From: Micromonospora violae | GTDB taxonomy: Bacteria; Actinomycetota; Actinomycetes; Mycobacteriales; Micromonosporaceae | Assembly: GCF_004217135.1 (NCBI RefSeq) | Contig: NZ_SHKK01000001.1 | Coordinates: 744,001-808,000 of the forward strand | Length of the DNA: 64,000 nt | Direction: 5' to 3' | Shown: piece after piece, positions 1-64,000 of the stretch | How the letters are laid out: each line of letters begins with the position of its first letter | Position numbering within the stretch: the stretch's first letter is position 1 | Program-made: the position numbers and the translations under genes | The notes under the pieces: model-generated | Database searches by the model: none | The model's input: the letters and a program-made list of their open reading frames with translations, nothing else | Told to the model about the DNA's origin: nothing

Positions 1-563
1 CGGAACGCGCTGAACGCGCCGTGGCGAAGGTGGAAGCCCACCGCGAGGATGGCGAGCGTGTAGAAGAGCGTGACGTACCAGCGCTCGGGCGCGAAGTCGG
101 CGACGACGTTGCCGTACGGCTTGCTCTCGTTCCCGACCGGGTTCAGCGTGCCGGTGGTCAGGTCCAGGAGGTGGTAGATCACGAAGAGCAGGATGATCAC
201 CCCACCCCAGCGCATGGTGCGGGCCGCGTAGCTGCCGTTGACCTTCTTGCGGTGGGCGTACTTGACCGGCCGGGCGGCGCGGGCGCGCCGGGCCAGCACG
301 GTGGCCGCCACGATGTGGGCGACGACCGCCACCACCAGCACGGTGCGCAGGATCCACAGGAACCAGACGCCGGGCAGCAGTGGCTTGCCGATGTCGCGCA
401 GCCAGTGCGCGTAGTGGTCGAACGAGGTTTCCCCCGTGAACACCTTCAGGTTCCCGAGCATGTGGGCGATGAGGAACAGCACCAGCAGGATGCCCGTCAC
501 CGCCATGACGGCCTTGAGGCCGACGTTCGAGCGGATGGGCGACCGAGTTTTCGTGATTACCAC
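1..563 (-). CDS. sdhC: Succinate dehydrogenase cytochrome b subunit (5' part; cut by left edge)
   Basis: Membrane anchor of succinate dehydrogenase/fumarate reductase (b558 type), passing electrons from the flavoprotein and iron-sulfur subunits to quinone. 187 codons are visible, without the C-terminus. Hydrophobic helices lie at about residues 17-36, 66-90, 119-138 and from 164; histidines within or near them (LIAHMLGN, VVAHIVAA, VIYHLLDL, GFHLRHG) suit haem ligation. The start is GTG at 563. A -35 TTGGAC (595-600) and -10 TAGCGT (571-576), 18 bp apart, place the transcription start at or next to this GTG, so the mRNA is probably leaderless. The downstream sdhA/sdhB genes are expected beyond the edge. 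A LysR gene lies divergently and probably controls it. Confidence 0.88.
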   Translation of the reverse strand, partial: MVITKTRSPIRSNVGLKAVMAVTGILLVLFLIAHMLGNLKVFTGETSFDHYAHWLRDIGKPLLPGVWFLWILRTVLVVAVVAHIVAATVLARRARAARPVKYAHRKKVNGSYAARTMRWGGVIILLFVIYHLLDLTTGTLNPVGNESKPYGNVVADFAPERWYVTLFYTLAILAVGFHLRHGAFSAF

Positions 564-570
564 AAGGCCG

Positions 571-600
571 ACGCTAGGAGCACTTCGATCAGTCGTCCAA
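571..600 (-). promoter_or_regulatory. Predicted sdhC promoter, leaderless
   Basis: Read on the minus strand: TTGGAC, 18 bp, TAGCGT, then 7 nt to the GTG start codon. The short gap implies a leaderless transcript. Inferred from consensus only. Confidence 0.45.
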
Positions 601-621
601 TGCATCAAACTCGCAGTGTTG

Positions 622-636
622 ATAGCCGTAAGCTAT
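622..636. promoter_or_regulatory. LysR-type operator (T-N11-A)
   Basis: Perfect inverted repeat ATAGC-CGTAA-GCTAT, which fits the T-N11-A rule for LysR boxes. Its centre (629) lies about 66 bp upstream of the predicted sdhC start point, the classical activator position. It also lies 4 bp before the LysR start codon, where binding would block that gene's own expression. Confidence 0.6.
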
Positions 637-640
637 TTAG

Positions 641-1573
641 ATGCAGCTCCATCAGCTCCGGTACTTCGTCGCGGTGGCCGAAGTACGACATTTCACCCAA
701 GCCGCCGACCTGGTGGGCATCACGCAACCCTCGCTCAGTAAGCAAATTCACGCCCTGGAGGCCGACCTCGGTGCCCCGCTGTTCGAGCGGGTAAGGGGCA
801 ACATCGCGCTCACCGCGGCGGGTGAGGTGCTGCTGCCGTTGGCCACCCGGATCCTCGCCGACGTGGAGACCGCGACCCGGGAGGTCCAGGAGTTGGTCGG
901 GCTGCGCCGGGGCCGGGTTCGGCTCGGCGCCACCCCGAGCCTGGCCACGTCGCTCGCCCCGCCGGTGCTGCGCCGGTTCCGCGACGCGCACCCCACCATC
1001 GACCTTCGCGTCGAGGAGGGCGGCTCCCAGGACCTGGTCCGCGACCTGCTCCGCGGTGATCTCGACCTGGCCCTGATCATCATGCCGGGTCAGGGCGCCG
1101 ACCCCGGGCTGCGCGTCGACCCGATCCTGCGGGAGAGCCTCGTGGTGGCCTCGGTGGGAGAGGTGGCGACCGCGTCGACGACCGGCGAGCTGCGCATCAC
1201 CGACCTGCGGGACCAGCCGATGGTGATGTTCCGGGAGGGGTACGACCTGCGCGACGCCACCATCCAGGCGTGCCGGGAGGCGGGCTTCGAACCGACCTTC
1301 GCGGTGGACGGCGGCGAGATGGACGCGGTGCTCAGCTTCGTTGAGGCGGGGCTCGGCATCGCGCTCGTGCCGGGCATCGTGCTGGCGCGCCGCCCGGGCG
1401 TACGGATCACCCCGCTCGCCCCGCCCGGGGTGCGACGGACCATCGCGGTGGCCCGCCGACGTGACGTCGTACCCACCCACGCCGGGCGGGAGCTTCGGCG
1501 CATCCTGCTCGACTACGTCCAGTCGGCGATCCACCTCGGCGAACTACCCCCCGGCGTCGAGCCACTGAGCTGA
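641..1573 (+). CDS. LysR family transcriptional regulator
   Basis: Typical 310-residue LysR protein. The N-terminal winged helix-turn-helix (residues 1-60) has the usual order: MQLHQLRYFVAVAE, then FTQAADLVGITQPSLSKQI and the linker helix. The effector domain follows from about residue 90, with the GALL-like start VRLGATPSLA. It is divergent from sdhC with an operator between the two, so it probably regulates succinate dehydrogenase and itself. The ATG at 641 leaves no room for a normal ribosome-binding site apart from the operator stretch. The effector is unknown. Confidence 0.92.
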   Translation: MQLHQLRYFVAVAEVRHFTQAADLVGITQPSLSKQIHALEADLGAPLFERVRGNIALTAAGEVLLPLATRILADVETATREVQELVGLRRGRVRLGATPSLATSLAPPVLRRFRDAHPTIDLRVEEGGSQDLVRDLLRGDLDLALIIMPGQGADPGLRVDPILRESLVVASVGEVATASTTGELRITDLRDQPMVMFREGYDLRDATIQACREAGFEPTFAVDGGEMDAVLSFVEAGLGIALVPGIVLARRPGVRITPLAPPGVRRTIAVARRRDVVPTHAGRELRRILLDYVQSAIHLGELPPGVEPLS

Positions 1574-1579
1574 CCCGCC

Positions 1580-1602
1580 GGGCCGCTGGCGCTCAGCGGC
1601 CC
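1580..1602. terminator. Bidirectional hairpin between LysR gene and hrpA
   Basis: Perfect 9-bp stem GGGCCGCTG / CAGCGGCCC with a 5-nt loop. It lies in the 19-bp gap between two convergent genes and covers the hrpA stop codon (1593-1595). There is no T-run, as is usual in this G+C range. Confidence 0.5.
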
Positions 1603-4600
1603 TCGGCGTCGTCCATCGCGCGGTAGATCCGCTGCTCAGACACGGGGTACGGGGTGCCCAGCGCCTGGGCGAAGACGTTCACCCGCAGCTCCTCGATCAT
1701 CCAGCGGATCTGCCGGACGGCCGTCTCCTGGCGGCGGGCCGGCGGCAGGTTGGCGAGCAGGTCGGCGTACTCCTTCTGCACCACCGCGATCCGGTCCTGC
1801 TGCTGGCGGTCCCGCTGGGGGTTGCCGCCGAGGCGGTCCAGTCGACGCTCGATGGCGGTCAGGTAGCGCAGCAGGTCGGGCAGGCGCGCGTACCCGGTCT
1901 CGGTGATGAAACCGGCGTGCACCAGCCCGGCGAGCTGGTTGCGGATGTCGGCCAGCGCCGCCACCACGGCGAGGTTGCGGGTCGCGCCGAGCCGCTGCTC
2001 CACGGCGTACGCGGCGGCGAGGACCTTGCGGACCCGGTCCATCACCTCGACCACGGTGTCGACCAGGTCGGCGCGGACCTTCTCGCGCAGCGCCGCGAAG
2101 CCGTCGGCGTCCCACGCCGGCCCACCGGCCGTGCCGATCAGCCGGTCGATGGCCGCGCCCGCCGCGTCCTCGATCAACTCCTGGACGCCGCCGTGCGGGT
2201 TGCGGCTCAGCGCCAACTTCGCCTCGTTGTCCAGCCGCCCCTGCAGGAACCGCGCCGGGGACGGAACGGTGAGCCGCAGCAGCCGACGGGTGCCGGCCCA
2301 GTGCGACGCCTCCGCCTCGGCGGGGGAGTCGAACACCTTCACCCCGACCGTGGCGCCCTCGTCGACCAGCGCCGGGTACGCGGTCACCGCGTAGCCGGCA
2401 CGGACCTGCTCGATGGTCCGGGGCAGCGTGCCGATGCTCCACTCGCGCAGCCCGGTGCGGGCCACCTGGGGAGCGGCGGCCGCCACCACCTGGCGTACCT
2501 CCTGGCGGAGCTGACGTTGCAGGGCCGGCAGGTCCTTGCCCTCGGCGACCGGTTTCTCGTTGTCGTCGAGGATCCGGAACGTCACCCGCAGGTGCGCCGG
2601 GAGCTTGCCCGGCTCCCAGGCGTCGCGGGGCACGGTCACCCCGGTCATCCGGCGCAGCTGCCGGGTGAGCGCGTCCAGCAGCGACTCCTCGCCGGGAGTG
2701 ATCGCCGCCAGGGCGGCCCGGGCGTAGTCGGGCACCGGGACGAAGTTGCGGCGGATCGCCTTGGGCAGCGAGCGGATCAGCGCGATCACCGTCTCCTCGC
2801 GCAGCCCCGGCACCTGCCAGTCGAAGCTCTCCGCCGGCACCTGGTTGAGCAGCGGCAACGGGATGTCCACGGTGACGCCGTCGTCCGGTGTGCCCGGCTC
2901 GAACCGGTAGGTCAACGGCAGGCTCACCCCGTGGGCCTGCCACTCGTCCGGGTAGTCGTCCTCGTCCACCCCCGGTCGGCCGTCGTTGACCAGCAGGTCG
3001 CGGGTGAAGGTGAGCAGGTCGGGTTGCTCGCGCCGGGTCTTCTTCCACCAGCTGTCGAAGTGCCGTCCGGAGGACACGTCGGCCGGGATCCGCTGGTCGT
3101 AGAAGCCGAAGATGGTCTCGTCGTCGACCAGGATGTCCCGGCGGCGGGCCCGGCTCTCCAACTCCTCGATCTCGGCGAGCAGCCGCTTGTTGTCCGCCCA
3201 GAACTGGTGGTGCGTCTGCCAGTCGCCCTCGACGAGGGCGTGCCGGATGAACAACTCCCGGCTCAGCGTCGGGTCGATCCGCCCGAAGTTGACCTTGCGG
3301 GAGCTGACCAGCGGGACGCCGTACAGGGTGACCTTCTCGTAGGCCATCACCGCGGCCTGCTTCTTCTCCCAGTGCGGTTCGCTGTAGCTGCGCTTGACCA
3401 GGTGCTGGGCGAGGGGCTCGACCCACTCCGGCTCGACCCGGCCGGCGATGCGGCCCCACAACCGGGAGGTCTCCACCAGTTCGGCGGCCATCACCCAGCG
3501 CGGCGGCTTCTTGAACAACGCCGATCCGGGGAAGATCCCGAACTTCGCGCCCCGGGCCCCCAGGTACTCGTGTTTCTGGGCGTCCTTGAGGCCGATGTGC
3601 GACAGCAGGCCGGGCAGCAGCGACTGGTGCACCTTCGGGGTGTCGATCTCCTCCGGGAGGTCCGCGCCACCACGGCGGCCCCGGCCGGCGTCCGCGCCGT
3701 CGGAGGTGTCGCGCGCCGGTCGCCCACCACGCCGGTCGCCGTCGGACGGGGTACGCAGCACCTGGCGCAGTTGGCTGACGATGTCCTGCCACTCGCGGAT
3801 CCGCAGGTAGTTCAGGTACTCCGCCTTGCACATCCGGCGGAACGCGCTGGAGGACAGCTCGCGCTGCTGCTCGCGCAGGTAACGCCACAGGTTGAGGTAG
3901 GCGACGAAGTCCGACTCCTTGTCGGCGAACCGGGCGTGCGCCTGGTCGGCCTGGGCCTGCTTCTCCGCCGGCCGCTCCCGTGGGTCCTGGATGGAGAGCG
4001 CGGCGGCGATCACCAGCACCTCGGTGGCGCAGCCGTTGCGCTCGCCCTCGACCACCATGCGGGCCAGGCGCGGGTCGACCGGCAGTTGGGCCAGCCGCCG
4101 GCCGAGGGCGGTGAGCCGTTTCGCCGGGTCGGCCTCGGTCGGGTTCAACGCGCCCAGCTCGTGCAGCAGGTGGACACCGTCGGTGATGTTGCGCTTGTCC
4201 GGCGGGTCGATGAACGGGAACGCGGCGAGGTCGCCGAGCCCGATCGCGGTCATCTGGAGGATGACCGACGCCAGGTTGGTCCGCAGGATCTCCGGGTCGG
4301 TGAACTCGGGCCGGGAGGCGAAGTCCTGTTCGTCGTAGAGGCGGATGCAGATGCCGTCCGACGTACGGCCGCACCGGCCCTTGCGCTGGTTGGCAGAGGC
4401 CTGGGAGATCGGCTCGATCGGCAGCCGCTGCACCTTCAGCCGGCTGGAGTAGCGGGAGATGCGGGCGGTGCCCGGGTCCACCACGTACTTGATTCCGGGC
4501 ACGGTCAGCGAGGTCTCCGCCACGTTGGTGGCGAGCACCACCCGGCGCGAGGAGTGCGCGGCGAAGACCCGGTGCTGCTCGGCGCTGGACAGCCGCGCGT

Positions 4601-5651
4601 ACAGGGGCAGGATCTCGGTGCCGAGCAGCGAGCGCTTCTTCTGCACCAGCTTGCCCAGCGCGTCGGCGGTGTCCCGGATCTCCCGCTCGCCGCTGAGGAA
4701 GACCAGGATGTCGCCGGGGCCCTCGGCGGCCAACTCCTCGACCGCGTCGCCGATCGCCTGGATCTGGTCGCGGACGATCTCCTCGTCGCTGTCCTCCTCG
4801 TCCTCGGCGAGCTCGACGAGGGGCCGGTAGCGCACCTCGACGGGGTAGGTGCGCCCCGACACCTCGACCACCGGCGCGGGTACGCCCGCCGGCTCGTCGG
4901 CGGTGGGCGGCCCGGCGAAGTGCCGGGCGAACCGGTCGGTCTCGATGGTCGCCGAGGTGATGATCACCTTGAGGTCGGGTCGGCGGGGCAGCAACTCCCG
5001 CAGGTACCCGAGGATGAAGTCGATGTTGAGGCTGCGCTCGTGCGCCTCGTCGATGATCAGCGTGTCGTACTGACGCAGCATCCGGTCGGTCTGCAACTCG
5101 GCCAGCAGGATGCCGTCGGTCATCAGCTTCACCAGGCTGCGCTCGCTGACCTGGTCGGTGAAGCGCACCTTGTAGCCGACGACGTCGCCCAGCTCGGTGC
5201 CGAGCTCGTCGGCGATCCGGTCGGCCACCGTGCGGGCGGCCAGCCGCCGGGGCTGGGTGTGCCCGATCAGGCCGTGCACGCCGCGCCCCAGCTCCAGGCA
5301 GATCTTGGGGATCTGGGTGGTCTTGCCGGAGCCGGTCTCACCCGCCACGATCACCACCTGGTGATCCCGGATGGCGGCGGCGATGTCGTCCTTGCGCTCA
5401 CTGACCGGCAGACCCGCCGGGTACGTGATCACGGGCACCGCCGCCTGGCGGGCCGCCAGGCGCTGCTCGGCCCGGACCACGTCGGCGGTGATCTCGGTCA
5501 GCGCCGCCTCCCGACGCTGCGGGTCGCGCAGCTTGCGGGCACCGTCGAGCCGCCGCTGGAGCCGGCGCTGGTCGCGGAACATCAGAGGGGTGAGGCGGCG
5601 GTGCAGCTCGCGAACGGGATCGGACGCGACGGAGGCGGTTGGATTCTGCAT
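1593..5651 (-). CDS. hrpA: ATP-dependent RNA helicase HrpA (DEAH box)
   Basis: Full-length HrpA (1352 aa; the family is about 1300). Motifs in order: Walker A GETGSGKTT (residues 104-112), DEAH followed by ERS (201-204), TSATIETDRF (motif III), and QRKGRCGRTSDG (motif VI). The helicase core is followed by an OB-fold region and the long DUF3418 C-terminal domain that defines HrpA. It unwinds RNA or RNP structures; in bacteria it has been tied to mRNA processing and rescue of stalled or collided ribosomes. A low-complexity Arg/Gly/Asp insert lies around residues 640-670. It is transcribed alone. Confidence 0.95.
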   Translation of the reverse strand: MQNPTASVASDPVRELHRRLTPLMFRDQRRLQRRLDGARKLRDPQRREAALTEITADVVRAEQRLAARQAAVPVITYPAGLPVSERKDDIAAAIRDHQVVIVAGETGSGKTTQIPKICLELGRGVHGLIGHTQPRRLAARTVADRIADELGTELGDVVGYKVRFTDQVSERSLVKLMTDGILLAELQTDRMLRQYDTLIIDEAHERSLNIDFILGYLRELLPRRPDLKVIITSATIETDRFARHFAGPPTADEPAGVPAPVVEVSGRTYPVEVRYRPLVELAEDEEDSDEEIVRDQIQAIGDAVEELAAEGPGDILVFLSGEREIRDTADALGKLVQKKRSLLGTEILPLYARLSSAEQHRVFAAHSSRRVVLATNVAETSLTVPGIKYVVDPGTARISRYSSRLKVQRLPIEPISQASANQRKGRCGRTSDGICIRLYDEQDFASRPEFTDPEILRTNLASVILQMTAIGLGDLAAFPFIDPPDKRNITDGVHLLHELGALNPTEADPAKRLTALGRRLAQLPVDPRLARMVVEGERNGCATEVLVIAAALSIQDPRERPAEKQAQADQAHARFADKESDFVAYLNLWRYLREQQRELSSSAFRRMCKAEYLNYLRIREWQDIVSQLRQVLRTPSDGDRRGGRPARDTSDGADAGRGRRGGADLPEEIDTPKVHQSLLPGLLSHIGLKDAQKHEYLGARGAKFGIFPGSALFKKPPRWVMAAELVETSRLWGRIAGRVEPEWVEPLAQHLVKRSYSEPHWEKKQAAVMAYEKVTLYGVPLVSSRKVNFGRIDPTLSRELFIRHALVEGDWQTHHQFWADNKRLLAEIEELESRARRRDILVDDETIFGFYDQRIPADVSSGRHFDSWWKKTRREQPDLLTFTRDLLVNDGRPGVDEDDYPDEWQAHGVSLPLTYRFEPGTPDDGVTVDIPLPLLNQVPAESFDWQVPGLREETVIALIRSLPKAIRRNFVPVPDYARAALAAITPGEESLLDALTRQLRRMTGVTVPRDAWEPGKLPAHLRVTFRILDDNEKPVAEGKDLPALQRQLRQEVRQVVAAAAPQVARTGLREWSIGTLPRTIEQVRAGYAVTAYPALVDEGATVGVKVFDSPAEAEASHWAGTRRLLRLTVPSPARFLQGRLDNEAKLALSRNPHGGVQELIEDAAGAAIDRLIGTAGGPAWDADGFAALREKVRADLVDTVVEVMDRVRKVLAAAYAVEQRLGATRNLAVVAALADIRNQLAGLVHAGFITETGYARLPDLLRYLTAIERRLDRLGGNPQRDRQQQDRIAVVQKEYADLLANLPPARRQETAVRQIRWMIEELRVNVFAQALGTPYPVSEQRIYRAMDDAEGR

Positions 5652-5763
5652 GTCGTGCCCAAGGATAGGCAGCCCGGCGGCGCACCGCCCCTGGGTTATC
5701 GGCGGCCGGCTCGTCGACAGGTCCTAGAGTTGGCGGCCGACATCGAGCGTTGGGGGAGCCGGG

Positions 5764-6156
5764 ATGGAGATGCGGGACACCGACCGCGCGCTGGTGCAGG
5801 CCGCGACGGCGGTCGCGAAGCTGCGCTGCCGCAGCCCGCACCACACGGTCGCCTCGGCGGCCCGGACCACGGACGGTCGGGTCTTCACCGGCGTGAACGT
5901 CCAGCACGCCAGCGGGGGGGCCTGCGCCGAGCTGGTCGTGATCGGCACGGCCGCCACGCAGGGCGTCACCGCGTTGGAGACGATCGTCACGGTCGCCGAC
6001 CGGGGCCGCGAGGTCAGCGTGCCGTGCGGCGACTGTCGGCAGGTGCTGCACGACCATTTTCCGGCGCTGCGGGTGATCGTCGGCCCGGTGGACGACCTGC
6101 GGGTGGTCCCGCTCGCGGAGCTGCCGGCTGAGGCTGAGCGCGGCACGGCCGGCTGA
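5764..6156 (+). CDS. Cytidine deaminase family protein, blasticidin-S deaminase type
   Basis: Zinc-dependent nucleoside deaminase of 130 aa. Zinc ligands and catalytic Glu are visible as C54-A-E56 and P-C88-G-D-C91. Both the numbering and the neighbouring sequence (VASAA...DGR.FTGVNV, GG.CAELVV.GTAA, PCG.CRQVL) resemble fungal blasticidin S deaminase as I remember it, more than housekeeping Cdd. It could detoxify a cytosine-type nucleoside antibiotic or act in pyrimidine salvage. The ATG at 5764 has a GGGGGAG ribosome-binding site just upstream. It is divergent from hrpA and stands alone. Confidence 0.85.
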   Translation: MEMRDTDRALVQAATAVAKLRCRSPHHTVASAARTTDGRVFTGVNVQHASGGACAELVVIGTAATQGVTALETIVTVADRGREVSVPCGDCRQVLHDHFPALRVIVGPVDDLRVVPLAELPAEAERGTAG

Positions 6157-6168
6157 GGCGGACGCGCC

Positions 6169-6534
6169 TCAGTCCCCGGATGCCGCCGCCAGCATCGACT
6201 GCGGCATCGGCACGCCCTCGAACCGTAGGTTGCCCTCCGGCACCAGCCAGCTCATCACCCGTGCGACCAGCTGCCCGGCGCGCACCGCCGGGTCGTTGTG
6301 ATAGAGCTCTCGGGCCTCGTCCGGGGCGATGGAGAGCACGGCGAAGCCCCGCAACTGCTCGTCGTCGGGGTGCAGGAACGGCCCGGCCGCGAGCACCAGC
6401 CCCTGCTGCACGAGGCCGGCCTGGTGGGCCAGGTGCGTCTCCTGCAACCGGTCGATGGCGTCCTGCGGCAGCTCCGGCGGATCCGCCGGTCGGATCAGGA
6501 GGACGACCGTGTGCTGGTCGAATCGCATGCCCAC
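6169..6534 (-). CDS. YciI family protein
   Basis: Small 121-residue protein with the YciI/YCII fold (ferredoxin-like alpha-beta dimer). Features are LQETHLAHQAGLVQQGLVLAAGPF, a conserved His-rich turn, then the region ARELYHNDPAVRAGQLVARV that fits the end of the domain. YciI proteins are mostly of unknown substrate; some resemble muconolactone isomerases or dehalogenases. It converges on the deaminase gene with a 12-bp gap. No operon partner. Confidence 0.8.
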   Translation of the reverse strand: MGMRFDQHTVVLLIRPADPPELPQDAIDRLQETHLAHQAGLVQQGLVLAAGPFLHPDDEQLRGFAVLSIAPDEARELYHNDPAVRAGQLVARVMSWLVPEGNLRFEGVPMPQSMLAAASGD

Positions 6535-6747
6535 ACCCTATGGCGCGAATGTCCCTCTTCTGGGTGTCATCGGCTATCTGTCCGCCCTGGGACCATCCGC
6601 GAATCTCATTCGGCGGTGATCCCGGCGGGCTGGGCCGCATCGGCCCGGGCGCTCGCCGCAGCCACGCCACTGGACGCCCGCGGGCGGCCCGATGGGCACC
6701 GCGACCGCATCGACAAACTCCGGTTAGGCCGCTTTCTGCAGCTCGGC

Positions 6748-6766
6748 TAAGGTTAGGCGAACCTAA
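6748..6766. promoter_or_regulatory. IdeR/DmdR iron box
   Basis: TAAGGTTAGGCGAACCTAA matches the 19-bp actinobacterial iron-box consensus TTAGGTTAGGCTAACCTAA at 17 of 19 positions. It sits 22 bp upstream of the first gene of the siderophore importer. A plausible -10 (TAAGGT, 6748-6753) lies inside it, so iron-bound repressor would block transcription. Confidence 0.85.
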
Positions 6767-6787
6767 GCCCGAACACGCAGGAGACTC

Positions 6788-7834
6788 GTGACCACCCTCG
6801 CCACCCGGCCGACCCTGGCCCGCAACCGGTCCGGCACCCGCACCGGCCGCCGGGTGGCCGTCACCGTCGGGGCCGCGCTCGTGCTGCTGCTCACCGTGCT
6901 GGCCAGCTTCGCCCTCGGCAGCCGACAACTCGGCGTCGACCAGGTCTGGCACGCGCTCGTCGCCCCGGACGGCGGCGAGGCCAGCACCATCGTCCGTGAG
7001 CTGCGGATGCCCCGGACCGCGCTCGGTCTCGCGGTCGGGCTCGCGCTCGCCGTCGCGGGGGTGCTGTTCCAGGCGCTCACCCGCAACCCCCTCGCCGAGC
7101 CGCGCATCCTCGGCATCAGCGCGGGCGCGTCGTTCGGGGTGGTGCTCGCGATCTCCGTCTTCGGCGTCGGCACGCTCGCCGGGTACGTGTGGTTCGGCAT
7201 CGCCGGAGCCCTGATCGCCGGGCTGCTGGTCTTCGCCATCGCCACCCGCGCCCGCGACGGCGCCAGCCCGGTCACCCTCGCGCTGGTCGGCGCGGCGCTC
7301 GACGCCAGCCTGGCCTCCGGGGTGTACGCGCTGCTCAGCATCGACGCCCGCACCTTCGAGGAGTACCGCTTCTGGGTGGTCGGCGGGCTGGCCGGCCGGG
7401 ACCTGTCGGTCGCCGCGCAGGTGCTGCCCTTCGTGCTCGCCGGGCTGGTGCTGGCCGCCCTGGTGGCCCGGGGCCTGGACGCGCTGGCCCTCGGCGACGA
7501 CGTGGCCCGTGGCCTCGGCCACCGGATCGGCCTGGTCCGCCTCGGTGGTGGCCTCGCCGCCGTGCTGTTGACCGGCGCCGCGGTGGCCGCCGCCGGCCCG
7601 GTCGCGTTCGTCGGGCTGGCCGTGCCGCACCTCGCGCGCGCCCTGGTCGGCGCGGACCACCGCTGGACCCTCGCGGTCTCCGCCCTGCTCGGGCCGGCGC
7701 TGCTGCTCGCCGCCGACATCGTCGGTCGGCTCGTCGCCCCGCCCGGCGAGATACCGGCCGGGATCGTCACCGCGCTGATCGGTGCGCCACTGCTGGCCGT
7801 GCTGATCCGCCGCGCCCGGGTGGTGACCGCGTGA
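6788..7834 (+). CDS. FecCD-type iron-siderophore ABC transporter permease (first subunit)
   Basis: Polytopic inner-membrane subunit of an Fe3+-siderophore importer, 348 aa, the usual length of the FecCD family with 9-10 helices. The signature RELRMPRTALGLAVGLALAV..GVLFQALTRNPLAEP is at about residues 70-110, and the conserved G.A.AAAGPVAFVGLAVPH loop that contacts the ATPase is near residue 270. The GTG start at 6788 follows GGAG, 22 bp after the iron box. First gene of a four-gene operon; its end overlaps the next start as GTGA. Confidence 0.94.
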   Translation: MTTLATRPTLARNRSGTRTGRRVAVTVGAALVLLLTVLASFALGSRQLGVDQVWHALVAPDGGEASTIVRELRMPRTALGLAVGLALAVAGVLFQALTRNPLAEPRILGISAGASFGVVLAISVFGVGTLAGYVWFGIAGALIAGLLVFAIATRARDGASPVTLALVGAALDASLASGVYALLSIDARTFEEYRFWVVGGLAGRDLSVAAQVLPFVLAGLVLAALVARGLDALALGDDVARGLGHRIGLVRLGGGLAAVLLTGAAVAAAGPVAFVGLAVPHLARALVGADHRWTLAVSALLGPALLLAADIVGRLVAPPGEIPAGIVTALIGAPLLAVLIRRARVVTA

Positions 7835-8937
7835 CCACCACCCAGCGTCCGTCGGGCCCGCTCGACGCCGCCGACCTCGCCGGCACCGCGTCCACCGGCG
7901 CGGGCGCTCGCCTGTCCGGGCGGTCGCTGCTGCGGATCGGCCCGGTCAGCCTGCTGATCCGCCGTCGCGCGGTGCTGGTGGCCGCCGTGCTGACCGTGCT
8001 GCTCCTGCTGGCCGTCGTGCTCAGCCTCTCGCTGGGCACCCCGTACGTCGCCCCGGCCGACGTGGTGCGGGCGCTCTCCGGCGCGGGCACCCCGTACGAC
8101 CTCGTGGTTCTGGATCTTCGGCTGCCGCGGGTCGTGCTGGCGGCCGTGGCCGGCGCTGCCTTCGGCGTGGCCGGCACGCTTATCCAGAGCGTGGCCCGTA
8201 ACCCGCTCGCCAGCCCGGACGTCATCGGCATCACCCAGGGTGCCGGCCTGGCCGCGACCGTGGCGCTGACCAGCGGAATGGCCGCGGTGCTGGTGGCGCC
8301 CACCGCGCTGGTGGGCGGACTGCTCGCGGCGGTGCTGCTGTTCGCCCTCGGTGCCCGGCACGGGCTGGCCGCACAGCGGTTCGTGCTCGCCGGGGTGGCG
8401 GTCGCGTTCGGCTTCCGGGCGCTCACCGAGGTGGTCATGCTCACCGCCGACCCGATCGACGGGCTCCGCGCGCAGATCTGGCTGATCGGCACCCTGGCCG
8501 GCAAGGGCTGGACCGAGGCCACCTGGATCGCCGGCACGCTGCTGGTGCTGCTGCCGGTGCTGGCCTGGGCCGGCTGGGCGTTGAACAGCACCGCCCTGGA
8601 CGACGACACCGCCCGGGGTGTCGGGCTGCGCCCGGTGGCCCGCCGGATCGGCCTGGCCGGCACCGGTGTGCTCGTCGCCGCGATGGTCACCGCCCAGGTC
8701 GGCGCCGTCGACTTCGTGGCGCTGGTCGCCCCGCAGGTGGCCCGCCGTCTGGTCCGCGCCGAACGACCGCCGCTGGTCTGCGCGGCGCTGCTCGGCGCCC
8801 TGCTGCTGGTGCTGGCCGACCTGGCCGGCCGGCGGCTGTTCGCACCCACCCAACTCCCCGCCGGCGTACTGACCGCCGCGATCGGCGGCCCGTACCTGAT
8901 CTTCCTGCTGCTGCGCGGCCGGCGGCGGTCGTCGTGA
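7831..8937 (+). CDS. FecCD-type iron-siderophore ABC transporter permease (second subunit)
   Basis: Second permease of the heterodimer, 368 aa. GTG at 7831 overlaps the previous stop by 4 bp (GTGA), so the two are translationally coupled. A cytoplasmic N-terminus of about 45 residues precedes the first helix. The signature LRLPRVVLAAVAGAAFGVAG and the QSVARNPLASPDVIG motif match the family, and a VDFVALVAPQVARRL loop near the C-terminus contacts the ATPase. An upstream in-frame stretch in the first permease gene is not used. Confidence 0.93.
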   Translation: MTTTQRPSGPLDAADLAGTASTGAGARLSGRSLLRIGPVSLLIRRRAVLVAAVLTVLLLLAVVLSLSLGTPYVAPADVVRALSGAGTPYDLVVLDLRLPRVVLAAVAGAAFGVAGTLIQSVARNPLASPDVIGITQGAGLAATVALTSGMAAVLVAPTALVGGLLAAVLLFALGARHGLAAQRFVLAGVAVAFGFRALTEVVMLTADPIDGLRAQIWLIGTLAGKGWTEATWIAGTLLVLLPVLAWAGWALNSTALDDDTARGVGLRPVARRIGLAGTGVLVAAMVTAQVGAVDFVALVAPQVARRLVRAERPPLVCAALLGALLLVLADLAGRRLFAPTQLPAGVLTAAIGGPYLIFLLLRGRRRSS

Positions 8938-8956
8938 CGCCTCAAGGAGTCGTGTG

Positions 8957-9877
8957 ATGCTCTCCACTCGCGACCTGGTCGCCGGCTATGACGAGCGAAC
9001 CGTGCTCGATGGGCTCGACCTCGACCTGCCCACCGACGCGTTCACCGTGATCGTCGGACCCAACGCGTGCGGCAAGTCCACCCTGCTGCGCACGATGGCC
9101 CGGCTGCTCACCCCCCGCCGGGGCACGGTGCTGCTGGACGGCAGCGCGATCCGCGACCTGCCGACCCGGGAGGTCGCCCGCCGCCTCGGCGTCCTGCCGC
9201 AGAGCCCACTGGTGCCCGAGGGCGTCACCGTGGCGGACCTGGTCGGGCGCGGCCGACAGCCCTACCAGCGGTGGTGGCGGCAGTGGTCGTCGGAGGACGC
9301 CACGGCGGTGGACCAGGCGATGGCCCTCGCCGACGTCACCGACCTGGCCGACCGGCCGGTGGACAGCCTTTCCGGCGGTCAGCGGCAGCGGGTGTGGATC
9401 GCCATGACACTCGCCCAGGACACCGATGCCCTGCTGCTGGACGAGCCGACCACCTTCCTCGACCTGGCCCACCAGGTGGAGGTGCTGGATCTCCTGCACC
9501 GGCTGCGCGCCGAGCGGGGCCGCACCGTGGTCGCCGTGCTGCACGACCTGAACCAGGCCGCCCGCTACGCCGATCACCTGGTGGCCATGCGCGCCGGTGC
9601 CGTGGTCGCGGCCGGACCGCCCCGGGAGATCCTCACCGCCGACCTGGTCCGCGACGTCTTCGGGCTGGCCTGCGTGGTCGTGCCCTGCCCGGTGACCGGC
9701 GCACCGCTGGTGGTGCCCGCGTACACCGGTGGCACCTCCGCCCCGACCGCTGCGGCTGTCGCCGCCGGCGGCACGGGCTCTTCCGATCCATCGGTCGTGT
9801 CCGCACCGGACGCCCGACCCGCCATCGGCGACGCGGTCAGCCCGCTCGCCGGCTCGCACCCCTCGAAAGGACTCTGA
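8957..9877 (+). CDS. Iron-siderophore ABC transporter ATP-binding protein
   Basis: ATPase subunit of the FecE/FepC type (306 aa). Walker A GPNACGKST at residues 34-42, signature LSGGQRQRV, Walker B LLLDEPTTFLDL and switch His (VLHDLNQA) are all intact. The C-terminal 45 residues form an Ala/Ser/Pro-rich extension beyond the usual fold. I chose ATG 8957 because AAGGAG (8944-8949) is correctly spaced for it; a GTG directly before is closer than normal. Its stop overlaps the start of the binding protein gene. Confidence 0.94.
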   Translation: MLSTRDLVAGYDERTVLDGLDLDLPTDAFTVIVGPNACGKSTLLRTMARLLTPRRGTVLLDGSAIRDLPTREVARRLGVLPQSPLVPEGVTVADLVGRGRQPYQRWWRQWSSEDATAVDQAMALADVTDLADRPVDSLSGGQRQRVWIAMTLAQDTDALLLDEPTTFLDLAHQVEVLDLLHRLRAERGRTVVAVLHDLNQAARYADHLVAMRAGAVVAAGPPREILTADLVRDVFGLACVVVPCPVTGAPLVVPAYTGGTSAPTAAAVAAGGTGSSDPSVVSAPDARPAIGDAVSPLAGSHPSKGL

Positions 9878-10824
9878 TGCGTCGTCTCGTCGCCGCTCTC
9901 GCCGCGGCCGCCGCCCTCGGCGTCGGACTCACCGCCTGCGGTGAGAGCGACCCGGTCGCCGGCTCCGCCACCGGGGAGACCCGGGAGATCACCCACGCCA
10001 TGGGCACCACCAAGGTCCCGGCCGAGCCGAAGCGCGTCGTCGTGCTCGACACCGACAAGATCGACACGGCGCTCTCGCTGGGCGTCACGCCGGTCGGCGC
10101 CGCCACCGCCGGTGAGGCCAAGAGCTGGCCGACGTACTTCGGCGCGGACAAGCTCGCCGGCATCAAGGAGGTCGGGGTGCTCACCGAGCCCGACCTGGAG
10201 GCGATCAACGCGCTGAAGCCGGACCTCATCCTCGGCAGCAAGTTCCGCCAGGAGAAGTTCTACGACGAGTTGGCCGCCATCGCGCCGACGGTGTTCACCG
10301 ACAAGGTGGGCATCACCTGGAAGGAGAACTTCCTCCTCGACGGCAAGGCGCTCGGCCACGAGCAGCAGGCCAAGGATCTGCTCGCCACGTACGAGAAGCG
10401 GGCCAAGGACTTCGGCGCGACGCTCGGTGACGCCGCCGCGCGCAAGGTGTCGATCGTGCGGTTCCTGCCCGGCAACATCCGGGTGTACGGCCCGGACTCG
10501 TTCTCCGGCATCGTCATCGGCGACACCGGCCTGGGCCGCCCCGAGCGGCAGCTGCTGGCCAACAAGGAGGACAAGCGCTTCGACCTGGTCAGCCCCGAGC
10601 GGATCAGCGAGGTCGACGGTGACGTCATCTTCGTGACCGCGTACGGCGACAAGGCCGCCGCCGAGCAGTCCAAGGTGGTCGGCGGGACCCTCTGGAAGGG
10701 CCTCGGCGCGGTCAAGGCCGGTCGGGCGTACCCGGTCGCCGACGAGGTCTGGATGACCGGCATCGGCGTCGGCGCCGCCAACAAGATCCTCGACGATCTG
10801 GCCAAGTACCTCCCGGCCGCCTGA
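9877..10824 (+). CDS. Iron-siderophore ABC transporter substrate-binding lipoprotein
   Basis: Periplasmic-binding-type lipoprotein of the FepB/FhuD class, 315 aa. The signal peptide ends in lipobox LTAC with Cys21 as the lipidated residue. The mature protein has the TroA-like layout: PAEPKRVVVLDTDKIDTALSLG at the N-lobe start, EAINALKPDLILG, and a helical backbone before the C-lobe. It starts at 9877 with its ATG overlapping the ATPase stop (TGATG). It should deliver a ferric siderophore to the two permeases; the ligand cannot be read from sequence. Confidence 0.93.
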   Translation: MRRLVAALAAAAALGVGLTACGESDPVAGSATGETREITHAMGTTKVPAEPKRVVVLDTDKIDTALSLGVTPVGAATAGEAKSWPTYFGADKLAGIKEVGVLTEPDLEAINALKPDLILGSKFRQEKFYDELAAIAPTVFTDKVGITWKENFLLDGKALGHEQQAKDLLATYEKRAKDFGATLGDAAARKVSIVRFLPGNIRVYGPDSFSGIVIGDTGLGRPERQLLANKEDKRFDLVSPERISEVDGDVIFVTAYGDKAAAEQSKVVGGTLWKGLGAVKAGRAYPVADEVWMTGIGVGAANKILDDLAKYLPAA

Positions 10825-10852
10825 CCCACCTCACGTCAGGAATCCGGCGACA

Positions 10853-10900
10853 CCATGGAGGTGGTGACCTCTCCCCCTGGGGAGGTCACCACCTCCATGG
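10853..10900 (+). terminator. Strong terminator hairpin after the siderophore operon
   Basis: Perfect 19-bp stem: the left arm 10853-10871 begins CCATGGAGGTGGTGACC, the right arm is 10882-10900, with a 10-nt loop. It lies 28 bp after the operon stop, with no T-run. Confidence 0.7.
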
Positions 10901-11002
10901 CCTGCGGATTCCATCGGCAACCAGGCCAATACGGATCGTAACCACCCCTGCCTTCGCCCCGTTGTGTCAGCGACGCGAATTCGGCATGGGGTGGGAAAAC
11001 GA

Positions 11003-13120
11003 ATGACACGAACGGCCGTGCGACCGGAAGCCAATCCCCGGGCCGCGTTCCGAGGCGATGTGGAAGGGCTCCGGGCCCTCGCCGTCGTTCTGGTGCTCGT
11101 GGGACACGCCAGCCAGCAACTGGTGCCCGGTGGCTTCGTCGGCGTTGACGTCTTCTTCGTCATCTCCGGATTCCTGATCACCGGCCTGCTGGTGGCCGAG
11201 GTGAATCGCACCGGCCGCCTCTCGCTGATCGGCTTCTACGGCCGGCGTGCCAAGCGACTGCTTCCCGCCGCCGTCGTGGTCCTCCTCGCGACCCTGCTGC
11301 TCACGTTCGCCTTCCTGCCGCGCACCCGGTGGTCGTCCACCGGCTGGGACGTGGTGTTCAGCGGGCTGTACGCGATGAACTGGCGGCTCGCCGAACAGTC
11401 CGTCGACTACCTGGCGGCCAACCGCGCGCCCAGCATCCTGCAGCACTTCTGGTCCCTCGGCGTCGAGGAGCAGTTCTACCTGGTGTGGCCGCTGCTGCTG
11501 GCCGCCGCGGTGTGGTTCGGCCGGCGGCGCTACGCCCGCACCGGCTACCTGCTCTTCGCGCTCACGCTGGTCGCGGTGCCGTCCTTCGCCTGGTCCGTCT
11601 GGCTGACCGACGACAACCCCGCCCGCGCGTACTTCGTGACCACCACCCGGATGTGGGAGCTGGCGCTCGGTGGCTTCCTGGCCCTGCTCGCCGGACACCT
11701 CCAGCGTCTACCCCGACTGGTCGCGGCCGCGCTCGCCTGGTGCGGGCTCGTCGCGATCGTGGCGTCCGCCGCACTGCTGACGGAGAGTTCCGCGTTCCCC
11801 GGCTACCTGGCGCTGGCCCCCACCCTGGGCACCGCCGCGGTCATCGCCGGCGGCCTGGCCGCGGGCGGCTTCGGCCCGGACGTGCTGTTGGCGCTGCCGC
11901 CGGTACGCGCGGTGGGCGCGATCTCCTACTCGCTCTACCTCTGGCACTGGCCGCTCCTCGTCGTCGCCGAGGCCCGGTTCGGGGAACTCAGCACCGTCAC
12001 CGGCCTCGCCGTTGCCGCGTTCGCCGTGGTGCCGGCCGCGCTCACCTACCGGTTCATCGAGAACCCGATCCGGATGTCGACGACGCTCACGTGGGAACCG
12101 GCGCGGGCACTACAGCTCGGCGCGCTCTGCACCGGAGTGTCCCTCCTGGCGGGGCTGGCCTTCCAGTTCACCGTTCCACCCACGAGCACGCCGATGCCAC
12201 CCACCCTGGCCGTGCCGACGGTGGGCGGCACCGGGGTGCCCGTGGCGGCGGCGCCCACGGTTCTCGGCGCGGCCGCTCTGGGCGGCTCCCCGGCCAGCAG
12301 CGACGCCGGCGTCCCGGTGGACCGCGTCGGCTCGTTCGTGCCGGATCCGCTGGTGGCCAGCAAGGATGGTCCCGACGCGTGGCGGGACGGCTGCCATGCG
12401 GACCAGCGCAGCAGCGCGGCCAAGGCGTGCCAGTACGGGGACCCGAACGGATCGTTCACCGTGGCTCTCGCCGGGGACTCCCACGCCGCCCAGTGGCTGC
12501 CGGCGCTCCAGCGGGTAGCCGAGTCGAAGAAGTGGCGTCTGCGGAGCTACACGAAGTCGTCCTGCCCGTTCATCGACGGCGTCGTCGCCCTGGACAGCCG
12601 GCCGTACCCCAGTTGTACGGAGTGGAACGAGAAGCTCCGCGCGCAGCTGACCGGGGCGGAGCGACCCAACGTGCTGGTGGTGAGCAGCTCCTTCTACGTG
12701 ATGATGGAAGACGGCGAGCGGGTCACCGGTCAGCCGCAGGCCGCCTTCGCGGAGGCGCTCCGGCGGACCTGGGCCGCGACGGTGGCAGCCGGGATTCCCG
12801 TGATCGTGCTGCGCGACACCCCCTACCACGACCGGGACATCGCGGAGTGTGTGTCCGAGAATCCGAAGAACCTGACCCGCTGCGCCTCGCCGCGCGACAA
12901 GGTCCTCGCGGGTGGCGGTGGCCCGGCCCACGAAACGGCCGCCCGGGACAACACCAAGGTGCACCTGGTGGACCTGAACTCGGCCATCTGCCCACGGGAG
13001 CGATGCGCGCCGGTGATCGGTGGCGCGCTCGTCTATCGCGACAACAACCACATCACCGCCACGTACGCCGCCACCCTCGCGCCCCGGTTGGCCACGGCGC
13101 TCGACCGCGTCCTCGGCTGA
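11003..13120 (+). CDS. Membrane acyltransferase-SGNH hydrolase fusion (OafA/YrhL type)
   Basis: Transfers acyl (often acetyl) groups to surface or extracellular glycans. The N-terminal half (about residues 15-340) is an Acyltransferase_3 domain with ten or so helices and motifs FRGDVEGLRALAV, GGFVGVDVFFVISGFLI and FWSLGVEEQFYLVWPLLL. A Pro/Thr/Ala-rich linker leads to a C-terminal SGNH-type domain with nucleophile block LAGDSHAAQW (near residue 490) and catalytic D..H block RDNNHIT (near 679). I start at ATG 11003 after a GGGGTGGG stretch; a GTG 39 bp upstream is possible. Transcribed alone; peptidoglycan, polysaccharide or an antibiotic could be the acceptor. Confidence 0.9.
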   Translation: MTRTAVRPEANPRAAFRGDVEGLRALAVVLVLVGHASQQLVPGGFVGVDVFFVISGFLITGLLVAEVNRTGRLSLIGFYGRRAKRLLPAAVVVLLATLLLTFAFLPRTRWSSTGWDVVFSGLYAMNWRLAEQSVDYLAANRAPSILQHFWSLGVEEQFYLVWPLLLAAAVWFGRRRYARTGYLLFALTLVAVPSFAWSVWLTDDNPARAYFVTTTRMWELALGGFLALLAGHLQRLPRLVAAALAWCGLVAIVASAALLTESSAFPGYLALAPTLGTAAVIAGGLAAGGFGPDVLLALPPVRAVGAISYSLYLWHWPLLVVAEARFGELSTVTGLAVAAFAVVPAALTYRFIENPIRMSTTLTWEPARALQLGALCTGVSLLAGLAFQFTVPPTSTPMPPTLAVPTVGGTGVPVAAAPTVLGAAALGGSPASSDAGVPVDRVGSFVPDPLVASKDGPDAWRDGCHADQRSSAAKACQYGDPNGSFTVALAGDSHAAQWLPALQRVAESKKWRLRSYTKSSCPFIDGVVALDSRPYPSCTEWNEKLRAQLTGAERPNVLVVSSSFYVMMEDGERVTGQPQAAFAEALRRTWAATVAAGIPVIVLRDTPYHDRDIAECVSENPKNLTRCASPRDKVLAGGGGPAHETAARDNTKVHLVDLNSAICPRERCAPVIGGALVYRDNNHITATYAATLAPRLATALDRVLG

Positions 13121-13121
13121 G

Positions 13122-13160
13122 GCGCACCGAGCGCACCGAGCGCACCGAGCGCACCGAGCG
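13122..13160. repeat. Tandem 9-bp repeat (GCGCACCGA)
   Basis: Four exact copies of GCGCACCGA (13122-13157) run on directly from the acyltransferase stop codon, with a decayed fifth unit (GCGCTCCGC). The following 200 bp hold only a small hairpin (CCGCC-TTC-GGCGG, 13193-13205) and no gene. Confidence 0.85.
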
Positions 13161-13359
13161 CTCCGCAGGCATCGCGCGCACTGCACGCTCCGCCGCCTTC
13201 GGCGGGACGGAGGCCGCGCACACCGGCGACATCGCCCAGGTCGCGGTGGGGCCCAGCTCCACCATGAGGCCACCGCCCGAGCGACGAGCCGGACCGGTTG
13301 ACGGCGGCAGGTGCTCGGGCGGTGGCGGGGGTCAGGCGGCAGGTGTCAGGTGGTGCGGG

Positions 13360-14004
13360 TCAGGCGGCGTCTGACCAGATGGCGCGGAAGGCGGCGGCTT
13401 CGCCGGCCAACCAGCGTTCGATCTGGTCCGGCTTGGCGTCGGTGGGCATGTGATGGGCCTGGCCGCGGCGGACGTCGACCAGGACCGGCTCGGCGTGGGG
13501 GAGCACCGCGTCCATGTGTCGGGCCATCAGGTGCAGGGTGGCGAGCACCGACTCCTCGCTCGGTGGGGTCTCGTCGAAGTGCAGGCGGACGGCTTCGGCG
13601 CGACCGTCGGCGTGGCGTACCCCGAAGTGAGGGTTGATCTTGACGGGTAGGTCGCCCAGCATCGCCAGGGCGTCCCGGGTCTGGGCGAGATCGATGGCGG
13701 CCGGCTCGCCGAGGGAGTGCAGCCAGGCCGTGGCGCCGGGAACGAGCGCCTGGTAGAGCGGGCGCCAGCGGGGCTTGACCACATCGACCACCCCGGTCAG
13801 GTGGGTGCCGCCGGTGTGGAAGGCGATGTCGGCCTTGAGCGCCTTGACGAACTGGCCGTGCGGGTTGAAGCCGGAGCGGCTGGCCCGCTGCTTGCGAAGG
13901 CCGCCCACGAAGGTCGCCTTGGTGGGGCCGCTGCGGTCGACGTAGCGGGTGAAACCGAGCAGGGTGGCGTAGGGGGTGAGGGGCGTGGAGGCGGGCGCGG
14001 TCAC
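13360..14004 (-). CDS. Conserved-looking hypothetical protein, 214 aa
   Basis: I do not recognise a family. The protein is soluble, with no signal peptide or membrane helix. Visible features are YATLLGFTRYVDRSGPTKATFV near the N-terminus, an acidic-hydrophobic middle, FGVRHADGRAEAVRLHFDETPPS, and a C-terminal part with several His (MARHMDAVLPHAEP, QAHHMP) that could bind metal. The GTG start at 14004 has a strong AGGAGG six bases upstream, so the gene is real. An inverted repeat upstream (14044-14067) may be its operator. It is codirectional with the TetR gene upstream. Confidence 0.75.
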   Translation of the reverse strand: MTAPASTPLTPYATLLGFTRYVDRSGPTKATFVGGLRKQRASRSGFNPHGQFVKALKADIAFHTGGTHLTGVVDVVKPRWRPLYQALVPGATAWLHSLGEPAAIDLAQTRDALAMLGDLPVKINPHFGVRHADGRAEAVRLHFDETPPSEESVLATLHLMARHMDAVLPHAEPVLVDVRRGQAHHMPTDAKPDQIERWLAGEAAAFRAIWSDAA

Positions 14005-14043
14005 GGGCGTCCTCCTGGATCGTAATCCTGCAGGTCAGGAACT

Positions 14044-14067
14044 CGATTAGTACATACATTCTAATCG
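14044..14067. promoter_or_regulatory. Inverted repeat upstream of the 214-aa protein gene
   Basis: CGATTAG-N10-CTAATCG, a perfect 7-bp dyad with centres about 17 bp apart, in an unusually A+T-rich stretch. It lies 40 bp before the gene start and resembles an operator for a dimeric regulator. Confidence 0.45.
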
Positions 14068-14143
14068 ACGGGTCTGACATTGCCCAGCGAAAGAAGCGGG
14101 TGCTGCGGTGGGTCGACCGGAGGCGGATGACGGCCGCTGCGGG

Positions 14144-14722
14144 TCAGTCGGCCCGGGGTGGTTCCGGGGCACGGAAGGCGGCGATCAGGCGGCTGATGCC
14201 GAACTCGAACGCCTCGTCGAGGTCGCCGCCGAGGTTGAAGGCGCCCGCGTGCTCCATGCTGACGAAGCCGTTGGCCCAGGCGGTGAACATCCGGGCGGCC
14301 TCCAGCGCGTGCTCGGGCCCGGCGAGGTCGGCGGCGACGCGCAGGGCGGGGGCGCTGGCCCGGCTGAGGGTGTCCAGGCTGGGCCGGGTCTCGATGTTGC
14401 CGTTGGCGAAGATCAGCTGATAGCCGGCCGGTTGGGCGTGGGCGAACGCGCGGAAGGTGCGGGCCAGCTCGCCGAGGTCGCGGCCCGGGTCGCCGCTGCT
14501 GGCGACGGCGCCGAGCTGCTCACCCAGGTCGTGGACGACGGCCTCGGTGACGAGCTGGATCAGGGCGTCGCGGTTGCGGACCCGCTTGTAGAGCGACGGA
14601 GCGCGCACGCCGACCCGCTCGGCGACCGCCTGCATGGTGAGGCGCGCGAGTCCTTCCGACTCCAGGATGCCGCGGGCGGCCTCGACGATGTCGGCCAGCG
14701 ACGTTCGATCGGGGGTCGGCAT
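14144..14722 (-). CDS. TetR family transcriptional regulator
   Basis: 192-residue TetR repressor. The N-terminal helix-turn-helix reads LADIVEAARGILESEGLARLTMQAVAERVGVRAPSLYKRV; the C-terminal ligand domain resembles the TetR_C WHG class (TAWANGFVSMEHAGAF). ATG 14722 is preferred because GGAAGGAGC lies at correct distance; an ATG 39 bp upstream lacks one. Divergent from the metallo-hydrolase gene with two palindromes between them, so that gene is the likely target. Confidence 0.9.
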   Translation of the reverse strand: MPTPDRTSLADIVEAARGILESEGLARLTMQAVAERVGVRAPSLYKRVRNRDALIQLVTEAVVHDLGEQLGAVASSGDPGRDLGELARTFRAFAHAQPAGYQLIFANGNIETRPSLDTLSRASAPALRVAADLAGPEHALEAARMFTAWANGFVSMEHAGAFNLGGDLDEAFEFGISRLIAAFRAPEPPRAD

Positions 14723-14762
14723 ACGAGCGCTCCTTCCGGGTAGGGCGACGGTCGTCACCATG

Positions 14763-14791
14763 ATAGCTATAGCCTTTAGCCATCATGGCTA
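14763..14791. promoter_or_regulatory. Probable TetR operator (two palindromes)
   Basis: ATAGCTAT (14763-14770) and TAGCCAT-C-ATGGCTA (14777-14791, perfect 15-bp palindrome), with a further GTAGCCATC at about 14798. All lie in the 112-bp gap between TetR and the divergent hydrolase gene. Confidence 0.6.
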
Positions 14792-14834
14792 TGTATCGTA
14801 GCCATCAGCATGTGACGTCATCTCGGAGGCACCC

Positions 14835-15554
14835 ATGAAGCTCGGGCCACACCTGCACCGCATCGGCAACGACATCGTCGCCGTCTACCTGATCGAGACC
14901 GAGGAGGGGGTGACCGTCGTGGACGCCGGGCTCTCCGGTCTCTGGCCCGAGCTGGTGGCGGAGCTGTCCGCCATGGGCCGCTCACTCAGCGACATCCGAG
15001 GTCTCATCCTCACCCACGGCGACACCGACCACCTCGGCTTCGCCGAGCGGCTCCGGCGCGATCACGGTGTGCCGATCTACGTGCACGGCGCGGACGCCGC
15101 CCGCGCCCGCGGCGAGTTCAAGCCCAAGGCGTCCTTCGGGAAGATCAAGGTGGGCGCGACGGCGGGCTTCCTCTGGTACGCGGCCCGCAAGGGCGGACTG
15201 CGCACGACCTACCTCACCGAGGTGACCGACGTGACGGACGGTCAGGTGCTCGACCTGCCCGGTGCTCCGCGCGTGATCGGAATGCCCGGCCACTCGCCGG
15301 GCAGCATCGCCGTGCACGTGCCGGTCGCCGACGCCGTGTTCGTCGGGGACGCGCTCACCACCCGGCACGTGCTGACCGGCGTCCAGGGCCCGCAGCCGGC
15401 GCCGTTCACCGACGACCCGGCTCAGGCACTCGCCTCACTCGCCCGCATCGAAGACCTGCCGGTGACGTGGATCCTCCCCGGTCACGGCATCCCGTGGAAC
15501 GCAGGCGTCCGCGAGGCGGTGCGCCAGATCAGGACGGTGGCCGAGGTGGGGTGA
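14835..15554 (+). CDS. MBL-fold metallo-hydrolase
   Basis: Metallo-beta-lactamase fold hydrolase of 239 aa. Motifs: LTHGDTDHLG (motif 2), GMPGHSPGS (motif 3), VGDAL (motif 4) and LPGHG (motif 5). In motif 2 the second His of HxHxDH is Asp (HGDTDH), a variant known from other actinobacterial MBL proteins that may alter metal use. The substrate is unknown; lactones, thioesters or quaternary-ammonium-type compounds are possibilities. A good GGAGG site precedes ATG 14835. Probably repressed by the divergent TetR. Confidence 0.88.
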   Translation: MKLGPHLHRIGNDIVAVYLIETEEGVTVVDAGLSGLWPELVAELSAMGRSLSDIRGLILTHGDTDHLGFAERLRRDHGVPIYVHGADAARARGEFKPKASFGKIKVGATAGFLWYAARKGGLRTTYLTEVTDVTDGQVLDLPGAPRVIGMPGHSPGSIAVHVPVADAVFVGDALTTRHVLTGVQGPQPAPFTDDPAQALASLARIEDLPVTWILPGHGIPWNAGVREAVRQIRTVAEVG

Positions 15555-15572
15555 GTGGGGTGGGGCATCGCG

Positions 15573-18086
15573 TCAGAGCTGGCCGACGTCGGTGACCCGG
15601 ACGACCGCCGCGCCGACCTCGTCCGAGGCGGCCAGGTCGACCTCGGCGCTGATGCCCCAGTCGTGGTCGCCGTCCGGGTCGTCGAAGATCTGCCGCACGG
15701 TCCACCGCTCCCGGCCCTGCTCGATCATGATCAGCGCCGGGCCCCGGGCGTCCGGCCCGACCCCGATCGAGTCGTACGCCTCGAAGTACGGCGTCAGCGC
15801 GTCAGCCCACGCGTCGTAGTCCCAGCCGTTCTCGGCGTCCAACTCGGCGAGCAGGTCCCAGCGGCGCAGCGCGGCCAGCTCGACCCGGCGGAACAGCGCG
15901 TTGCGCACCAGCACCCGGAACGCCCGCGCGTTGCGGGTCACCGCCGGTGGCTGGTCGGTCAGGGCGGCGTGCGCCTGGGCCACCTCGGCCACGTCGGACG
16001 GGTTGCGCAGCCGCTCCCACTCGTCGATGAGACTGGAGTCGACCTGGCGGACCAGCTCGCCCAACCACTCGATGAGGTCGATCAGCTCCTCGGTCTTGGC
16101 GTCCTCGGGCACGGTCTGGCGCAGCGTCTTGTACGCGTCGGCCAGGTAGCGCAGGACGAGACCCTCCGAGCGGGTCAGCCCGTAGAACTGCACGTACTCG
16201 GTGAAGGTCATGGCCCGCTCGTACATGTCGCGGACCACGGCCTTGGGGGAGAGCTGGTGGTCGGCGACCCACGGGTGCCCCTGCCGGTACATCTCGTACG
16301 CGGCCTCCAGCAGCTCGGCCAGAGGCTTCGGGTGGGTCACCTCGTCGAGCAGTTCGAGGCGCGCCTCGTACTCGATGCCCTCGGCCTTCATGGCGGCGAC
16401 CGCCTCGCCGCGCGCCTTGAACTGCTGGGCGGAGAGGATCTGCCGGGGGTCGTCGAGGATCGACTCGATCACGCTGAGCACGTCGAGGGCGTACGACGGG
16501 GACTCGGCGTCGAGCAGCTCGATGGCGGCCAGCGCGAGCGGGGAGAGCGGCTGGTTGAGGGCGAAGTCGAGCTGGAGGTCGACGGTGAGCCGGATCCGCC
16601 GGCCGGTCTCGTCGGGCTCGGCCAGCTCCTCAACGACACCGCCGGCCCGCAGCGCCCGGTAGATGGCGATCGCCCGGCGGATGTGCCGGCGCTGCGCGGC
16701 GGGCTCCTCGTGGTTGTCGGTGAGTAGGTGCCGCATCGCGGTGAACGCGTCCCCGGGCCGGCCGATGACGTTGAGCAGCATCGAGTGGCTGACCTGGAAG
16801 CTGGACGTCAGCGGCTCCGGCTCGGCGTCGACGAGGCGGTCGAAGGTGGGCTGGCCCCAGCCGATCGAGCCCTCCGGCGGCTTCTTGCGGACCACCTTGC
16901 GCCGCTTCTTCGGGTCGTCGCCGGCCTTGGCGAGCGCCTTCTCGTTGTCGATGACGTGCTCCGGGGCCTGCACGACGACCCGGCCGATGGTGTCGTAGCC
17001 GGCCCGGCCGGCCCGCCCGGCGATCTGGTGGAACTCGCGGTTCTTCAGCAGCCGGGTGCGGACCCCGTCGTACTTGGACAGGCCGGTGAAGAGCACGGTG
17101 CGGATCGGCACGTTGATGCCGACGCCGAGGGTGTCGGTGCCGCAGATGACCTTGAGCAGGCCGGCCTGGGCGAGGGTCTCCACCAGCCGGCGGTACTTCG
17201 GCAGCATGCCGGCGTGGTGCACGCCGATGCCGTGGCGGACCAGCCGGGAGAGCGTCTTGCCGAAGCCGGCGGTGAACCGGAAACCACCGATCGCCTCGGC
17301 GATCATGTCCTTCTCGGCGCGGGTGCAGACGTTGACGCTGGTCAGCGCCTGGGCGCGTTCCAGCGCGGCGGCCTGGGTGAAGTGCACGACGTACACCGGG
17401 GCCTGCTTGGTCTCCAGCAGCTCCTCCAGTGTCTCGTGCAGCGGCGTCATCGCGTACGAGAAGATGAGCGGGACCGGCCGCTCCGCCGAGCGCACGACGG
17501 CGGTCGGCCGCCCGGTGCGGCGGGTCAGGTCGTCGACGAACCGGGTGGTGTCTCCCAGGGTGGCGGACATCAGGATGAACTGCGCCTGCGGCAGTTCGAT
17601 GATCGGCACCTGCCACGCCCAACCCCGGTCGGGTTCGGCGTAGAAGTGGAACTCGTCCATGATCACCTGACCGACGTCGGCCTTCGCGCCCTCGCGCAGC
17701 GCCAGGTTCGCCAGGATCTCCGCGGTGCAGCAGATGATCGGGGCGTCGGCGTTGACGCTGGCGTCGCCGGTGAGCATGCCGACGTTCTCGGCACCGAAGA
17801 CCTCGCAGAGTGCGAAGAACTTCTCCGACACCAGGGCCTTGATCGGGGCGGTGTAGAAGGTCGTCCGGCTGTCGGCGAGGGCCGCGAAGTGCGCGGCGAT
17901 CGCCACCAGGCTCTTGCCTGAGCCGGTCGGGGTGTTCATGATCAGGTTGGCGCCGGAGACGATCTCGATGACCGCCTCCTCCTGATGGGGGTAGAGGTCG
18001 AGGCCGCGCTCCTTCGCCCAGCTGGCGAACGCGTCGAAGAGGGTGTCGGGGTCGGCGCTTGTCGGCAGCGCGGCGGTGAGCGTCAT
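15573..18086 (-). CDS. DEAD/DEAH-box RNA helicase with DUF3516 domain
   Basis: Superfamily 2 helicase of 837 aa. Walker A NTPTGSGKS at residues 51-59, motif II DEFH near 150, SATLGDTTRF (motif III), and HQIAGRAGRAGYD (motif VI). The C-terminal half, which includes the long helical part after about residue 440, matches the DUF3516 class found across actinobacteria and related to Ski2/Mtr4-like helicases. Its RNA targets are unknown. It converges on the MBL gene with an 18-bp gap and follows trmB on the same strand. Confidence 0.9.
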   Translation of the reverse strand: MTLTAALPTSADPDTLFDAFASWAKERGLDLYPHQEEAVIEIVSGANLIMNTPTGSGKSLVAIAAHFAALADSRTTFYTAPIKALVSEKFFALCEVFGAENVGMLTGDASVNADAPIICCTAEILANLALREGAKADVGQVIMDEFHFYAEPDRGWAWQVPIIELPQAQFILMSATLGDTTRFVDDLTRRTGRPTAVVRSAERPVPLIFSYAMTPLHETLEELLETKQAPVYVVHFTQAAALERAQALTSVNVCTRAEKDMIAEAIGGFRFTAGFGKTLSRLVRHGIGVHHAGMLPKYRRLVETLAQAGLLKVICGTDTLGVGINVPIRTVLFTGLSKYDGVRTRLLKNREFHQIAGRAGRAGYDTIGRVVVQAPEHVIDNEKALAKAGDDPKKRRKVVRKKPPEGSIGWGQPTFDRLVDAEPEPLTSSFQVSHSMLLNVIGRPGDAFTAMRHLLTDNHEEPAAQRRHIRRAIAIYRALRAGGVVEELAEPDETGRRIRLTVDLQLDFALNQPLSPLALAAIELLDAESPSYALDVLSVIESILDDPRQILSAQQFKARGEAVAAMKAEGIEYEARLELLDEVTHPKPLAELLEAAYEMYRQGHPWVADHQLSPKAVVRDMYERAMTFTEYVQFYGLTRSEGLVLRYLADAYKTLRQTVPEDAKTEELIDLIEWLGELVRQVDSSLIDEWERLRNPSDVAEVAQAHAALTDQPPAVTRNARAFRVLVRNALFRRVELAALRRWDLLAELDAENGWDYDAWADALTPYFEAYDSIGVGPDARGPALIMIEQGRERWTVRQIFDDPDGDHDWGISAEVDLAASDEVGAAVVRVTDVGQL

Positions 18087-18198
18087 AGCCTGTCCATGGT
18101 GCCTGGATCATGCACCGATACGCCAACCCGGCCTCCACCGGACCCCGGTCCGGGCGCCCGGGAAGTGCCGCCCTGTGCCGGTTCGGGCGTTTCGCCGG

Positions 18199-18906
18199 TC
18201 ACCGTCGGCGGTACAGCAGGTCGGCGACCGGCCGGCCGGCGGTGATCGCCCGCCGCTCGAACTTCGTCACCGGGCGGTGCGCCGGACGCGGCGCGAACCC
18301 GCCGTACGCATCCACCAGCTCCGGGTCCGCCTCCAGGGTCTCCCGCATCGCCTCGGCGTACTCGGCCCAGTCGGTCGCGCAGTGCAGCGTGCCGCCGGAG
18401 CGCAGCCGGGACCGCAGCAGCGCCACGTGCGTCGGCTGGATGATCCGTCGCTTGTGGTGACGCGACTTCGGCCACGGGTCCGGGAAGAAGACGTGCACGG
18501 CGTCCAACACGCCCTCGGGCAAGCCGCCGACCAGGGTCAACGCGTCGCCCTGCGCCACCCGTACGTTGCCCAGGCCACCACGGTGCACCAGGTCGAGCAG
18601 GTTGGCGATTCCCGGCGTGTGCACCTCGACCGCCAGATAATCTCGATCCGGGTCGGCGGCGGCCATCGCGGCGGTGGTGTCGCCCATGCCCGAGCCGATC
18701 TCCAGCACGACGGGTGCCCGGCGACCGAACAGGTCGGCCAGGTCGACCGGCACGACAGGTCCGTCCGGCACGTCCACGCCGTACACGGGCCAGAGCCGGC
18801 TCAGCGCGTCGGTCTGCCGGTCGCTCATCCGACCCCGACGGGGGTGGAACGTGCGGATCGTCCGGCTCGCGAGCGGGACGGCGGGGTCATGGTCGGTGGC
18901 GGTCAC
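18199..18906 (-). CDS. trmB: tRNA (guanine-N7-)-methyltransferase
   Basis: SAM-dependent methyltransferase that makes m7G46 in tRNA. Class I motif LEIGSGMGDTTAAMA binds SAM; VHVFFPDPWPKSRHHKRRI is the diagnostic TrmB catalytic stretch; FERRAITAGRPVADL near the C-terminus matches the family end. Length 235 aa is normal. The GTG/ATG-rich start region carries an extra 25 residues before the first conserved block. It lies upstream of the helicase on the same strand, with a 112-bp gap. Confidence 0.94.
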   Translation of the reverse strand: MTATDHDPAVPLASRTIRTFHPRRGRMSDRQTDALSRLWPVYGVDVPDGPVVPVDLADLFGRRAPVVLEIGSGMGDTTAAMAAADPDRDYLAVEVHTPGIANLLDLVHRGGLGNVRVAQGDALTLVGGLPEGVLDAVHVFFPDPWPKSRHHKRRIIQPTHVALLRSRLRSGGTLHCATDWAEYAEAMRETLEADPELVDAYGGFAPRPAHRPVTKFERRAITAGRPVADLLYRRR

Positions 18907-19039
18907 AGCGACCCGAGCCTACGCGACGCCGTCGGCGGATCGGATGTGATGTGCGACCGGAAATGAGAGGATCCATCTGGTACGGCAGGTCGGGTGTTCC
19001 GCTGCCCGACTCGGCCGCACGGCGTCGAGAGGGGGCATC

Positions 19040-19639
19040 GTGACCGTGACCCGCGGCGTCGTGACCCTGTCGCTGGTGACCGTGTTCGCCGGCCCCCTGC
19101 TGGCCGCCGCGCCCGCCCTCGCCGCTCCCGTGCCGGTCGCCTCGATGCTTGCCGCGCCCGCGCCGCAGCCTGGCGGGCCGCCCGGCGGTGCGCCGCAACC
19201 AGGGCCGTCGACGGACATCTTCGTCGAGGTGAGCCCCAGCACGGTGCAGCCCGGCTACCTGGTCGGCATCCGGGCCAGTTGCCGGGACAACTCGGTGGGC
19301 GCCACCGTGGTCTCCGACGCCTTCGGCGCGATCGGCGTGCAGCCGCAGCGCGGGGTGCTCACCGCCGCGCCGATGGTGCGCGAGCGCACCCGCCCCGGCA
19401 ACTACCGGGTCAAGCTGGAGTGCCGCGACGGCGAGACCGCCTCGACCATGCTCCAGGTGGTCAAGAAGATCCCCGTCCACCCCAGCCGTGGTCCGGCCAC
19501 CGGCTTCGGCGGGAGCGCCGGCGGGATGACCGGCAAACTGCTGCTGCCCGTCGGCGCGGCAGTGACCATCAGCGGGCTGGTCCTCGCCGTGGTGGCACTG
19601 CGCCGACCGCGCACCGCCCGTGGCACTGCGGGTCGGTGA
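19040..19639 (+). CDS. Secreted, membrane-anchored protein; candidate class F sortase substrate
   Basis: 199-residue exported protein. Signal peptide 1-29 (ends PALAAP), Pro/Gly-rich linker 40-57, a beta-type extracellular domain about 58-145 with two Cys (81, 128) able to form a disulfide, then G-P-A-T-G at 151-155, a Gly-rich stretch, a hydrophobic helix 168-187 and a basic tail RRPRTARGTAGR. This is the architecture of a cell-wall sorting signal, but with GPATG instead of LPxTG. The sortase gene follows within 8 bp. GTG at 19040 follows AGAGGGGG. Its extracellular role is unknown. Confidence 0.82.
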   Translation: MTVTRGVVTLSLVTVFAGPLLAAAPALAAPVPVASMLAAPAPQPGGPPGGAPQPGPSTDIFVEVSPSTVQPGYLVGIRASCRDNSVGATVVSDAFGAIGVQPQRGVLTAAPMVRERTRPGNYRVKLECRDGETASTMLQVVKKIPVHPSRGPATGFGGSAGGMTGKLLLPVGAAVTISGLVLAVVALRRPRTARGTAGR

Positions 19640-19646
19640 GGCGGCC

Positions 19647-20450
19647 ATGGTTTTCCGACCCCCACCGCCCTCCGCCCGCCCCCCGGCGTCCCGCCCGTCG
19701 GTCGCGGCCCACGTGTCGACCGACACCCGCCTGTCCACCGACGCTCGCCTGCCCGGAGGTGCCCGTCCGCCGGTCGACCCGTCGGTGGCGGCGCGTCCGC
19801 CGACCGCCGTCGCCCCCCGGCGTAGTCGGCCGCCCGGCCGCCGCCCCTGGTCCGTACCGTTGGCGGTGGTGTTGGTGTTGGTCGGGGTCTTCGCCACCGG
19901 GGCGGGGCTGGGCCGCTCGGTCGGCCCACTCGACTTCGCCCCGGCCGGCGGCGACCGGCCGGCCCGCAGCGAAACGGTCGGGTTGTCGGCCAGTCGGCCG
20001 GTGCGCCTGTCGGTGCCGGCGATCAAGGTGGCCGCGCCGGTGGCGCCCGTCGGGCAGGCGCGCGACGGCTCGATCGCCGTACCGCCGTTGGAGCGGCACA
20101 ACGAGACCGGCTGGTACGACCGTGGGCCCACACCCGGCGAGCCCGGCCCGGCGGTGATCGTCGGGCACGTGGACACGAAGACCGGCCCGTCGGTCTTCTA
20201 CGACCTGGGCAAGCTGCACCCCGGCGACCTGATCGAGGTGGCTCGGGCGGACGAGTCGGTGGTGGTGTTCCGGGTCGACACCGTCGAGCACTTCCCGAAG
20301 GACCAGCTGCCCGCCGAGCGGATCTACGGCCACGACGGGCCACCCGCGCTGCGGTTGATCACCTGCGGCGGGCAGTTCATCGGGGGCCGCACCGGCTACG
20401 CCGACAACGTCATCGCCTTCGCCACCATCGCGTCCACCCGCAAGCCCTGA
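19647..20450 (+). CDS. Class F sortase
   Basis: Membrane-anchored transpeptidase, 267 aa. A Pro/Ala/Arg-rich cytoplasmic region (1-68) precedes one helix (69-88). The sortase barrel has catalytic His174 (IVGHVDTKTG), Cys240 (LITCGG) and Arg248 (GGRTGY), and the short-barrel layout of class F sortases of actinobacteria. ATG 19647 lies 8 bp after the preceding stop with GGTGAGG in front; an in-frame GTG at 19620 would overlap. Probably attaches the neighbouring protein to the cell wall, or to pilus-like partners elsewhere. Confidence 0.9.
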   Translation: MVFRPPPPSARPPASRPSVAAHVSTDTRLSTDARLPGGARPPVDPSVAARPPTAVAPRRSRPPGRRPWSVPLAVVLVLVGVFATGAGLGRSVGPLDFAPAGGDRPARSETVGLSASRPVRLSVPAIKVAAPVAPVGQARDGSIAVPPLERHNETGWYDRGPTPGEPGPAVIVGHVDTKTGPSVFYDLGKLHPGDLIEVARADESVVVFRVDTVEHFPKDQLPAERIYGHDGPPALRLITCGGQFIGGRTGYADNVIAFATIASTRKP

Positions 20451-20465
20451 CACCGCGCCAGAGGG

Positions 20466-20546
20466 CTTGATCGACTCGGCTTCCTTGAAATCGGGGTGTC
20501 CCACTGACCCGGACGCCCCGATTTCCGTGAACCCGAGTGGATCAAG
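20466..20546. terminator. Long imperfect palindrome between convergent genes
   Basis: Left arm CTTGATCGACTCGG...GAAATCGGGG and right arm CCCCGATTTC...CCCGAGTGGATCAAG pair over nearly 80 bp with small internal loops. It lies between the convergent sortase and mhuD genes and probably acts as a bidirectional terminator. It could also be a member of a dispersed palindrome family. Confidence 0.65.
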
Positions 20547-20567
20547 CGTGGGCGGCGCGGCAACCGG

Positions 20568-20885
20568 TCAGGGCTGGGGGACGTGCAGGGCCACCTCGAA
20601 CTCCAGCAGGCTGGCACCGGTGGAGACCGGGGGACGGGGCTTCTCGCCGGGGGCGGTGGCGTGCGCGGCACGCGACGGGCCGGCGGCCCACGCCTGGAAG
20701 GCTTCTTCGCTCTCCCACTTCGTGTAGACGAAGTAGCGGGTCTCGCCGGCCACCGGGCGGAGCAGTTCGAAGCCGAGGAAACCGGGGGAGTTCTCCACCG
20801 CGCCGGCCCGGGCGGCGAAGCGCTTCTCCAACTCCGCGCCGCCACCGGGTGGGACGTCGATTGCGTTGATCTTCACGACTGCCAT
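20568..20885 (-). CDS. mhuD: Haem-degrading monooxygenase, MhuD type
   Basis: 105-residue dimeric ferredoxin-like (ABM fold) enzyme. Stretches VVKINAI, VENSPGFLGF, LLRPV and EEAFQAWA match Mycobacterium tuberculosis MhuD (Rv3592) from memory almost block for block. The residues known to matter there are at the same numbers: Asn7, Trp66 and the haem ligand His75. Expected reaction: oxidative opening of haem to mycobilin-like products with release of iron. Last gene of a PAC2-xth-mhuD run (19-bp gap after xth). No iron box is visible in front; its transcript may start upstream. Confidence 0.88.
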   Translation of the reverse strand: MAVVKINAIDVPPGGGAELEKRFAARAGAVENSPGFLGFELLRPVAGETRYFVYTKWESEEAFQAWAAGPSRAAHATAPGEKPRPPVSTGASLLEFEVALHVPQP

Positions 20886-20904
20886 CTGCCCACCCTAGCC
20901 AGGC

Positions 20905-21702
20905 TCAGAACGTCTCGACGGCGGGCACCAGATCCGCGTCGACCACGATCGGCGCGTGGTCGGAGGGGCCCTTGCCCTTGCGGGCCTCGCGATCCACGTA
21001 CGCGGCCCGGACCGCGCGGGCGAACGGCGCGGACGCGTACACCAGGTCGATTCTCATGCCCTTGTTCTGGTGGAACATGCCGGCCCGGTAGTCCCAGTAG
21101 GTGAAGGGGTGCGGGCCCTTCATCGGGGTGGGCACGACGTCGCTGAGGCCCAGGTCGCGCAGCGCCGCGAGGGCCGCCCGCTCGGCCGGGGTGACGTGGG
21201 TGGAGTGGGCGAAGACCGCCGGGTCCCAGACGTCGGCGTCGGTCGGGGCGACGTTGAAGTCGCCGCAGACCGCCAGCGGCAGCCCGCCGGTCAGCTCGGC
21301 GTCCAGCGCGTCGCGCAGCGCCGCGAACCAGGCCAACTTGTACGCGTAGTGCGGGTCGTCCGGCGTCCGGCCGTTGGGCACGTACACCGACCAGACCCGC
21401 ACCCCGTCGCAGGTGGCGGAGATGGCCCGAGCCTCCGGCTCGGGAAAGCCGGGCTCGGCGGTGAACCCCACCCGGACGTCACTCAGCCCGACCCGGGACA
21501 GGATGGCGACCCCGTTCCACCGGCCGTCGCTGTGGCTGGCCACGGTGTAGCCCAGCTCGCCCACCTCGGTCACCGGGAAGGCGCCGTCCGGGCATTTGGT
21601 CTCCTGCAGGCAGACGACGTCCGGCCCGGTGTCGGCCAGCCAGGCCAGCAGCCGGGGTAGGCGGGCCTTCACCGAGTTGACGTTCCAGGTCGCCAGGCGC
21701 AT
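20905..21702 (-). CDS. xth: Exodeoxyribonuclease III
   Basis: AP endonuclease/3'-5' exonuclease of the Xth family, 265 aa. It begins MRLATWNVNSVKARLPRLL with catalytic Asn, then QETKCPDG with the metal-binding Glu, the DFNVAP loop, and C-terminal SDHAPIV with the Asp-His pair. ATG 21702 follows GGGGG; an ATG 18 bp upstream would add six residues not seen in the family. Base-excision repair. It lies between the PAC2 gene (38-bp gap) and mhuD. Confidence 0.94.
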   Translation of the reverse strand: MRLATWNVNSVKARLPRLLAWLADTGPDVVCLQETKCPDGAFPVTEVGELGYTVASHSDGRWNGVAILSRVGLSDVRVGFTAEPGFPEPEARAISATCDGVRVWSVYVPNGRTPDDPHYAYKLAWFAALRDALDAELTGGLPLAVCGDFNVAPTDADVWDPAVFAHSTHVTPAERAALAALRDLGLSDVVPTPMKGPHPFTYWDYRAGMFHQNKGMRIDLVYASAPFARAVRAAYVDREARKGKGPSDHAPIVVDADLVPAVETF

Positions 21703-21739
21703 GCCCCCAGCCTGCCGCATCCGCGCCCGTGACGCCGGG

Positions 21740-22660
21740 TCAGCTACCCGGGGTGTCGCCGGGACGGGTCTGTTCGGCCAGGAAGCGTTCCAGTTCCGCG
21801 CCGAGTTCGTCGGCCGTCGGCAGCGGGCCGGCGTCCGGGGCGAGCAGGCTCTTCTCGCCCCGACCTCGGGCGAACGCGTCGTACTGCTCCTCCAGGGCCT
21901 GGACCAGCGCCGCGGCGTCCTCGGTCTGTGCGACCTGTCGGTCGATCTCGACCCGGACCACCTCGGCGGCCGAGCGCAGCCCGTCGCCGGGCAGCAGCAG
22001 CCCGGTGCTGCGTGACACCGAGGTGAGCAGCACCTCGGCGGCGGCCGGGTACTCGGTCTGCGCCACGTAGTGCGGCACGTGGGCGGCGAAGCCCAACGCG
22101 TCGCGGCCCTGCTCGCCGAGGCGGAACTCCAGCAGGTGACCGACGCTACCGGGCACCTGGACGCGTTGCAGCCAGGGCTCGTAGCCGGCGATCAGCTCGG
22201 GGCGGGTGGCGTGCGCGGTCACCCCGGTCGGCCGGGTGTGTGGGACCGCCATCGGGATCGAGTTGAACCCCACGGTGAGCCGGACGTCCAGCCGGGCGGC
22301 GAGACCTGCGACGGCGGCCACGAAACGCTCCCACTGCAGGTCCGGTTCGGGGCCGGTGAGCAGCAGGAACGGGGTCTCGTCGTCGTCGTGCAGCAGGTGC
22401 AGCTCCAGCGTGGGTGCGTCGACGCTCTCCCAGTGGTCCTCGACGAAGGTCATCACCGGTCGTCGCGACCGGTAGTCGAAGAGCTGGTCGACGTCGAAGG
22501 TCGCGATCGGCCGACCCTCCAGCGAAGTGAGTAGCTGCTCACGCGCCAGTCGGCTGGCGTTTCCGGCGTCCACGAACCCGGTGAGGGCCTGGATCAGGAC
22601 CGGCTGCCCGAGGTCGGGCAGATCGTCGGTGAGCTGGTAGAGCTCGTGTGGGTCGAGCAC
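21740..22660 (-). CDS. PAC2 family protein (proteasome assembly chaperone-like)
   Basis: 306-residue PAC2-domain protein. It starts LDPHELYQL, then PVLIQALTGFVDAGNA and the conserved TFDVDQLFDYRSRRPVM. A helical C-terminal extension holds EQYDAFARGRGEKSL. Actinobacteria that carry 20S proteasomes have such proteins, but a chaperone role in bacteria is not proven. I chose GTG 22660, which follows AGGGAGG and gives the common family start; a further ATG at 22738 lacks these supports. First gene of the run ending in mhuD. Confidence 0.85.
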   Translation of the reverse strand: MLDPHELYQLTDDLPDLGQPVLIQALTGFVDAGNASRLAREQLLTSLEGRPIATFDVDQLFDYRSRRPVMTFVEDHWESVDAPTLELHLLHDDDETPFLLLTGPEPDLQWERFVAAVAGLAARLDVRLTVGFNSIPMAVPHTRPTGVTAHATRPELIAGYEPWLQRVQVPGSVGHLLEFRLGEQGRDALGFAAHVPHYVAQTEYPAAAEVLLTSVSRSTGLLLPGDGLRSAAEVVRVEIDRQVAQTEDAAALVQALEEQYDAFARGRGEKSLLAPDAGPLPTADELGAELERFLAEQTRPGDTPGS

Positions 22661-23101
22661 CGGTGCGGACCTCCCTGAAATGTGCCTGCGGAGTGCCGTC
22701 GCGACGGAGGGCACCCGTTCGGGCAACGTACCCGCCATCCTGGTGCATTCCTGCGCCGGGCGATCCGTTGGCCAGGGGATGGGCGTGACCGGACTAATCG
22801 GCTGTTTGTGTCACCAGGCCGGGCTTCTGTGCCACCAGGCCGCACCTCGTGACCGATCGGCCGAGGGGTGGTTCCGCCCAAAGGCCGAGTTTGTCGATCA
22901 TGTCAGGCTCGGAGGTCGGATGCCCCGGCCTGCGCTGGTCCGTCCCGGTCCGCGTGCGCCGACAGCTTCATCCGGTACGCGAGGTACGTTCCCCGGGCGG
23001 GTCGCCCCGGCCGAGTCGTCCACCAGTGGCTCTGAAATCTGTGTCGAGCACCACGTGATCACCGTGTGTAATCAGAGTTGTGGCCTGCCTAGCCTCGGTT
23101 G
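22661..23101. other. Intergenic region, 441 bp, no gene seen
   Basis: Separates two divergent genes. It holds a 13-bp direct repeat, TGTCACCAGGCCG (22809-22821) and TGCCACCAGGCCG (22830-22842), spaced 21 bp apart, or two helical turns. Near the right end TAGCCT (23090-23095) is a plausible -10 element. I looked for a c-di-AMP (ydaO) riboswitch, common before lytic genes in this phylum, and could not assemble one. Confidence 0.5.
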
Positions 23102-23953
23102 ATGCGTGACGACGGCACCCTCGACGACCCGTACGCCCCGAGCAGCCCCACCGCCGCGATGGAGGACGGCACCTCAACCGAACGGACAACCGCCGCGAGC
23201 CGGCTCCTGGCGTACGCCCGGGAGCTGACCGGTCGACGCCGGGCGCAGGTGGCCCTCGCTACCGGTGTGGTGTGCTGCCTCGGCTTGACCGCCGTCGTCC
23301 AGGTTCGCGACGGTGACGCCGATGCGGCGAAACGGGGCGGAACGCTCTCCAGTTCCGAGTTGGCGCAGCGCGCCGAGCAGCAGCGCGCCTCCCGTTCCCT
23401 CGACCGCACCGCTGCCCCGAGCACCTCGGCGGATGCCCCGTCCGCGGCCAACTCCGCCGACCCGGACACCACGGCCCGCAAGGCCGCACCGCCTCGCCCG
23501 ACCAAGCCGGCCCCCGTCGCCGGGCTGGACGAGGACCAGATGGAGAACGCCGAGGCGATCGTCCGTACCGGCCGCAAGATGGGGGTGCCGCGCCGGGGTC
23601 TGGTGATCGCGGTGGCCACCGCCATGCAGGAGAGCAACCTCTACAACGTGGCCAGCGGGGTGCTGCCCGAGTCGCAGAACCATCCGCACCAGGGTGTCGG
23701 CTGGGACCACGACTCGGTCGGGCTGTTCCAGCAGCGTTCCAGTAGCGGCTGGGGGCCGGTGGGTCGGTTGATGGACCCCGAGTTCGCCACCCGACAGTTC
23801 CTCACCGCGCTGGAGCAGGTGCCCGGTTGGGAGCGGATGCGACTCACCGACGCCGCGCAGGCCGTGCAGGTCTCCGCGTACCCCGAGTACTACCAGCAGC
23901 ACGAGTGGCGGGCCACCCGGGTCGTTGACGCCATCATGTCGGCGGGGCGGTAA
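23102..23953 (+). CDS. Membrane-anchored lysozyme-like (cell-wall lytic-type) protein
   Basis: 283-residue type II membrane protein: basic cytoplasmic N-terminus, helix 49-67, an Ala/Ser/Thr/Pro linker (about 75-135), then a C-terminal domain. That domain has RRGLVIAVATAMQESNLYN with a lytic-type Glu, HDSVGLFQQR, and PGWERMRLTDAAQAVQVSAYP, as in transglycosylase-like actinobacterial proteins. It probably cuts or binds peptidoglycan outside the membrane. ATG 23102 has no ribosome-binding site; TAGCCT ends six bases before it, so the mRNA may be leaderless. Confidence 0.8.
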   Translation: MRDDGTLDDPYAPSSPTAAMEDGTSTERTTAASRLLAYARELTGRRRAQVALATGVVCCLGLTAVVQVRDGDADAAKRGGTLSSSELAQRAEQQRASRSLDRTAAPSTSADAPSAANSADPDTTARKAAPPRPTKPAPVAGLDEDQMENAEAIVRTGRKMGVPRRGLVIAVATAMQESNLYNVASGVLPESQNHPHQGVGWDHDSVGLFQQRSSSGWGPVGRLMDPEFATRQFLTALEQVPGWERMRLTDAAQAVQVSAYPEYYQQHEWRATRVVDAIMSAGR

Positions 23954-24059
23954 CCTACCGCCCACTATGGACGGTCGGGGTTGAGGCTGCCGCATCCCGG
24001 GTACATGTGTTGCGGGTTCGGGGTACACATGACCAAGGGATCGTCGACAGGAGGACGCC

Positions 24060-24206
24060 ATGTCACTGATGCAGCGGATCACCACGTTCCTGAGATCACC
24101 GAAGGGGCAGCAGTTGGTCGAGCGAGGTCGTCGGGAGATGGCCAAGCCAGCCAACCAGCAGAAGCTGAAGGGGTTGGCGGCGCGGCTGTCCAACCGCCGC
24201 CGCTGA
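24060..24206 (+). CDS. Small basic protein, 48 aa
   Basis: Begins MSLMQRITTFLRSPKGQ and ends RLSNRRR; 48 residues, strongly basic, with no membrane helix. An ideal AGGAGG (24049-24054) lies five bases before the ATG. I recall no function for it. It precedes the EcsC gene by 50 bp on the same strand and may be cotranscribed. Too short for most gene finders' default threshold. Confidence 0.75.
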   Translation: MSLMQRITTFLRSPKGQQLVERGRREMAKPANQQKLKGLAARLSNRRR

Positions 24207-24255
24207 CCGCGCCACCGGCCGCCCTGTCCACCGTTTCCACCCCTGGGGAGACCTG

Positions 24256-25011
24256 GTGACCGACACCCCGCCCACCGGCGGCCAGCCCGCCGCCCCTGCC
24301 CCGCAGCCGCCCGCCGACCTGCCGGCCGGGCCGGTGGACGCCCCCGAGGGGCCGCCCGCCCGGCTCTGGGACCGGATGCGGGACGACCCGCAGTACGCGC
24401 CGGAGCACCTTGCTCTGGAGGCGGTGCGTCGCCTCGGGCCGGAGGCCGTGCAGTGGGCCGGCCGGGCCCGCGCCGAGCAGCCCGGGATTTCCGCCGACGC
24501 CCTGGCCGACCAGGCGGCCCGTAAGTTCGTCAACCTGGCCCGGCTCTCCGGCGCGGTCTCCGGCGCGGCCGGGCTGCCCGGCGCCGTGATCGACGTGGGT
24601 GTGCTGGCCTGGACCCAGGCGCGGATGGTGCTGCACATCGCCGCCGCGTACGACGTCGACCCCCTGCACTCCGATCGGGCCACCGACCTGCTGGTGCTCC
24701 AGCGGGTCCACAAGGTCGCCGAGAGCGCCCGGCTGGCGCTCGGCGTGGCCGCCGGCCGCGAACGCGCCGACGCGCTCTTCGGCCTGGGCGGCCAGCGTCC
24801 GCTCGGGCGGGTGATGCTGCAACTCGGCATCCGACTGGCCCAGATGGCGGGTGTCCGGGCCGCCAAGCGGATGGTTGCCAAGATCGTCCCGGGTGCGGCC
24901 ATCGTGCTCGGCACCTGGGCCAACTCGTCGGCCACAAAGGACCTCGCCCAGCGATCCCGGGCCCTCTACCGCTCCCGCGGCAGCGCAGTCCCGGAGCCGC
25001 GTCAGCCCTGA
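24256..25011 (+). CDS. EcsC family protein
   Basis: 251-residue protein of the EcsC family. The N-terminal 45 residues are Pro/Ala-rich; the EcsC core runs from about 55 to 230 with AARKFVNLARLSGAVSGAAGLPGAVIDVGV and a glycine-rich helix pair that may touch membranes. Named after the third gene of the Bacillus ecs locus; molecular function is unknown. GTG 24256 with GGGGAGA in front. It follows the 48-residue gene. Confidence 0.82.
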   Translation: MTDTPPTGGQPAAPAPQPPADLPAGPVDAPEGPPARLWDRMRDDPQYAPEHLALEAVRRLGPEAVQWAGRARAEQPGISADALADQAARKFVNLARLSGAVSGAAGLPGAVIDVGVLAWTQARMVLHIAAAYDVDPLHSDRATDLLVLQRVHKVAESARLALGVAAGRERADALFGLGGQRPLGRVMLQLGIRLAQMAGVRAAKRMVAKIVPGAAIVLGTWANSSATKDLAQRSRALYRSRGSAVPEPRQP

Positions 25012-25048
25012 CGTCCCGACCGGGTCACCTGACGGCCCGACCGGGTGA

Positions 25049-25900
25049 TCAGTTGGCCAGGCCGGAGGAGTGCCAGGTCACCTCGGCGATGCGGCTCTGG
25101 CCGCTGGCGTTGGGGTGGAACCAGTCCAGTGGGTTGAGCAGGTCCAGGGTGAACCGGACCTTGTGCAACGCCCCGCCGTCGTGCCGGCAGCGTGCTCCGT
25201 ACGCCCGGCAGGCCGCCTTCAACTCGGCGTTGTACGCGTCGATCCGCTCTCGGACGGCGGCCCGGCGTGCCCGGTCGGCGGGTGCGGTCGAGGTCGCGTC
25301 GGCCAGCAGGGCCGGGCAGATGCCTCGCCGCCACGCGCGGGTGGCCCGGGCGTCGTCGTGCCCGACCTCCCAGAGCCGGTACAGGTCGGGAATGCTCACC
25401 ACCAGCACCCGGGCCTTCGGCCGGCCGGTCCGCAGGACCCGCAGCCCCCGGTCCACGTCGGCCCGGAACGCCGCCACCGGGGTCATCGCGTCCAGCCCGC
25501 CCCGGCAGACGTCGTTGGCGCCGATCAACACGGTGACATAGTCGGCGCGGTCGCGTACCGCCGCCTGGGCCTGACCGGCAAGAGCGTCCGCGCGGGCGCC
25601 GGGACGGGCGTGGTTGTACCTCCGGTCGCGGATCGCCGGATTCTGTTCGAGCAGCCGCCGGTAGTGGCTCTGCACCCGCAGCCCGTCCCCGGTCGACCAG
25701 GAGTTGCGCTCGCACGAGGTGAGCACCAGGCAGGAGGCGAAGCCGGTGCTGATCGAGTCGCCCAGGGCGGCGATGCCGCCGGGCCCGCTCGACGGTGGGG
25801 CGCTCGTGGTGGGGCGGGGTGTCGCGGAGTTGCCGCCCTCGCAGGCCAGCGCGACCAGCGCGGCGAGACAGGCCAGGGCGGCGACCCAGCGTCGAGGCAT
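25049..25900 (-). CDS. SGNH/GDSL hydrolase lipoprotein
   Basis: 283-residue secreted esterase or lipase. A signal peptide with lipobox ALAC makes Cys20 the likely lipidated residue. Catalytic blocks: GDSIS (block I, near residue 47), the block II glycine in a PGARADAL context, GAND (block III) and DWFHP (block V, Asp-x-x-His). Two Cys pairs may stabilise the fold outside the cell. The substrate is unknown; acyl esters of lipids or glycans are likely. It converges on the EcsC gene with a 37-bp gap holding two CCCGACCGGGT copies. Confidence 0.88.
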   Translation of the reverse strand: MPRRWVAALACLAALVALACEGGNSATPRPTTSAPPSSGPGGIAALGDSISTGFASCLVLTSCERNSWSTGDGLRVQSHYRRLLEQNPAIRDRRYNHARPGARADALAGQAQAAVRDRADYVTVLIGANDVCRGGLDAMTPVAAFRADVDRGLRVLRTGRPKARVLVVSIPDLYRLWEVGHDDARATRAWRRGICPALLADATSTAPADRARRAAVRERIDAYNAELKAACRAYGARCRHDGGALHKVRFTLDLLNPLDWFHPNASGQSRIAEVTWHSSGLAN

Positions 25901-26086
25901 GACGTCTCCCGTTCCGGCAGCACAGAGCGACAGCTCGGTAACTCTATGCGTAGGACGTGGTTTGCCGGGAAGTTGCTGTCGGGTATGCGGCAGAGCGCCG
26001 ACGCAGGAACCCTGGAAGTGCTATATGTCCCGCCGCGGTGCCGGCTGTGCTGGTTAACCCGGCCGATCAGGGGTAGGTCGGTAGGT

Positions 26087-26350
26087 ATGACGAGATCGCA
26101 GCCCCGGCGCGCCCGTGGCACGGTCGGCCACGCGAACAGCGCGCTGAACCTCCGGCTCACCCTCGCCAGCTTCGGGCTGGTGATCATGGTGATCTTCGCG
26201 GTGCTGGCGTTCTGGGCCGGCATCGCCTGGCTCGGCGTACTCTGCGCGATCTTCGCTGTGGTCGCCGTGGTCGACCTGGTCGTGATCCAGCGCCGCCGCG
26301 CCGCCCGCCGCCGCGAGGAGCCGGGTGTACGACACTCGTTGTTCGAGTGA
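26087..26350 (+). CDS. Small membrane protein (DUF6343-like)
   Basis: 87-residue protein with a basic N-terminus, two helices (about 23-45 and 48-68) and an Arg-rich tail. The SALNLRLTLASFGLV opening resembles the actinobacterial DUF6343 family. Function unknown. ATG 26087 follows TAGGT, a weak ribosome-binding site; a much longer frame running into it from upstream is only a shadow. It ends 12 bp before the dehydrogenase start, so the two are probably cotranscribed. Confidence 0.72.
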   Translation: MTRSQPRRARGTVGHANSALNLRLTLASFGLVIMVIFAVLAFWAGIAWLGVLCAIFAVVAVVDLVVIQRRRAARRREEPGVRHSLFE

Positions 26351-26362
26351 CAGGAGGACGAG

Positions 26363-27778
26363 ATGCCCCACATCGCCACCACCAACCCCGCCACCGGACA
26401 GGTGCTCAAGACCTACGAGGCGATGTCCACCGAGCAGCTCGACGGTGCCATCGAGCGCACCGACCTCGCGTACCAGCAACTGCGGGCGACGACGGTCGAC
26501 CAGCGTGCCCGGTGGATGAACGCCGCGGCCGACCTGCTGGACGCCGAGCGCAACGAGATCGCCCGGATCATGACCACGGAGATGGGCAAGACGTACGTCG
26601 CGGCGCAGGCCGAGGTGATCAAGTGCGCCACGGCTGCCCGCTTCTACGCCGACAAGGCCCCCGCGTTCCTCGCCGACGAGCCGGCCGACGCCGCCGCCGT
26701 GAAGGCGACCAGGGCGTTCATCCGTTACCAGCCGATCGGTGTGGTGCTCGCGGTGATGCCGTGGAACTTCCCGCTCTGGCAGGTGATGCGCTTCGCCGCC
26801 CCGGCGCTGATGGCCGGCAACACCGGCCTGCTCAAGCACGCCTCCAACGTGCCGCAGACCGCGCTGCTGCTGGAGGACGTGTTCCGGCGGGCCGGCTTCC
26901 CCGAGGGGGCGTTCACCACCGTGCTGGTCGGCTCGGACGCTGTCGACCGCATCCTCAGCGACCCCCGGGTTCGCGCCGCGACGCTCACCGGCAGCGAGCC
27001 CGCCGGCCGGTCCATCGCTCAGATCGCCGGGCGGGAGCTGAAGAAGACAGTCCTCGAACTCGGCGGCAGCGACCCCTTCGTGGTGATGCCCTCGGCCGAC
27101 GTGGACCGGGCCGCCGAGGTGGCCACCACCGCCCGCTGCCAGAACAACGGCCAGTCCTGCATCGCCGCGAAGCGGTTCATCGTGCACACCGACGTGTTCG
27201 ACGCCTTCGCCGAGAAGTTCGCCGCCAACATGGCCGCGCTGCGCGTCGGTGACCCGATGGACCTGAACACCGACGTCGGGCCGCTGGCCAGCGAGCGGGG
27301 CCGCGACGAGGTGCACGCCCAGGTCCGCGACGCGGTCGACAACGGCGCCACGGTCCTCTGCGGCGGAGAGCTGCCCGGCGGTGACGGGTGGTTCTACCCG
27401 CCGACAGTGGTCACCGACCTCACCCCGCAGATGCGGATGTGGTCCGAAGAGGTGTTCGGCCCGGTCGCAGGCCTGTTCCGGGTGTCGTCGTACGAGGAGG
27501 CGATCGAGGTCGCCAACGGCACCAACTTCGGGCTCGGCTCGAACGCCTGGACCCGGGACCCGGCCGAGCAGGAGCGCTTCGCCACCGACCTGGACGCCGG
27601 CAACGTCTTCATCAACGGGATGACCACCTCCTACCCGGAGCTGCCGTTCGGTGGTGTGAAGAACTCCGGTTACGGGCGGGAGTTGTCGGCGCTGGGCATG
27701 CGGGAGTTCTGCAACACCAAGACGGTCTGGGTGGGCGAGGGCGCCGCCTCGGCCGGCGCTGGCGCGCACGCCGAGTAG
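26363..27778 (+). CDS. Succinate-semialdehyde dehydrogenase (aldehyde dehydrogenase family)
   Basis: 471-residue ALDH. Motifs: PWNFPLWQVMRF (oxyanion/coenzyme loop), LTGSEPAGRSI, catalytic Glu in LELGGSDPF, and catalytic Cys in NNGQSCIAAKRF. The short N-terminus and INGMTTSYPELPFGGVKNSGYGREL resemble the Sad/GabD1 branch that oxidises succinic semialdehyde to succinate with NAD(P)+. It may serve GABA breakdown or a TCA bypass. AGGAGG lies just before the ATG. The exact coenzyme is not assigned. Confidence 0.9.
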   Translation: MPHIATTNPATGQVLKTYEAMSTEQLDGAIERTDLAYQQLRATTVDQRARWMNAAADLLDAERNEIARIMTTEMGKTYVAAQAEVIKCATAARFYADKAPAFLADEPADAAAVKATRAFIRYQPIGVVLAVMPWNFPLWQVMRFAAPALMAGNTGLLKHASNVPQTALLLEDVFRRAGFPEGAFTTVLVGSDAVDRILSDPRVRAATLTGSEPAGRSIAQIAGRELKKTVLELGGSDPFVVMPSADVDRAAEVATTARCQNNGQSCIAAKRFIVHTDVFDAFAEKFAANMAALRVGDPMDLNTDVGPLASERGRDEVHAQVRDAVDNGATVLCGGELPGGDGWFYPPTVVTDLTPQMRMWSEEVFGPVAGLFRVSSYEEAIEVANGTNFGLGSNAWTRDPAEQERFATDLDAGNVFINGMTTSYPELPFGGVKNSGYGRELSALGMREFCNTKTVWVGEGAASAGAGAHAE

Positions 27779-27826
27779 TTCGGGGCGTGGGGTAGTTCGG
27801 GGCGTGGGGCAGTTCGGGGCGCGGGC
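27776..27826. repeat. 17-bp tandem repeat after the dehydrogenase gene
   Basis: TAGTTCGGGGCGTGGGG (27776-27792) repeats exactly at 27793-27809 and with three changes at 27810-27826. The first copy begins with the TAG stop codon of the dehydrogenase gene. Confidence 0.85.
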
Positions 27827-27865
27827 ACGCATCAGCCGGCGCCGTCGTGGGTAGGAAGTGCGCCC

Positions 27866-28831
27866 ATGACGTCGTTCGGGTTTCACGCCTCGCATGAGCA
27901 GATCGGTCCGCGCGCCCTGTTGGAGGCGGTGATGCACGCCGAGCGGGCCGGCTTCGACGCCGCCATGTGCTCCGACCACTTCTCCCCGTGGAGCGCCCGG
28001 CAGGGCGAATCCGGCTTCGCCTGGTCCTGGCTGGGCTCGGCGTTGCAGGCCACCGGCCTGCCGTTCGGCGTGGTCAACGCGCCCGGACAGCGCTACCACC
28101 CGGCGATCATCGCGCAGGCGATCGGCACCCTCGGCGCGATGTACCCGGGCCGGTTCTGGGCGGCCCTGGGCACCGGCGAGGCCAGCAACGAGCACATCAC
28201 CGGCGACCCGTGGCCGCGCAAGGACGTCCGCGCCGCCCGGCTGCGCGAGTGCGTGGACGTGATCCGGGCCCTGCTGGCCGGCGAGGAGGTCAGCCACGAC
28301 GGCCTGGTCACGGTGGACCGCGCCCGGCTGTGGACCCGCCCCGAGCAGCCACCCGCGCTGGTCGGCGCCGCCGTCAGCGTCGCCACCGCCCGCTGGTGCG
28401 CCGAATGGGCGGACGGGCTGATCACCGTGAACGCCCCGGTGGCCCACCTGCGCGAGATGATCGACACGTACCGGGACGCGGGCGGGCGTGGGCCGCTGCA
28501 CCTACAGGTGCACGTCTCCTGGGCGCCGGAGCAGACGCAGGCCGAGGCGCTCGCGTACGACCAGTGGCGCAGCAACATCTTCGCCCCGCCGGTCTGCTGG
28601 GACCTGGAGACCGTCGAACACTTCGACGTGGTCTCCGCCGACGTGCCAACGCAGCGGGTCGCCGACGTGGTGAACATCTCGGCGGACCTGGGCCGGCACG
28701 TCGGCTGGCTGGAGGAGTACGTGCAACTCGGCTTCGACCAGATCGCCCTGCACCACGTCGGGCAGGAGCAGCGCGGCTTCATCGACGCGTTCGGCGCGGA
28801 GGTGCTGCCCAAGCTGCGCCCGGGCGGCTGA
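27866..28831 (+). CDS. LLM-class flavin-dependent oxidoreductase (TIGR03885-like)
   Basis: 321-residue TIM-barrel protein of the luciferase-like monooxygenase class. FGFHASHEQIGPRALLEAV, AMCSDHFSPWS, GVVNAPGQRYHPAIIAQA and GEASNEHITGDPWP fit the subgroup I recall as TIGR03885, predicted to use flavin rather than F420. The substrate is unknown. ATG 27866 follows TAGGAAG. It precedes the Na+/H+ antiporter on the same strand with a 38-bp gap. Confidence 0.85.
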   Translation: MTSFGFHASHEQIGPRALLEAVMHAERAGFDAAMCSDHFSPWSARQGESGFAWSWLGSALQATGLPFGVVNAPGQRYHPAIIAQAIGTLGAMYPGRFWAALGTGEASNEHITGDPWPRKDVRAARLRECVDVIRALLAGEEVSHDGLVTVDRARLWTRPEQPPALVGAAVSVATARWCAEWADGLITVNAPVAHLREMIDTYRDAGGRGPLHLQVHVSWAPEQTQAEALAYDQWRSNIFAPPVCWDLETVEHFDVVSADVPTQRVADVVNISADLGRHVGWLEEYVQLGFDQIALHHVGQEQRGFIDAFGAEVLPKLRPGG

Positions 28832-28869
28832 TCAAGGCCGGACACGGCGTACCCCTAGGCTCGTACCCC

Positions 28870-30441
28870 ATGGAAAGCCTGTTTCCGGTCGTCGTCTTCC
28901 TGGCGATCGCCACCCTGGGTGCCGCGTTGGCCCGCCGGCTCGGTCTGCTCGCGCCGATCGTGCTCGTGGTCCTCGGCCTGGCGCTCTCGTTCGTTCCGGG
29001 CTTCCCGCAGGTGGAGCTCGACCCGGAGTTGGTGTTGGTCGGCATCCTGCCGCCGCTGCTCTATGTGGCGGCGCTGGAGACCTCGGTACCGGCGTTCAAG
29101 AACAACATCCGGCCGATCCTGCTGCTCGCGGTCGGCCTGGTGTTGTTCACCGCGTTCGTGGTCGGGTTGGTGCTGCACCTGCTGATGCCGCAACTGCCGT
29201 TCGCGATCTGTCTGGCCCTCGGCGCGGTGGTCGCCCCACCGGACGCCGTCGCCGCCACGGCCGTCGCCCGCCGGGTCGGGCTGCCGCGGCGGGTCGTCAC
29301 GATCCTGGAGGGCGAGAGCCTGGTCAACGACGCGACCGCGCTGGTGCTGCTGCGGGTCGCGACGCTCGCGACGGTCGGCCAGGCGATCGACGGCGCCGAC
29401 ATCGCCGTCGAGGTGCTGCGCTCCACCGGCGGCGGCATCCTGATCGGGGCGCTCGGGGCGATGGTGTTCGGCTTCCTGCACAAGCGGATCACCGACCCGC
29501 TGCTGGACAACGCGCTCTCGCTGATCATCCCGTTCGCGGTGGTGTTCACCGCCGAACACCTGCACGCCTCCGGTGTGGTCGCGGTGGTCGTCACCGGTCT
29601 GGTCCTCGGGCACAAGCTGCCCCACCTGCTGTCCGCGGCGTCCCGACTGCAGACCGGCGCGTTCTGGCGGCTGGTCCGTTTCCTGCTGGAAGGCCTGGTC
29701 TTCCTGCTGGTCGGGCTCCAACTGCGGGAGGTGCTGCGCGAACTCGACGAGCCGATCGGTTCGCTCATCCTGATCACCTTCGCGGTGCTCGCCACCGTCT
29801 TCCTGACCCGCTTCATCTGGCTCTTCCCGGCCACCTACCTGGCCCGGCTGGTCCCCCAGGTCCGTCGCCGTGACCCCCGACCGTCACCGAAGTTCCCGAT
29901 CATCATCGGTTGGGCCGGCATGCGGGGAGTGGTCACCCTGGCCGCCGCGCTGGCCCTGCCACTGGCCCTGGCCGACGACGAGGCGTACCCCCGGCCGTTG
30001 TTCATCTGGTTGGCCTTCGCCGTGATCGTTTTCACCCTGGTCGGCCAGGGCGCCACCCTGCCGCTGGTCGCCCGCCGGCTGAAACTGCCGCAGGACGACC
30101 CGGTGCAGGACGCGCTCTCCGCGGCCGCGGTGCAGCAGCAGGCCAGCAAGGCCGCCCAGGACCGCCTCGACGAACTGGCCGACAGCGCCCCGGAGGCGGT
30201 GGTGGCCCGACTGCGCCGAGCGGTCGACGACCGGACCAACATGGCCTGGGAACGACTCGGCGGCGACGAGCGGGAGACCCCGTCACAGGCGTACGGTCGG
30301 CTGCGACAGGAGATGATCGACGTCGAGCGGGACGTGTTCCGGGCTGCCCGGGACTCCGGTCGGATCCCTGAGGAGGTTCTGGTGCGGGCCTACCGTGACC
30401 TGGACCTGGAAGAGTCATTGCTGCGAGAGGTAGAGAAGTGA
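28870..30441 (+). CDS. Na+/H+ antiporter (CPA1, NhaP-like)
   Basis: 523-residue monovalent cation-proton antiporter. About 12 helices span residues 1-400; the ion-binding region reads GAVVAPPDAVAATAVARRVG, LEGESLVNDATALVLLR follows with the Asn-Asp pair, and the GWAGMRGVVTLAAALALP segment is near helix 11. A cytoplasmic tail of about 110 residues follows, mostly charged helices. ATG 28870 is chosen; a long frame upstream runs through the preceding gene and is not coding. Its stop overlaps the next start as GTGA. Confidence 0.93.
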   Translation: MESLFPVVVFLAIATLGAALARRLGLLAPIVLVVLGLALSFVPGFPQVELDPELVLVGILPPLLYVAALETSVPAFKNNIRPILLLAVGLVLFTAFVVGLVLHLLMPQLPFAICLALGAVVAPPDAVAATAVARRVGLPRRVVTILEGESLVNDATALVLLRVATLATVGQAIDGADIAVEVLRSTGGGILIGALGAMVFGFLHKRITDPLLDNALSLIIPFAVVFTAEHLHASGVVAVVVTGLVLGHKLPHLLSAASRLQTGAFWRLVRFLLEGLVFLLVGLQLREVLRELDEPIGSLILITFAVLATVFLTRFIWLFPATYLARLVPQVRRRDPRPSPKFPIIIGWAGMRGVVTLAAALALPLALADDEAYPRPLFIWLAFAVIVFTLVGQGATLPLVARRLKLPQDDPVQDALSAAAVQQQASKAAQDRLDELADSAPEAVVARLRRAVDDRTNMAWERLGGDERETPSQAYGRLRQEMIDVERDVFRAARDSGRIPEEVLVRAYRDLDLEESLLREVEK

Positions 30442-30695
30442 GCTGTCAGCACCTGACCGAGGCCGGCACCGCGGAGCCGCGCACCCCCGACCAGTGCGCG
30501 GACTGCGTCGCCACCGGCGACACCTACTGGGTGCACCTGCGCACCTGCCTGAGCTGCGGGCAGGTCGGCTGCTGTGACTCGTCACCGAACCAGCACGCGA
30601 GCAAGCACTTCGCGTCCACCGGCCACCCGGTGATCCGCTCCGCCCAGCCGGGCGAGGCCTGGCGCTGGTGCTTCGTCGACGAGGAGATCGGCTGA
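30438..30695 (+). CDS. UBP-type zinc-finger protein
   Basis: 85-residue protein consisting almost wholly of a ZnF-UBP domain. Zinc-ligand candidates: Cys3, His5, Cys20, Cys23, Cys37, Cys40, Cys45, His53, His57 and His63; SCGQVGCCDSSPNQHASKHF is typical. In eukaryotes the domain binds the ubiquitin C-terminus; free bacterial versions have no known ligand. GTG 30438 overlaps the antiporter stop by 4 bp, so the proteins are probably made in equal amounts and may act together. In related genomes I recall this domain fused to antiporters. Confidence 0.9.
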   Translation: MSCQHLTEAGTAEPRTPDQCADCVATGDTYWVHLRTCLSCGQVGCCDSSPNQHASKHFASTGHPVIRSAQPGEAWRWCFVDEEIG

Positions 30696-30698
30696 CGG

Positions 30699-31943
30699 TC
30701 AGCCCAGGTGTGGTGACCGGCTGCCCAGGGCGCGTCGGGTGAGTGGCGGCACGGCGAGGCCGGTGAGTGCGAACAGCCCCGCCAGCGCGAGCCAGCCGAT
30801 CGGGCCGCCGTCGATGATCAACCAGGTCAGCAGAGCGGGGCCGGCCGCGCGGACCAGCCCGGCGAGCAGTCCGTCGACCCCCTGGTAGGCGCCGAGGGCG
30901 TCCGGGGCGGCGAGGTCGTAGGCCAGCGCCGCCCCGGCCCCGGCGTGCCAGAGGTCGCCCATGGTGTAGATCACCGTTGCGCCCAGCAACAGGCCGATCG
31001 CCGCCGTGGTGGGCACAACCGCACTCGCGGCCCAGAGCAGCATCCCGGCCGCGAGCACCAGCCCCGCCCGGCGCATCGTGGTCGCCGCCGGCAGCGCGTG
31101 CCTGGCGCTCCCGCTGAGCCGTACGGCGAGCAGCACGGTGAGTAACGTGTTGACCAGCAGGAGGGCGGAGACCGTCACCGGCGGCGCATCGGTGTGCGCC
31201 ACCACCCACAGCGGCAGCACCAGCGTCAACGCCACGTGGTGTACGGAGAGCACCGCCGACGCTCCGGCGACCGCGAGGAACGGCCCGTCGCGTAGCGCCC
31301 GGCCGGGTCCCTGCCGCTGGGGCCGCCGGGACGGCGGGTACGCCGGGAGCCGCATGATCAGCGCCGCTGAGACCAGGTAGGTGGCGACGTTGCCGAGCAC
31401 CAGTAGCCGGTACGCCCACCCCGTGTCCGCCACCAGCGCGAACGCGGCGAGCCCCGCGCCGAGCGCCACGCCCAGGTTGGCCACCGCGCGCAGGGTGGCG
31501 AAGGCGTGCACCCGGCCCTCGGGCCCGCCCACAGCGGCGACCAGCGCGCCCCGGACCGCCAGGTTGCCGCAGATCAGCAGAGCGTCCAGTGTGGCCACCA
31601 GCAGAAAGACCGGGAAAGAGTCGACCAGTAGGTAGGTGGCGGCGACGGCGGCCTGGGCCAGTTGCAGGACGGCACGCAGGCTCCGGGGGTCACGTCGGTC
31701 GGCGAGCCCGCCGAGCGGCACGCTGGCAGTGAGCCCGACCAGGCCGGCGAGAGTGAGCCCGAGCCCCACCTGGGTCGGGGTCAGACCCACCGCACGGGTG
31801 AGGAAGAGCGCCGCACCCGTCACCCAGAGGCCGGTGCCGACCGTGTTGGCGAGGGTGGCCAGCGACAGGGTGCGCAACCGACCGGGCGGCGGTAGTGGCG
31901 ACAGCGACCGCCAACGGCCGCGAACCTCTGCCGTGTTGCCCAC
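30699..31943 (-). CDS. MFS transporter
   Basis: 414-residue major-facilitator protein with 12 predicted helices and the motif A loop GGLADRRDPRSL between helices 2 and 3. It begins GNTAEVRGRW; the GTG at 31943 is the only sensible start before the first helix, since the frame continues upstream into non-coding repeats. Probably an exporter; no substrate signal. It converges on the UBP zinc-finger gene with a 3-bp gap. Confidence 0.88.
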   Translation of the reverse strand: MGNTAEVRGRWRSLSPLPPPGRLRTLSLATLANTVGTGLWVTGAALFLTRAVGLTPTQVGLGLTLAGLVGLTASVPLGGLADRRDPRSLRAVLQLAQAAVAATYLLVDSFPVFLLVATLDALLICGNLAVRGALVAAVGGPEGRVHAFATLRAVANLGVALGAGLAAFALVADTGWAYRLLVLGNVATYLVSAALIMRLPAYPPSRRPQRQGPGRALRDGPFLAVAGASAVLSVHHVALTLVLPLWVVAHTDAPPVTVSALLLVNTLLTVLLAVRLSGSARHALPAATTMRRAGLVLAAGMLLWAASAVVPTTAAIGLLLGATVIYTMGDLWHAGAGAALAYDLAAPDALGAYQGVDGLLAGLVRAAGPALLTWLIIDGGPIGWLALAGLFALTGLAVPPLTRRALGSRSPHLG

Positions 31944-32051
31944 GCCTCGACCGTAGGGCCGACGGATGCTCGCGGATGTCCTGACGGGTGCGGCATCCGT
32001 CACAGCCCGCCCCCAGGTCGTTTGTCGGCTGTGAACCGAAGGCGGGTTGCG

Positions 32052-32105
32052 GCTTGTTCGGGGCCTCCGGTTTGTTCGGGGCCTTCGATTTGTTCGGCGA
32101 CGTCG
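32052..32105. repeat. 18-bp tandem repeat between MFS and 13E12 genes
   Basis: Three copies: GCTTGTTCGGGGCCTCCG, GTTTGTTCGGGGCCTTCG and ATTTGTTCGGCGACGTCG, the last diverged. They lie in the 193-bp gap after the 13E12 stop and 109 bp before the MFS start. The rest of the gap shows nothing else. Confidence 0.8.
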
Positions 32106-32136
32106 GCTTTGTTGCTGGAGTCGGACCGGTGTTGGT

Positions 32137-33387
32137 TCACGTCCGCCGGTGGTAGTGGTTGCGGCGGGGGAGCTGGTCGGGGTCGAGCCAGGCGGGTGGG
32201 ATGAACTCGGGGTGGCTGTCCCGGCCGAGTCGGACGGCCCAGTCGCTGTGGTGGAGGTGTCGGTGGTGGTGGCCGCAGAGCAGGACGGCGTTGTTGAGGC
32301 TGGTGGTGCCGCCGTTGGCCCAGTGGTGGATGTGGTGGGCGTCGCACCAGCGGGGTGGTCGGTCGCAGCCGGGGAAGGCGCAACCCTTGTCGCGGAGCAC
32401 CAGGGCGCGGCGTAGTGGGCCGGTGATGAGGCGGCGTTGTCGGCCGACGTCGAGTGGTTGGCCGGCACCGCTGAGGATGGTGGGGAGGATGGCGGCGTCG
32501 CAGGCGAGGCGGCGCACCGTCTCGGCGCTGAGGTGCTGGCCGACGTCGAGAGCGCCGCTGCCCAACTGTCGGGTCAACCCGTCGAAGCTGGTGGTGACGA
32601 CGATTTGGGCGGGGTCGCCGCCGTTCTCGGGCAGCTCGCCGGTGCGTAGGGCGAGCCGGCACACGTCGGTGAGGGCGTCGTGGCGGCGTTGTCCGGGGGT
32701 GCGGGTGTCGTCGGGCCCGGTGGGTGCGCTGAGCGGGTCGATGGCGGCGCGGAGCGCGGCGGCCGTTTCGGTGTCGAGGATGCCGGTGAGGCGTAGCCGG
32801 CCGTCAGGCTGCTCGCTGATGGTGACGTGCCGGTCGCGGCCGGTGCGTGACTCTTGGGCTCGTAGCGCGGCTTCGGCGGCGGCGTCGGCGACCTCCGGGG
32901 CGACGTGGTCGAGGATGCGGGTGCCGAGCTTGCGTAGCTGGGTGGCGTCGAACTGTGTCGCCCAGTCGACGAGGACGCCGACGGCCTTGTCGGCGGCCTG
33001 CGTGCCGGCGGTGCCGTGGACGGTCTGGACCGTGTCGGCGATGACCCGGACCTGGTCCGCGTCGGCCGATCCAGCGGCCAACGCGTCCCGCACTCCGGCG
33101 GGGGCGGCGTCGAGGGTGGCGGCCAGCTCGACCAGACGGCGGGCGGCACCGACCGGGAGGCGAAGCCGGTCCCGCAGCCAGACCGCCGTGGAGGACGCGC
33201 CCTGTGCGGTGGCGGTGCCTCGGCCGTCCAGCTCCCGGACGAGAGCCAACTTGACCGCGGCCAGGCGTTGCTCGAGCCGGTGCGCGGCATCGAGCGCTGC
33301 GACGAGGTCAGGCTCTGGAAGAGACCACACCGACGCGTCGAGGCAGTCGACGATTGCCGCCTCCGCCTGCGTCAACTCCTCCAACAT
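32137..33387 (-). CDS. 13E12-repeat family protein: DUF222 plus HNH endonuclease
   Basis: 416-residue protein. The helical DUF222 part covers about residues 20-300; the C-terminal HNH domain reads LRDKGCAFPGCDRPPRWCDAHHIHHWANGGTTSLNNAVLLCGHHH (split here by words), with two CxxC-type Cys pairs and the His-His core. Such genes are multicopy in mycobacteria and relatives and act as presumed mobile or damage-linked nucleases. A LexA-like site and a TATTCT -10 (33394-33399) lie right before the ATG, and only six bases separate -10 and ATG, so the mRNA is probably leaderless. Confidence 0.9.
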   Translation of the reverse strand: MLEELTQAEAAIVDCLDASVWSLPEPDLVAALDAAHRLEQRLAAVKLALVRELDGRGTATAQGASSTAVWLRDRLRLPVGAARRLVELAATLDAAPAGVRDALAAGSADADQVRVIADTVQTVHGTAGTQAADKAVGVLVDWATQFDATQLRKLGTRILDHVAPEVADAAAEAALRAQESRTGRDRHVTISEQPDGRLRLTGILDTETAAALRAAIDPLSAPTGPDDTRTPGQRRHDALTDVCRLALRTGELPENGGDPAQIVVTTSFDGLTRQLGSGALDVGQHLSAETVRRLACDAAILPTILSGAGQPLDVGRQRRLITGPLRRALVLRDKGCAFPGCDRPPRWCDAHHIHHWANGGTTSLNNAVLLCGHHHRHLHHSDWAVRLGRDSHPEFIPPAWLDPDQLPRRNHYHRRT

Positions 33388-33397
33388 GGACTGAGAA

Positions 33398-33413
33398 TAG
33401 AACAGGTGTACGA
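33398..33413. promoter_or_regulatory. LexA/SOS-box-like site before the 13E12 gene
   Basis: TAGAAC-AGGT-GTACGA against the mycobacterial SOS consensus TCGAAC-N4-GTTCGA: 10 of 12 fixed positions match. It overlaps the predicted -10 and lies 11 bp before the start codon, a repressing position. Confidence 0.6.
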
Positions 33414-33501
33414 CACTCTTGGTTCCTTGGCGGGCCAGCCTGGCTGCGTCGGCCGGCGGCAGTGGGCGGCTGTGCGGAAGGTGCTCTTCGCCGAGCCCGG
33501 T

Positions 33502-34428
33502 TCAGTGGCTGGTGGCGTCGACGAGGCGTTCGGTGGCGAGGCAGGAGACGAGGCAGCGTTCCTTGGCGTCGCCGGTCAGCCGGGCGGTCCAGTCGGTGAG
33601 GCCGCCATCACCGATCTCCAGGTCGCCGCCGAGGAGGCTGATCCGTAGGGCGCAACCGGTGTAGTAGCCGCGACCGCGCGTGCGCTCCGGCTCGTCCACG
33701 AGCGGCACCGCACCCCCGGCGAGCGCCGGTCGGACGGTGTCGGCTAGCCGTTCTCGGACGACCTGGTCGCCGAAGTGGGTCACGTGCAACTGCGGGACGG
33801 CCGCCGGGGCCAGCTCGGCGAGGACGGTCCGCCAGTAGCTGAGGTGCCGGACCAGCAGCCGGGCCTCGGTCCCTCCCGAGCCGGTGCCCCGGGCGCTGGA
33901 CACCAGGGCGAAGAGCCGGAAGTGCGCCGACGCGGCACTGCCGAAGTCCTGCGCCCGCAGTACCCGGTGGGCGGCGGCCAGGTGCACCTCGCTCTGTCGA
34001 CGGCGACGCACTGCCGCCTCGATGGCGAGGGCGTTGGTGGGATCGCTCAGCACCTCGCTGGCGCGCATCGTGGTGACGACCCTGTTCTGGCTGACCGGTG
34101 CGACCGCCGAGCAGGTGCCGACCGGTACGACCGGCGACAGCTCCACTCCGGCGACGTCGGTCGGCAGCAGCTCCCACATCCGGGCCTCCACCCGAGCGAG
34201 CACGCGCGGGTCCGTGCGGGCCGGGCGAACGAAGCGGTCCTCGCGCCAGCGGCGTACCACCTCGGACGGGCGCGCGGTCGACGCCCGGTCGCGGGCCACG
34301 GTCAGCAGCAGACTGCGCAGGTCCGCACCGGACAGTCCGGCCAGTGTGCTCCGCGTTCCCGCCGGCATCGCCGCCCACACCCGACGCTCCGCATCCGCCA
34401 GTTCGTCGCCATCCATGGGCCTCACCAT
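33502..34428 (-). CDS. Unknown 308-aa protein with faint class II tRNA-synthetase-like motifs
   Basis: I do not recognise a family. The N-terminal 70 residues are helical (DELADAERRVWAAMP). Later segments recall HisRS/HisZ: SAHFRLFALVSS like motif 2, RGRGYYTGCALRI like the HisRS (G)xxYYTG stretch, and CLATERL like motif 3. No complete active site can be confirmed, so this is at best a degenerate paralogue. The start may be ATG 34428 or ATG 34416 (GGTGAGG precedes the latter closely). It is divergent from the HAD gene; the region between holds a tandem repeat. Confidence 0.6.
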   Translation of the reverse strand: MVRPMDGDELADAERRVWAAMPAGTRSTLAGLSGADLRSLLLTVARDRASTARPSEVVRRWREDRFVRPARTDPRVLARVEARMWELLPTDVAGVELSPVVPVGTCSAVAPVSQNRVVTTMRASEVLSDPTNALAIEAAVRRRRQSEVHLAAAHRVLRAQDFGSAASAHFRLFALVSSARGTGSGGTEARLLVRHLSYWRTVLAELAPAAVPQLHVTHFGDQVVRERLADTVRPALAGGAVPLVDEPERTRGRGYYTGCALRISLLGGDLEIGDGGLTDWTARLTGDAKERCLVSCLATERLVDATSH

Positions 34429-34557
34429 GGCTGACGCCGCACTGCCGCTCCACCGGTTTTGCTGCCAGTCCGGTGATTCGTCCACGTCATCAGCTCGACA
34501 GCGCCGCCATGAGGGACGCCGACCCCCGGCGACCCCATTTAGGCTCCAGCGACACCG

Positions 34558-34627
34558 CGACCGCACGACAGCGACCGCACGACAGCGACCGCACGACAGC
34601 GACCGCACGACAGCGACCGCACGACAG
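34558..34627. repeat. 14-bp tandem repeat in front of the HAD gene
   Basis: Five perfect copies of CGACCGCACGACAG, followed by a partial sixth (CGACCGCGACGAGG). Perfect identity suggests recent expansion. The array ends 27 bp before the HAD start codon, and its unit is not a multiple of 3. Confidence 0.92.
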
Positions 34628-34654
34628 CGACCGCGACGAGGAACGGGGACAGAC

Positions 34655-35311
34655 ATGATCAGCACGGTCTTCTTCGATGTTGGCGGCACCATTCTCGACG
34701 AGTCCCGCGAGTTCGCCGACTGGGCCGACTGGCTCGACGTGCCCCGGCACACGTTCTCGGCGGTCTTCGGCGCGGTGATCGCCAGGGGTCTGGACTATCA
34801 GGAGGCGTTCCGGGTCTTCCGGCCCGACTTCGATCTCGCCACGGAGTTGGCCCGTCGGGAGGCCGCCGGCCGGACGGAGTCGTTCGGCGAGGAAGACCTG
34901 TACCCGGACGCGCGTGAGTGCCTGGCGTCCTTGAAGGACCAGGGCCTGTTCGTCGGCCTGGCCGGCAACCAGCCGGCTCACGCGGAGGCGACCCTGCGCG
35001 AACTCGACCTTCCCGTGGACGTGATCGGCACGTCGCACGGGTGGGGCGTGGCGAAGCCGGCACCGGCGTTCTTCGCGCGGGTCGTCGACGCGGGTGGCGG
35101 TGTCGCGTCGACGATCCTGTACGTCGGCGACCGACCCGACAACGACGTGCGCCCGGCCCTGGAGGCCGGCATGAAGACGTGCCTGATCCGGCGGGGCCCG
35201 TGGGGGCACATCCTCGACCCCGCCACCGTGGCCGAGCGGTGCCTGTTCCGGATCGACTCGCTGGACGAACTTCCCGGTCTGGTCGCGAAGCACAACGCGG
35301 CCGGCGGTTGA
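34655..35311 (+). CDS. HAD superfamily hydrolase (DxGGT type)
   Basis: 218-residue haloacid-dehalogenase-like phosphatase. Motif I reads FFDVGGTILDE: nucleophile Asp8 is present but the usual second Asp is Gly10, as in other DxGGT members. Motif II AGNQPA, motif III Lys in VAKPAPAFF, motif IV VGDRPDND are visible. The substrate is unknown. ATG 34655 follows GGGGACAG. The 14-bp repeat array lies in the presumed promoter or leader. Confidence 0.86.
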   Translation: MISTVFFDVGGTILDESREFADWADWLDVPRHTFSAVFGAVIARGLDYQEAFRVFRPDFDLATELARREAAGRTESFGEEDLYPDARECLASLKDQGLFVGLAGNQPAHAEATLRELDLPVDVIGTSHGWGVAKPAPAFFARVVDAGGGVASTILYVGDRPDNDVRPALEAGMKTCLIRRGPWGHILDPATVAERCLFRIDSLDELPGLVAKHNAAGG

Positions 35312-35332
35312 CCCGCCGACCGCGTGATCGTG

Positions 35333-35373
35333 CGGTCCTGGTGGCCACCTTCCCCTGGCGGCCACCAGGACCG
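35333..35373. terminator. Bidirectional terminator between HAD and cellulase genes
   Basis: Perfect 14-bp stem CGGTCCTGGTGGCC / GGCCACCAGGACCG with a 13-nt loop, in the 65-bp gap of two convergent genes. Confidence 0.7.
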
Positions 35374-35376
35374 GGC

Positions 35377-37986
35377 TCAGGTCAACGAGCAGGCCGCCCC
35401 GTTGACGGTGATCAGGCCGGGGCTCGGGTTGGCGCCGCCGGCGGTCGTCGCGTTGAAGCCGAACGTCACCGATCCGCCGGGTGCGATCTTGGTGTTGTAC
35501 GACTCGTTGCGTGCGGTCACCGTCGCGCCGGACTGGGTGACCTTCGCCAGCCAGGCCTCGCGTACCCGCTGGTCGCCGGTGAACGCGAACCGCACGTTCC
35601 ACCCGTTGACGGCCGTGGCGCCGGTGTTGCGGACGGTCAGCTGGGCGGTGAACCCGGTGCCGCCGTGCCAGGTGCCGTAGTTGGTGTAGTCCACCGAGCA
35701 GGTGGTCGCCGGCACCGCGCCGGAGTCACCCTGGTCGGCCAGGAACGAGGCGATCCAGGTCAGCGCCGAGTTCCAGTTGATCGCCACCTCGTTGGTCGAG
35801 TACGAGTTGATGTCGTCGACGTAGCAGAACATCGGCTCGCAGCCGGCCAGCAACTGTGCCACGAACGGGTCCTGAAGGGCCGCGTTCGGGCCACCGGCGA
35901 GCGAACCGGCGGGCGGTCGGGGCAGGCTCGGGTTGAGCTGGTTGCCGAAGATGCGGCTGTGCTGGTTCTGCGCGGCGTGCTCACCCCACCCGGTGATGTA
36001 GGAGATGTTCAGCGCGTTGCGACCGAGGATGTAGTCCATCGCCTGCACCGCGCCGTCGCGGTAGGAGGCGTCGCGGGTCAGGTCGAACGCGGTGGCCAGC
36101 ACGACGGCATTGTTGATGACGTTGCTGTTGCCGCCCCAGAAGTAGCTGTTGGCGTCACCGGGCATCGGCAGCCCGTACGCCTGCCGGCGTAGCTCGGCGA
36201 GGTACGTGTCGGCGGCGGCGGTGACCGAGGCGCGGACCCGGGCCAGGTCGGCGGCGGGCAGCCCGTTGGGCACGGTGGCCAGGTCGAGGCGGCCCAGCGC
36301 GGCGACGCTCTGCCAGCCGAAGCCGCGCGGGTCGAACACGTTGCCGGTGTGGTGCGGCGACGCCGTCAGGTCGGTCAGGTAGGTCGCTGCCCCGGTGGTC
36401 AGGTACAGCTCGGCCGCCGCCCAGTAGAACTCGTCGGTGACGTTGCTGTCGTCGTACGCGCCGCCGCCGTTGCCGTCGGTCGGGCTGGCGTACACCGCCG
36501 GGTGGGCCTTGGCGGCGCTGTAGGCCGTCTTCGCGGCGGTGGCGCAGCGGTTCGCGAACGCCGCGTCGTAGGGGGCGAACAGGCGCGCGCACTGGGCGGC
36601 GGTGGCGGCCATGTTGAGGGTGGCCGCGGTCGACGGCGGGTGCAGCTCGCGCGGCTGCGGGTCGTCCTGCGGGGCCAGCGGCAGCCCGGTCCAGTTCTGG
36701 TCGTGGATCTTGTGGTGGACCATTCCGGCGAGCGGCTTGCCGGCGGGCACCTGCATGCGCAGCAGGAACTCCAGCTCCCAGCGGGCCTCGTCGAGGATGT
36801 CCGGTACGCCGTTGCCGCGCTCGGGCACCCGCAGGGTGCTGTCGCCCAGCGCCGCGCCGCCGTCGGCGGTGGCCGCCGTCTTGGTCCGCTCGAAGGTGCT
36901 CAGCAACTGGTAGGTGGCGATGCCGCCGTTGACCACGTACTTGCCGTGGTCGCCGGCGTCGTACCAGCCGCCGCGCACGTCCAGCGAGTAGTCGCAGACG
37001 CCCGGCTGGCAGGGCACGTTGGTGTCGCCCTGGTTGGGTGCGACGCCGAGGTGGCCGGCGGGGCGGGCGTACTCCTCGCCGATCAGGTCACCGTCGATCG
37101 CGATGCCGCTGCGCTGGGCGTAGAAGAACTGCAACGAGTCGGAGCGCAGCTGGTCGTAGAGGGTGCCGGAGATGTCGAACGGGTGGCTGGTCTCGCCGTC
37201 CACGGTGAGCGTCAGGCCGCGCGCCGGGGTGCGGTAGCTGGAGAAGTCGACGGTGTGCACGTTCTGCCCGGAGGCGGCGTCGACACCGCGCGCGGTGGTG
37301 GTGCCGCTGGCCACGACGGCCCCGGCGGCGGAGCGCAGCTGCCAGGGCAGCGCGGTGGTGGCCTCGGTGACGACCGTGGCGTTCTTCGGGCCGCCGGGCA
37401 GGTAGCCGACCTGGTTGACCCGGACCCGTGGCCCGGTGTCCGGAACGTACGGCTCGGGTGGCTCGCCGCCGCGCAGCGAGACGTCGTCGAGGCAGATGGT
37501 CTGCGCCTCGGGGGAGCCGCCGACCTGGAAGATCAGTTGGGCGTTGGGGTTGTCGTCGGGGACGGTGAAGGTCTGCTCGACCCGCTGGAGGGTGCCGGTG
37601 GCGGTGGCGTCCACTGCCGCGTACGTGGTGTACGGGGCGCTGCCGAGCTGCAACACGGCCTTGACGGCGGCGCCGGGCGTGGCGGAGACCGCGAAGCCGA
37701 GGGTGTATTCGGCACCGGCGATCAGCGGTACGCCGTCCTGGCCGATGCCGGCGTCCCACGGGTTCGCCAGCCCGCCGGCGACGGTGGTGCAGAGCTGGCC
37801 GTCGGTGACCGCCAGCGAGCCGGTGCCGAAGGAGAACCAGGGGCTCACCCCGGCGCTGAAGTCGCCGTTGTCGATCTGCTCGGGGGCGTCCGGTGGTGGG
37901 TCGGCGTGGGCCGCGCCGGCGCCGGCGCCGGTGAGGGCCAGAGTGGTCGCCGCAGCCAGCAGGAGGCGGCGTCGGGATGGCGTCAC
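35377..37986 (-). CDS. Secreted GH9 cellulase with CBM4/9-like and CBM2 modules
   Basis: 869-residue endoglucanase-type enzyme. Order: signal peptide with twin-arginine look (SRRRLLLAA, cleavage near 28), CBM4/9-like domain (about 37-172), Ig-like CelD_N domain (about 187-275), GH9 catalytic domain (about 285-740) and C-terminal CBM2 (about 765-869). Catalytic Asp lie in [10 protein letters not shown] and the acid Glu in [13 protein letters not shown] 37986 has GGAAGGAC in front. Upstream lie a promoter and a CebR box, so cellobiose should induce it. Converges on the HAD gene. Confidence 0.95.
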
Positions 37987-38045
37987 GGGGAGTCCTTCCG
38001 GGACGGGAGGGGGACGGTGGTGGCACGGTGGAGCTGCGAATTTTC

Positions 38046-38059
38046 TGGGAGCGCTCCCA
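38046..38059. promoter_or_regulatory. CebR operator (cellulose-utilisation box)
   Basis: TGGGAGCGCTCCCA, a perfect 14-bp palindrome identical to the CebR consensus. It lies 59 bp before the cellulase start and just downstream of the predicted transcription start. Confidence 0.92.
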
Positions 38060-38071
38060 GGTGTCTGCTCG

Positions 38072-38100
38072 ATGTTTCCAGTGCCGGTACGCCATGTCAA
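38072..38100 (-). promoter_or_regulatory. Predicted cellulase promoter
   Basis: On the minus strand: TTGACA (38095-38100), 17 bp, AAACAT (38072-38077). The start point falls near 38065, with the CebR box at about +6 to +19. Confidence 0.5.
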
Positions 38101-38258
38101 TTGATCTGGTTGGATGGGTTCGGGCATTCGACGAGGGCGGTCAGCCTGGCGGGCGCCGCCCGACGCGCCACCACCCGGACGTGAGATTGGCCGCGCCACG
38201 CGCCGTCGTCCTGATCTCCTAGAGACAACTGCGCCCTTCGCCTGGCAGGCTGCCTCCC

Positions 38259-38984
38259 ATGACCCTGAAGCTGCGTTCCGTGGGAACGAGCGACCGTGGG
38301 CTGATCCGCAGCGGAAACCAGGACGCCCTGCACGCCGGCACCTGGCTCGTCGCCGTCGCCGACGGCATGGGCGGGATGGCCGCCGGTGACCTCGCCAGCG
38401 CCCTCACCATCGACGCGGTCGCCCCGTTGGATGTGGAGACACCTGAGGACGCGCTGGTGGCCGCGCTGGAGGGTGGCATCGCGTTGGCCACCTCCCGGAT
38501 CCGCCAGGCCGTCGCCGAGGATCCCGAGCGCCAGGGCATGGGCACCACACTGACCGCCCTGCTCTTCGCCCGTACCGGCAGCTGCCTGGCGCTCGCGCAC
38601 GTCGGTGACTCCCGGGCCTACCTGTTCCGTGAGGGCGTGCTCAAACAGGTCACCCGGGACGACACGTTCGTCCAGATGCTGGTGGACCAGGGCGTGATCA
38701 CCGCGGACCAGGCCAGCAGTCACCCGCGCCGCGCCGTGGTCACCCAGGCCCTGCAGGGCGATGAGGTCTCCCCGTCGTACGCGACGATGGTGCCCCGGGC
38801 CGGCGACCGGTGGCTGCTGTGCAGTGACGGCCTCTCCAACGTGGTCCGTCCGGACACGCTCACCGAGGTGCTCAGTGGCTATCCGGACCGGGACGCCTGC
38901 GCCGGCAAGCTGATCGACCTGGCCCTGCACGCGGGCGCTCCGGACAACGTCACCGTCGTGGTGGCCGACGTCGTCGAGGAGTAG
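38259..38984 (+). CDS. PP2C-type protein serine/threonine phosphatase
   Basis: 241-residue PPM phosphatase of the PstP/Stp class, without membrane segment. Metal-binding motifs: [14 protein letters not shown] (the usual NED is NQD here), [31 protein letters not shown] and APDNVTVVV. It dephosphorylates Ser/Thr kinase substrates or anti-sigma antagonists. ATG 38259 follows a weak ribosome-binding site. Transcribed alone, convergent with hrpB. Confidence 0.9.
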
Positions 38985-38992
38985 CCCGGCGC

Positions 38993-41533
38993 TCAGCGCC
39001 GGCGTGGCGTGGCGTGCCGGGTGGGGGTGGCCGTTCCCGGATCCTCCGGCCACGGGTGCCGGGGATAGCGCCCGCGCAGTTCGGCGCGGACCTGCGGATA
39101 GCCGGTACGCCAGAACGACGCCAGATCCGCGGTGACCGCCACCGGCCGGCCGGCGGGGGAGAGCAGGTGCAGCAGCACCGGCACCCGACCGTCGGCGATG
39201 CGGGGGGCCGCCGGCCAGCCGAACGTCTCCTGGAGCTTCACGGCGAGCACCGGCGCCCCCGGGTCGCGGTAGTCCAGCCGGATCCGGGAACCACTCGGCA
39301 CCTCGATCCGCTCCGGGGCCAGCTCGTCGAGGCGGGCGGCCTGCGCCCAGGGCAGCAGCCGACGCAGCGCCGACGACACGTCCACCCGCGCCAGGTCGGC
39401 CCGGCGTCGGGCGGCGGCCAGCTCCGGGCCCAGCCAGCTCGGCGCGGCGTCGAGCAACGGCGCGTCATCGACCGCCGGCCACGGATCACCCAGGTGGTGC
39501 CGGAGGAACGCGAGCCGCTCGCGCAACGCCCGCGCCGCCGGTGTCCAGGGCAGCAACCCCAACCCGTCCTGACGCAGGCCCGTCAGCAACGCGTCGGCCA
39601 CCTCCGCCCGGTCCGGTCGGTCCAACCGGCGCTCGACCAGCTCGATCGCGCCCAGCCGGGTCACCTCCCGGGCCACCACGTCCCCGTCGGACCAGCCGAC
39701 CTCGCGACCCGTGCGCAGCAACGGCCCGGCGGCCTCCCGGGCCGTCGCCTCGTCCACCGGGGAGGCACGGCGGATGCGGGCCGACGGCGCGCCGGGGGTG
39801 CGGTCGGCGACCGCCACCGCCAGCCAGTCGGACCCGGTCAGCCCCGAGCCGGCGGCCAGCTCCGCGGCGGTCCCGCCGGTCATCAGGTACGCCGAACCGC
39901 CCGGCCGCCGCACCCGGGCCAACCGTTCCGGGTACGCCAACCCGACGAGCAGCCCGGCGGCGAGATCGTCGCTCAGCCGTCCCGAGCCGGCGAGGTCGGT
40001 GGCCTCGGCGCGGCTCCTGGGTGTGGCGTCGCTCGGCAGGGCGGCGCGCAGCCGGCGTACCTCGGTGCGCCAACGCGCGGTCGCGCCCGCGTCCACGCCG
40101 GTGCGCAGCCGACGCCAACCGGCGACCAGATCGTCACCGGGGCCGGCCGCGCTCTCCTCGGCCAGCAGGGCGACCACCTCGGCGGCCCGGTCGGCGCCCA
40201 CCCGACCGGCGCCGTCGAGCAGCGCACGGGCCAGCCGTGGGTGCGCCCCGGCGGCGGCGATCGACCGCCCCCGCGCCGTGATCCGACCGTCGGCGTCGAC
40301 CGCGCCCAGGGTCGCCAGGGTGTCCCGGGCCACCGTCATCGCGGCGGCCGGCGGCGCGTCGGGCAACGCGAGCCCCACGCCGTCCGGTCGGCCCCAGGCG
40401 GCCAACTCCAGCGCGAAGCCGGTCAGGTCGGCGGTGGCGACCTCCGGCTCGGCGCGGGCGGGCAGCCGTTCGTGGGTCGCCGCCGACCAGCAGCGGTAGA
40501 CGTATCCGGGGGCTTCCCGGCCGGCCCGACCGGCCCGCTGGGTGGCGGCGGCGCGGGAGACCGGCACGGTGACCAGCGCGCCCAGCCCACGGGCCAGATC
40601 GATCCGGGGCACTCGGGAGAGCCCGGCGTCCACCACGATCCGCACGCCCGGCACGGTCAGGCTGGTCTCGGCCAGCGCGGTGGACAGGACCACCCGTCGT
40701 CGGTCCGCGCGACGCAGCGCGGCGTCCTGCTCGGTGCCGCGTTGCCGGCCGTGCAGTGGCAGCAGCGCGACAGTGTCCCGCAGGTCGGCCAGCCGGCCGG
40801 TGACCGCCGCGATCTCGCCGGCCCCGGGCAGGAAGACCAGGACGTCGCCGTCGTGCTCGCGCAGCGCGCGGCGGACGGTGGCGGCCACGTGGTCGAGCAG
40901 CGCCCGGTCCACCGGCCCGGCCCCGGGCGGGGCGATCGGGCGTGCCGGGGGCGCCCAGATCCGCTGCACCGGATGCAGTGCCGAGTCGGCCCGGACCACC
41001 GGGGCCGGGGTGGGCCCGCCCAGCAGCGCGGCGAACCGGTCGGTGTCCGGGGTCGCCGACATCGCCAGCAGCCACAGGTCCGGTCGGAGGGTGGCGCGCG
41101 CCTCCACGGTGAAGGCCAACGCGAGGTCGGCGTCGAGTTGCCGTTCGTGGCACTCGTCGAGCAGCACGGCGCCGGTGCCGGGCAGTTCCGGGTCGTGGTG
41201 CAGCCGTCGGAGCAGCAGGCCGGTGGTGACCACCTCGATCCGGGTGGCCGGGCCGACCCGGCGTTCCCCGCGCACCGCGTAGCCGACCCGTTCGCCGACC
41301 CGTTCGCCGAGCAACTCGGCCATTCGCCGGGCCGCGGCCCGAGCCGCCACCCGGCGAGGTTGGGCGATCACCACCCGACCGGTCACCCGGTCGGCCACGG
41401 CCAACGGCGCGAGGGTGGTCTTACCGGTGCCCGGCGGGGCCACCAGCACGGCGGCCCCGGCCGCGCCGAGCGCCGCGACCAGCGCCGGCAGCACCGGACG
41501 GACCGGCAGGTCAAGGGTTACGTCGGAGAGCAC
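38993..41533 (-). CDS. hrpB: ATP-dependent helicase HrpB
   Basis: DExH helicase, 846 aa (family about 800-850). Walker A APPGTGKTT, motif II DECH (LLDECHERQLDADL), SATPDTDRF, and QRAGRAGREAPG. The HrpB C-terminal domain is present with PWTPAARALRERL and WPEDP near the end. I chose GTG 41533; GTG 41548 is also possible, and longer starts would run through the DUF397 stop. It follows that gene by about 28 bp. RNA target unknown; with HrpA and the DUF3516 helicase it is the third such enzyme here. Confidence 0.93.
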   Translation of the reverse strand: MLSDVTLDLPVRPVLPALVAALGAAGAAVLVAPPGTGKTTLAPLAVADRVTGRVVIAQPRRVAARAAARRMAELLGERVGERVGYAVRGERRVGPATRIEVVTTGLLLRRLHHDPELPGTGAVLLDECHERQLDADLALAFTVEARATLRPDLWLLAMSATPDTDRFAALLGGPTPAPVVRADSALHPVQRIWAPPARPIAPPGAGPVDRALLDHVAATVRRALREHDGDVLVFLPGAGEIAAVTGRLADLRDTVALLPLHGRQRGTEQDAALRRADRRRVVLSTALAETSLTVPGVRIVVDAGLSRVPRIDLARGLGALVTVPVSRAAATQRAGRAGREAPGYVYRCWSAATHERLPARAEPEVATADLTGFALELAAWGRPDGVGLALPDAPPAAAMTVARDTLATLGAVDADGRITARGRSIAAAGAHPRLARALLDGAGRVGADRAAEVVALLAEESAAGPGDDLVAGWRRLRTGVDAGATARWRTEVRRLRAALPSDATPRSRAEATDLAGSGRLSDDLAAGLLVGLAYPERLARVRRPGGSAYLMTGGTAAELAAGSGLTGSDWLAVAVADRTPGAPSARIRRASPVDEATAREAAGPLLRTGREVGWSDGDVVAREVTRLGAIELVERRLDRPDRAEVADALLTGLRQDGLGLLPWTPAARALRERLAFLRHHLGDPWPAVDDAPLLDAAPSWLGPELAAARRRADLARVDVSSALRRLLPWAQAARLDELAPERIEVPSGSRIRLDYRDPGAPVLAVKLQETFGWPAAPRIADGRVPVLLHLLSPAGRPVAVTADLASFWRTGYPQVRAELRGRYPRHPWPEDPGTATPTRHATPRRR

Positions 41534-41561
41534 GGCCCAGTCTCGCACCGGCGCGGGCGGA

Positions 41562-41762
41562 TCAGCGGCGACGGACCTCGTCGACGCCGAGCACGAAGGC
41601 CCGCCAGGCCGCCGCACCGAAGGCGAGCACCGGGCCGGAGCGGTCCTTGCTGTCCCGGACGGCGACCTGACCGTCGATTGTCGCGACCTCCACGCAGTTG
41701 CCGTTGCCGCTGCTGCGCGTGCTGGTGCGCCAATCTGCTCGGGTCCGGTCGTACGCCGTCAT
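41562..41762 (-). CDS. DUF397 protein
   Basis: 66-residue protein with the DUF397 pattern: WRTSTRSSGNGNCVEVA near the start, then VRDSKDRSGPVLAF and WRAFV. DUF397 genes in actinobacteria usually follow an XRE-DUF5753 gene, as here (41-bp gap). In the known WhiJ-type pairs the small protein is thought to work with, or counteract, the DNA-binding partner. ATG 41762 gives the normal family start; an ATG 45 bp upstream is not needed. Confidence 0.88.
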   Translation of the reverse strand: MTAYDRTRADWRTSTRSSGNGNCVEVATIDGQVAVRDSKDRSGPVLAFGAAAWRAFVLGVDEVRRR

Positions 41763-41803
41763 CCGCGGTACCTCTCGTCTGCGTCGGCGTGCCGCAGAAG
41801 CGG

Positions 41804-42670
41804 TCACGCAAAGTTACGAGAAGCCTCCTCAAGACGGGTCAGCGACGCCGTCGGATCGAGCGCCATCCGGCACAGCTCCTCGTGCAGAAGGCTATACCCG
41901 AGCACTTGATCGGCTTCCTCCAGAGCCAGTCCCATCGTGAGGTTATCCAGGTAAACCACGGACGCGTCGGCGGCGTCGGCGAAGTTGAGGATCACGTACG
42001 GGGTGCTCATGGCCGGATGGCCGCCGGCCGCGAATGGAAGTACCTGAATTGTCACGTTGGGTAGTTGAGCGATCCGGCTCATGTGGACCAACTGTTCGGC
42101 CATCACCGCGGTGCCGCCGACCGGGCGCAGGAGCACCGCCTCGTTGAGGATCACGGACAGGTCGACCGGGTCCTCGCGGCGCAGCACCTCCTGCCGGTGC
42201 AGCCGGGCGGCGACCTTGCGCTCCAGGCCGTCCTCACCGGCGGTGCGGCGGAAGATCTCCCGGGCGTACGCCTCGGTCTGCAACAACCCGGGCACCGACT
42301 CGGCCTCGTACGTGCGCAGCGCCGCCGCCTCGGCCTCCAGCCCGACGTAGAACTCGAACCACTCCGGGAGCACGTCGCTGTACTTCTGCCACCAGCCGCG
42401 CTGCTGCGCTCCTCGAGCGATCTCGATCAGCGCTTCGGCGTCGGTACCGGTCACCTCGTACAGGGCGAGGGCGGCGCGGACGTCGCGCGGCTTGATGCCG
42501 ATCTGCGCGGTCTCGATCCGGGAGAGGTTGCTCTTCGACATGTCGAGCTGGCGGGCGGCCACATCGAGTGTCATGCCCGCGCGTTCCCGGAGTTGGCGGA
42601 GTTCCCGAGCGATGCGGCGGCGTCGGACGGTGGGGCTGGCGGCGGGTCGGATGGTGGGAGTGGCGGTCAC
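41804..42670 (-). CDS. XRE family regulator with DUF5753 domain (Scr1/WhiJ type)
   Basis: 288-residue regulator. The helix-turn-helix covers residues about 17-75 (RRIARELRQLRERAGMTLDVAARQLDMSKSNLSRIE, in parts); the C-terminal DUF5753 domain runs from about 100 to 280 with YEAESVPGLLQTEAYAR. GTG 42670. Frames extending far upstream are shadows of the opposite strand. It pairs with the DUF397 gene and is divergent from the GPP34 gene with repeated GTTGC-type half sites between, so it may regulate both directions. Confidence 0.9.
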   Translation of the reverse strand: MTATPTIRPAASPTVRRRRIARELRQLRERAGMTLDVAARQLDMSKSNLSRIETAQIGIKPRDVRAALALYEVTGTDAEALIEIARGAQQRGWWQKYSDVLPEWFEFYVGLEAEAAALRTYEAESVPGLLQTEAYAREIFRRTAGEDGLERKVAARLHRQEVLRREDPVDLSVILNEAVLLRPVGGTAVMAEQLVHMSRIAQLPNVTIQVLPFAAGGHPAMSTPYVILNFADAADASVVYLDNLTMGLALEEADQVLGYSLLHEELCRMALDPTASLTRLEEASRNFA

Positions 42671-42717
42671 CGTCCGAGTCTGCCACGACAAGATCCGCAG
42701 GTCGCGCCTGCACGGAG

Positions 42718-42748
42718 TGCAACTTTCAAATGTGGGAGTTGCGTTGCA
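42718..42748. promoter_or_regulatory. GTTGCA half-site cluster, candidate XRE operator
   Basis: TGCAAC (42718-42723), AGTTGC (42737-42742) and GTTGCA (42743-42748): GCAACT and AGTTGC form an inverted repeat with 12-bp spacing, and a third site abuts. It is in the 141-bp gap between the XRE and GPP34 genes. Confidence 0.4.
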
Positions 42749-42811
42749 GTAGCTGTCGGTGCATCCTTTCTCGGTCGCGATCACTGTGGACACACCTGTG
42801 CGGGAGGACCG

Positions 42812-43438
42812 TTGCTCATCGCCGACGAGTTCTTCCTGATCGCGCACAACGACAGTCGCGGTAAGGCCAAACTGCACCCGGCGGCGACCGGGCTCGGGCT
42901 CGCTGGCGGCCTCCTCGGCGAACTGATCCTTTATGGACACATCACCGTGCTGGCCGGGCAGATCACCGTCATCGACCGGCGCCCGCCGGCCGACGCCCTG
43001 GCGCACACCGTGCTGGACCAGTTGGTCGGCGAACCCCATCACCAGGAGCTGCGGACCTGGCTCAGCTTCCTGGCGCAGAGCGCGACGACCTCGGTGGGGG
43101 AGCGGCTGGCCCGTGCCGGGGTGCTGCGCCGCCAGGAGAGCCGCCGGCTGCTGCGTACCACCGTCAGCTACCTGCCGATCGACCTCAACGCGGTGGCCTG
43201 GCCGGCCACCCGACTGCGGGCCCTGCTGGACCGGCCGGACCCACCGGGCGTGCCGGACGCCCTGCTGCTGGGCCTGGTCGTGGCCGCGGGCCTGACCCGG
43301 GAGGTGCTGTGGAGCGCCGGCCCCCGGGCGCATCACCGGTTGAACGTCCTCCTTCCCGCGTTGCCGGCCCCGCTCAAGGAACTCGTCGGGCACACCGAGG
43401 CCGCCGTCGGCGCCGCCGTGCTGCGCGGCATCCCCTGA
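42812..43438 (+). CDS. GPP34 (GOLPH3-like) family protein
   Basis: 208-residue protein of the GPP34 family, mainly helical. ADEFFLIAHNDSRGKAKLHP is the opening; LGLAGGLLGELILYGHITV and LWSAGPRAHHRLN follow. In eukaryotes GOLPH3 binds PI4P; the bacterial members are unexplained and abundant in actinobacteria. The start is TTG 42812 behind GGGAGGA; no in-frame ATG or GTG is better. It lies 48 bp before an amino-acid permease gene. Confidence 0.85.
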   Translation: MLIADEFFLIAHNDSRGKAKLHPAATGLGLAGGLLGELILYGHITVLAGQITVIDRRPPADALAHTVLDQLVGEPHHQELRTWLSFLAQSATTSVGERLARAGVLRRQESRRLLRTTVSYLPIDLNAVAWPATRLRALLDRPDPPGVPDALLLGLVVAAGLTREVLWSAGPRAHHRLNVLLPALPAPLKELVGHTEAAVGAAVLRGIP

Positions 43439-43486
43439 CCCCCCTGGTAACCCCCAACCCTCCCCTCGACCAATCGGAGTAGTCGT

Positions 43487-44998
43487 ATGCCCCCGACATC
43501 GACAAGCGACCGACCCAGCAACGTCTCTGAAGCCCTGGCCCGAGGTCGCCTCGGCATCCCCTCGGTGATCTTCTTCGTCCTCTCCGCCGCCGCGCCGCTG
43601 ACCGTGGTGGCCGGCGTCGTCACCACCGGCTACGGCGTCATCGGGGTGACCGGAATCCCGCTGGCCTTCCTGCTGATCGCCGCGGTGCTGGCGCTCTTCG
43701 CGGTGGGTTACGTGGCGATGTCCCGCCGGGTGGAGAACGCCGGCGCCTTCTACGCGTACGTCTCCCGTGGCCTCGGTCGACCGGCTGGCGTGGGCGCCGC
43801 CTGGGTCGCGCTGATCGCGTACAACGCGTTGCAGGTCGGTCTGTACGGCACCATCGGCGCGGCGGCCCAGCCGGTGCTCGACCGGATCTTCGGCGGGCAC
43901 CCGCCCTGGTTCGTCGTGGCCCTGGTGGCGTGGGCGTTGGTCGGCCTGCTCGGCCTGCTCCGGGTCGACCTGAACGGCATGGTCCTGGCCGCGCTGCTGA
44001 TCGCCGAAATCGTGGTGGTCCTCATCTTCGACCTGGGACAGCTCGGCAACCCGGCCGACGGGCAGATTAGCTTCGCCTCGTTCTCGCCGGACAACCTCTT
44101 CGTGCCGGGCGTCGGCGCGGTGCTGGTGCTGGCCGTCCTCGGCTTCGTCGGTTTCGAGTCGGCGGTGGTCTTCAGCGAGGAGAGCAAGGACCCGAAGCGG
44201 ACGGTGCCGCTGGCCACCTACCTCTCGGTGGCGATCATCGCCGGGGTGTACGCGCTGTCGTCCTGGACCATGACGGTCGCCGTCGGGCAGGACCGGATCG
44301 TCGCCGAGGCCGGCGAGCAGAGCATCGAACTGATCTTCAACCTGGCCGCCGCGCACCTCGGCAACACCGCGGTCACCATCGGGCAGGTGCTCTTCCTGAC
44401 CTCGGTGCTGGCCGCGATGATCTCCTTCCACAACACCACGGCGCGCTACACGTTCGCACTCGGTCGGGAGCGCGTGCTGCCGGCGGTGTTCGGGCAGACC
44501 TCGGCCCGGACCGGGGCGCCGCGCGCCGCCTCGGTGGCGCAGAGCATCCTCGGGCTGCTGGTCATCCTGCTGTACGCCGTCAACGGCTGGGACCCGGTGG
44601 TCCAGCTGTTCTTCTGGATCGGCACCACCGGCGGCTTCGGTGTCCTGCTGCTGATCGCGACCACCTCGGTCGCGGTGATCGCCTACTTCGCCCGCTCCGC
44701 CGGCGGCGAGAACCTCTGGCGACGGGCCATCGCACCCGGCCTGGCCACCATCGCGCTCTTCGTGATCATCTGGTTGGCCGTGTCGAACTTCGCCAACCTG
44801 CTCGGTGTCGCGCCGGACTCCACCCTGCGCTGGGCGCTGCCCGCCGCGTACCCGATCGCCGCCCTGCTGGGCATCGGCTGGGCCCTGCTGCTGCGCAGCA
44901 ACCGACCCGACACGTACGCCCGGATCGGCCTGGGCGCGGCGAGCGCCGCCGCCGCGGTCAAGCCGGCGGAGCCGGCCGCCGTGGAGGTGACCCGATGA
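43487..44998 (+). CDS. APC family amino-acid permease
   Basis: 503-residue transporter of the amino acid-polyamine-organocation class with 12 or more helices. Family features: VIFFVLSAAAPLTVVAG, GYVAMSRRVENAGAFYAYVSRGLG, and FVGFESAVVFSEESKDPKRTVP. The substrate is not readable from sequence. ATG 43487 with CGGAG in front. Its stop overlaps the next start by 4 bp (ATGA), so it is coupled to an acetyltransferase. Confidence 0.92.
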   Translation: MPPTSTSDRPSNVSEALARGRLGIPSVIFFVLSAAAPLTVVAGVVTTGYGVIGVTGIPLAFLLIAAVLALFAVGYVAMSRRVENAGAFYAYVSRGLGRPAGVGAAWVALIAYNALQVGLYGTIGAAAQPVLDRIFGGHPPWFVVALVAWALVGLLGLLRVDLNGMVLAALLIAEIVVVLIFDLGQLGNPADGQISFASFSPDNLFVPGVGAVLVLAVLGFVGFESAVVFSEESKDPKRTVPLATYLSVAIIAGVYALSSWTMTVAVGQDRIVAEAGEQSIELIFNLAAAHLGNTAVTIGQVLFLTSVLAAMISFHNTTARYTFALGRERVLPAVFGQTSARTGAPRAASVAQSILGLLVILLYAVNGWDPVVQLFFWIGTTGGFGVLLLIATTSVAVIAYFARSAGGENLWRRAIAPGLATIALFVIIWLAVSNFANLLGVAPDSTLRWALPAAYPIAALLGIGWALLLRSNRPDTYARIGLGAASAAAAVKPAEPAAVEVTR

Positions 44999-45585
44999 GC
45001 GTGGTCATCGAGCGGCTCGGACCGGAGGAGACCTCCCTCGTGGCGGGTCGGATCGCCGAGGCGTTCACCGTCCTGGAGGTGACGAAGTGGCTGGTCCCGG
45101 ACGCGAGCAAGCGGGAGGCCGTGCTGGCCGGGGACTTCGAGATCCTGGTCGGACACGCGATGCGACACGGCATGGTCCACGCCACGGCGGACCGGGCCTC
45201 GGTCGCGGTCTGGTTTCCGTCGGTCGGCGAGCCGGCGCCGCCGCCGGCCGACTACGACGCCCGACTGGCCGCCGCCTGCGGCGACTGGACCGACCGGTTC
45301 CAGTACCTCGACGAGCTGTTCGCGGCGAACCACCCGCATCCGGATCACCACCACCTCGCGTTCCTGGCGACCCGGCCCGACCGGCAGGGGCAGGGGCTGG
45401 GTACCGCGCTGATGCGCCACCACCACGCCTGGCTGGACGCCAACCGGATGCCGGCGTACCTGGAGGCGAGCAGCCCGAGCAGCCGGGACCTGTACGCGAA
45501 GCACGGCTACGTGGCCGGCGAGCCGTTCCGGGTGCCCGACGGCACACCGTTCTGGCCGATGTGGCGGGAGCCGGTCGGCAACTGA
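44995..45585 (+). CDS. GNAT N-acetyltransferase
   Basis: 196-residue GCN5-related acetyltransferase. The acetyl-CoA loop reads HLAFLATRPDRQGQGLGTALMRHHH, with the R/Q-x-x-G-x-G/A pattern at RQGQGLG. The C-terminus EASSPSSRDLYAKHGYVAGEPFRV fits the family. Coupled to the upstream permease by an ATGA overlap, suggesting it acetylates the transported amine or amino acid; this is inference from context. Confidence 0.88.
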   Translation: MSVVIERLGPEETSLVAGRIAEAFTVLEVTKWLVPDASKREAVLAGDFEILVGHAMRHGMVHATADRASVAVWFPSVGEPAPPPADYDARLAAACGDWTDRFQYLDELFAANHPHPDHHHLAFLATRPDRQGQGLGTALMRHHHAWLDANRMPAYLEASSPSSRDLYAKHGYVAGEPFRVPDGTPFWPMWREPVGN

Positions 45586-45633
45586 TCAGGCCGGCCGGGT
45601 CGACGCGACCCCGCCGGTAGGCGTCACGGTCCG

Positions 45634-45657
45634 CGCTGTCACGCGGATGTGACAGCG
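45634..45657. terminator. Hairpin 1 between acetyltransferase and sigma genes
   Basis: Perfect 9-bp stem CGCTGTCAC / GTGACAGCG, 6-nt loop. Confidence 0.55.
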
Positions 45658-45662
45658 CCGAC

Positions 45663-45704
45663 GTGCGGGAGGGACCGGGTCTGTCGACCCGGCCCCTCCC
45701 GCAC
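45663..45704. terminator. Hairpin 2 between acetyltransferase and sigma genes
   Basis: Stem GTGCGGGAGGG-A-CCGGGT pairs with ACCCGG-C-CCCTCCCGCAC, 17 pairs with one mismatch, loop CTGTCG. It lies 9 bp from the sigma-factor stop and serves both convergent genes. Confidence 0.7.
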
Positions 45705-45713
45705 GCGTATTGG

Positions 45714-46538
45714 TCAGCAGGTGCCGTCGAGCTGGCCACGCAGCTTGGTCAGCGCCCGGGTCAGCAGCCGGGAGACGTGCATCTGCGAGACGCCGATCTG
45801 CTCGGCGATCTGCGACTGGGTCAGGTTGCCGTAGAAGCGCAGGGTGAGGATCTTCTGCTCGCGCTCGTCGAGGGTGGCCAGCGCGGGGCCGAGTGCGACC
45901 CGCAGCTCGGCCAGCTCGAACTCGCTGTCCTCGCCGCCGAGCATGTCGCCCAGCTCGGTGGCGCGCTCGCCGTCGCCGGTCGGGGTGGACAGCGACACCG
46001 CGTTGTACGCGCGGGCGCCTTCCAGGCCCTCCAGCACCTCCTCCTCGGTGAGCTTGAGGTGCGCGGCGATGTCGGCGACCGTCGGCGAGCGGCCCAGCGT
46101 CTGCAGGAGCGAGCTGTTGGCGTCGGAGATGGCCAGCCGCAGCTCCTGGAGCCGGCGGGGCACCCGGATGTCCCAGGTGCGGTCGCGGAAGTGCCGCTTG
46201 AGCTCGCCGATGATGGTGGGGATCGCGTAACCGGCGAAGTCGACACCGCGCGAGGGGTCGAACTTGTCGATGGCCTTGATCAGGCCGATCGCGGCGGTCT
46301 GCGCCAGGTCGTCGTTCGGCTCGCCGCGCCCGCTGTAGCGGTGGGCCAGGTGGTTGGCGAGCGGCAGCCAGGCCTCGATCGCGCGGTCCCGCAGCGCGGG
46401 GCGCGACGGGTGGTTGGCGGGCAGCGCGGCCATCGCGTTGAGCAGGTCGGCGGCGCTGTCGGTGAGCGCGCGGGGGTCGAGCTTGGTGCTGGCCTTGACG
46501 GCGGTGCTCGGCTGCTCGGTGATCGTTGGCGCGGTCAT
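45714..46538 (-). CDS. RNA polymerase sigma factor, SigB/SigF group
   Basis: 274-residue sigma-70 family protein of the stress/sporulation (SigB/F/G) group. Region 2: NDDLAQTAAIGLIKAIDKFDPSRGVDFAGYAIPTIIGELKRHFRD (shown in parts), region 3 around 145-200, and region 4 with LDEREQKILTLRFYGNLTQSQIAEQIGVSQMHVSRLL. ATG 46538 has GGGAGG six bases before; a 63-bp longer start lacks this. Activity of such factors is usually set by RsbW-type anti-sigma proteins and SpoIIE-type phosphatases; one such phosphatase lies 15 kb away. Confidence 0.93.
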   Translation of the reverse strand: MTAPTITEQPSTAVKASTKLDPRALTDSAADLLNAMAALPANHPSRPALRDRAIEAWLPLANHLAHRYSGRGEPNDDLAQTAAIGLIKAIDKFDPSRGVDFAGYAIPTIIGELKRHFRDRTWDIRVPRRLQELRLAISDANSSLLQTLGRSPTVADIAAHLKLTEEEVLEGLEGARAYNAVSLSTPTGDGERATELGDMLGGEDSEFELAELRVALGPALATLDEREQKILTLRFYGNLTQSQIAEQIGVSQMHVSRLLTRALTKLRGQLDGTC

Positions 46539-46905
46539 GGGTGGTCCTCCCTGCACCTCGTCCGCGGACAAAAAAGCGTGACGCTTCGGTTTAGCTCCCA
46601 ATGGGCCGTTCGGGAGTCACCTTAACCTGATCGTCTCCTCAAAATCTAGCCGAAAGGCTGATGTACTTAAGGGGTGTTCGGCTACAAAGCAGGCAATCGG
46701 TGCGGAATCTGAGACGGTTGTGAGGATCCTTACCCGCACTTTCCGCACATCCGGTCGTCCAGCCGCTGCCACCGATCGGCCCCGGTGTCACGTCGACCGG
46801 TCAACATGAAATCCGACAAGTCGGCAGGAGTGTCGACTATCCGTCCTTGTCCCGCTGGCGGGACTGGCCGTAGCGTCGCGTGTACACACCCGGTTCGGAG
46901 GCACC
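46539..46905. other. Intergenic region, 367 bp, divergent regulatory region of the sigma gene
   Basis: No gene seen. In the sigma gene's leader (minus strand) AAGCG-TCA-CGCTTTTTT (46569-46586) is a weak hairpin with a T-run, about 30 bp before the start codon, attenuator-like. A second small hairpin with a GAAA loop (AGCC-GAAA-GGCT) is at 46648-46659. Toward the plus-strand gene, TTGTCC (46847-46852), 18 bp and TAGCGT (46871-46876) form a plausible promoter. The stretch is A+T-richer than its surroundings. Confidence 0.4.
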
Positions 46906-47655
46906 GTGCTCGATCCAGCCGCTCCCCAGCTCGTCGTGAACAGTCGCACCCTCTACTTCAGCTGGTTGCCGGCGGATCCCGACGCGGTCGCCGCCCTGGT
47001 GCCCCCGGGGCTCTGCCCCCGCCCTGACCGGCAGGTCTTCCTCAATCAGTACGTCGTCGACGACGAGACCCAGACCTCCGGCTTCGGGGCGTACTCGCTG
47101 ACCTATCTCGGCGTCTCGCTGCTCGGCGTCGACGCTCCCGGCGGCCTCAACCCGGGTGGCTGGTGGACCCACTACGTGGCCTCCAGCCGGCGGGTCCGTG
47201 AGTACGCCGTCGCCCGCGGCGCCCCGGTGCTCGCCGGGCGCACCCGGATCGAGGTGAACGGCGACGACCTGCTCTCCGAGACGGAGATCGACAGCACGCC
47301 GTTGATCAGGGCGCGGTGTCGGGTGGGGGAGACCGGCCATGTGATCAGCGCGGGGCACCACCGCTACTTCACCCGGCGCGACGGCCAACTGCTCAGCTCG
47401 GCCTACCCGTTCATCGCCGAGCCGGTCGCACCCTTCGAGATCGAGTCGGTGGAGTTCCTACAGCCCGGTCACCCGATCTACGCGCTGCGCCCGGCCAACC
47501 CGCTGACCATCGGCTTCGGCTACTACTCACCGCGCTCGTCGTTCGCCTACCCCGGCGGGCTGAGCGTGCACGCGGTGGCGGCGCCGGAGCCGACCCGACC
47601 GCTTCACCAGGTGCCGGCCAGCCTCGCCCGCAGCGGCCTGCCGTCCGGGTCGTAG
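46906..47655 (+). CDS. Acetoacetate decarboxylase-like protein
   Basis: 249-residue protein of the acetoacetate-decarboxylase-like fold. Segments: RTLYFSWLPADPDAVAALVPPGLCP near the start (as in ADC/DUF2071 families), LNQYVVDDETQTSGFGAYSLTYLG, and ETEIDSTPLIRARCRVG. The catalytic Lys of true decarboxylases is not obvious, so the activity is uncertain. GTG 46906 follows CGGAGG. Its 3' end overlaps the convergent phospholipase D gene by 52 bp. Confidence 0.72.
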   Translation: MLDPAAPQLVVNSRTLYFSWLPADPDAVAALVPPGLCPRPDRQVFLNQYVVDDETQTSGFGAYSLTYLGVSLLGVDAPGGLNPGGWWTHYVASSRRVREYAVARGAPVLAGRTRIEVNGDDLLSETEIDSTPLIRARCRVGETGHVISAGHHRYFTRRDGQLLSSAYPFIAEPVAPFEIESVEFLQPGHPIYALRPANPLTIGFGYYSPRSSFAYPGGLSVHAVAAPEPTRPLHQVPASLARSGLPSGS

Positions 47656-49193
47656 ACCAGCCGGTACACCGGTAGCGCCCAGGCCCGGGTGTACCACGGC
47701 AGCCGCTCGGGGCGGTGCGGGCGCAGCCGCCCGGGTGGGCGTTCCCCCCGCTGGCCGTCGTCGTACCACCGCTGGAGCGCGTCGGCGGCGGCGGTGACAG
47801 CCGCGACGGCGTCCGCCGGGTCCAGCAGGTCGGCGTCGTCCGCGCCGTCCGGATCACGGTCCAGGTGCTCGCGCCACAGCCGCAGTCGCAGGTCCCGGGC
47901 GAAGCTGCGCGCGCCGTCACCCTGCCCGGCCGGGTCGGTGGGCTCCCGCTGGTCCAGCGTGTCGTCGAGCACCGCGCAGGACAACTCGCTGTCGTGCGTC
48001 CAGGACCGCCGGTTGAAGTTGTCGCTGCCCACACTGGCCCAGACGTCGTCGACCACGCACACCTTCGCGTGCACGTAGACCGGGTCACCGGCGTGGTTCT
48101 CCACGTCGAACACGTGCACCCGGTCCGGTGCGGCCTGTTCACACAGCGACAGCGCCTGCTCACGGCCGACCATGTTCGGCGGCAACGCCAGCCTGCCGTC
48201 CACGTCCGGGTGGCGGGGGACGACGGCGATCAGGTGCAGGTCCGGGTTGTCCCGCAGCGCCTGCGCGAACAGGTCCGCGACCTCGGCCGACCAGAGGTAC
48301 TGGTCCTCCAGGTAGATGAGTCGGCGGGCACGGCGGACCGCCTTGGTGTAGCCCCGGGCCACGGTCCGCTCCCCGTCCGGTGCGAACGAGTAGCGGGGAC
48401 GGACGGCGGGGTAGGTGCGCAGCACCTGGATCTGGTGCGGACCGCAGGGTGGCGGATCCGGCGGCTGTTCGGGTAACGGGTCGGGGTGCAGGTCTGAGCC
48501 GCGCAGCCGATCCCGCAGGTAGGCCATCGGGTTCTCCGAGTCCAGGGGCATCGGGTCGGTCCACCGTTCCCGGAACAGGGTGTCCAACGCGCCGACCACC
48601 GGACCGCGCACCGCGAGCTGTACGTCGTGCCAGGGCGGGTGGGTTCCGTACCGGGGGGACATCAGCACGGGTTGCCGGTCGCCGCGGTGCGCGGCGTCGT
48701 CACGGCGGCTGTGGCACAGGTCGATCCCGCCGGCGAAGGCCACGTCCCGCTCGGGCGCGCCCCGGTGCCGCAGCACCACGAGCTTCTGATGATGCGAGCC
48801 ACCGCGCCGGACCCGTTGGTCCAGCAGCACCTCTCCACCGGCGGCCGAGATCGTCTCGCCGAGGTCGCGGTTCTCCGCCTCGCTGTAGGCCAGCACGTCG
48901 AGGTGCGAACGCCAGATCAACCCCTTGACCACCACGCCGCGCTGCGCGGCCTGGGCGAAGAGTTGGGCCACGGTCGGACCGTCCGGGCGTAGCCGCTGGT
49001 CCGGGTCACCCCGCCAGTCGGTGAAGAACAGGTGATCGCCGGAGCCCAGGGCCTCGACCTCCGCCACCAGCCGATCGAAGTACGCGGCACCGTGAATCAA
49101 CGGCTCGGCGAGGTTTCCCGTCGTCCATACGGGTATCCCAGAGACCGGGTTGGCGCGTTCCTCCGCGGTGAGAAACCAGTCCTGCAACGGCAC
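47604..49193 (-). CDS. Phospholipase D-like protein
   Basis: 529-residue cytoplasmic-looking PLD-superfamily protein (no signal peptide). Second HKD motif is complete: VHAKVCVVDDVWASVGSDN. The first reads SHHQKLVVLRHRG, where the last Asp of HxKx4D is not in place. Likely phosphodiesterase or transphosphatidylase on phospholipids. GTG 49193, followed by MPLQDWFLTAEER. Its last 52 bp overlap, in opposite orientation, the end of the decarboxylase-like gene. Confidence 0.86.
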   Translation of the reverse strand: MPLQDWFLTAEERANPVSGIPVWTTGNLAEPLIHGAAYFDRLVAEVEALGSGDHLFFTDWRGDPDQRLRPDGPTVAQLFAQAAQRGVVVKGLIWRSHLDVLAYSEAENRDLGETISAAGGEVLLDQRVRRGGSHHQKLVVLRHRGAPERDVAFAGGIDLCHSRRDDAAHRGDRQPVLMSPRYGTHPPWHDVQLAVRGPVVGALDTLFRERWTDPMPLDSENPMAYLRDRLRGSDLHPDPLPEQPPDPPPCGPHQIQVLRTYPAVRPRYSFAPDGERTVARGYTKAVRRARRLIYLEDQYLWSAEVADLFAQALRDNPDLHLIAVVPRHPDVDGRLALPPNMVGREQALSLCEQAAPDRVHVFDVENHAGDPVYVHAKVCVVDDVWASVGSDNFNRRSWTHDSELSCAVLDDTLDQREPTDPAGQGDGARSFARDLRLRLWREHLDRDPDGADDADLLDPADAVAAVTAAADALQRWYDDGQRGERPPGRLRPHRPERLPWYTRAWALPVYRLVYDPDGRPLRARLAGTW

Positions 49194-49328
49194 CGTCAGC
49201 CCTCCCGGAGGTCGGCAACGTCCTCACGGTAGGACCCCCGACGCGGGTCCGCACGCCAGGGCGACCGTGACCGGCGACCTGGCCACCGCCAGCGGAAGTG
49301 ACGCGACAACAGCCGAGGAGGCCACACC

Positions 49329-49457
49329 ATGCCCCGCGACACGACGAACCCCGTGACCGAGAACCGCGAGCCGGCGGTGGAGAGCGAACGGGGTGCGCTG
49401 GTAGCGGTGTTGGTGATGGTGATTCTGGGCGTCGCCGGGATTTTTGCGGTCTCCTGA
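49329..49457 (+). CDS. Small membrane protein, 42 aa
   Basis: Begins MPRDTTNPVTENREP and has one hydrophobic helix (about residues 24-41, LVAVLVMVILGVAGIFAV), ending almost at the membrane. GAGGAGG lies seven bases before the ATG. No family known to me. It stands alone between the divergent PLD gene and the terminator that follows. Confidence 0.7.
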   Translation: MPRDTTNPVTENREPAVESERGALVAVLVMVILGVAGIFAVS

Positions 49458-49460
49458 GGC

Positions 49461-49500
49461 GGCGCCGACGCCTCCGGGGTGAACCGGGGGCGTCGGCGCC
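49461..49500. terminator. Hairpin between the 42-aa gene and pirin gene
   Basis: Perfect 12-bp stem GGCGCCGACGCC / GGCGTCGGCGCC, 16-nt loop, 4 bp after the 42-aa stop; usable by both strands. Confidence 0.7.
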
Positions 49501-49521
49501 GACCTCAGCGCTCGACCGTGG

Positions 49522-50508
49522 TCAGGGCCGAGTGCCCTGGCCGCCGGTGTGCGGCAGCCGCTCGGCGGGAATCACACCGAGCCGGCCGGCCTGGAAGTCC
49601 TCGAACGCCTGGAGCAACTCGTCGCGGGTGTTCATCACGAACGGGCCGTACTGTGCCACCGGCTCCCGGATCGGCTGCCCACCCATGATGTAGAGGTCCA
49701 GAGCCGGGGTGTTGCTGTCCTGCGCGGTGTCGGCGCTGAACCGCAGCGCGTCACCCCGCCCGTGCACCGCGAGCTGGCCGGTCCGCACCGGCCGCCGGTC
49801 GACGCCGACCGTGCCGCGACCGCCCAGCACGTACACCAGGGCGTTGAAGTCGGGTCGCCAGGGCAGGTCGACCTGCGCGCCCGGCTGCACCGTGACGTGC
49901 GTGATGGTGATCGGGGTGAAGGTCGAACCCGGGCCACGGTGCCCGGCGACCTCACCGGCGATGACGCGGATCAGCGCGCCGCCGTCGGGCGTGGTGAGCA
50001 GCGCCGACTCCCGACCCCGGATGTCCTGGTATCGGGGTGGGTTCATCTTGGCCGAGCGGGGCAGGTTGACCCACAGTTGGGTGCCGTGGAAGAGGCCGCC
50101 GCTCAGCACCAGGTGCTCCGGCGGCGCTTCGATGTGCAGCAGGCCGCTGCCCGCCGTCATCCACTGGGTGTCGCCGTCGGTGATGGTGCCCCCACCGCCG
50201 TTGGAGTCCTGGTGGTCGAAGACGCCGTCGATGATGTACGTGACGGTCTCGAAGCCGCGGTGCGGGTGCCACGGGGTGCCTTTTGGCTCGCCCGGCGCGT
50301 AGTCGACCTCACCCATCTGGTCGAGGTGGATGAACGGGTCCAGGTCGGTGGTCGACACCCCGGCGAAGGCGCGACGGACCGGGAAGCCCTCACCCTCGAA
50401 GCCGCTGGGCGCGGTGGTCACCGTGCGGACCGTGCGGATCGTGGCGGCCTCGTCGAGTCGAGGCAGGCGGGGAAGGACGAGAACGTTGTCGACGGTGATC
50501 GCGGGCAT
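49522..50508 (-). CDS. Pirin family protein (bicupin)
   Basis: 328-residue pirin. The N-terminal cupin holds the metal site: WHPHRGFETVTYI and GLLHIEAPPEH, with His/His/His/Glu ligands. The second cupin (about 180-300) is degenerate. Pirins act as iron-dependent quercetinase-like oxygenases or regulators. ATG 50508 has AGGAG eight bases before. It follows the MarR gene by 11 bp, and the two are probably cotranscribed. Confidence 0.9.
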   Translation of the reverse strand: MPAITVDNVLVLPRLPRLDEAATIRTVRTVTTAPSGFEGEGFPVRRAFAGVSTTDLDPFIHLDQMGEVDYAPGEPKGTPWHPHRGFETVTYIIDGVFDHQDSNGGGGTITDGDTQWMTAGSGLLHIEAPPEHLVLSGGLFHGTQLWVNLPRSAKMNPPRYQDIRGRESALLTTPDGGALIRVIAGEVAGHRGPGSTFTPITITHVTVQPGAQVDLPWRPDFNALVYVLGGRGTVGVDRRPVRTGQLAVHGRGDALRFSADTAQDSNTPALDLYIMGGQPIREPVAQYGPFVMNTRDELLQAFEDFQAGRLGVIPAERLPHTGGQGTRP

Positions 50509-50519
50509 GTCGATGGCTC

Positions 50520-51002
50520 CTAACGTGGGGCAGGGGTGGTCGAGCTGGCCTGCGATGCCCGCAGGCGCTCGCCGAGCCGGTCGAAGACCCGGGTGAGGCA
50601 GGCGACCTCGGCGTCGTCGAGGTCGTCCATCAGGTGGGTGCGTACCGACGCCAGGTGGTGGGGTGCGGCTTCCCGCAGGGCGAGCAGCCCGGCGGCGGTG
50701 AGCACCGCCTCGCTGCCGCGCCGGTCGTCCGGGCAGGGCTCCTTGCTGACCAGGCCACGGCGCTGCATGGAGGAGACCTGGTAGGTGAGGCGGCTGGGCG
50801 AGAAGATCAACCGGCTGGCCAGCTCGCCCATCCGGAGGCGCTGCCCGGGTGCCTCCGAGAGCAGGACCAGCACGTGGTAGTCGGCGAAGCTGAGGTCGCT
50901 GTCGACCCGCAGATCCTCCTCCAACTGGGTGTAGAGGCGCTGGCTGGCCTCGATGTAGGTCCGCCAGGCGGCCTCTCGGGTGCGGTCCAGGCTCTCGGTC
51001 AT
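50520..51002 (-). CDS. MarR family transcriptional regulator
   Basis: 160-residue winged-helix regulator. DNA-binding part: LRMGELASRLIFSPSRLTYQVSSMQRRGLVSKEPCPDDRRGSEAVLT, in parts, with the wing DDRRG. First gene of a MarR-pirin operon and likely to repress it; an A+T-rich stretch (51020-51052) upstream may carry the operator. ATG 51002 is preferred; ATG 51008 is two codons earlier. Confidence 0.9.
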   Translation of the reverse strand: MTESLDRTREAAWRTYIEASQRLYTQLEEDLRVDSDLSFADYHVLVLLSEAPGQRLRMGELASRLIFSPSRLTYQVSSMQRRGLVSKEPCPDDRRGSEAVLTAAGLLALREAAPHHLASVRTHLMDDLDDAEVACLTRVFDRLGERLRASQASSTTPAPR

Positions 51003-51159
51003 GCCCACGACAGTAGCACTCTTTCAAAATTTAACTAACGGGTTTGTTCGTTGCCTGGATCACTTCTCTACGCTCTACGGGTAGAGCCGTCCAACTTTGA
51101 ACAAAGTCTGCGGTAATTCGGCGGCGCGCAAGCCGTACGGTGTGCCAGACTCCGGCCTC

Positions 51160-51693
51160 GTGGAACACGTGGAACTCACCGCCGCCGACCTGTTGCTGCG
51201 CCCCTGGCGAGACGAGGACGCTCCCGCGGTGCGTGACGCCCTGCGCGATCCGGCCATCGCGCAGTGGAACCCGCAGGGTGACGGCCAGATCGACGACGAG
51301 GTCGCGCTGCGGTGGGTGCGCCGCCGAGCCGACTGGTCCACCGGCACCCATGCCTCGATGGCGGTCACCGCGGCGGCCGACGGCAAACTGCTCGGCTCGG
51401 TGTCGCTGCACAGCATCCACGACGGCGGCGCGTCCATCGGCTACTGGACGGTGCCCGCGGCACGTGGGCGTCAGGTGGCGGTGCGGGCCGTCGTGCGGCT
51501 CACCGACTGGGCGTTCGCGGACCTCGGGCTGCACCGGGTGGAGTTGTGTCACGCGGCGGCCAACCCGGCGTCCTGCCGGGTGGCCGAGCGCGCCGGCTAC
51601 GCGGCCGAGGGCACGCTGCGCGAGTCGTACCGCTACGGCGACGGCCGCCGCTACGACGAGCACCTGCACGCCCGCCTGGCCACCGACCGCTAG
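51160..51693 (+). CDS. GNAT N-acetyltransferase (RimJ/RimL-like)
   Basis: 177-residue acetyltransferase. Opening LTAADLLLRPWRDEDAPAVRDAL; core SIGYWTVPAARGRQVAVRAV with the acetyl-CoA loop; C-terminal NPASCRVAERAGYAAEGTLRES is typical of the RimJ/RimL group that acetylates protein N-termini or small substrates. GTG 51160 is chosen for family fit; no ribosome-binding site is seen and TACGGT (51136-51141) could give a very short leader. A longer N-terminus is possible. Confidence 0.82.
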   Translation: MEHVELTAADLLLRPWRDEDAPAVRDALRDPAIAQWNPQGDGQIDDEVALRWVRRRADWSTGTHASMAVTAAADGKLLGSVSLHSIHDGGASIGYWTVPAARGRQVAVRAVVRLTDWAFADLGLHRVELCHAAANPASCRVAERAGYAAEGTLRESYRYGDGRRYDEHLHARLATDR

Positions 51694-51754
51694 CCGCGGG
51701 CCGCGCTCCGGGCGGCCTCCAGGCCTGAGGCGAGGCGTGCAGGTCCCCGCCGTG

Positions 51755-51849
51755 CCTGTAGACCTGCCCCACAGGTGGGGCAGGCGTCGGTGTGGTTGGG
51801 CATGGCACGGTGTGGAAGGGGTGGACCAGATATGGGGCAGCTCTACAGG
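51755..51849. repeat. Competing hairpins between acetyltransferase and FBP genes
   Basis: CCTGCCCCAC-AG-GTGGGGCAGG (51763-51784) is a perfect 10-bp stem. The same left arm, extended as CCTGTAG-A-CCTGCCCCA (51755-51771), can instead pair with TGGGGCAG-CT-CTACAGG (51833-51849). The two folds exclude each other. It lies in the 199-bp gap of two convergent genes and probably ends transcription; no gene is seen there. Confidence 0.55.
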
Positions 51850-51892
51850 TCGACACCAGTGCGGCCCGGGCTGCGCGGACAGGCGCCAGCCG

Positions 51893-52381
51893 TCACCCGG
51901 TGACCTTGCGGAGGAACGCCGCGAGGGCGGCATTGACGCGGTCGATCCGCTCCGGCAGGGGCAGAGGCTCGGGCGCGGGGGGCCCGGCGCGCTTCTTGCC
52001 CCGCAGGTAGCACGAGCAGGCCAGGTCGGAGCACAGGTACGTGCCGACGGAATCACCCTGCCGTCCGCTCGGGCCGGCCTTGGGGGCGGTCATCAACGAG
52101 ACGCCTCCGCCCAGGTGGGTGGTCAGGCAGAACGAGCACATGCTGTGCCGCACGCGCCCCGTCTGGTGCGTGGCAGCCCGCAGCACCACCCCGGCCAGCC
52201 CGCCGTCGGTCTCGGCCACCAGGTAGGCCCGCTGTGGTGCGGACGGGTCCCGCCAGCCGAGGAAGTCGAGGTCGTCCCACGGGCGCATTTCAAGATCATT
52301 GGGTACGGTCAGCCGCTTCGCCTCGCCCCGACTGCAGTTGATGAAGGACGAGCGGATGGCGGATTCGGTCAGGACCAACAT
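51893..52381 (-). CDS. FBP-domain protein (EF-G-binding, FusB-like)
   Basis: 162-residue protein. The C-terminal treble-clef zinc domain shows CSFC near residue 86 and CSDLACSC near 118. N-terminal part: LTESAIRSSFINCSRGEAKRLTVP. The family includes FusB, which frees EF-G from fusidic acid-stalled ribosomes; actinobacterial members are mostly unstudied. ATG 52381; upstream codons in frame are not supported. A TetR gene lies divergently and may control it. Confidence 0.82.
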   Translation of the reverse strand: MLVLTESAIRSSFINCSRGEAKRLTVPNDLEMRPWDDLDFLGWRDPSAPQRAYLVAETDGGLAGVVLRAATHQTGRVRHSMCSFCLTTHLGGGVSLMTAPKAGPSGRQGDSVGTYLCSDLACSCYLRGKKRAGPPAPEPLPLPERIDRVNAALAAFLRKVTG

Positions 52382-52388
52382 AGGTAGT

Positions 52389-52404
52389 AGTCTAGCCCTC
52401 CTAG
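52389..52404. promoter_or_regulatory. Possible TetR operator (weak)
   Basis: AGTCTAG-CCCT-CCTAGG contains CTAG-N5-CTAG within the 60-bp gap between the FBP and TetR genes. The short arms make this a guess based on position. Confidence 0.25.
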
Positions 52405-52441
52405 GCAAGTGATTATTAGGGATAGGTTGGGAGTGTGCGGC

Positions 52442-53011
52442 ATGGCACGTGCCGGGGTTACCGCCGAGCGCCTGACGCTGGCCGCGGCCGAGCTGGCCGA
52501 CGAGGTGGGCGTGGAGAACGTGACGGTCGCCGCAGTCGCACGCCACTTCGGGGTCAAGGACGCGAGCCTGTACTTCCACATCAAGAACGCGCGGGACCTA
52601 CGTGTCCGGATCGCCCTGCTGGCCCTGGCGGAACTGGCCGACCGGGTCGCCACCGCCCTCGCCGGTCGCGCCGGCAAGGACGCGCTGGTGGCCTTCGCCA
52701 ACGCGTACCGGGACTACGCGAGGCAACACCCGGGCCGCTACGCGGCGATGCAGATCGACCTCGACCCGGAGACCGCAGTGGCGAGCGCCGGCCCTCGGCA
52801 CGCGGAGATGACCCGGGCCATCCTGCGTGGCTACCGCCTCACCGAGCCCGACCAGACCGACGCGGTGCGGATGATGCACAGCACGTTCCACGGGTTCGTC
52901 AGCCTGGAGAAGACCGGCGGCTTCCGGCACACCCCCCGTCCGACCGACGACTCGTGGACCCGCACGTTGGACGCCCTCGACGCCGTGCTGAGCAACTGGC
53001 CGTCACGCTGA
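52442..53011 (+). CDS. TetR/AcrR family transcriptional regulator (WHG-domain type)
   Basis: 189-residue repressor. HTH: ERLTLAAAELADEVGVENVTVAAVARHFGVKDASLYFHIKN, in parts. C-terminal domain of the WHG class with MMHSTFHGFVSLEKTGGF. ATG 52442 follows GGGAG; a GTG 33 bp upstream is less likely. It is divergent from the FBP gene, its probable target. Confidence 0.9.
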   Translation: MARAGVTAERLTLAAAELADEVGVENVTVAAVARHFGVKDASLYFHIKNARDLRVRIALLALAELADRVATALAGRAGKDALVAFANAYRDYARQHPGRYAAMQIDLDPETAVASAGPRHAEMTRAILRGYRLTEPDQTDAVRMMHSTFHGFVSLEKTGGFRHTPRPTDDSWTRTLDALDAVLSNWPSR

Positions 53012-53091
53012 CGGCCGAGCGGGTACGCGATGCCCGCCCGGCCGATCTTCATGGTTGTGCGCGGATCAGGGCGTCGCCGGTGCCGTGACGT

Positions 53092-53181
53092 TCACCAGCC
53101 AGTCGGTTCCGACTGGTAGAACCGCATCGCCTGTCGAGCGTTGCCGACGAACGTGGGATAGGGACTGACCCGGGCGGTCAT
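53092..53181 (-). pseudogene. VOC/PhnB-like remnant, 29 codons
   Basis: Reads MTARVSPYPTFVGNARQAMRFYQSEPTGW then stop; that is the first 23 or so residues of a PhnB/glyoxalase-type VOC protein (normally about 140 aa), after which homology is lost. Its ATG overlaps the membrane-protein stop (ATGA), so an intact version was probably the next gene of that operon. The rest seems deleted; nothing recognisable follows down to 53011. Confidence 0.65.
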
Positions 53182-54182
53182 CGTCCCGCCTCGGCGGTGA
53201 GCGGGCGGCGTCGGGCGGTTCGCTGCCGGAGCAGGACGAATCCGAGGCCCGCCAGGAACCAGGTGGTGAGGACGGCGAGGGGCGCCACTGTGTGTGCGCC
53301 GGAGAAGTAGCCGAAGTTGTTGACCGCTCGTACGGCAGCGCCCGGAGGAAGCTTTCCCGATATCGCCTGCGCCCACTGCGGTAGCAGGTCGACCCCGATC
53401 GTGGCCCCGCTCGTCGCGTTGCCGATCGTCGTGAGGGTGAGGACGGCCAGGGCGATGCCCGCCGGCCCGAGCCATGCTCCCAGAGCCTTCGTGGTGAAGG
53501 CGCTCGCGGCGGACAGGAGGATGAGCGAGAGGGCGAGCAGTGGGAACGGGGCCGTCAGTGAGCCGTAGACGGGACCTGCGACGGTCGCTGCGATCACACC
53601 GATCGCGACAGCGAACCCACCCATCGCGTAGAGGCGGTGGCGAAGGCGGACCTTTGCGGCGGCAGCGGTGAGCCCTTGCGCGAGGACGAACGACGACAGG
53701 GTGACGCCGAACACCACGTAGAAGGCGGACAGGCCTCGGCTGTCGTAGGTGGCAAGCGGCACGATGTCGTTCTCCTGGACGGTCGCCCCCGTCTTCGTGG
53801 CGAGGCCGGCCGCGAGTTGACGTGCCGCACCGCTCTCGCTGAACCCGCTCGCGCCCGCGTACTCGAGTGTCAGCGTGGTGGGGGAGGGCGCGCCGAGGAC
53901 GGCGACGGCATCGCCGTGTCGCACCATGGCCCGGCCGTCCGCGACGCTCGCGACCTCGGTGACGGCCACTGTGTTGCCGAAGCCGGCCTGGGCGTTGTTC
54001 GCCAGTTGCTCGCTGACCACGGCGATCGGCAGTCGGCTCGGCTCTGGGTCGCGTTGCAGTCCGACATAGATCGCGATGAAAGCGGTGCCGATGATCAGTC
54101 CGGTGATGACGAGCGTCGTCCAGGCTCGGCGTTGGTCGACGAGAGTTGCTGCGTCGGTGCGTGGTTCAGGTGGCGACGTCAT
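53178..54182 (-). CDS. ABC-2/YhgE-like membrane protein
   Basis: 334-residue membrane protein. One helix near residues 24-44, an extracytoplasmic domain of about 100 residues (with LANNAQAGFGNTVAV and GFSESGAARQLAAGLA), then five helices to residue 325. This layout fits YhgE/Pip or ABC-2-type permeases, but no ATPase gene is nearby. ATG 54182; GGAAGCG just upstream is a poor ribosome-binding site. It is divergent from an HxlR regulator and probably repressed by it. Confidence 0.78.
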   Translation of the reverse strand: MTSPPEPRTDAATLVDQRRAWTTLVITGLIIGTAFIAIYVGLQRDPEPSRLPIAVVSEQLANNAQAGFGNTVAVTEVASVADGRAMVRHGDAVAVLGAPSPTTLTLEYAGASGFSESGAARQLAAGLATKTGATVQENDIVPLATYDSRGLSAFYVVFGVTLSSFVLAQGLTAAAAKVRLRHRLYAMGGFAVAIGVIAATVAGPVYGSLTAPFPLLALSLILLSAASAFTTKALGAWLGPAGIALAVLTLTTIGNATSGATIGVDLLPQWAQAISGKLPPGAAVRAVNNFGYFSGAHTVAPLAVLTTWFLAGLGFVLLRQRTARRRPLTAEAGR

Positions 54183-54203
54183 GGGCGCTTCCTCGGGTAG
54201 TGT

Positions 54204-54257
54204 GGTTTGAATGTCCAACCAAGCGAACCGTAGCACTGACGGTTTGAAATCCAAACC
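54204..54257. promoter_or_regulatory. Two HxlR-type operators, one inside the coding region
   Basis: GGTTTGAATGTCCAACC (54204-54220) and GGTTTGAAATCCAAACC (54241-54257): the same 17-bp palindrome twice, 37 bp apart. The second is a perfect 6-5-6 repeat within codons 11-16 of the HxlR gene; the first covers its start codon. Confidence 0.72.
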
Positions 54258-54678
54258 GGAGCGGGACTCTCTCGCTGTGGCGCTCGACGCGGTCAACGAC
54301 AGGTGGTCGCTGCACATCGTGCGAGCGCTCGCATTCGGCGCCTCCCGGTACACCGAGATCCTTCGCGTCGTCGGCGCGCCCAGGGACGTTCTCGCCGCCC
54401 GGCTGCGCAAACTAGCCCAATCCGGCATCCTCCAGGCATGTACCACCGAGAACGGCAAAGTCTCGGGGTACGAACTCACCCAGAAGGGCAAGGACCTTGG
54501 GCAGGTCATCCTTGTTCTCAAGCGCTGGGGGGACACCTACAGTGACGACGACGTGCCCAGTGTCGACTTCATCCACACCGTCTGCGGCCAGGAGTTCGTC
54601 GCCGAGGTGCGCTGCCAGGCGTGTGGCAGGCCCCTCCGGTCCGGCGAGTTGTCTTTCGGCGAGGACCCGGCATGCTGA
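54211..54678 (+). CDS. HxlR family transcriptional regulator
   Basis: 155-residue winged-helix regulator. HxlR core (about residues 17-105): LDAVNDRWSLHIVRALAFGASRYTEILRVVG, in parts, then GYELTQKGKDLGQV. A C-terminal tail of 45 residues with three Cys (CGQEFVAEVRCQACGRPL) is longer than usual and could bind metal or sense redox state. Two palindromes at its start point to autoregulation and control of the divergent membrane-protein gene. Its end overlaps the next start (ATGCTGA). Confidence 0.9.
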   Translation: MSNQANRSTDGLKSKPERDSLAVALDAVNDRWSLHIVRALAFGASRYTEILRVVGAPRDVLAARLRKLAQSGILQACTTENGKVSGYELTQKGKDLGQVILVLKRWGDTYSDDDVPSVDFIHTVCGQEFVAEVRCQACGRPLRSGELSFGEDPAC

Positions 54679-55262
54679 CTGACCTTGAACTGGCCGACTG
54701 GCGGGAGCGGGTGGCCCGGCTGTACCTGTCCGACGTCGACCTGACCGGGTTCCGGGCACAGCGCGACGAGCTGTTCGCCACCCACCCGCAGAGTCCGATC
54801 CCGCCGGCGGAGCGAGCCGACTTCACCGGCGTCCGCTACTTCCCCGCCAACCCGGACGCCGTGCTGGAGGCGCCTCTGCGCCCGGCCAGCGGCGAGCTGC
54901 GCATCGACACCGGCGGCCCGGACGGGGTGGTCGCCTACCGGCGGGTCGCGGTGGCCGAGACATCATGGGGGCCGCTGACCCTGTGGTGGATCGAGGCGTA
55001 CGGGGGTGGGCTGTTCGTACCGCTGCGCGACGGCACCTGCGGGCGGGAGAGCTACGGGGGAGGCCGGTACCTCACCGACACGGTGAAGGGCACCTTCGGC
55101 CGGGGCGTCGAGCTGTTGCCCGGCGACCGGGTCCGGCTGGACGCCAACTACCTCTACAACCCGAGCTGTGCCTACGACGACCGCTGGGCCTGCCCCCTCG
55201 CACCCCCGGAGAACCGGGTCGACGTGCCGCTGCGGGCCGGTGAGCAGGCGTACCACGACTGA
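54672..55262 (+). CDS. DUF1684 protein
   Basis: 196-residue cytoplasmic protein of the DUF1684 family. The family pattern is visible as HPQSPIPPAERADFTGVRYFPANPD and, further on, LWWIEAYGGGLFVPLRDGTCGRESYGGGRY and LDANYLYNPSCAYDD, each part of the beta-rich core. Function unknown. ATG 54672 overlaps the HxlR stop, so it is coupled to the regulator; GGCGAGG lies before it. Confidence 0.85.
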   Translation: MLTDLELADWRERVARLYLSDVDLTGFRAQRDELFATHPQSPIPPAERADFTGVRYFPANPDAVLEAPLRPASGELRIDTGGPDGVVAYRRVAVAETSWGPLTLWWIEAYGGGLFVPLRDGTCGRESYGGGRYLTDTVKGTFGRGVELLPGDRVRLDANYLYNPSCAYDDRWACPLAPPENRVDVPLRAGEQAYHD

Positions 55263-55306
55263 ACGGCCGCCCCGACGTGCTGCCGGGACGGCCGGTCGAT
55301 CGTCGG

Positions 55307-55894
55307 TCAGCGGGCATCCGCCGCCGAACGGGGCAGCTGCAACCGAGCGAGCAACTGTCGCGCCTGGTCGGCGAGCTGTGCGTCGACGGTCACCGCGTAC
55401 TGGCCGGCGCGCAGTGAGCTGGCCGAGGTGAAGTCGCGCTGCCCGCCGGTCATGGCGTGCGCGACCGCGCCGAACACGGCACCCCAGATCGCGCCGATGA
55501 CCAGCCCGACCAGGATCACCGCCAACCAGTTGCCGACCGTGAAGATGCCGAACAACAGGCCGATGAAGAGCCCGAACCAGGCGCCGGTGCCGGCGCCGAG
55601 CAGACCGGCGCGGCCGGTCGTCATCCGCCCGAGCACCGTCTCCACCAGGGTCAGGTTGGTGCCGACGATGGCGCTCTGCTCCACCGGAAAGCGGTTGTCG
55701 GCCAGGTAGTCGACGACCCGCTGCGCGGTCGGATAATCCGGATACGAGCCGATCGTCACGGTCGGCGGGCCGCCCTGCGGCCCGTGGCCGTCACCGGCCG
55801 GTGTCGACAGGCGGCCGGCCGGGCCGGACGGAAGCAGGTCGCCACCCTGTGTGCCGGGCCGCCAGGCGGCGGTCGGCCCCGAAGCTGACGTCAT
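55307..55894 (-). CDS. GSP17M-like general stress protein
   Basis: 195-residue protein. The first 45 residues are disordered and Gly/Pro-rich. Then TVTIGSYPDYPTAQRVVDYLADNRFPVEQSAIVGTNL (in parts) matches the general stress protein 17M/YflT N-terminal domain. A glycine-rich hydrophobic segment (about 95-150; GLLGAGTGAWFGLFIGLLFG) suggests membrane association. ATG 55894 uses GGGAGGA. Converges on the DUF1684 gene with a 44-bp gap. A stress role is by family only. Confidence 0.8.
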   Translation of the reverse strand: MTSASGPTAAWRPGTQGGDLLPSGPAGRLSTPAGDGHGPQGGPPTVTIGSYPDYPTAQRVVDYLADNRFPVEQSAIVGTNLTLVETVLGRMTTGRAGLLGAGTGAWFGLFIGLLFGIFTVGNWLAVILVGLVIGAIWGAVFGAVAHAMTGGQRDFTSASSLRAGQYAVTVDAQLADQARQLLARLQLPRSAADAR

Positions 55895-56005
55895 GAGCAT
55901 CCTCCCTCGTCAGCTGCCCGGGTTCCCCCGCAGGCCGACCGGTAACGCGTGGTCGCCGCTCCGGCCGCGGGGGAATGAGCCCGCACCGCCCGGGTAACCA
56001 GTCAG

Positions 56006-57838
56006 GTGCAGAGCGGACAGATCAGCGACTACGGCTTCCTCGCCGACGGCCGCAGCGCCGCACTGGTGGACCGCACCGGCTCGGTGAACTGGTGGTGCCC
56101 GGGCCGGTTCGACGCCCCGTCGGTGTTCGGGCGGTTGCTCGACGACGGCGCCGGTCACTGGTCGATCCGTCCGGAGGGCGACTACAGCGTTGAACGCTGC
56201 TATCTCAAGGACACCCTGGTGCTGCGGACGGTCTTCCGCACCGCCGACGGGGAGGTGGCGCTCACCGACGCGCTCGCCTTCGAACCCGGCTCCCGTGGTC
56301 ACGACATCGGACTGCACTCACCGCAGGTGCTGGTCCGCTCGGTGCAGGGGCTCTCCGGTGCGGTGCCGATGCGAACGCACTACCGGCCGCGCTTCGAGTA
56401 CGGCCGCACCATCGCGTACCTGGTCGAACGGGACGACCGGCTGGACGCCATCGCCGGCGCCGCCCGGCTCACCCTGCGCTGCGGCGGCGTGCGGATGACC
56501 CCCACCGACGGCGAGGCCACCGCGACGTTCGTCGCCAGAGCCGGCACCACGTACAACTTCGCCCTCGGGTACGCCCCGACCTACGACGCGCCGCCGCCCG
56601 AGGTGCCCGAGGCCGACCAGACCATCGCCGACACCGTCGCCGGGTGGCGCTCCTGGACCGGAGAGCACCAGTACGACGGCCTCTACGCCGAACAGGTGCG
56701 GCGCAGCGCCCTGGTGGTGCAGGGCATGACGTACCGGCCCAGCGGCGCGGTGGTGGCCTCGGTGACCACCTCGCTGCCGGAGAAGCTCGGCGGAGACCGC
56801 AACTACGACTACCGCTACGTCTGGGTCCGCGATTTCAGCCACACCCTGCGGGCGCTGTGGCGGTCGGCCTGCTACGACGAGGTGGAGCGGCAGTTCGCCT
56901 GGTTGGGCCGGGCGATGGGCCGGGTCGAGGAAAAGCCGGTGCCCATCATGTACGGGGTGCTCGGGGAACGGGACCTCACCGAGCACGAACTGGACCAGCT
57001 CGGCGGTTACCGGGACAGCGTGCCGGTGATGATCGGAAACGACGCGTGGCGGCAACGGCAGAACGACGTCTTCGGCGAGACGATGGACGCCGCCTGGCTG
57101 ATGCGCGACCGGCTGGAGCCCTTCCACCCGGACGTCTACCACCTGCTCCGGGTGCTCGCCGACCAGGCCGTGCAGGACTGGAAGCTGCCGGACGCGGGAA
57201 TGTGGGAGGAGCGCGGCGTCGAACACCACCACGTGTCGTCGAAGGTGCAGTGCTGGGTCGCCCTGGACCGGGCGGTGCGCTTCGGTGACCTGCTCGGCGA
57301 GCCGCAGGACGTGGCCCGCTGGGCGGCCGCCCGCGACGAGGTCCGCGCGACAGTGCTCGAGCGGGGGTGGAGCGAGCGGCTCCAGTCGTACACCGGGATT
57401 TTCGGATCCGACGAGCTGGACGCGTCGGTGCTGGTCATGCCCCTGGTGGGGTTTCTGCGGGCCGACGACCCGCGGATGCGCTCGACGATGCGGGTGGTGG
57501 AGCAGCGGTTGTCGCACGACGGTCTGCTGCGGCGCTGGGACGGTGACCCGGCGGCGTTCGTCATCTGTTCGTTCTGGTTGGTGGGCTGTCTGGCGCTGGC
57601 CGGTGAGCGGCGTCGGGCACACGACCTGTTCCGGGCGTTGGCCGCCCGGGTCAACGATCTGGGCCTGTTCGCCGAGCAGATCGACCCGCTGACCGGGGAG
57701 CAGCTGGGCAACTTCCCCCAGGCCTTCTCACACATCGGTCTGATCAACGCCGCCGGTGTGCTCACCGACGTGGAGCGGGACCCGACGCTGCGCGGCCGGG
57801 GCATGGCACCGTCGCACTTCACCCCGACGCGTTCCTGA
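56006..57838 (+). CDS. Glycoside hydrolase family 15 protein (glucoamylase/trehalase-like)
   Basis: 610-residue cytoplasmic enzyme. The N-terminal beta-domain (1-215) starts with ISDYGFLADGRSAALVDRTGSVNWWCPGRFDAPSVFGRLLD, in parts; the (alpha/alpha)6 catalytic domain has NYDYRYVWVRDFSHTL, MWEERG with the general acid Glu, and FAEQIDPLTGEQLGNFPQAFSH with the base Glu. Acts on alpha-glucans or trehalose, as characterised for mycobacterial and Streptomyces homologues. GTG 56006 with a weak ribosome-binding site. It starts a plus-strand run of three genes. Confidence 0.93.
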   Translation: MQSGQISDYGFLADGRSAALVDRTGSVNWWCPGRFDAPSVFGRLLDDGAGHWSIRPEGDYSVERCYLKDTLVLRTVFRTADGEVALTDALAFEPGSRGHDIGLHSPQVLVRSVQGLSGAVPMRTHYRPRFEYGRTIAYLVERDDRLDAIAGAARLTLRCGGVRMTPTDGEATATFVARAGTTYNFALGYAPTYDAPPPEVPEADQTIADTVAGWRSWTGEHQYDGLYAEQVRRSALVVQGMTYRPSGAVVASVTTSLPEKLGGDRNYDYRYVWVRDFSHTLRALWRSACYDEVERQFAWLGRAMGRVEEKPVPIMYGVLGERDLTEHELDQLGGYRDSVPVMIGNDAWRQRQNDVFGETMDAAWLMRDRLEPFHPDVYHLLRVLADQAVQDWKLPDAGMWEERGVEHHHVSSKVQCWVALDRAVRFGDLLGEPQDVARWAAARDEVRATVLERGWSERLQSYTGIFGSDELDASVLVMPLVGFLRADDPRMRSTMRVVEQRLSHDGLLRRWDGDPAAFVICSFWLVGCLALAGERRRAHDLFRALAARVNDLGLFAEQIDPLTGEQLGNFPQAFSHIGLINAAGVLTDVERDPTLRGRGMAPSHFTPTRS

Positions 57839-57854
57839 GAGGGAGAATGCCGGC

Positions 57855-58355
57855 ATGCGGTTGGTGCTCACGGCGGACACCCACGTACCGAAGCGGGCCC
57901 GGGACCTGCCCGGCCCACTCTGGGCGGCGATCGAGGCGGCGGACGTGGTGGTGCACGCCGGCGACTGGGTGGACGAGACGCTGCTCGACGCGATGACCGC
58001 GCGGTCGCGTCGACTCATCGGGGTGTACGGCAACAACGACGGCCCGGCGCTGCGCGCCCGGCTGCCGGAGGTGGCCCGGGTCGACCTCGACGGTCTGCGG
58101 GTCGCCGTGGTGCACGAGACCGGCCCCCGGACCGGACGGGAGAAGCGGTGTGCCGCCCGCTTCCCCGACGTGGACCTGCTGGTCTTCGGGCACTCGCACA
58201 TTCCCTGGGACACCGAGGCGCCGGGTGGGCTGCGCCTCCTCAACCCCGGCTCACCCACCGACCGGCGCGCCCAACCGCACGCCACCTACCTCACCGCCAC
58301 CATCGGTTCCGGCCGCCTGACCGAGGTGACGCTGCACCGGCTGACCCGTGGCTGA
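57855..58355 (+). CDS. Metallophosphoesterase (YfcE/MJ0936-like)
   Basis: 166-residue calcineurin-like phosphoesterase. Metal sites: LTADTHVPK (Asp, His), VVHAGDWVD (Asp), VYGNNDGPA (Asn, Asp), VVHETG (His), and FGHSHIPWDT (His, His). It resembles the YfcE and MJ0936 group that hydrolyses phosphodiesters, possibly cyclic nucleotides. ATG 57855 is 16 bp after the GH15 stop, with GAGGGAGA in front; likely one operon. Confidence 0.9.
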   Translation: MRLVLTADTHVPKRARDLPGPLWAAIEAADVVVHAGDWVDETLLDAMTARSRRLIGVYGNNDGPALRARLPEVARVDLDGLRVAVVHETGPRTGREKRCAARFPDVDLLVFGHSHIPWDTEAPGGLRLLNPGSPTDRRAQPHATYLTATIGSGRLTEVTLHRLTRG

Positions 58356-58409
58356 CCGTCCGCGCGCCGGTCGTTCATGCGCCCCGATCCGGCCACCTAC
58401 GATCACCTG

Positions 58410-59369
58410 ATGACGGTGGGCCGGTCGGGTGTGGTCGTGGTCGGGGCGGGCATCGCCGGCATCGCCTGCGCGGTGGAGCTGGTTCGCGCCGGGGTGCCCG
58501 TGCAGGTCCGGGAGCGGGGCCACGTCCGTGGCGGCCGGATGGCCAGCAAACGATTTGAGGGTCGACCCGCCGACATCGGCGCGGCGTACTTCACCGTCGA
58601 CGATCCGGACTTCGCCGCCGAGGTCGAGCGGTGGCGCGCCGCCGGCCTGGTCCGCGAATGGACTGACACCTTCCAGTCGTACGACCGCGACGGACGCCAG
58701 GACGTGCCCGGGCCGATGCGCTTCGCCGCGCCGCGTGGGCTGCGGTCGTTGGTCGAGCACCTGGCCGGCGCGGTGCCGGTGACCGTCGACCGGTTGGTGC
58801 TCACCGTCGAGCCCGGCCCGGTCGTCGACGGGGAGTCGTGCGCGGCCGTCGCCCTGGCCATGCCGGGCCCGCAGGCCGCCCTGCTGCTCGACCCCGCCCT
58901 GGCCGACGCCACCCGGGTCGTGCAGGCGCAGCGCTGGTCGCCGTCGCTGGCCGCGGTGCTGCGCTTCCCGACCCGACGCTGGCCGGACTTCCGGGGTGCG
59001 TTCGTCAACGACCATCCGGTGCTCAGCCTCGTCTGCGACGACGGCGACCGGCGCGGTGACGGCGCGCCGGTGCTGGTCGCGCACACCGTGCCGGAGTTCG
59101 CGGCCGGGCACCTGGCCCTACCCACCGGGGCCGGCCCGGCGATCGAGCAGGCCGTCCGGGATCTGCTCGGACTGCCCGAGCAGGCCCTCGACGTGCACGT
59201 GCACCGCTGGACGTACGCGAAGCCGACCACCGCCGCCGGCAACGCCACCTACCACCTCGACGCCGACGGGATCGGCCTGGCCGGCGACGCGTTCGGCAAG
59301 CCCCGGGTGCAGAGCGCCTGGCGCTCCGGCCGGGACCTCGGCCGGGCGCTGGCCGCCAGGCTGACCTGA
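58410..59369 (+). CDS. FAD-dependent oxidoreductase (renalase-like)
   Basis: 319-residue flavoprotein. Rossmann loop GVVVVGAGIAGIACAVELVRAG at residues about 7-28; RGGRMASKRFEG (GR motif); DIGAAYFTVDDPDFA; and the C-terminal FAD loop GIGLAGDAFGKPRVQSAWRSGRDLGRAL, in parts. The group oxidises NAD(P)H isomers or amines; the actual substrate is open. ATG 58410; another ATG 33 bp upstream is possible. It ends in a region with a bidirectional hairpin. Confidence 0.88.
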   Translation: MTVGRSGVVVVGAGIAGIACAVELVRAGVPVQVRERGHVRGGRMASKRFEGRPADIGAAYFTVDDPDFAAEVERWRAAGLVREWTDTFQSYDRDGRQDVPGPMRFAAPRGLRSLVEHLAGAVPVTVDRLVLTVEPGPVVDGESCAAVALAMPGPQAALLLDPALADATRVVQAQRWSPSLAAVLRFPTRRWPDFRGAFVNDHPVLSLVCDDGDRRGDGAPVLVAHTVPEFAAGHLALPTGAGPAIEQAVRDLLGLPEQALDVHVHRWTYAKPTTAAGNATYHLDADGIGLAGDAFGKPRVQSAWRSGRDLGRALAARLT

Positions 59370-59423
59370 GGCAGCCGTGCCCGGCGGGCCTGAGACAGCC
59401 ACGCTCAGGCGTGGCCGGCTGCC
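59370..59423. terminator. Bidirectional hairpin between oxidoreductase and antiporter genes
   Basis: Outer arms GGCAGCC (59370-59376) and GGCTGCC (59417-59423), inner stem CCACGC-TCAG-GCGTGG (59399-59414). It includes the stop codon of the antiporter (59405-59407). Confidence 0.55.
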
Positions 59424-60700
59424 GCCACCGGTCGAGCGTCGGTGCCCCGCTCGGCCGGGTCGGAGGTCCGCTCGCCCTCCCGGTCCAGCAGTTGCATGAC
59501 CGGGGTCGCCGTGATGCCGTGCACCACGACGGAGACGAGCACCACCAGCCCGACGGTCGCCCAGAGCAGCTCGGCCTGCGGGAAGTCGGCCTTGGTGGTG
59601 GCGTACGCCAGGTAGAAGAACGAGCCGACGCCGCGAATGCCGAACAACGAGATGACCCAGTGTTCGGCCGGGCGTCCCGGGGCGCCGCGCAGCGACAACC
59701 AGCCGATCAGTGGCCGCACCAGGAACACCAGCGCCAACCCGACGGCCGCCGCCGGCCAGGTCAGCGGGCCCAGCAGGCCACCCACGATCGCGCCGCCGAG
59801 GAGCAGCAACAACACCAGGGTGAGTAACCGTTCGACCTGCTCGGCGAAGTCGTGCAGCACCGAGTGGAACTCGTGGGTTCGCTCGGCTGCCCGGATGGCC
59901 CGGGCGGCCACGAACACCGCCAGGAAGCCGTACCCGCCGACCACCTCCACCAGCCCGTACGCCAGGAACGTGGCGGCCAGCGCCAGGAAACCCTCGGCGT
60001 GCCGGGCCAGTCGTAGCTCGCTGGGCGCGCGGAAGAACAGCTTGCCGAGCAGCCAGCCGATGAGCAGGCCACCGCCGACGCCGACGCCGATCTTCCAGAG
60101 CACGTCCACGGTGAACCATTCGGCCATCCAGTCGCGCGGGGCGAGGCTGGTCGAGGCGATGGCGATCGCGGCGTAGACGAACGGGAACGCCAGCCCGTCG
60201 TTGAGGCCGGCCTCGGAGGTCAGCGCGAAGCGGACCTCGTCCTCGGAGTCCTCCACGTCGGTCGGCTCGCCGACCTGCACGTCGGCGGCGAGCACCGGAT
60301 CGGTGGGGGCCAGCGCGGCCCCCAACAGCAGCGCGGTGGCCGGCACCAGCCCCGCCCACCACCAGCCGAGCAGCGCCACCGTCGCGATGCACAGGGGCAT
60401 CGCGACGGCCAGCAGCCGCCAGGTGGACGACCACCGCCGCCAACTCAACGGCCGGTCGATCTTCAGCCCGGCACCCATCAGCGCGACGATCACGCCGATC
60501 TCGGTGAGGTGGGTGGTCAGCTCCGGGTGGGCCAGGGGATCCGGTGACGGCAGCCCGACCGGCAGCAGGAAGACCAGCATGCCGAGGGCGAGGAAGGCGA
60601 TCGGCATGGACAGCGGGCGGCGCTCCAGCACCCGGGGCAGGATGCCCGCGAGCAGAGCGCCCAGGCCCACCAACGCGAACGCCACATCCACCGGCTCCAC
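59405..60700 (-). CDS. Cation:proton antiporter (CPA family)
   Basis: 431-residue antiporter with about 12 helices. LGAALAPTDPVLAADVQVGEP is the ion-binding region and ALTSEAGLNDGLAFPFVY the conserved acidic pair; FGIRGVGSFFYLAYA lies near helix 11. A 30-residue hydrophilic tail follows. GTG 60700 has GGAGGG before it; longer starts are unlikely as the sequence upstream is Arg/Pro-rich. The ion is unknown. This is the second antiporter of the window, unlike the first in sequence. Confidence 0.9.
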   Translation of the reverse strand: MEPVDVAFALVGLGALLAGILPRVLERRPLSMPIAFLALGMLVFLLPVGLPSPDPLAHPELTTHLTEIGVIVALMGAGLKIDRPLSWRRWSSTWRLLAVAMPLCIATVALLGWWWAGLVPATALLLGAALAPTDPVLAADVQVGEPTDVEDSEDEVRFALTSEAGLNDGLAFPFVYAAIAIASTSLAPRDWMAEWFTVDVLWKIGVGVGGGLLIGWLLGKLFFRAPSELRLARHAEGFLALAATFLAYGLVEVVGGYGFLAVFVAARAIRAAERTHEFHSVLHDFAEQVERLLTLVLLLLLGGAIVGGLLGPLTWPAAAVGLALVFLVRPLIGWLSLRGAPGRPAEHWVISLFGIRGVGSFFYLAYATTKADFPQAELLWATVGLVVLVSVVVHGITATPVMQLLDREGERTSDPAERGTDARPVAAAGHA

Positions 60701-60806
60701 GGCACCACCCTCCAGCCGCACCCGCGAGGCGCGGGCAGGTGGTGAGAGACCTTGCCCCGCAAGGGCTCCGGCTATGCGTGGCCGTGCCGGTGGATCGGAG
60801 TGACCC

Positions 60807-61484
60807 TCAGCGTGGTCGGGCGATCGGGGAGTCGGCCAACTCGGCCAACAGCGCGCCCGGGTCGTCGTACACCGCCACGGCACCCGCTCCGGCCAGCTCG
60901 CCACGGCTGGTACCACCGCAGGTCAGGCCCACACACGGGATGTTCAACGCCCCGGCCGCGACGATGTCCCACACCGAGTCGCCGACGAAGACCACCCGCT
61001 CGGCGGCCAACCCGGACTGCGCCAGCGCGGCGACCAGGATGTCCGGTGCCGGCTTGCTCTGCTGGGCGTCCGCGGAGGAGGTGATCGTGTCGATCACGTC
61101 ATCGGCCGCCAACGCCCGCCGCAGCGCGCCCACCTCGGCCTCCGTGGCCGAGGTGGCGAGCACCACCCGCAGCCCCCGGTCGGCGCACGCACGCAACAGA
61201 TCCGCCGCCCGGGGCAACGGGGTCAGTCGTTCCCAGTACTCGGCGTAGAGGGTGTCGTGCGCGTCGCGCAGCTTCGAGTCGGCGTCGCGGTCCCGCTCCG
61301 GGCCGAGAAGGTGGTCCAAAAGTTTGTCCGATCCCATCCCGATCGAGCGGTGCACCGTCGCCATCGGCACCGGCTGATCGGTCTGGCGTAACGCCTCCCA
61401 CCAACTCACCGTGTGCAGGTAGGTGGTGTCGACCAGGGTGCCGTCGACGTCGAAGAGCACTCCGGCGGGCCGGTCGGTGGTCAC
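60807..61484 (-). CDS. HAD superfamily phosphatase (PGM-like)
   Basis: 225-residue HAD phosphatase of the beta-phosphoglucomutase/phosphoglycolate-phosphatase kind. Motif I FDVDGTLVDT is complete (both Asp); motif II ATSATE; motif III Lys in SKPAPDIL; motif IV VGDSVWDIVAA. A four-helix cap follows motif I. GTG 61484 follows GGAGA. The start lies 26 bp after the phosphatase stop of the SpoIIE-type gene upstream, so the two may form an operon. Confidence 0.9.
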   Translation of the reverse strand: MTTDRPAGVLFDVDGTLVDTTYLHTVSWWEALRQTDQPVPMATVHRSIGMGSDKLLDHLLGPERDRDADSKLRDAHDTLYAEYWERLTPLPRAADLLRACADRGLRVVLATSATEAEVGALRRALAADDVIDTITSSADAQQSKPAPDILVAALAQSGLAAERVVFVGDSVWDIVAAGALNIPCVGLTCGGTSRGELAGAGAVAVYDDPGALLAELADSPIARPR

Positions 61485-61510
61485 GGCGTTCTCCAAACCG
61501 ATTCGTGGTC

Positions 61511-63643
61511 TCAGCGGCGCCCGGTCGGTGGCGTGAGGATCTCGAACCAGACCGTGGAGCCGCGTACCGACGGGTCGGTGCCCCAGGCGTCGCTGAGCTC
61601 CTCGATCAGGCCCAGGCCGCGGCCACGGCTGCTCAGCGTGTCGGTACGGGCCCGGGTCACCGTGCCCCGGGTGCCGGAATCAGCGACCGAGACGAGCAAC
61701 CGCTCGGCGCTGAGGTCGATCTCCACCCGGGCCGCCGTGCCGGCGTGCAGCAACGCGTTGGTGGTCAGTTCGCTGGTGCAGAGCACCGCCGCCCCGATCA
61801 CCGACTCGGGCACCTGCCACTCGGTGAGCTGGCCGGTCAGCCAGTGCCGGACCCGGCTAGGCGCGGTCGGCTCCGCCGGCACCTCCATGCTCGCCGAACG
61901 ACTCGGTGTGAGTGCGTGCTCTACCGCCAACACGGCCACGTCGTCCTCGGTGCCGCCGGGGACCGCCGCCGTGGCCACCGCGCAGAGCGCCCGCGGGTCG
62001 CCGCTACCGGCCTTGGCGACGGCCTCGCTCAGGGTGGACAGCCCGGCGCTCAGGCTCTGCCGGCGACGCTCCACCACCCCGTCGCTGAACAGCAGCAGGG
62101 TGTCACCGGGCCGGAACGCGACGGTCGTGGTGCCCGGCCGGCCGCCCAGCCCCAGCGGGGGCCCGGCCGGAACGTCGACGTACTCGGCGTGGAACCGACC
62201 ATCCGGGTCGGCGCGACGGATCAGCGGCGCGGGGTGACCGGCGCTGGACAGGGCCAGCTCCCGCCGCTCCGCGTCGATCACACCGAACGCCACGGTGACG
62301 AAGAGTTCGTAGGTGCCGGCCTCCGCGCCGAGGCTGGCCACCAGCCGGTCCAGGCCGGCCAGGACCGCGTCCGGTGCCGGGTCGGCCAGGGCCAGGGCGC
62401 GCAGCGCGGCCCGGACCTGCCCCATCCGCGCGGCGGCCTGCACGTCATGCCCGGCGACGTCGCCCAGCACCACCCCGAGCGAGCCGTTGGGCAGCAGGAA
62501 CGCGTCGTAGAAGTCGCCGCCGGCCGCGTTGCCGTCCACGCCCGGGTCGTAGCGGGCCGCTATCCGCAACCGGGGCAGATCCGGTAGGTGCTCCGGCAAC
62601 ATGCTGCGCTGCAACAGCTGGGCGGTGCCGTGCTGGGTCTCGAACCGGCGGGCCCGCTCGGCCGCCTGGCCGATCAGCTCGGCCGAGGCGGCCAGCAGCG
62701 CCCGCTCGGCGGGTGACCAGGTGTGCGGGACCTGGTAGCCGACCGCCAGACCGCCGCGAACCACCGAGGTGCCCAACGGCAGGGCCGCCATCGAGCGGAC
62801 CTTCTGGTCGTGGCGGTCCACGGCGGTGTCCCGCAGCGGTTGCCCGTCCCGGGTGAACGACGGACCGCCGGAGCGTGCCGCCTGCACCACGGGGGCCGGC
62901 CAGTCCGCCGCCGCGCGCCGCCAGAGCGGGGGAAGCCGCTCGTCGGCCTCGTCCAGCAACTCGCCACGGACCCGACGCACCATCCGCCAACCGCCGCCGC
63001 CCTCGTCGACCGCGAACGAGGCCTGGTCGGGGTCGAACGTGGTGATCGCGTACCGCAGCGCCACCCGGGCCACGTCGTCGAGGGTGAGGGTGCCGGCGAG
63101 CGCCGCGGCCACCTCACTGAGGCTCTGCAACTGCTCGGTGACGTGGGTGGTCTCGGCCGCGACCGTCAACACGCCGACGATCCGCCCGGCGCTGTCGCGC
63201 ACCGGCGAGTAGCCCCGGGTGAAGACCGCCTGCTCCACCGTCGCGGAGTGCCCACGCACCAGCGGCAGGGTGGACTCCTTCTCCAGGAAGGGCACCCCCT
63301 GCCGGTAGCTGCGCTCGATCACCGCACCGACGCCGGGCAGCGCCCAGATCTCCGCGAACACCTCGGCGGCCGGACGGCCGAGGGCACCCGGGTGCTTGCT
63401 GCCCAACAGGTCGGCGTAGCCGGCGTTGTAGAGCAGCACGAGGTCGTCGCCGTACGCCAGGGCCATCGGCATCGGCGAGGCGAGGATCAGCTCCACCACG
63501 GCGCGGAGGGCGACGTCCCAGTCGTCGGCCGGGCCCAGCGCGGTGGTGGACCAGTCGTGGGCGAGCACGCCGGCGGCCGGGCCGGTGGGTGCGCCCGGGC
63601 CCGGAGTTGCTGGCGTGGGGACCCGCCCGACCGTTCCTGGCAT
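61511..63643 (-). CDS. PAS-GAF-SpoIIE phosphatase-HATPase regulator
   Basis: 710-residue signalling protein. Order: PAS-type sensor (about 30-170; FAEIWALPG), GAF domain (about 172-335; ITTFDPDQASFAV), SpoIIE/PP2C phosphatase (about 350-575; AGGDFYDAFLLPNGSLGVVLGDVAGHDVQAA in parts), and a C-terminal HATPase of RsbW type (about 590-707; ELTTNALLHAG and GRGLGLIEELSDAWG). It can both dephosphorylate an anti-sigma-antagonist and act as anti-sigma kinase. The partner STAS protein is not in the window. ATG 63643 lacks a strong ribosome-binding site. The SigB/F factor 15 kb away is a possible target. Confidence 0.9.
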   Translation of the reverse strand: MPGTVGRVPTPATPGPGAPTGPAAGVLAHDWSTTALGPADDWDVALRAVVELILASPMPMALAYGDDLVLLYNAGYADLLGSKHPGALGRPAAEVFAEIWALPGVGAVIERSYRQGVPFLEKESTLPLVRGHSATVEQAVFTRGYSPVRDSAGRIVGVLTVAAETTHVTEQLQSLSEVAAALAGTLTLDDVARVALRYAITTFDPDQASFAVDEGGGGWRMVRRVRGELLDEADERLPPLWRRAAADWPAPVVQAARSGGPSFTRDGQPLRDTAVDRHDQKVRSMAALPLGTSVVRGGLAVGYQVPHTWSPAERALLAASAELIGQAAERARRFETQHGTAQLLQRSMLPEHLPDLPRLRIAARYDPGVDGNAAGGDFYDAFLLPNGSLGVVLGDVAGHDVQAAARMGQVRAALRALALADPAPDAVLAGLDRLVASLGAEAGTYELFVTVAFGVIDAERRELALSSAGHPAPLIRRADPDGRFHAEYVDVPAGPPLGLGGRPGTTTVAFRPGDTLLLFSDGVVERRRQSLSAGLSTLSEAVAKAGSGDPRALCAVATAAVPGGTEDDVAVLAVEHALTPSRSASMEVPAEPTAPSRVRHWLTGQLTEWQVPESVIGAAVLCTSELTTNALLHAGTAARVEIDLSAERLLVSVADSGTRGTVTRARTDTLSSRGRGLGLIEELSDAWGTDPSVRGSTVWFEILTPPTGRR

Positions 63644-63841
63644 GTTCGCAGCCTAGTCGGCCGATCGGAAAAGGCGTCCGATCACGGCGGCGGGCCGTCG
63701 TCGCGTCGGTCGCGGTGACCGTTCGGGCAGTTCAGAACCCCGGTCCGGAGGTCTCTGGCAAAAAACGCCACGCGCTGCGCGGACTGCTGGACGGGTTGCC
63801 GGGTATGCGCCCGGCGCAGTCCATGCGACAGGAGGGACATC

Positions 63842-64000
63842 ATGCTGAAAACCCTCGCGGTCCGGCAGGCCGACATCGGCGATGCCATCGCCGACACCTG
63901 GAGGTCGGTGCTGCTCTTCATCCCGAAGGCAGTGGCCTTCATCGTCATCCTCGTGGTCGGCTGGATCATCGCCAGAGCCGTCCTGAAAATCGTGGATACG
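63842..64000 (+). CDS. Mechanosensitive-channel-like membrane protein (5' part; cut by right edge)
   Basis: 53 codons before the window ends. After a short polar start (LKTLAVRQADIGDAIADTW) comes a helix of hydrophobic residues with SVLLFIPKAVAFIVILVVGWIIARAVLKIV, in parts, as in MscS-related proteins with a conserved TM-helix repeat. CAGGAGGG before ATG 63842 is strong. The 198 bp upstream show no clear operator. Identification rests on one helix. Confidence 0.6.
   Translation, partial: MLKTLAVRQADIGDAIADTWRSVLLFIPKAVAFIVILVVGWIIARAVLKIVDT

Follow-up and report, generated by a model that had tools for sequence, protein, structure and literature searches.

The stretch of DNA analysed here, which we call the window, comprises 64,000 nucleotides of the genome of Micromonospora violae. 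Positions 19040-20450 of its forward strand carry a gene for a protein of 199 residues followed by the gene for a class F sortase. The reading frame of the former opens with GTG, and its stop codon is separated from the ATG of the sortase gene (19647) by 7 bp, not by the 8 bp given in the initial annotation; an alternative in-frame GTG at 19620 would make the sortase gene overlap the substrate gene. The flanking genes all lie on the opposite strand and encode DUF3516 helicase, Methyltransf_4 (which we take to be of the TrmB type), ABM, exonuclease/endonuclease/phosphatase and PAC2 proteins, none of which points to a link with the sortase-substrate pair. The features of the pair are the following:

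19040-19639, forward: putatively exported substrate protein of 199 residues with a GTG start (signal peptide, Ig-like domain, sorting signal, membrane helix, basic tail), as read from the sequence and its homologues
19040-19126, forward: putative Sec-type signal peptide, residues ~1-29 (basic start, hydrophobic core, ALA-A), assigned by eye
19217-19462, forward: predicted Ig-like beta-sandwich cargo domain, residues ~60-141, with conserved Cys81 and Cys128
19490-19513, forward: sorting signal GPATG-FGG, residues 151-158, predicted cut T154/G155
19538-19612, forward: C-terminal membrane helix (residues ~167-187) and RRPR tail (188-191)
19647-20450, forward: class F sortase of 267 residues, from the ATG at 19647
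19851-19910, forward: N-terminal membrane helix of the sortase, residues ~69-88, a hydrophobic stretch assigned by eye
20166-20168, forward: catalytic His174 of the sortase, present in 126/126 aligned rows (125 loci, the window sortase counted twice)
20364-20366, forward: catalytic Cys240 of the sortase (TCGG), present in 126/126 rows (the window sortase counted twice)
20379-20393, forward: residues 245-249 of the sortase, the loop between Cys and Asn, in which G246 marks the GPxTG clade
20406-20408, forward: Asn254 of the sortase at the usual place of the catalytic Arg, from the alignment (the Arg place matched by eye)

The 199-residue protein contains, in the right order, all elements of a sorting layout, namely motif, membrane helix and C-terminal basic tail: GPATG occupies residues 151-155 (window 19490-19504), the helix is predicted at residues 168-187 (residues 153-172 of the model), and RRPR follows directly, so that these parts of the initial annotation are confirmed. 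A beta-type domain with two cysteines had also been proposed as the cargo. The only cysteines are indeed those at positions 81 and 128, and the domain is predicted to be a seven-stranded beta-sandwich of the Ig-like fold; the fold matches are to common Ig or macroglobulin-type domains and point to no function. The compact domain is separated from the putative signal peptide by a Pro/Gly-rich stretch; a sub-threshold Pfam match to CBP_BcsO (19.5 bits, cut-off 27) falls on the Pro-rich part and was attributed to chance.

The adjacent enzyme is a class F sortase, as had been claimed: it scores 204.1 bits against the NCBIfam class F model NF033748, above the curated cut-off of 166, and both the catalytic His and the catalytic Cys are present within the sortase fold. 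Position 254 is occupied by Asn in 125 of 126 rows (the window sortase counted twice) and in 160/160 rows of a further alignment, and passages of PMC6998099 describe Asn in place of the catalytic Arg for actinobacterial class F enzymes; the eight class E sortases inspected have Arg before the same strand where class F has Asn254, the position being matched by eye. Sortases of the clade whose partners end in GPxTG have W/F244, G246 and G247 in common in the loop that follows the active-site Cys, with G246 found in 41/41 members of this clade versus a fraction of 0.02 of the 119 other class F sortases. A single-sequence search retrieved no solved structure for the window sortase; a search with the class F profile reached the structures of other sortases from E 1.5e-8.

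Homologues of the 199-residue protein were found in 78 of the 121 genomes of the host's family and, in a second search, in 295 of 354 genomes. Conservation of PATG among them had been set beforehand as a check on the proposed signal, and it was upheld in a somewhat broader form: of all 128 homologue matches in the family, which were examined by a script seeking x-x-x-[TAGSVN]-G-x-[GASN] with GP favoured, 110 end in GPxTG, where x is A in 82 cases, N in 13, H in 9, K in 2, and D, E, R or Q in one each. In 12 of the 128 matches the reading frame was picked by the motif itself; the same frames had appeared without the motif filter. Among the 18 matches that were not counted, the signal reads GP[A/D]AG in seven, GAPAG in three, APTTG in two and GVPAG in one; a further two are GPNTG, mis-registered by the script (L403), and GPATG in a frame-fused copy (L010), and the rest are L384, without a readable signal in frame, and L406 and L407, without signal or sortase. 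Since GP[A/D]AG, GAPAG and GVPAG occur, Thr at P1 is not universal. In the fused copy (L010 / L145, Micromonospora sp. AMSO31t) the substrate frame does not stop after the tail but reads through the sortase gene out of frame with it, which may reflect a frame error in the assembly.

The other check set beforehand, a sortase beside the homologues, was upheld as well. A sortase lies downstream at 109 of the 110 GPxTG homologues, the exception (L014) being at a contig end, and is present at 125 of the 128 homologue loci, those without one being L014 and the two weak matches with no recognisable tail (L406, L407). The second copy of the protein in the M. violae genome also adjoins a class F sortase. 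At 80 named loci a sortase was adjacent in 76, the other four lying at contig ends; the GPxTG count at these loci is no evidence because the search pattern contained the motif. A protein search gave 880 matches, and GPATG is present in all of the best 120 of the 880, the profile having included the tail; the names among the matches listed are mostly 'hypothetical protein', with a few UniRef names such as MYXO-CTERM domain-containing, Neocarzinostatin family, Ig-like domain-containing and Sortase. The possibility that the relatives are confined to the family was ruled out, as the core-domain profile A2, which lacks the tail, had matches in 11 further genomes among 396; these matches outside the family comprise 16 loci, with a sortase at 10 (one only partly). 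On an 86-row sortase tree, 40/40 GPxTG-partnered sortases fall into one clade of 42, so that GPxTG partners track one sortase clade, in support of the proposal that the enzyme has a dedicated partner next to it. Common descent accounts for part of the conservation within the GPxTG family.

Across the 7.14-Mb genome of the host (one contig), codons spelling G-P-x-T-G-x-G-G turn up 18 times, below the 52 occurrences of the reversed control, and the GPATG string alone was accordingly rejected as telling. Only two of the 18 occurrences precede a C-terminal membrane helix; they belong to the 199-residue protein and to its paralogue, each of which adjoins a class F sortase. It is by placement and conservation, rather than by the string GPATG, that the signal is more than chance. 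The genome holds five class F sortases over the cut-off versus five signals: a profile of 27 tails gave five full-length matches (E 4.5e-12 to 1.4e-7), each of which ends 237-385 bp ahead of the domain of one of these sortases. These five are rows of the profile and therefore match by construction, so that only the absence of a sixth signal is informative, and none was found among the candidates scored (150 of 550). The next matches (E ~1e-3) share only the helix and the Arg tail, and one of them is an LPITG protein (L283); the genome also encodes a class E sortase (L414). A divergent sortase-like gene of the same genome (L007; G000, 3123888-3124205; 47.9 bits to PF04203) sits on the longest branch of the 86-row tree, and the single helix-tailed reading frame seen near it is without the glycine-rich signal.

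A search with NF033748 of 396 Actinomycetota genomes gave 127 places over the cut-off, of which 125 were read (G398:C15 and G366:C3 were left out). After a hand check, 105 of these 125 class F loci have a nearby partner ending in a signal, mostly just upstream of the sortase. Whatever the cargo, the partner ends in some version of P-x-G-G-V-x-[T/A]-G-x-G-G, followed by a membrane helix and an Arg tail; the broader consensus is approximately P-x-G-[G/A/P]-[V/P/A]-x-[T/A]-G-x-G-G. The signal detector itself picked 104 of the 125 loci, and six picks, three false (L214, L227, L262) and three mis-registered (L242, L247, L257), were left out of the composition analysis, leaving 98 tails (96 unique); the hand count of 105 restores the three mis-registered loci and adds L218, L227, L254 and L268 by eye. 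In some loci the partner is not adjacent, being separated from the sortase by an intervening gene in several or placed downstream of it (L255, L260, L261, L271). The remaining 20 loci (e.g. L098, L103, L107, L109) show no signal-bearing partner in the stretch read; for four of these, near contig ends, the sequence upstream amounts to no more than 353 bases; given these contig ends and the downstream partners at other loci, the missing partners may simply be out of reach.

The pattern was compared with shuffled sequences in 91 upstream tails that were chosen, independently of any motif, only by a C-terminal hydrophobic stretch and basic residues, four of them being unrelated reading frames (L206, L210, L255, L267). 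The P-anchored pattern occurs in 69 of the 91 as against a mean of 1.8 and a maximum of 7 in 200 composition-keeping shuffles, and [TA]GxGG in 62 as against a mean of 7.2 and a maximum of 13, the patterns having been drawn up with some of the data already known; LPxTG occurs in none of the 91. The strict signal is present at 71 of the 125 class F loci versus 0 of 30 class E loci of the host's family. The latter are on average shorter than the class F loci and have no LPxTG-type neighbour either, so that this control represents background, not a different class E signal. One LARTG-type tail was seen within a class F locus (L076).

In the 96 unique detected tails, P4 is G in 64, P in 10 and A in 8; P3 is V in 65, P in 10, I in 8, A in 7 and M in 6; P1 is T in 50, A in 42 and G in 4; and G occupies P1' in 96/96 and P3' in 94/96, figures that are partly by construction because the detector demanded [TAG]-G-x-[GA]. 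The cargo of the partners is unrelated across loci: among ten partners scanned, DUF4397, Ice_binding, CHRD, DUF4331 and Ig-like domains were found, or none known. Partners at three loci (L100, L250, L266) have an ice-binding-like domain (PF11999) before the signal. Mapped onto a 105-row sortase tree, the residue at P1 (T/A/G, seven labels set by hand) shows clustering, with 16 changes versus a shuffled mean of 37.3, but it does not mark a single clade. Seven loci of genus g50, probably Streptomyces (L199, L200, L202, L206, L210, L086, L087), have two candidate partners each, namely an opposite-strand neighbour ending in RGGLGGS or a variant and a more distant same-strand reading frame ending in G[VA]xAGxGG. 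The non-canonical layout, without the LPxTG leucine, that had been claimed for the 199-residue protein is confirmed, and its wider reach beside class F sortases generally had gone unnoticed; on the preferred reading, Micromonosporaceae have in GPxTG-x-GG their own form of a glycine-rich signal that is common near class F sortases of Actinomycetota.

As a database model, this general signal is not new, since NCBIfam contains NF058571 (GVDTG_CTERM, 'GVDTG sorting domain-containing protein'), which is known by its name and a one-line description and has the same layout and register as the partner tails. At E <= 0.01 the model matches 77 of the 96 class F partner tails and 22 of 32 GPxTG-family proteins. 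Four of ten full-length partners pass its cut-off, two from the host genome (L003, L006) and L089 and L225; L234 and L241 stay below it, and L046, L198, L203 and L207 give no match. The 199-residue protein itself has no match to it at E <= 1 (cut-off 29 bits): its tail, P-S-R-G-P-A-T-G-F-G-G, keeps the register but has Arg for Gly and Pro for Val. It also differs from LPxTG-anchored proteins (TIGR01167) in having GPATG instead of LPxTG, and no NCBIfam family matches it at E <= 1. In titles, abstracts and passages of the literature, with subscription journals mostly outside the scope, no description of the glycine-rich class F signal, 'GVDTG' as such included, was found.

Two proteins of Actinoplanes missouriensis also come close to the 199-residue protein. 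According to passages of Tan et al. 2026 (PMC13251363), the srtF genes of this organism were deleted singly and in combinations up to the quadruple mutant, deletion of all four class F sortases gave no phenotype, and phenotypes came from SrtE only. AMIS_11010 (beside srtF1) and AMIS_36440 (beside srtF4), suggested by those authors as possible substrates, adjoin class F sortases, as the 199-residue protein does, and possess a signal peptide, a membrane helix and a basic tail; in the passages concerned, they are said to have no known sortase pentapeptide and are not analysed further. In genome G543, probably that of the same strain, with sortases at 55 kb and 1.17, 1.88, 3.50 and 3.81 Mb, GPATGGGG is found in the protein beside srtF1 and GVDAGGGSG in that beside srtF4, in both cases with a helix and an Arg-bearing tail behind it; beside srtF3 the sequence reads GVPSGDGG and precedes a helix, and the protein next to srtF2 stops soon after GAQTGYGG and has no helix. 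This last reading frame (L442, ~1.88 Mb), upstream of the presumed srtF2, ends in PRGGAQTGYGGLAVGG, a signal without a membrane helix, possibly by truncation, by sequence error or as a secreted form.

Two further systems can be compared. Class E sortases, also actinobacterial, use a signal followed by a helix and a basic tail, and Pro is not obligatory at P3; according to passages of the sources, their signals are LAxTG or LPVTG (SrtE1, PMC5148588; SrtE, PMC13251363), with Leu at P4, and the enzyme has the catalytic Arg, whereas in class F the partners have no such Leu and Asn stands in for the Arg. The SrtF of Cutibacterium acnes, described in passages as the sole class F sortase assayed, uses LPxTG and cuts LPQTG peptides in vitro (Di Girolamo et al. 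2019, as cited in PMC7913060 and PMC7451113). Compared here by description alone, it is likewise called class F but, unlike the enzyme of the window pair, is the only sortase of its host and has many predicted substrates.

Taken together, these comparisons of sequences show the pairing, the conservation of the signal, its co-segregation with a sortase clade and a match of five enzymes to five signals in the genome. We consider it probable that the two genes encode a dedicated enzyme and substrate, with a predicted cut between T154 and G155 and display of the Ig-like domain on the wall. We infer export, the cut site, the wall acceptor and linkage, and the biological role along the following lines. 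Sec would export the 199-residue protein, which would then be retained through its C-terminal helix and basic tail; the neighbouring sortase (His174, Cys240, Asn254) would read the juxtamembrane GPAT-GFGG and attack the Thr154-Gly155 bond, forming a thioester with Cys240; Thr154 would then be passed to an amino group of a cell-wall precursor, and the outcome would be a small Ig-like domain displayed on the wall. Several observations weigh against this reading: 20 of the 125 class F loci show no partner in the stretch read, some partners are not adjacent, Thr at P1 is not universal, the SrtF of C. acnes uses LPxTG, and loss of all four class F sortases of A. missouriensis has no phenotype.

At the last step of this scheme, the enzyme might instead hydrolyse the acyl-enzyme after cutting at the signal and so release the domain, as a shedding protease, not an anchoring enzyme. 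Hydrolysis could be promoted by the Asn that stands where a catalytic Arg is usual, and the presence of this Asn in 125 of 126 rows is a departure from the usual His-Cys-Arg set; nevertheless, the fold, the Cys and the His are those of transpeptidases, and we regard such shedding as unlikely. It seems less probable still that the glycine-rich stretch is a mere flexible juxtamembrane linker of a permanently tail-anchored protein, with the sortase as its neighbour for regulatory or historical reasons. Gly, Ala and Arg are favoured in GC-rich genomes and, as noted above, the codon strings are not enriched genome-wide (18 versus 52), but 69 of 91 tails fit the pattern versus 1.8 in composition-keeping shuffles, proteins with unrelated cargo show the same succession of residues, and the strict form is absent from the 30 class E loci.

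Equally hard to credit is anchoring of the partner by the class E sortase of the genome, with the class F enzyme acting elsewhere. The host does have such a sortase (L414) together with an LPITG protein (L283), and the phenotypes reported in the passages on A. missouriensis are those of SrtE only (PMC13251363). However, class E signals as described in passages of PMC5148588 and PMC13251363 are LAxTG or LPVTG, not GPxTG, and GPxTG tracks the class F sortase clade and adjacency to it. The dedicated enzyme-substrate pair thus remains the preferred reading.

The window pair might exemplify a more general arrangement, which we put forward tentatively, as a proposal with somewhat less than an even chance of holding in all its parts. 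Actinobacterial class F enzymes would form a distinct sortase branch, with Asn for Arg; each would serve mainly one cognate gene nearby, with its own cargo; the signal, glycine-rich and with no Leu at P4, would be cleaved at [T/A]-GxGG; and the choice of partner would be set by the loop after the Cys (W/F244, G246 and G247 in the GPxTG clade). If the loop does set this choice, several pairs could operate in parallel within a cell and interfere little with one another. As for the displayed Ig-like domain, we expect a conditional surface role, because the quadruple srtF mutant of A. missouriensis looks normal.

In passages of published accounts, what class F sortases do, or what their physiological role is, is called unknown (PMC13251363, PMC6998099), and class-specific signals are given in passages of PMC5148588 for sortase classes A to E, with none for F. 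Being orthogonal to LPxTG and seemingly tolerant of Ala at P1, the glycine-rich signal could also be of use in protein ligation. For the class F sortases themselves, the analysis supplies a signal together with a partner gene and a predicted site of cleavage, so that the question of their substrates is directly testable with the existing srtF deletion strains of A. missouriensis.
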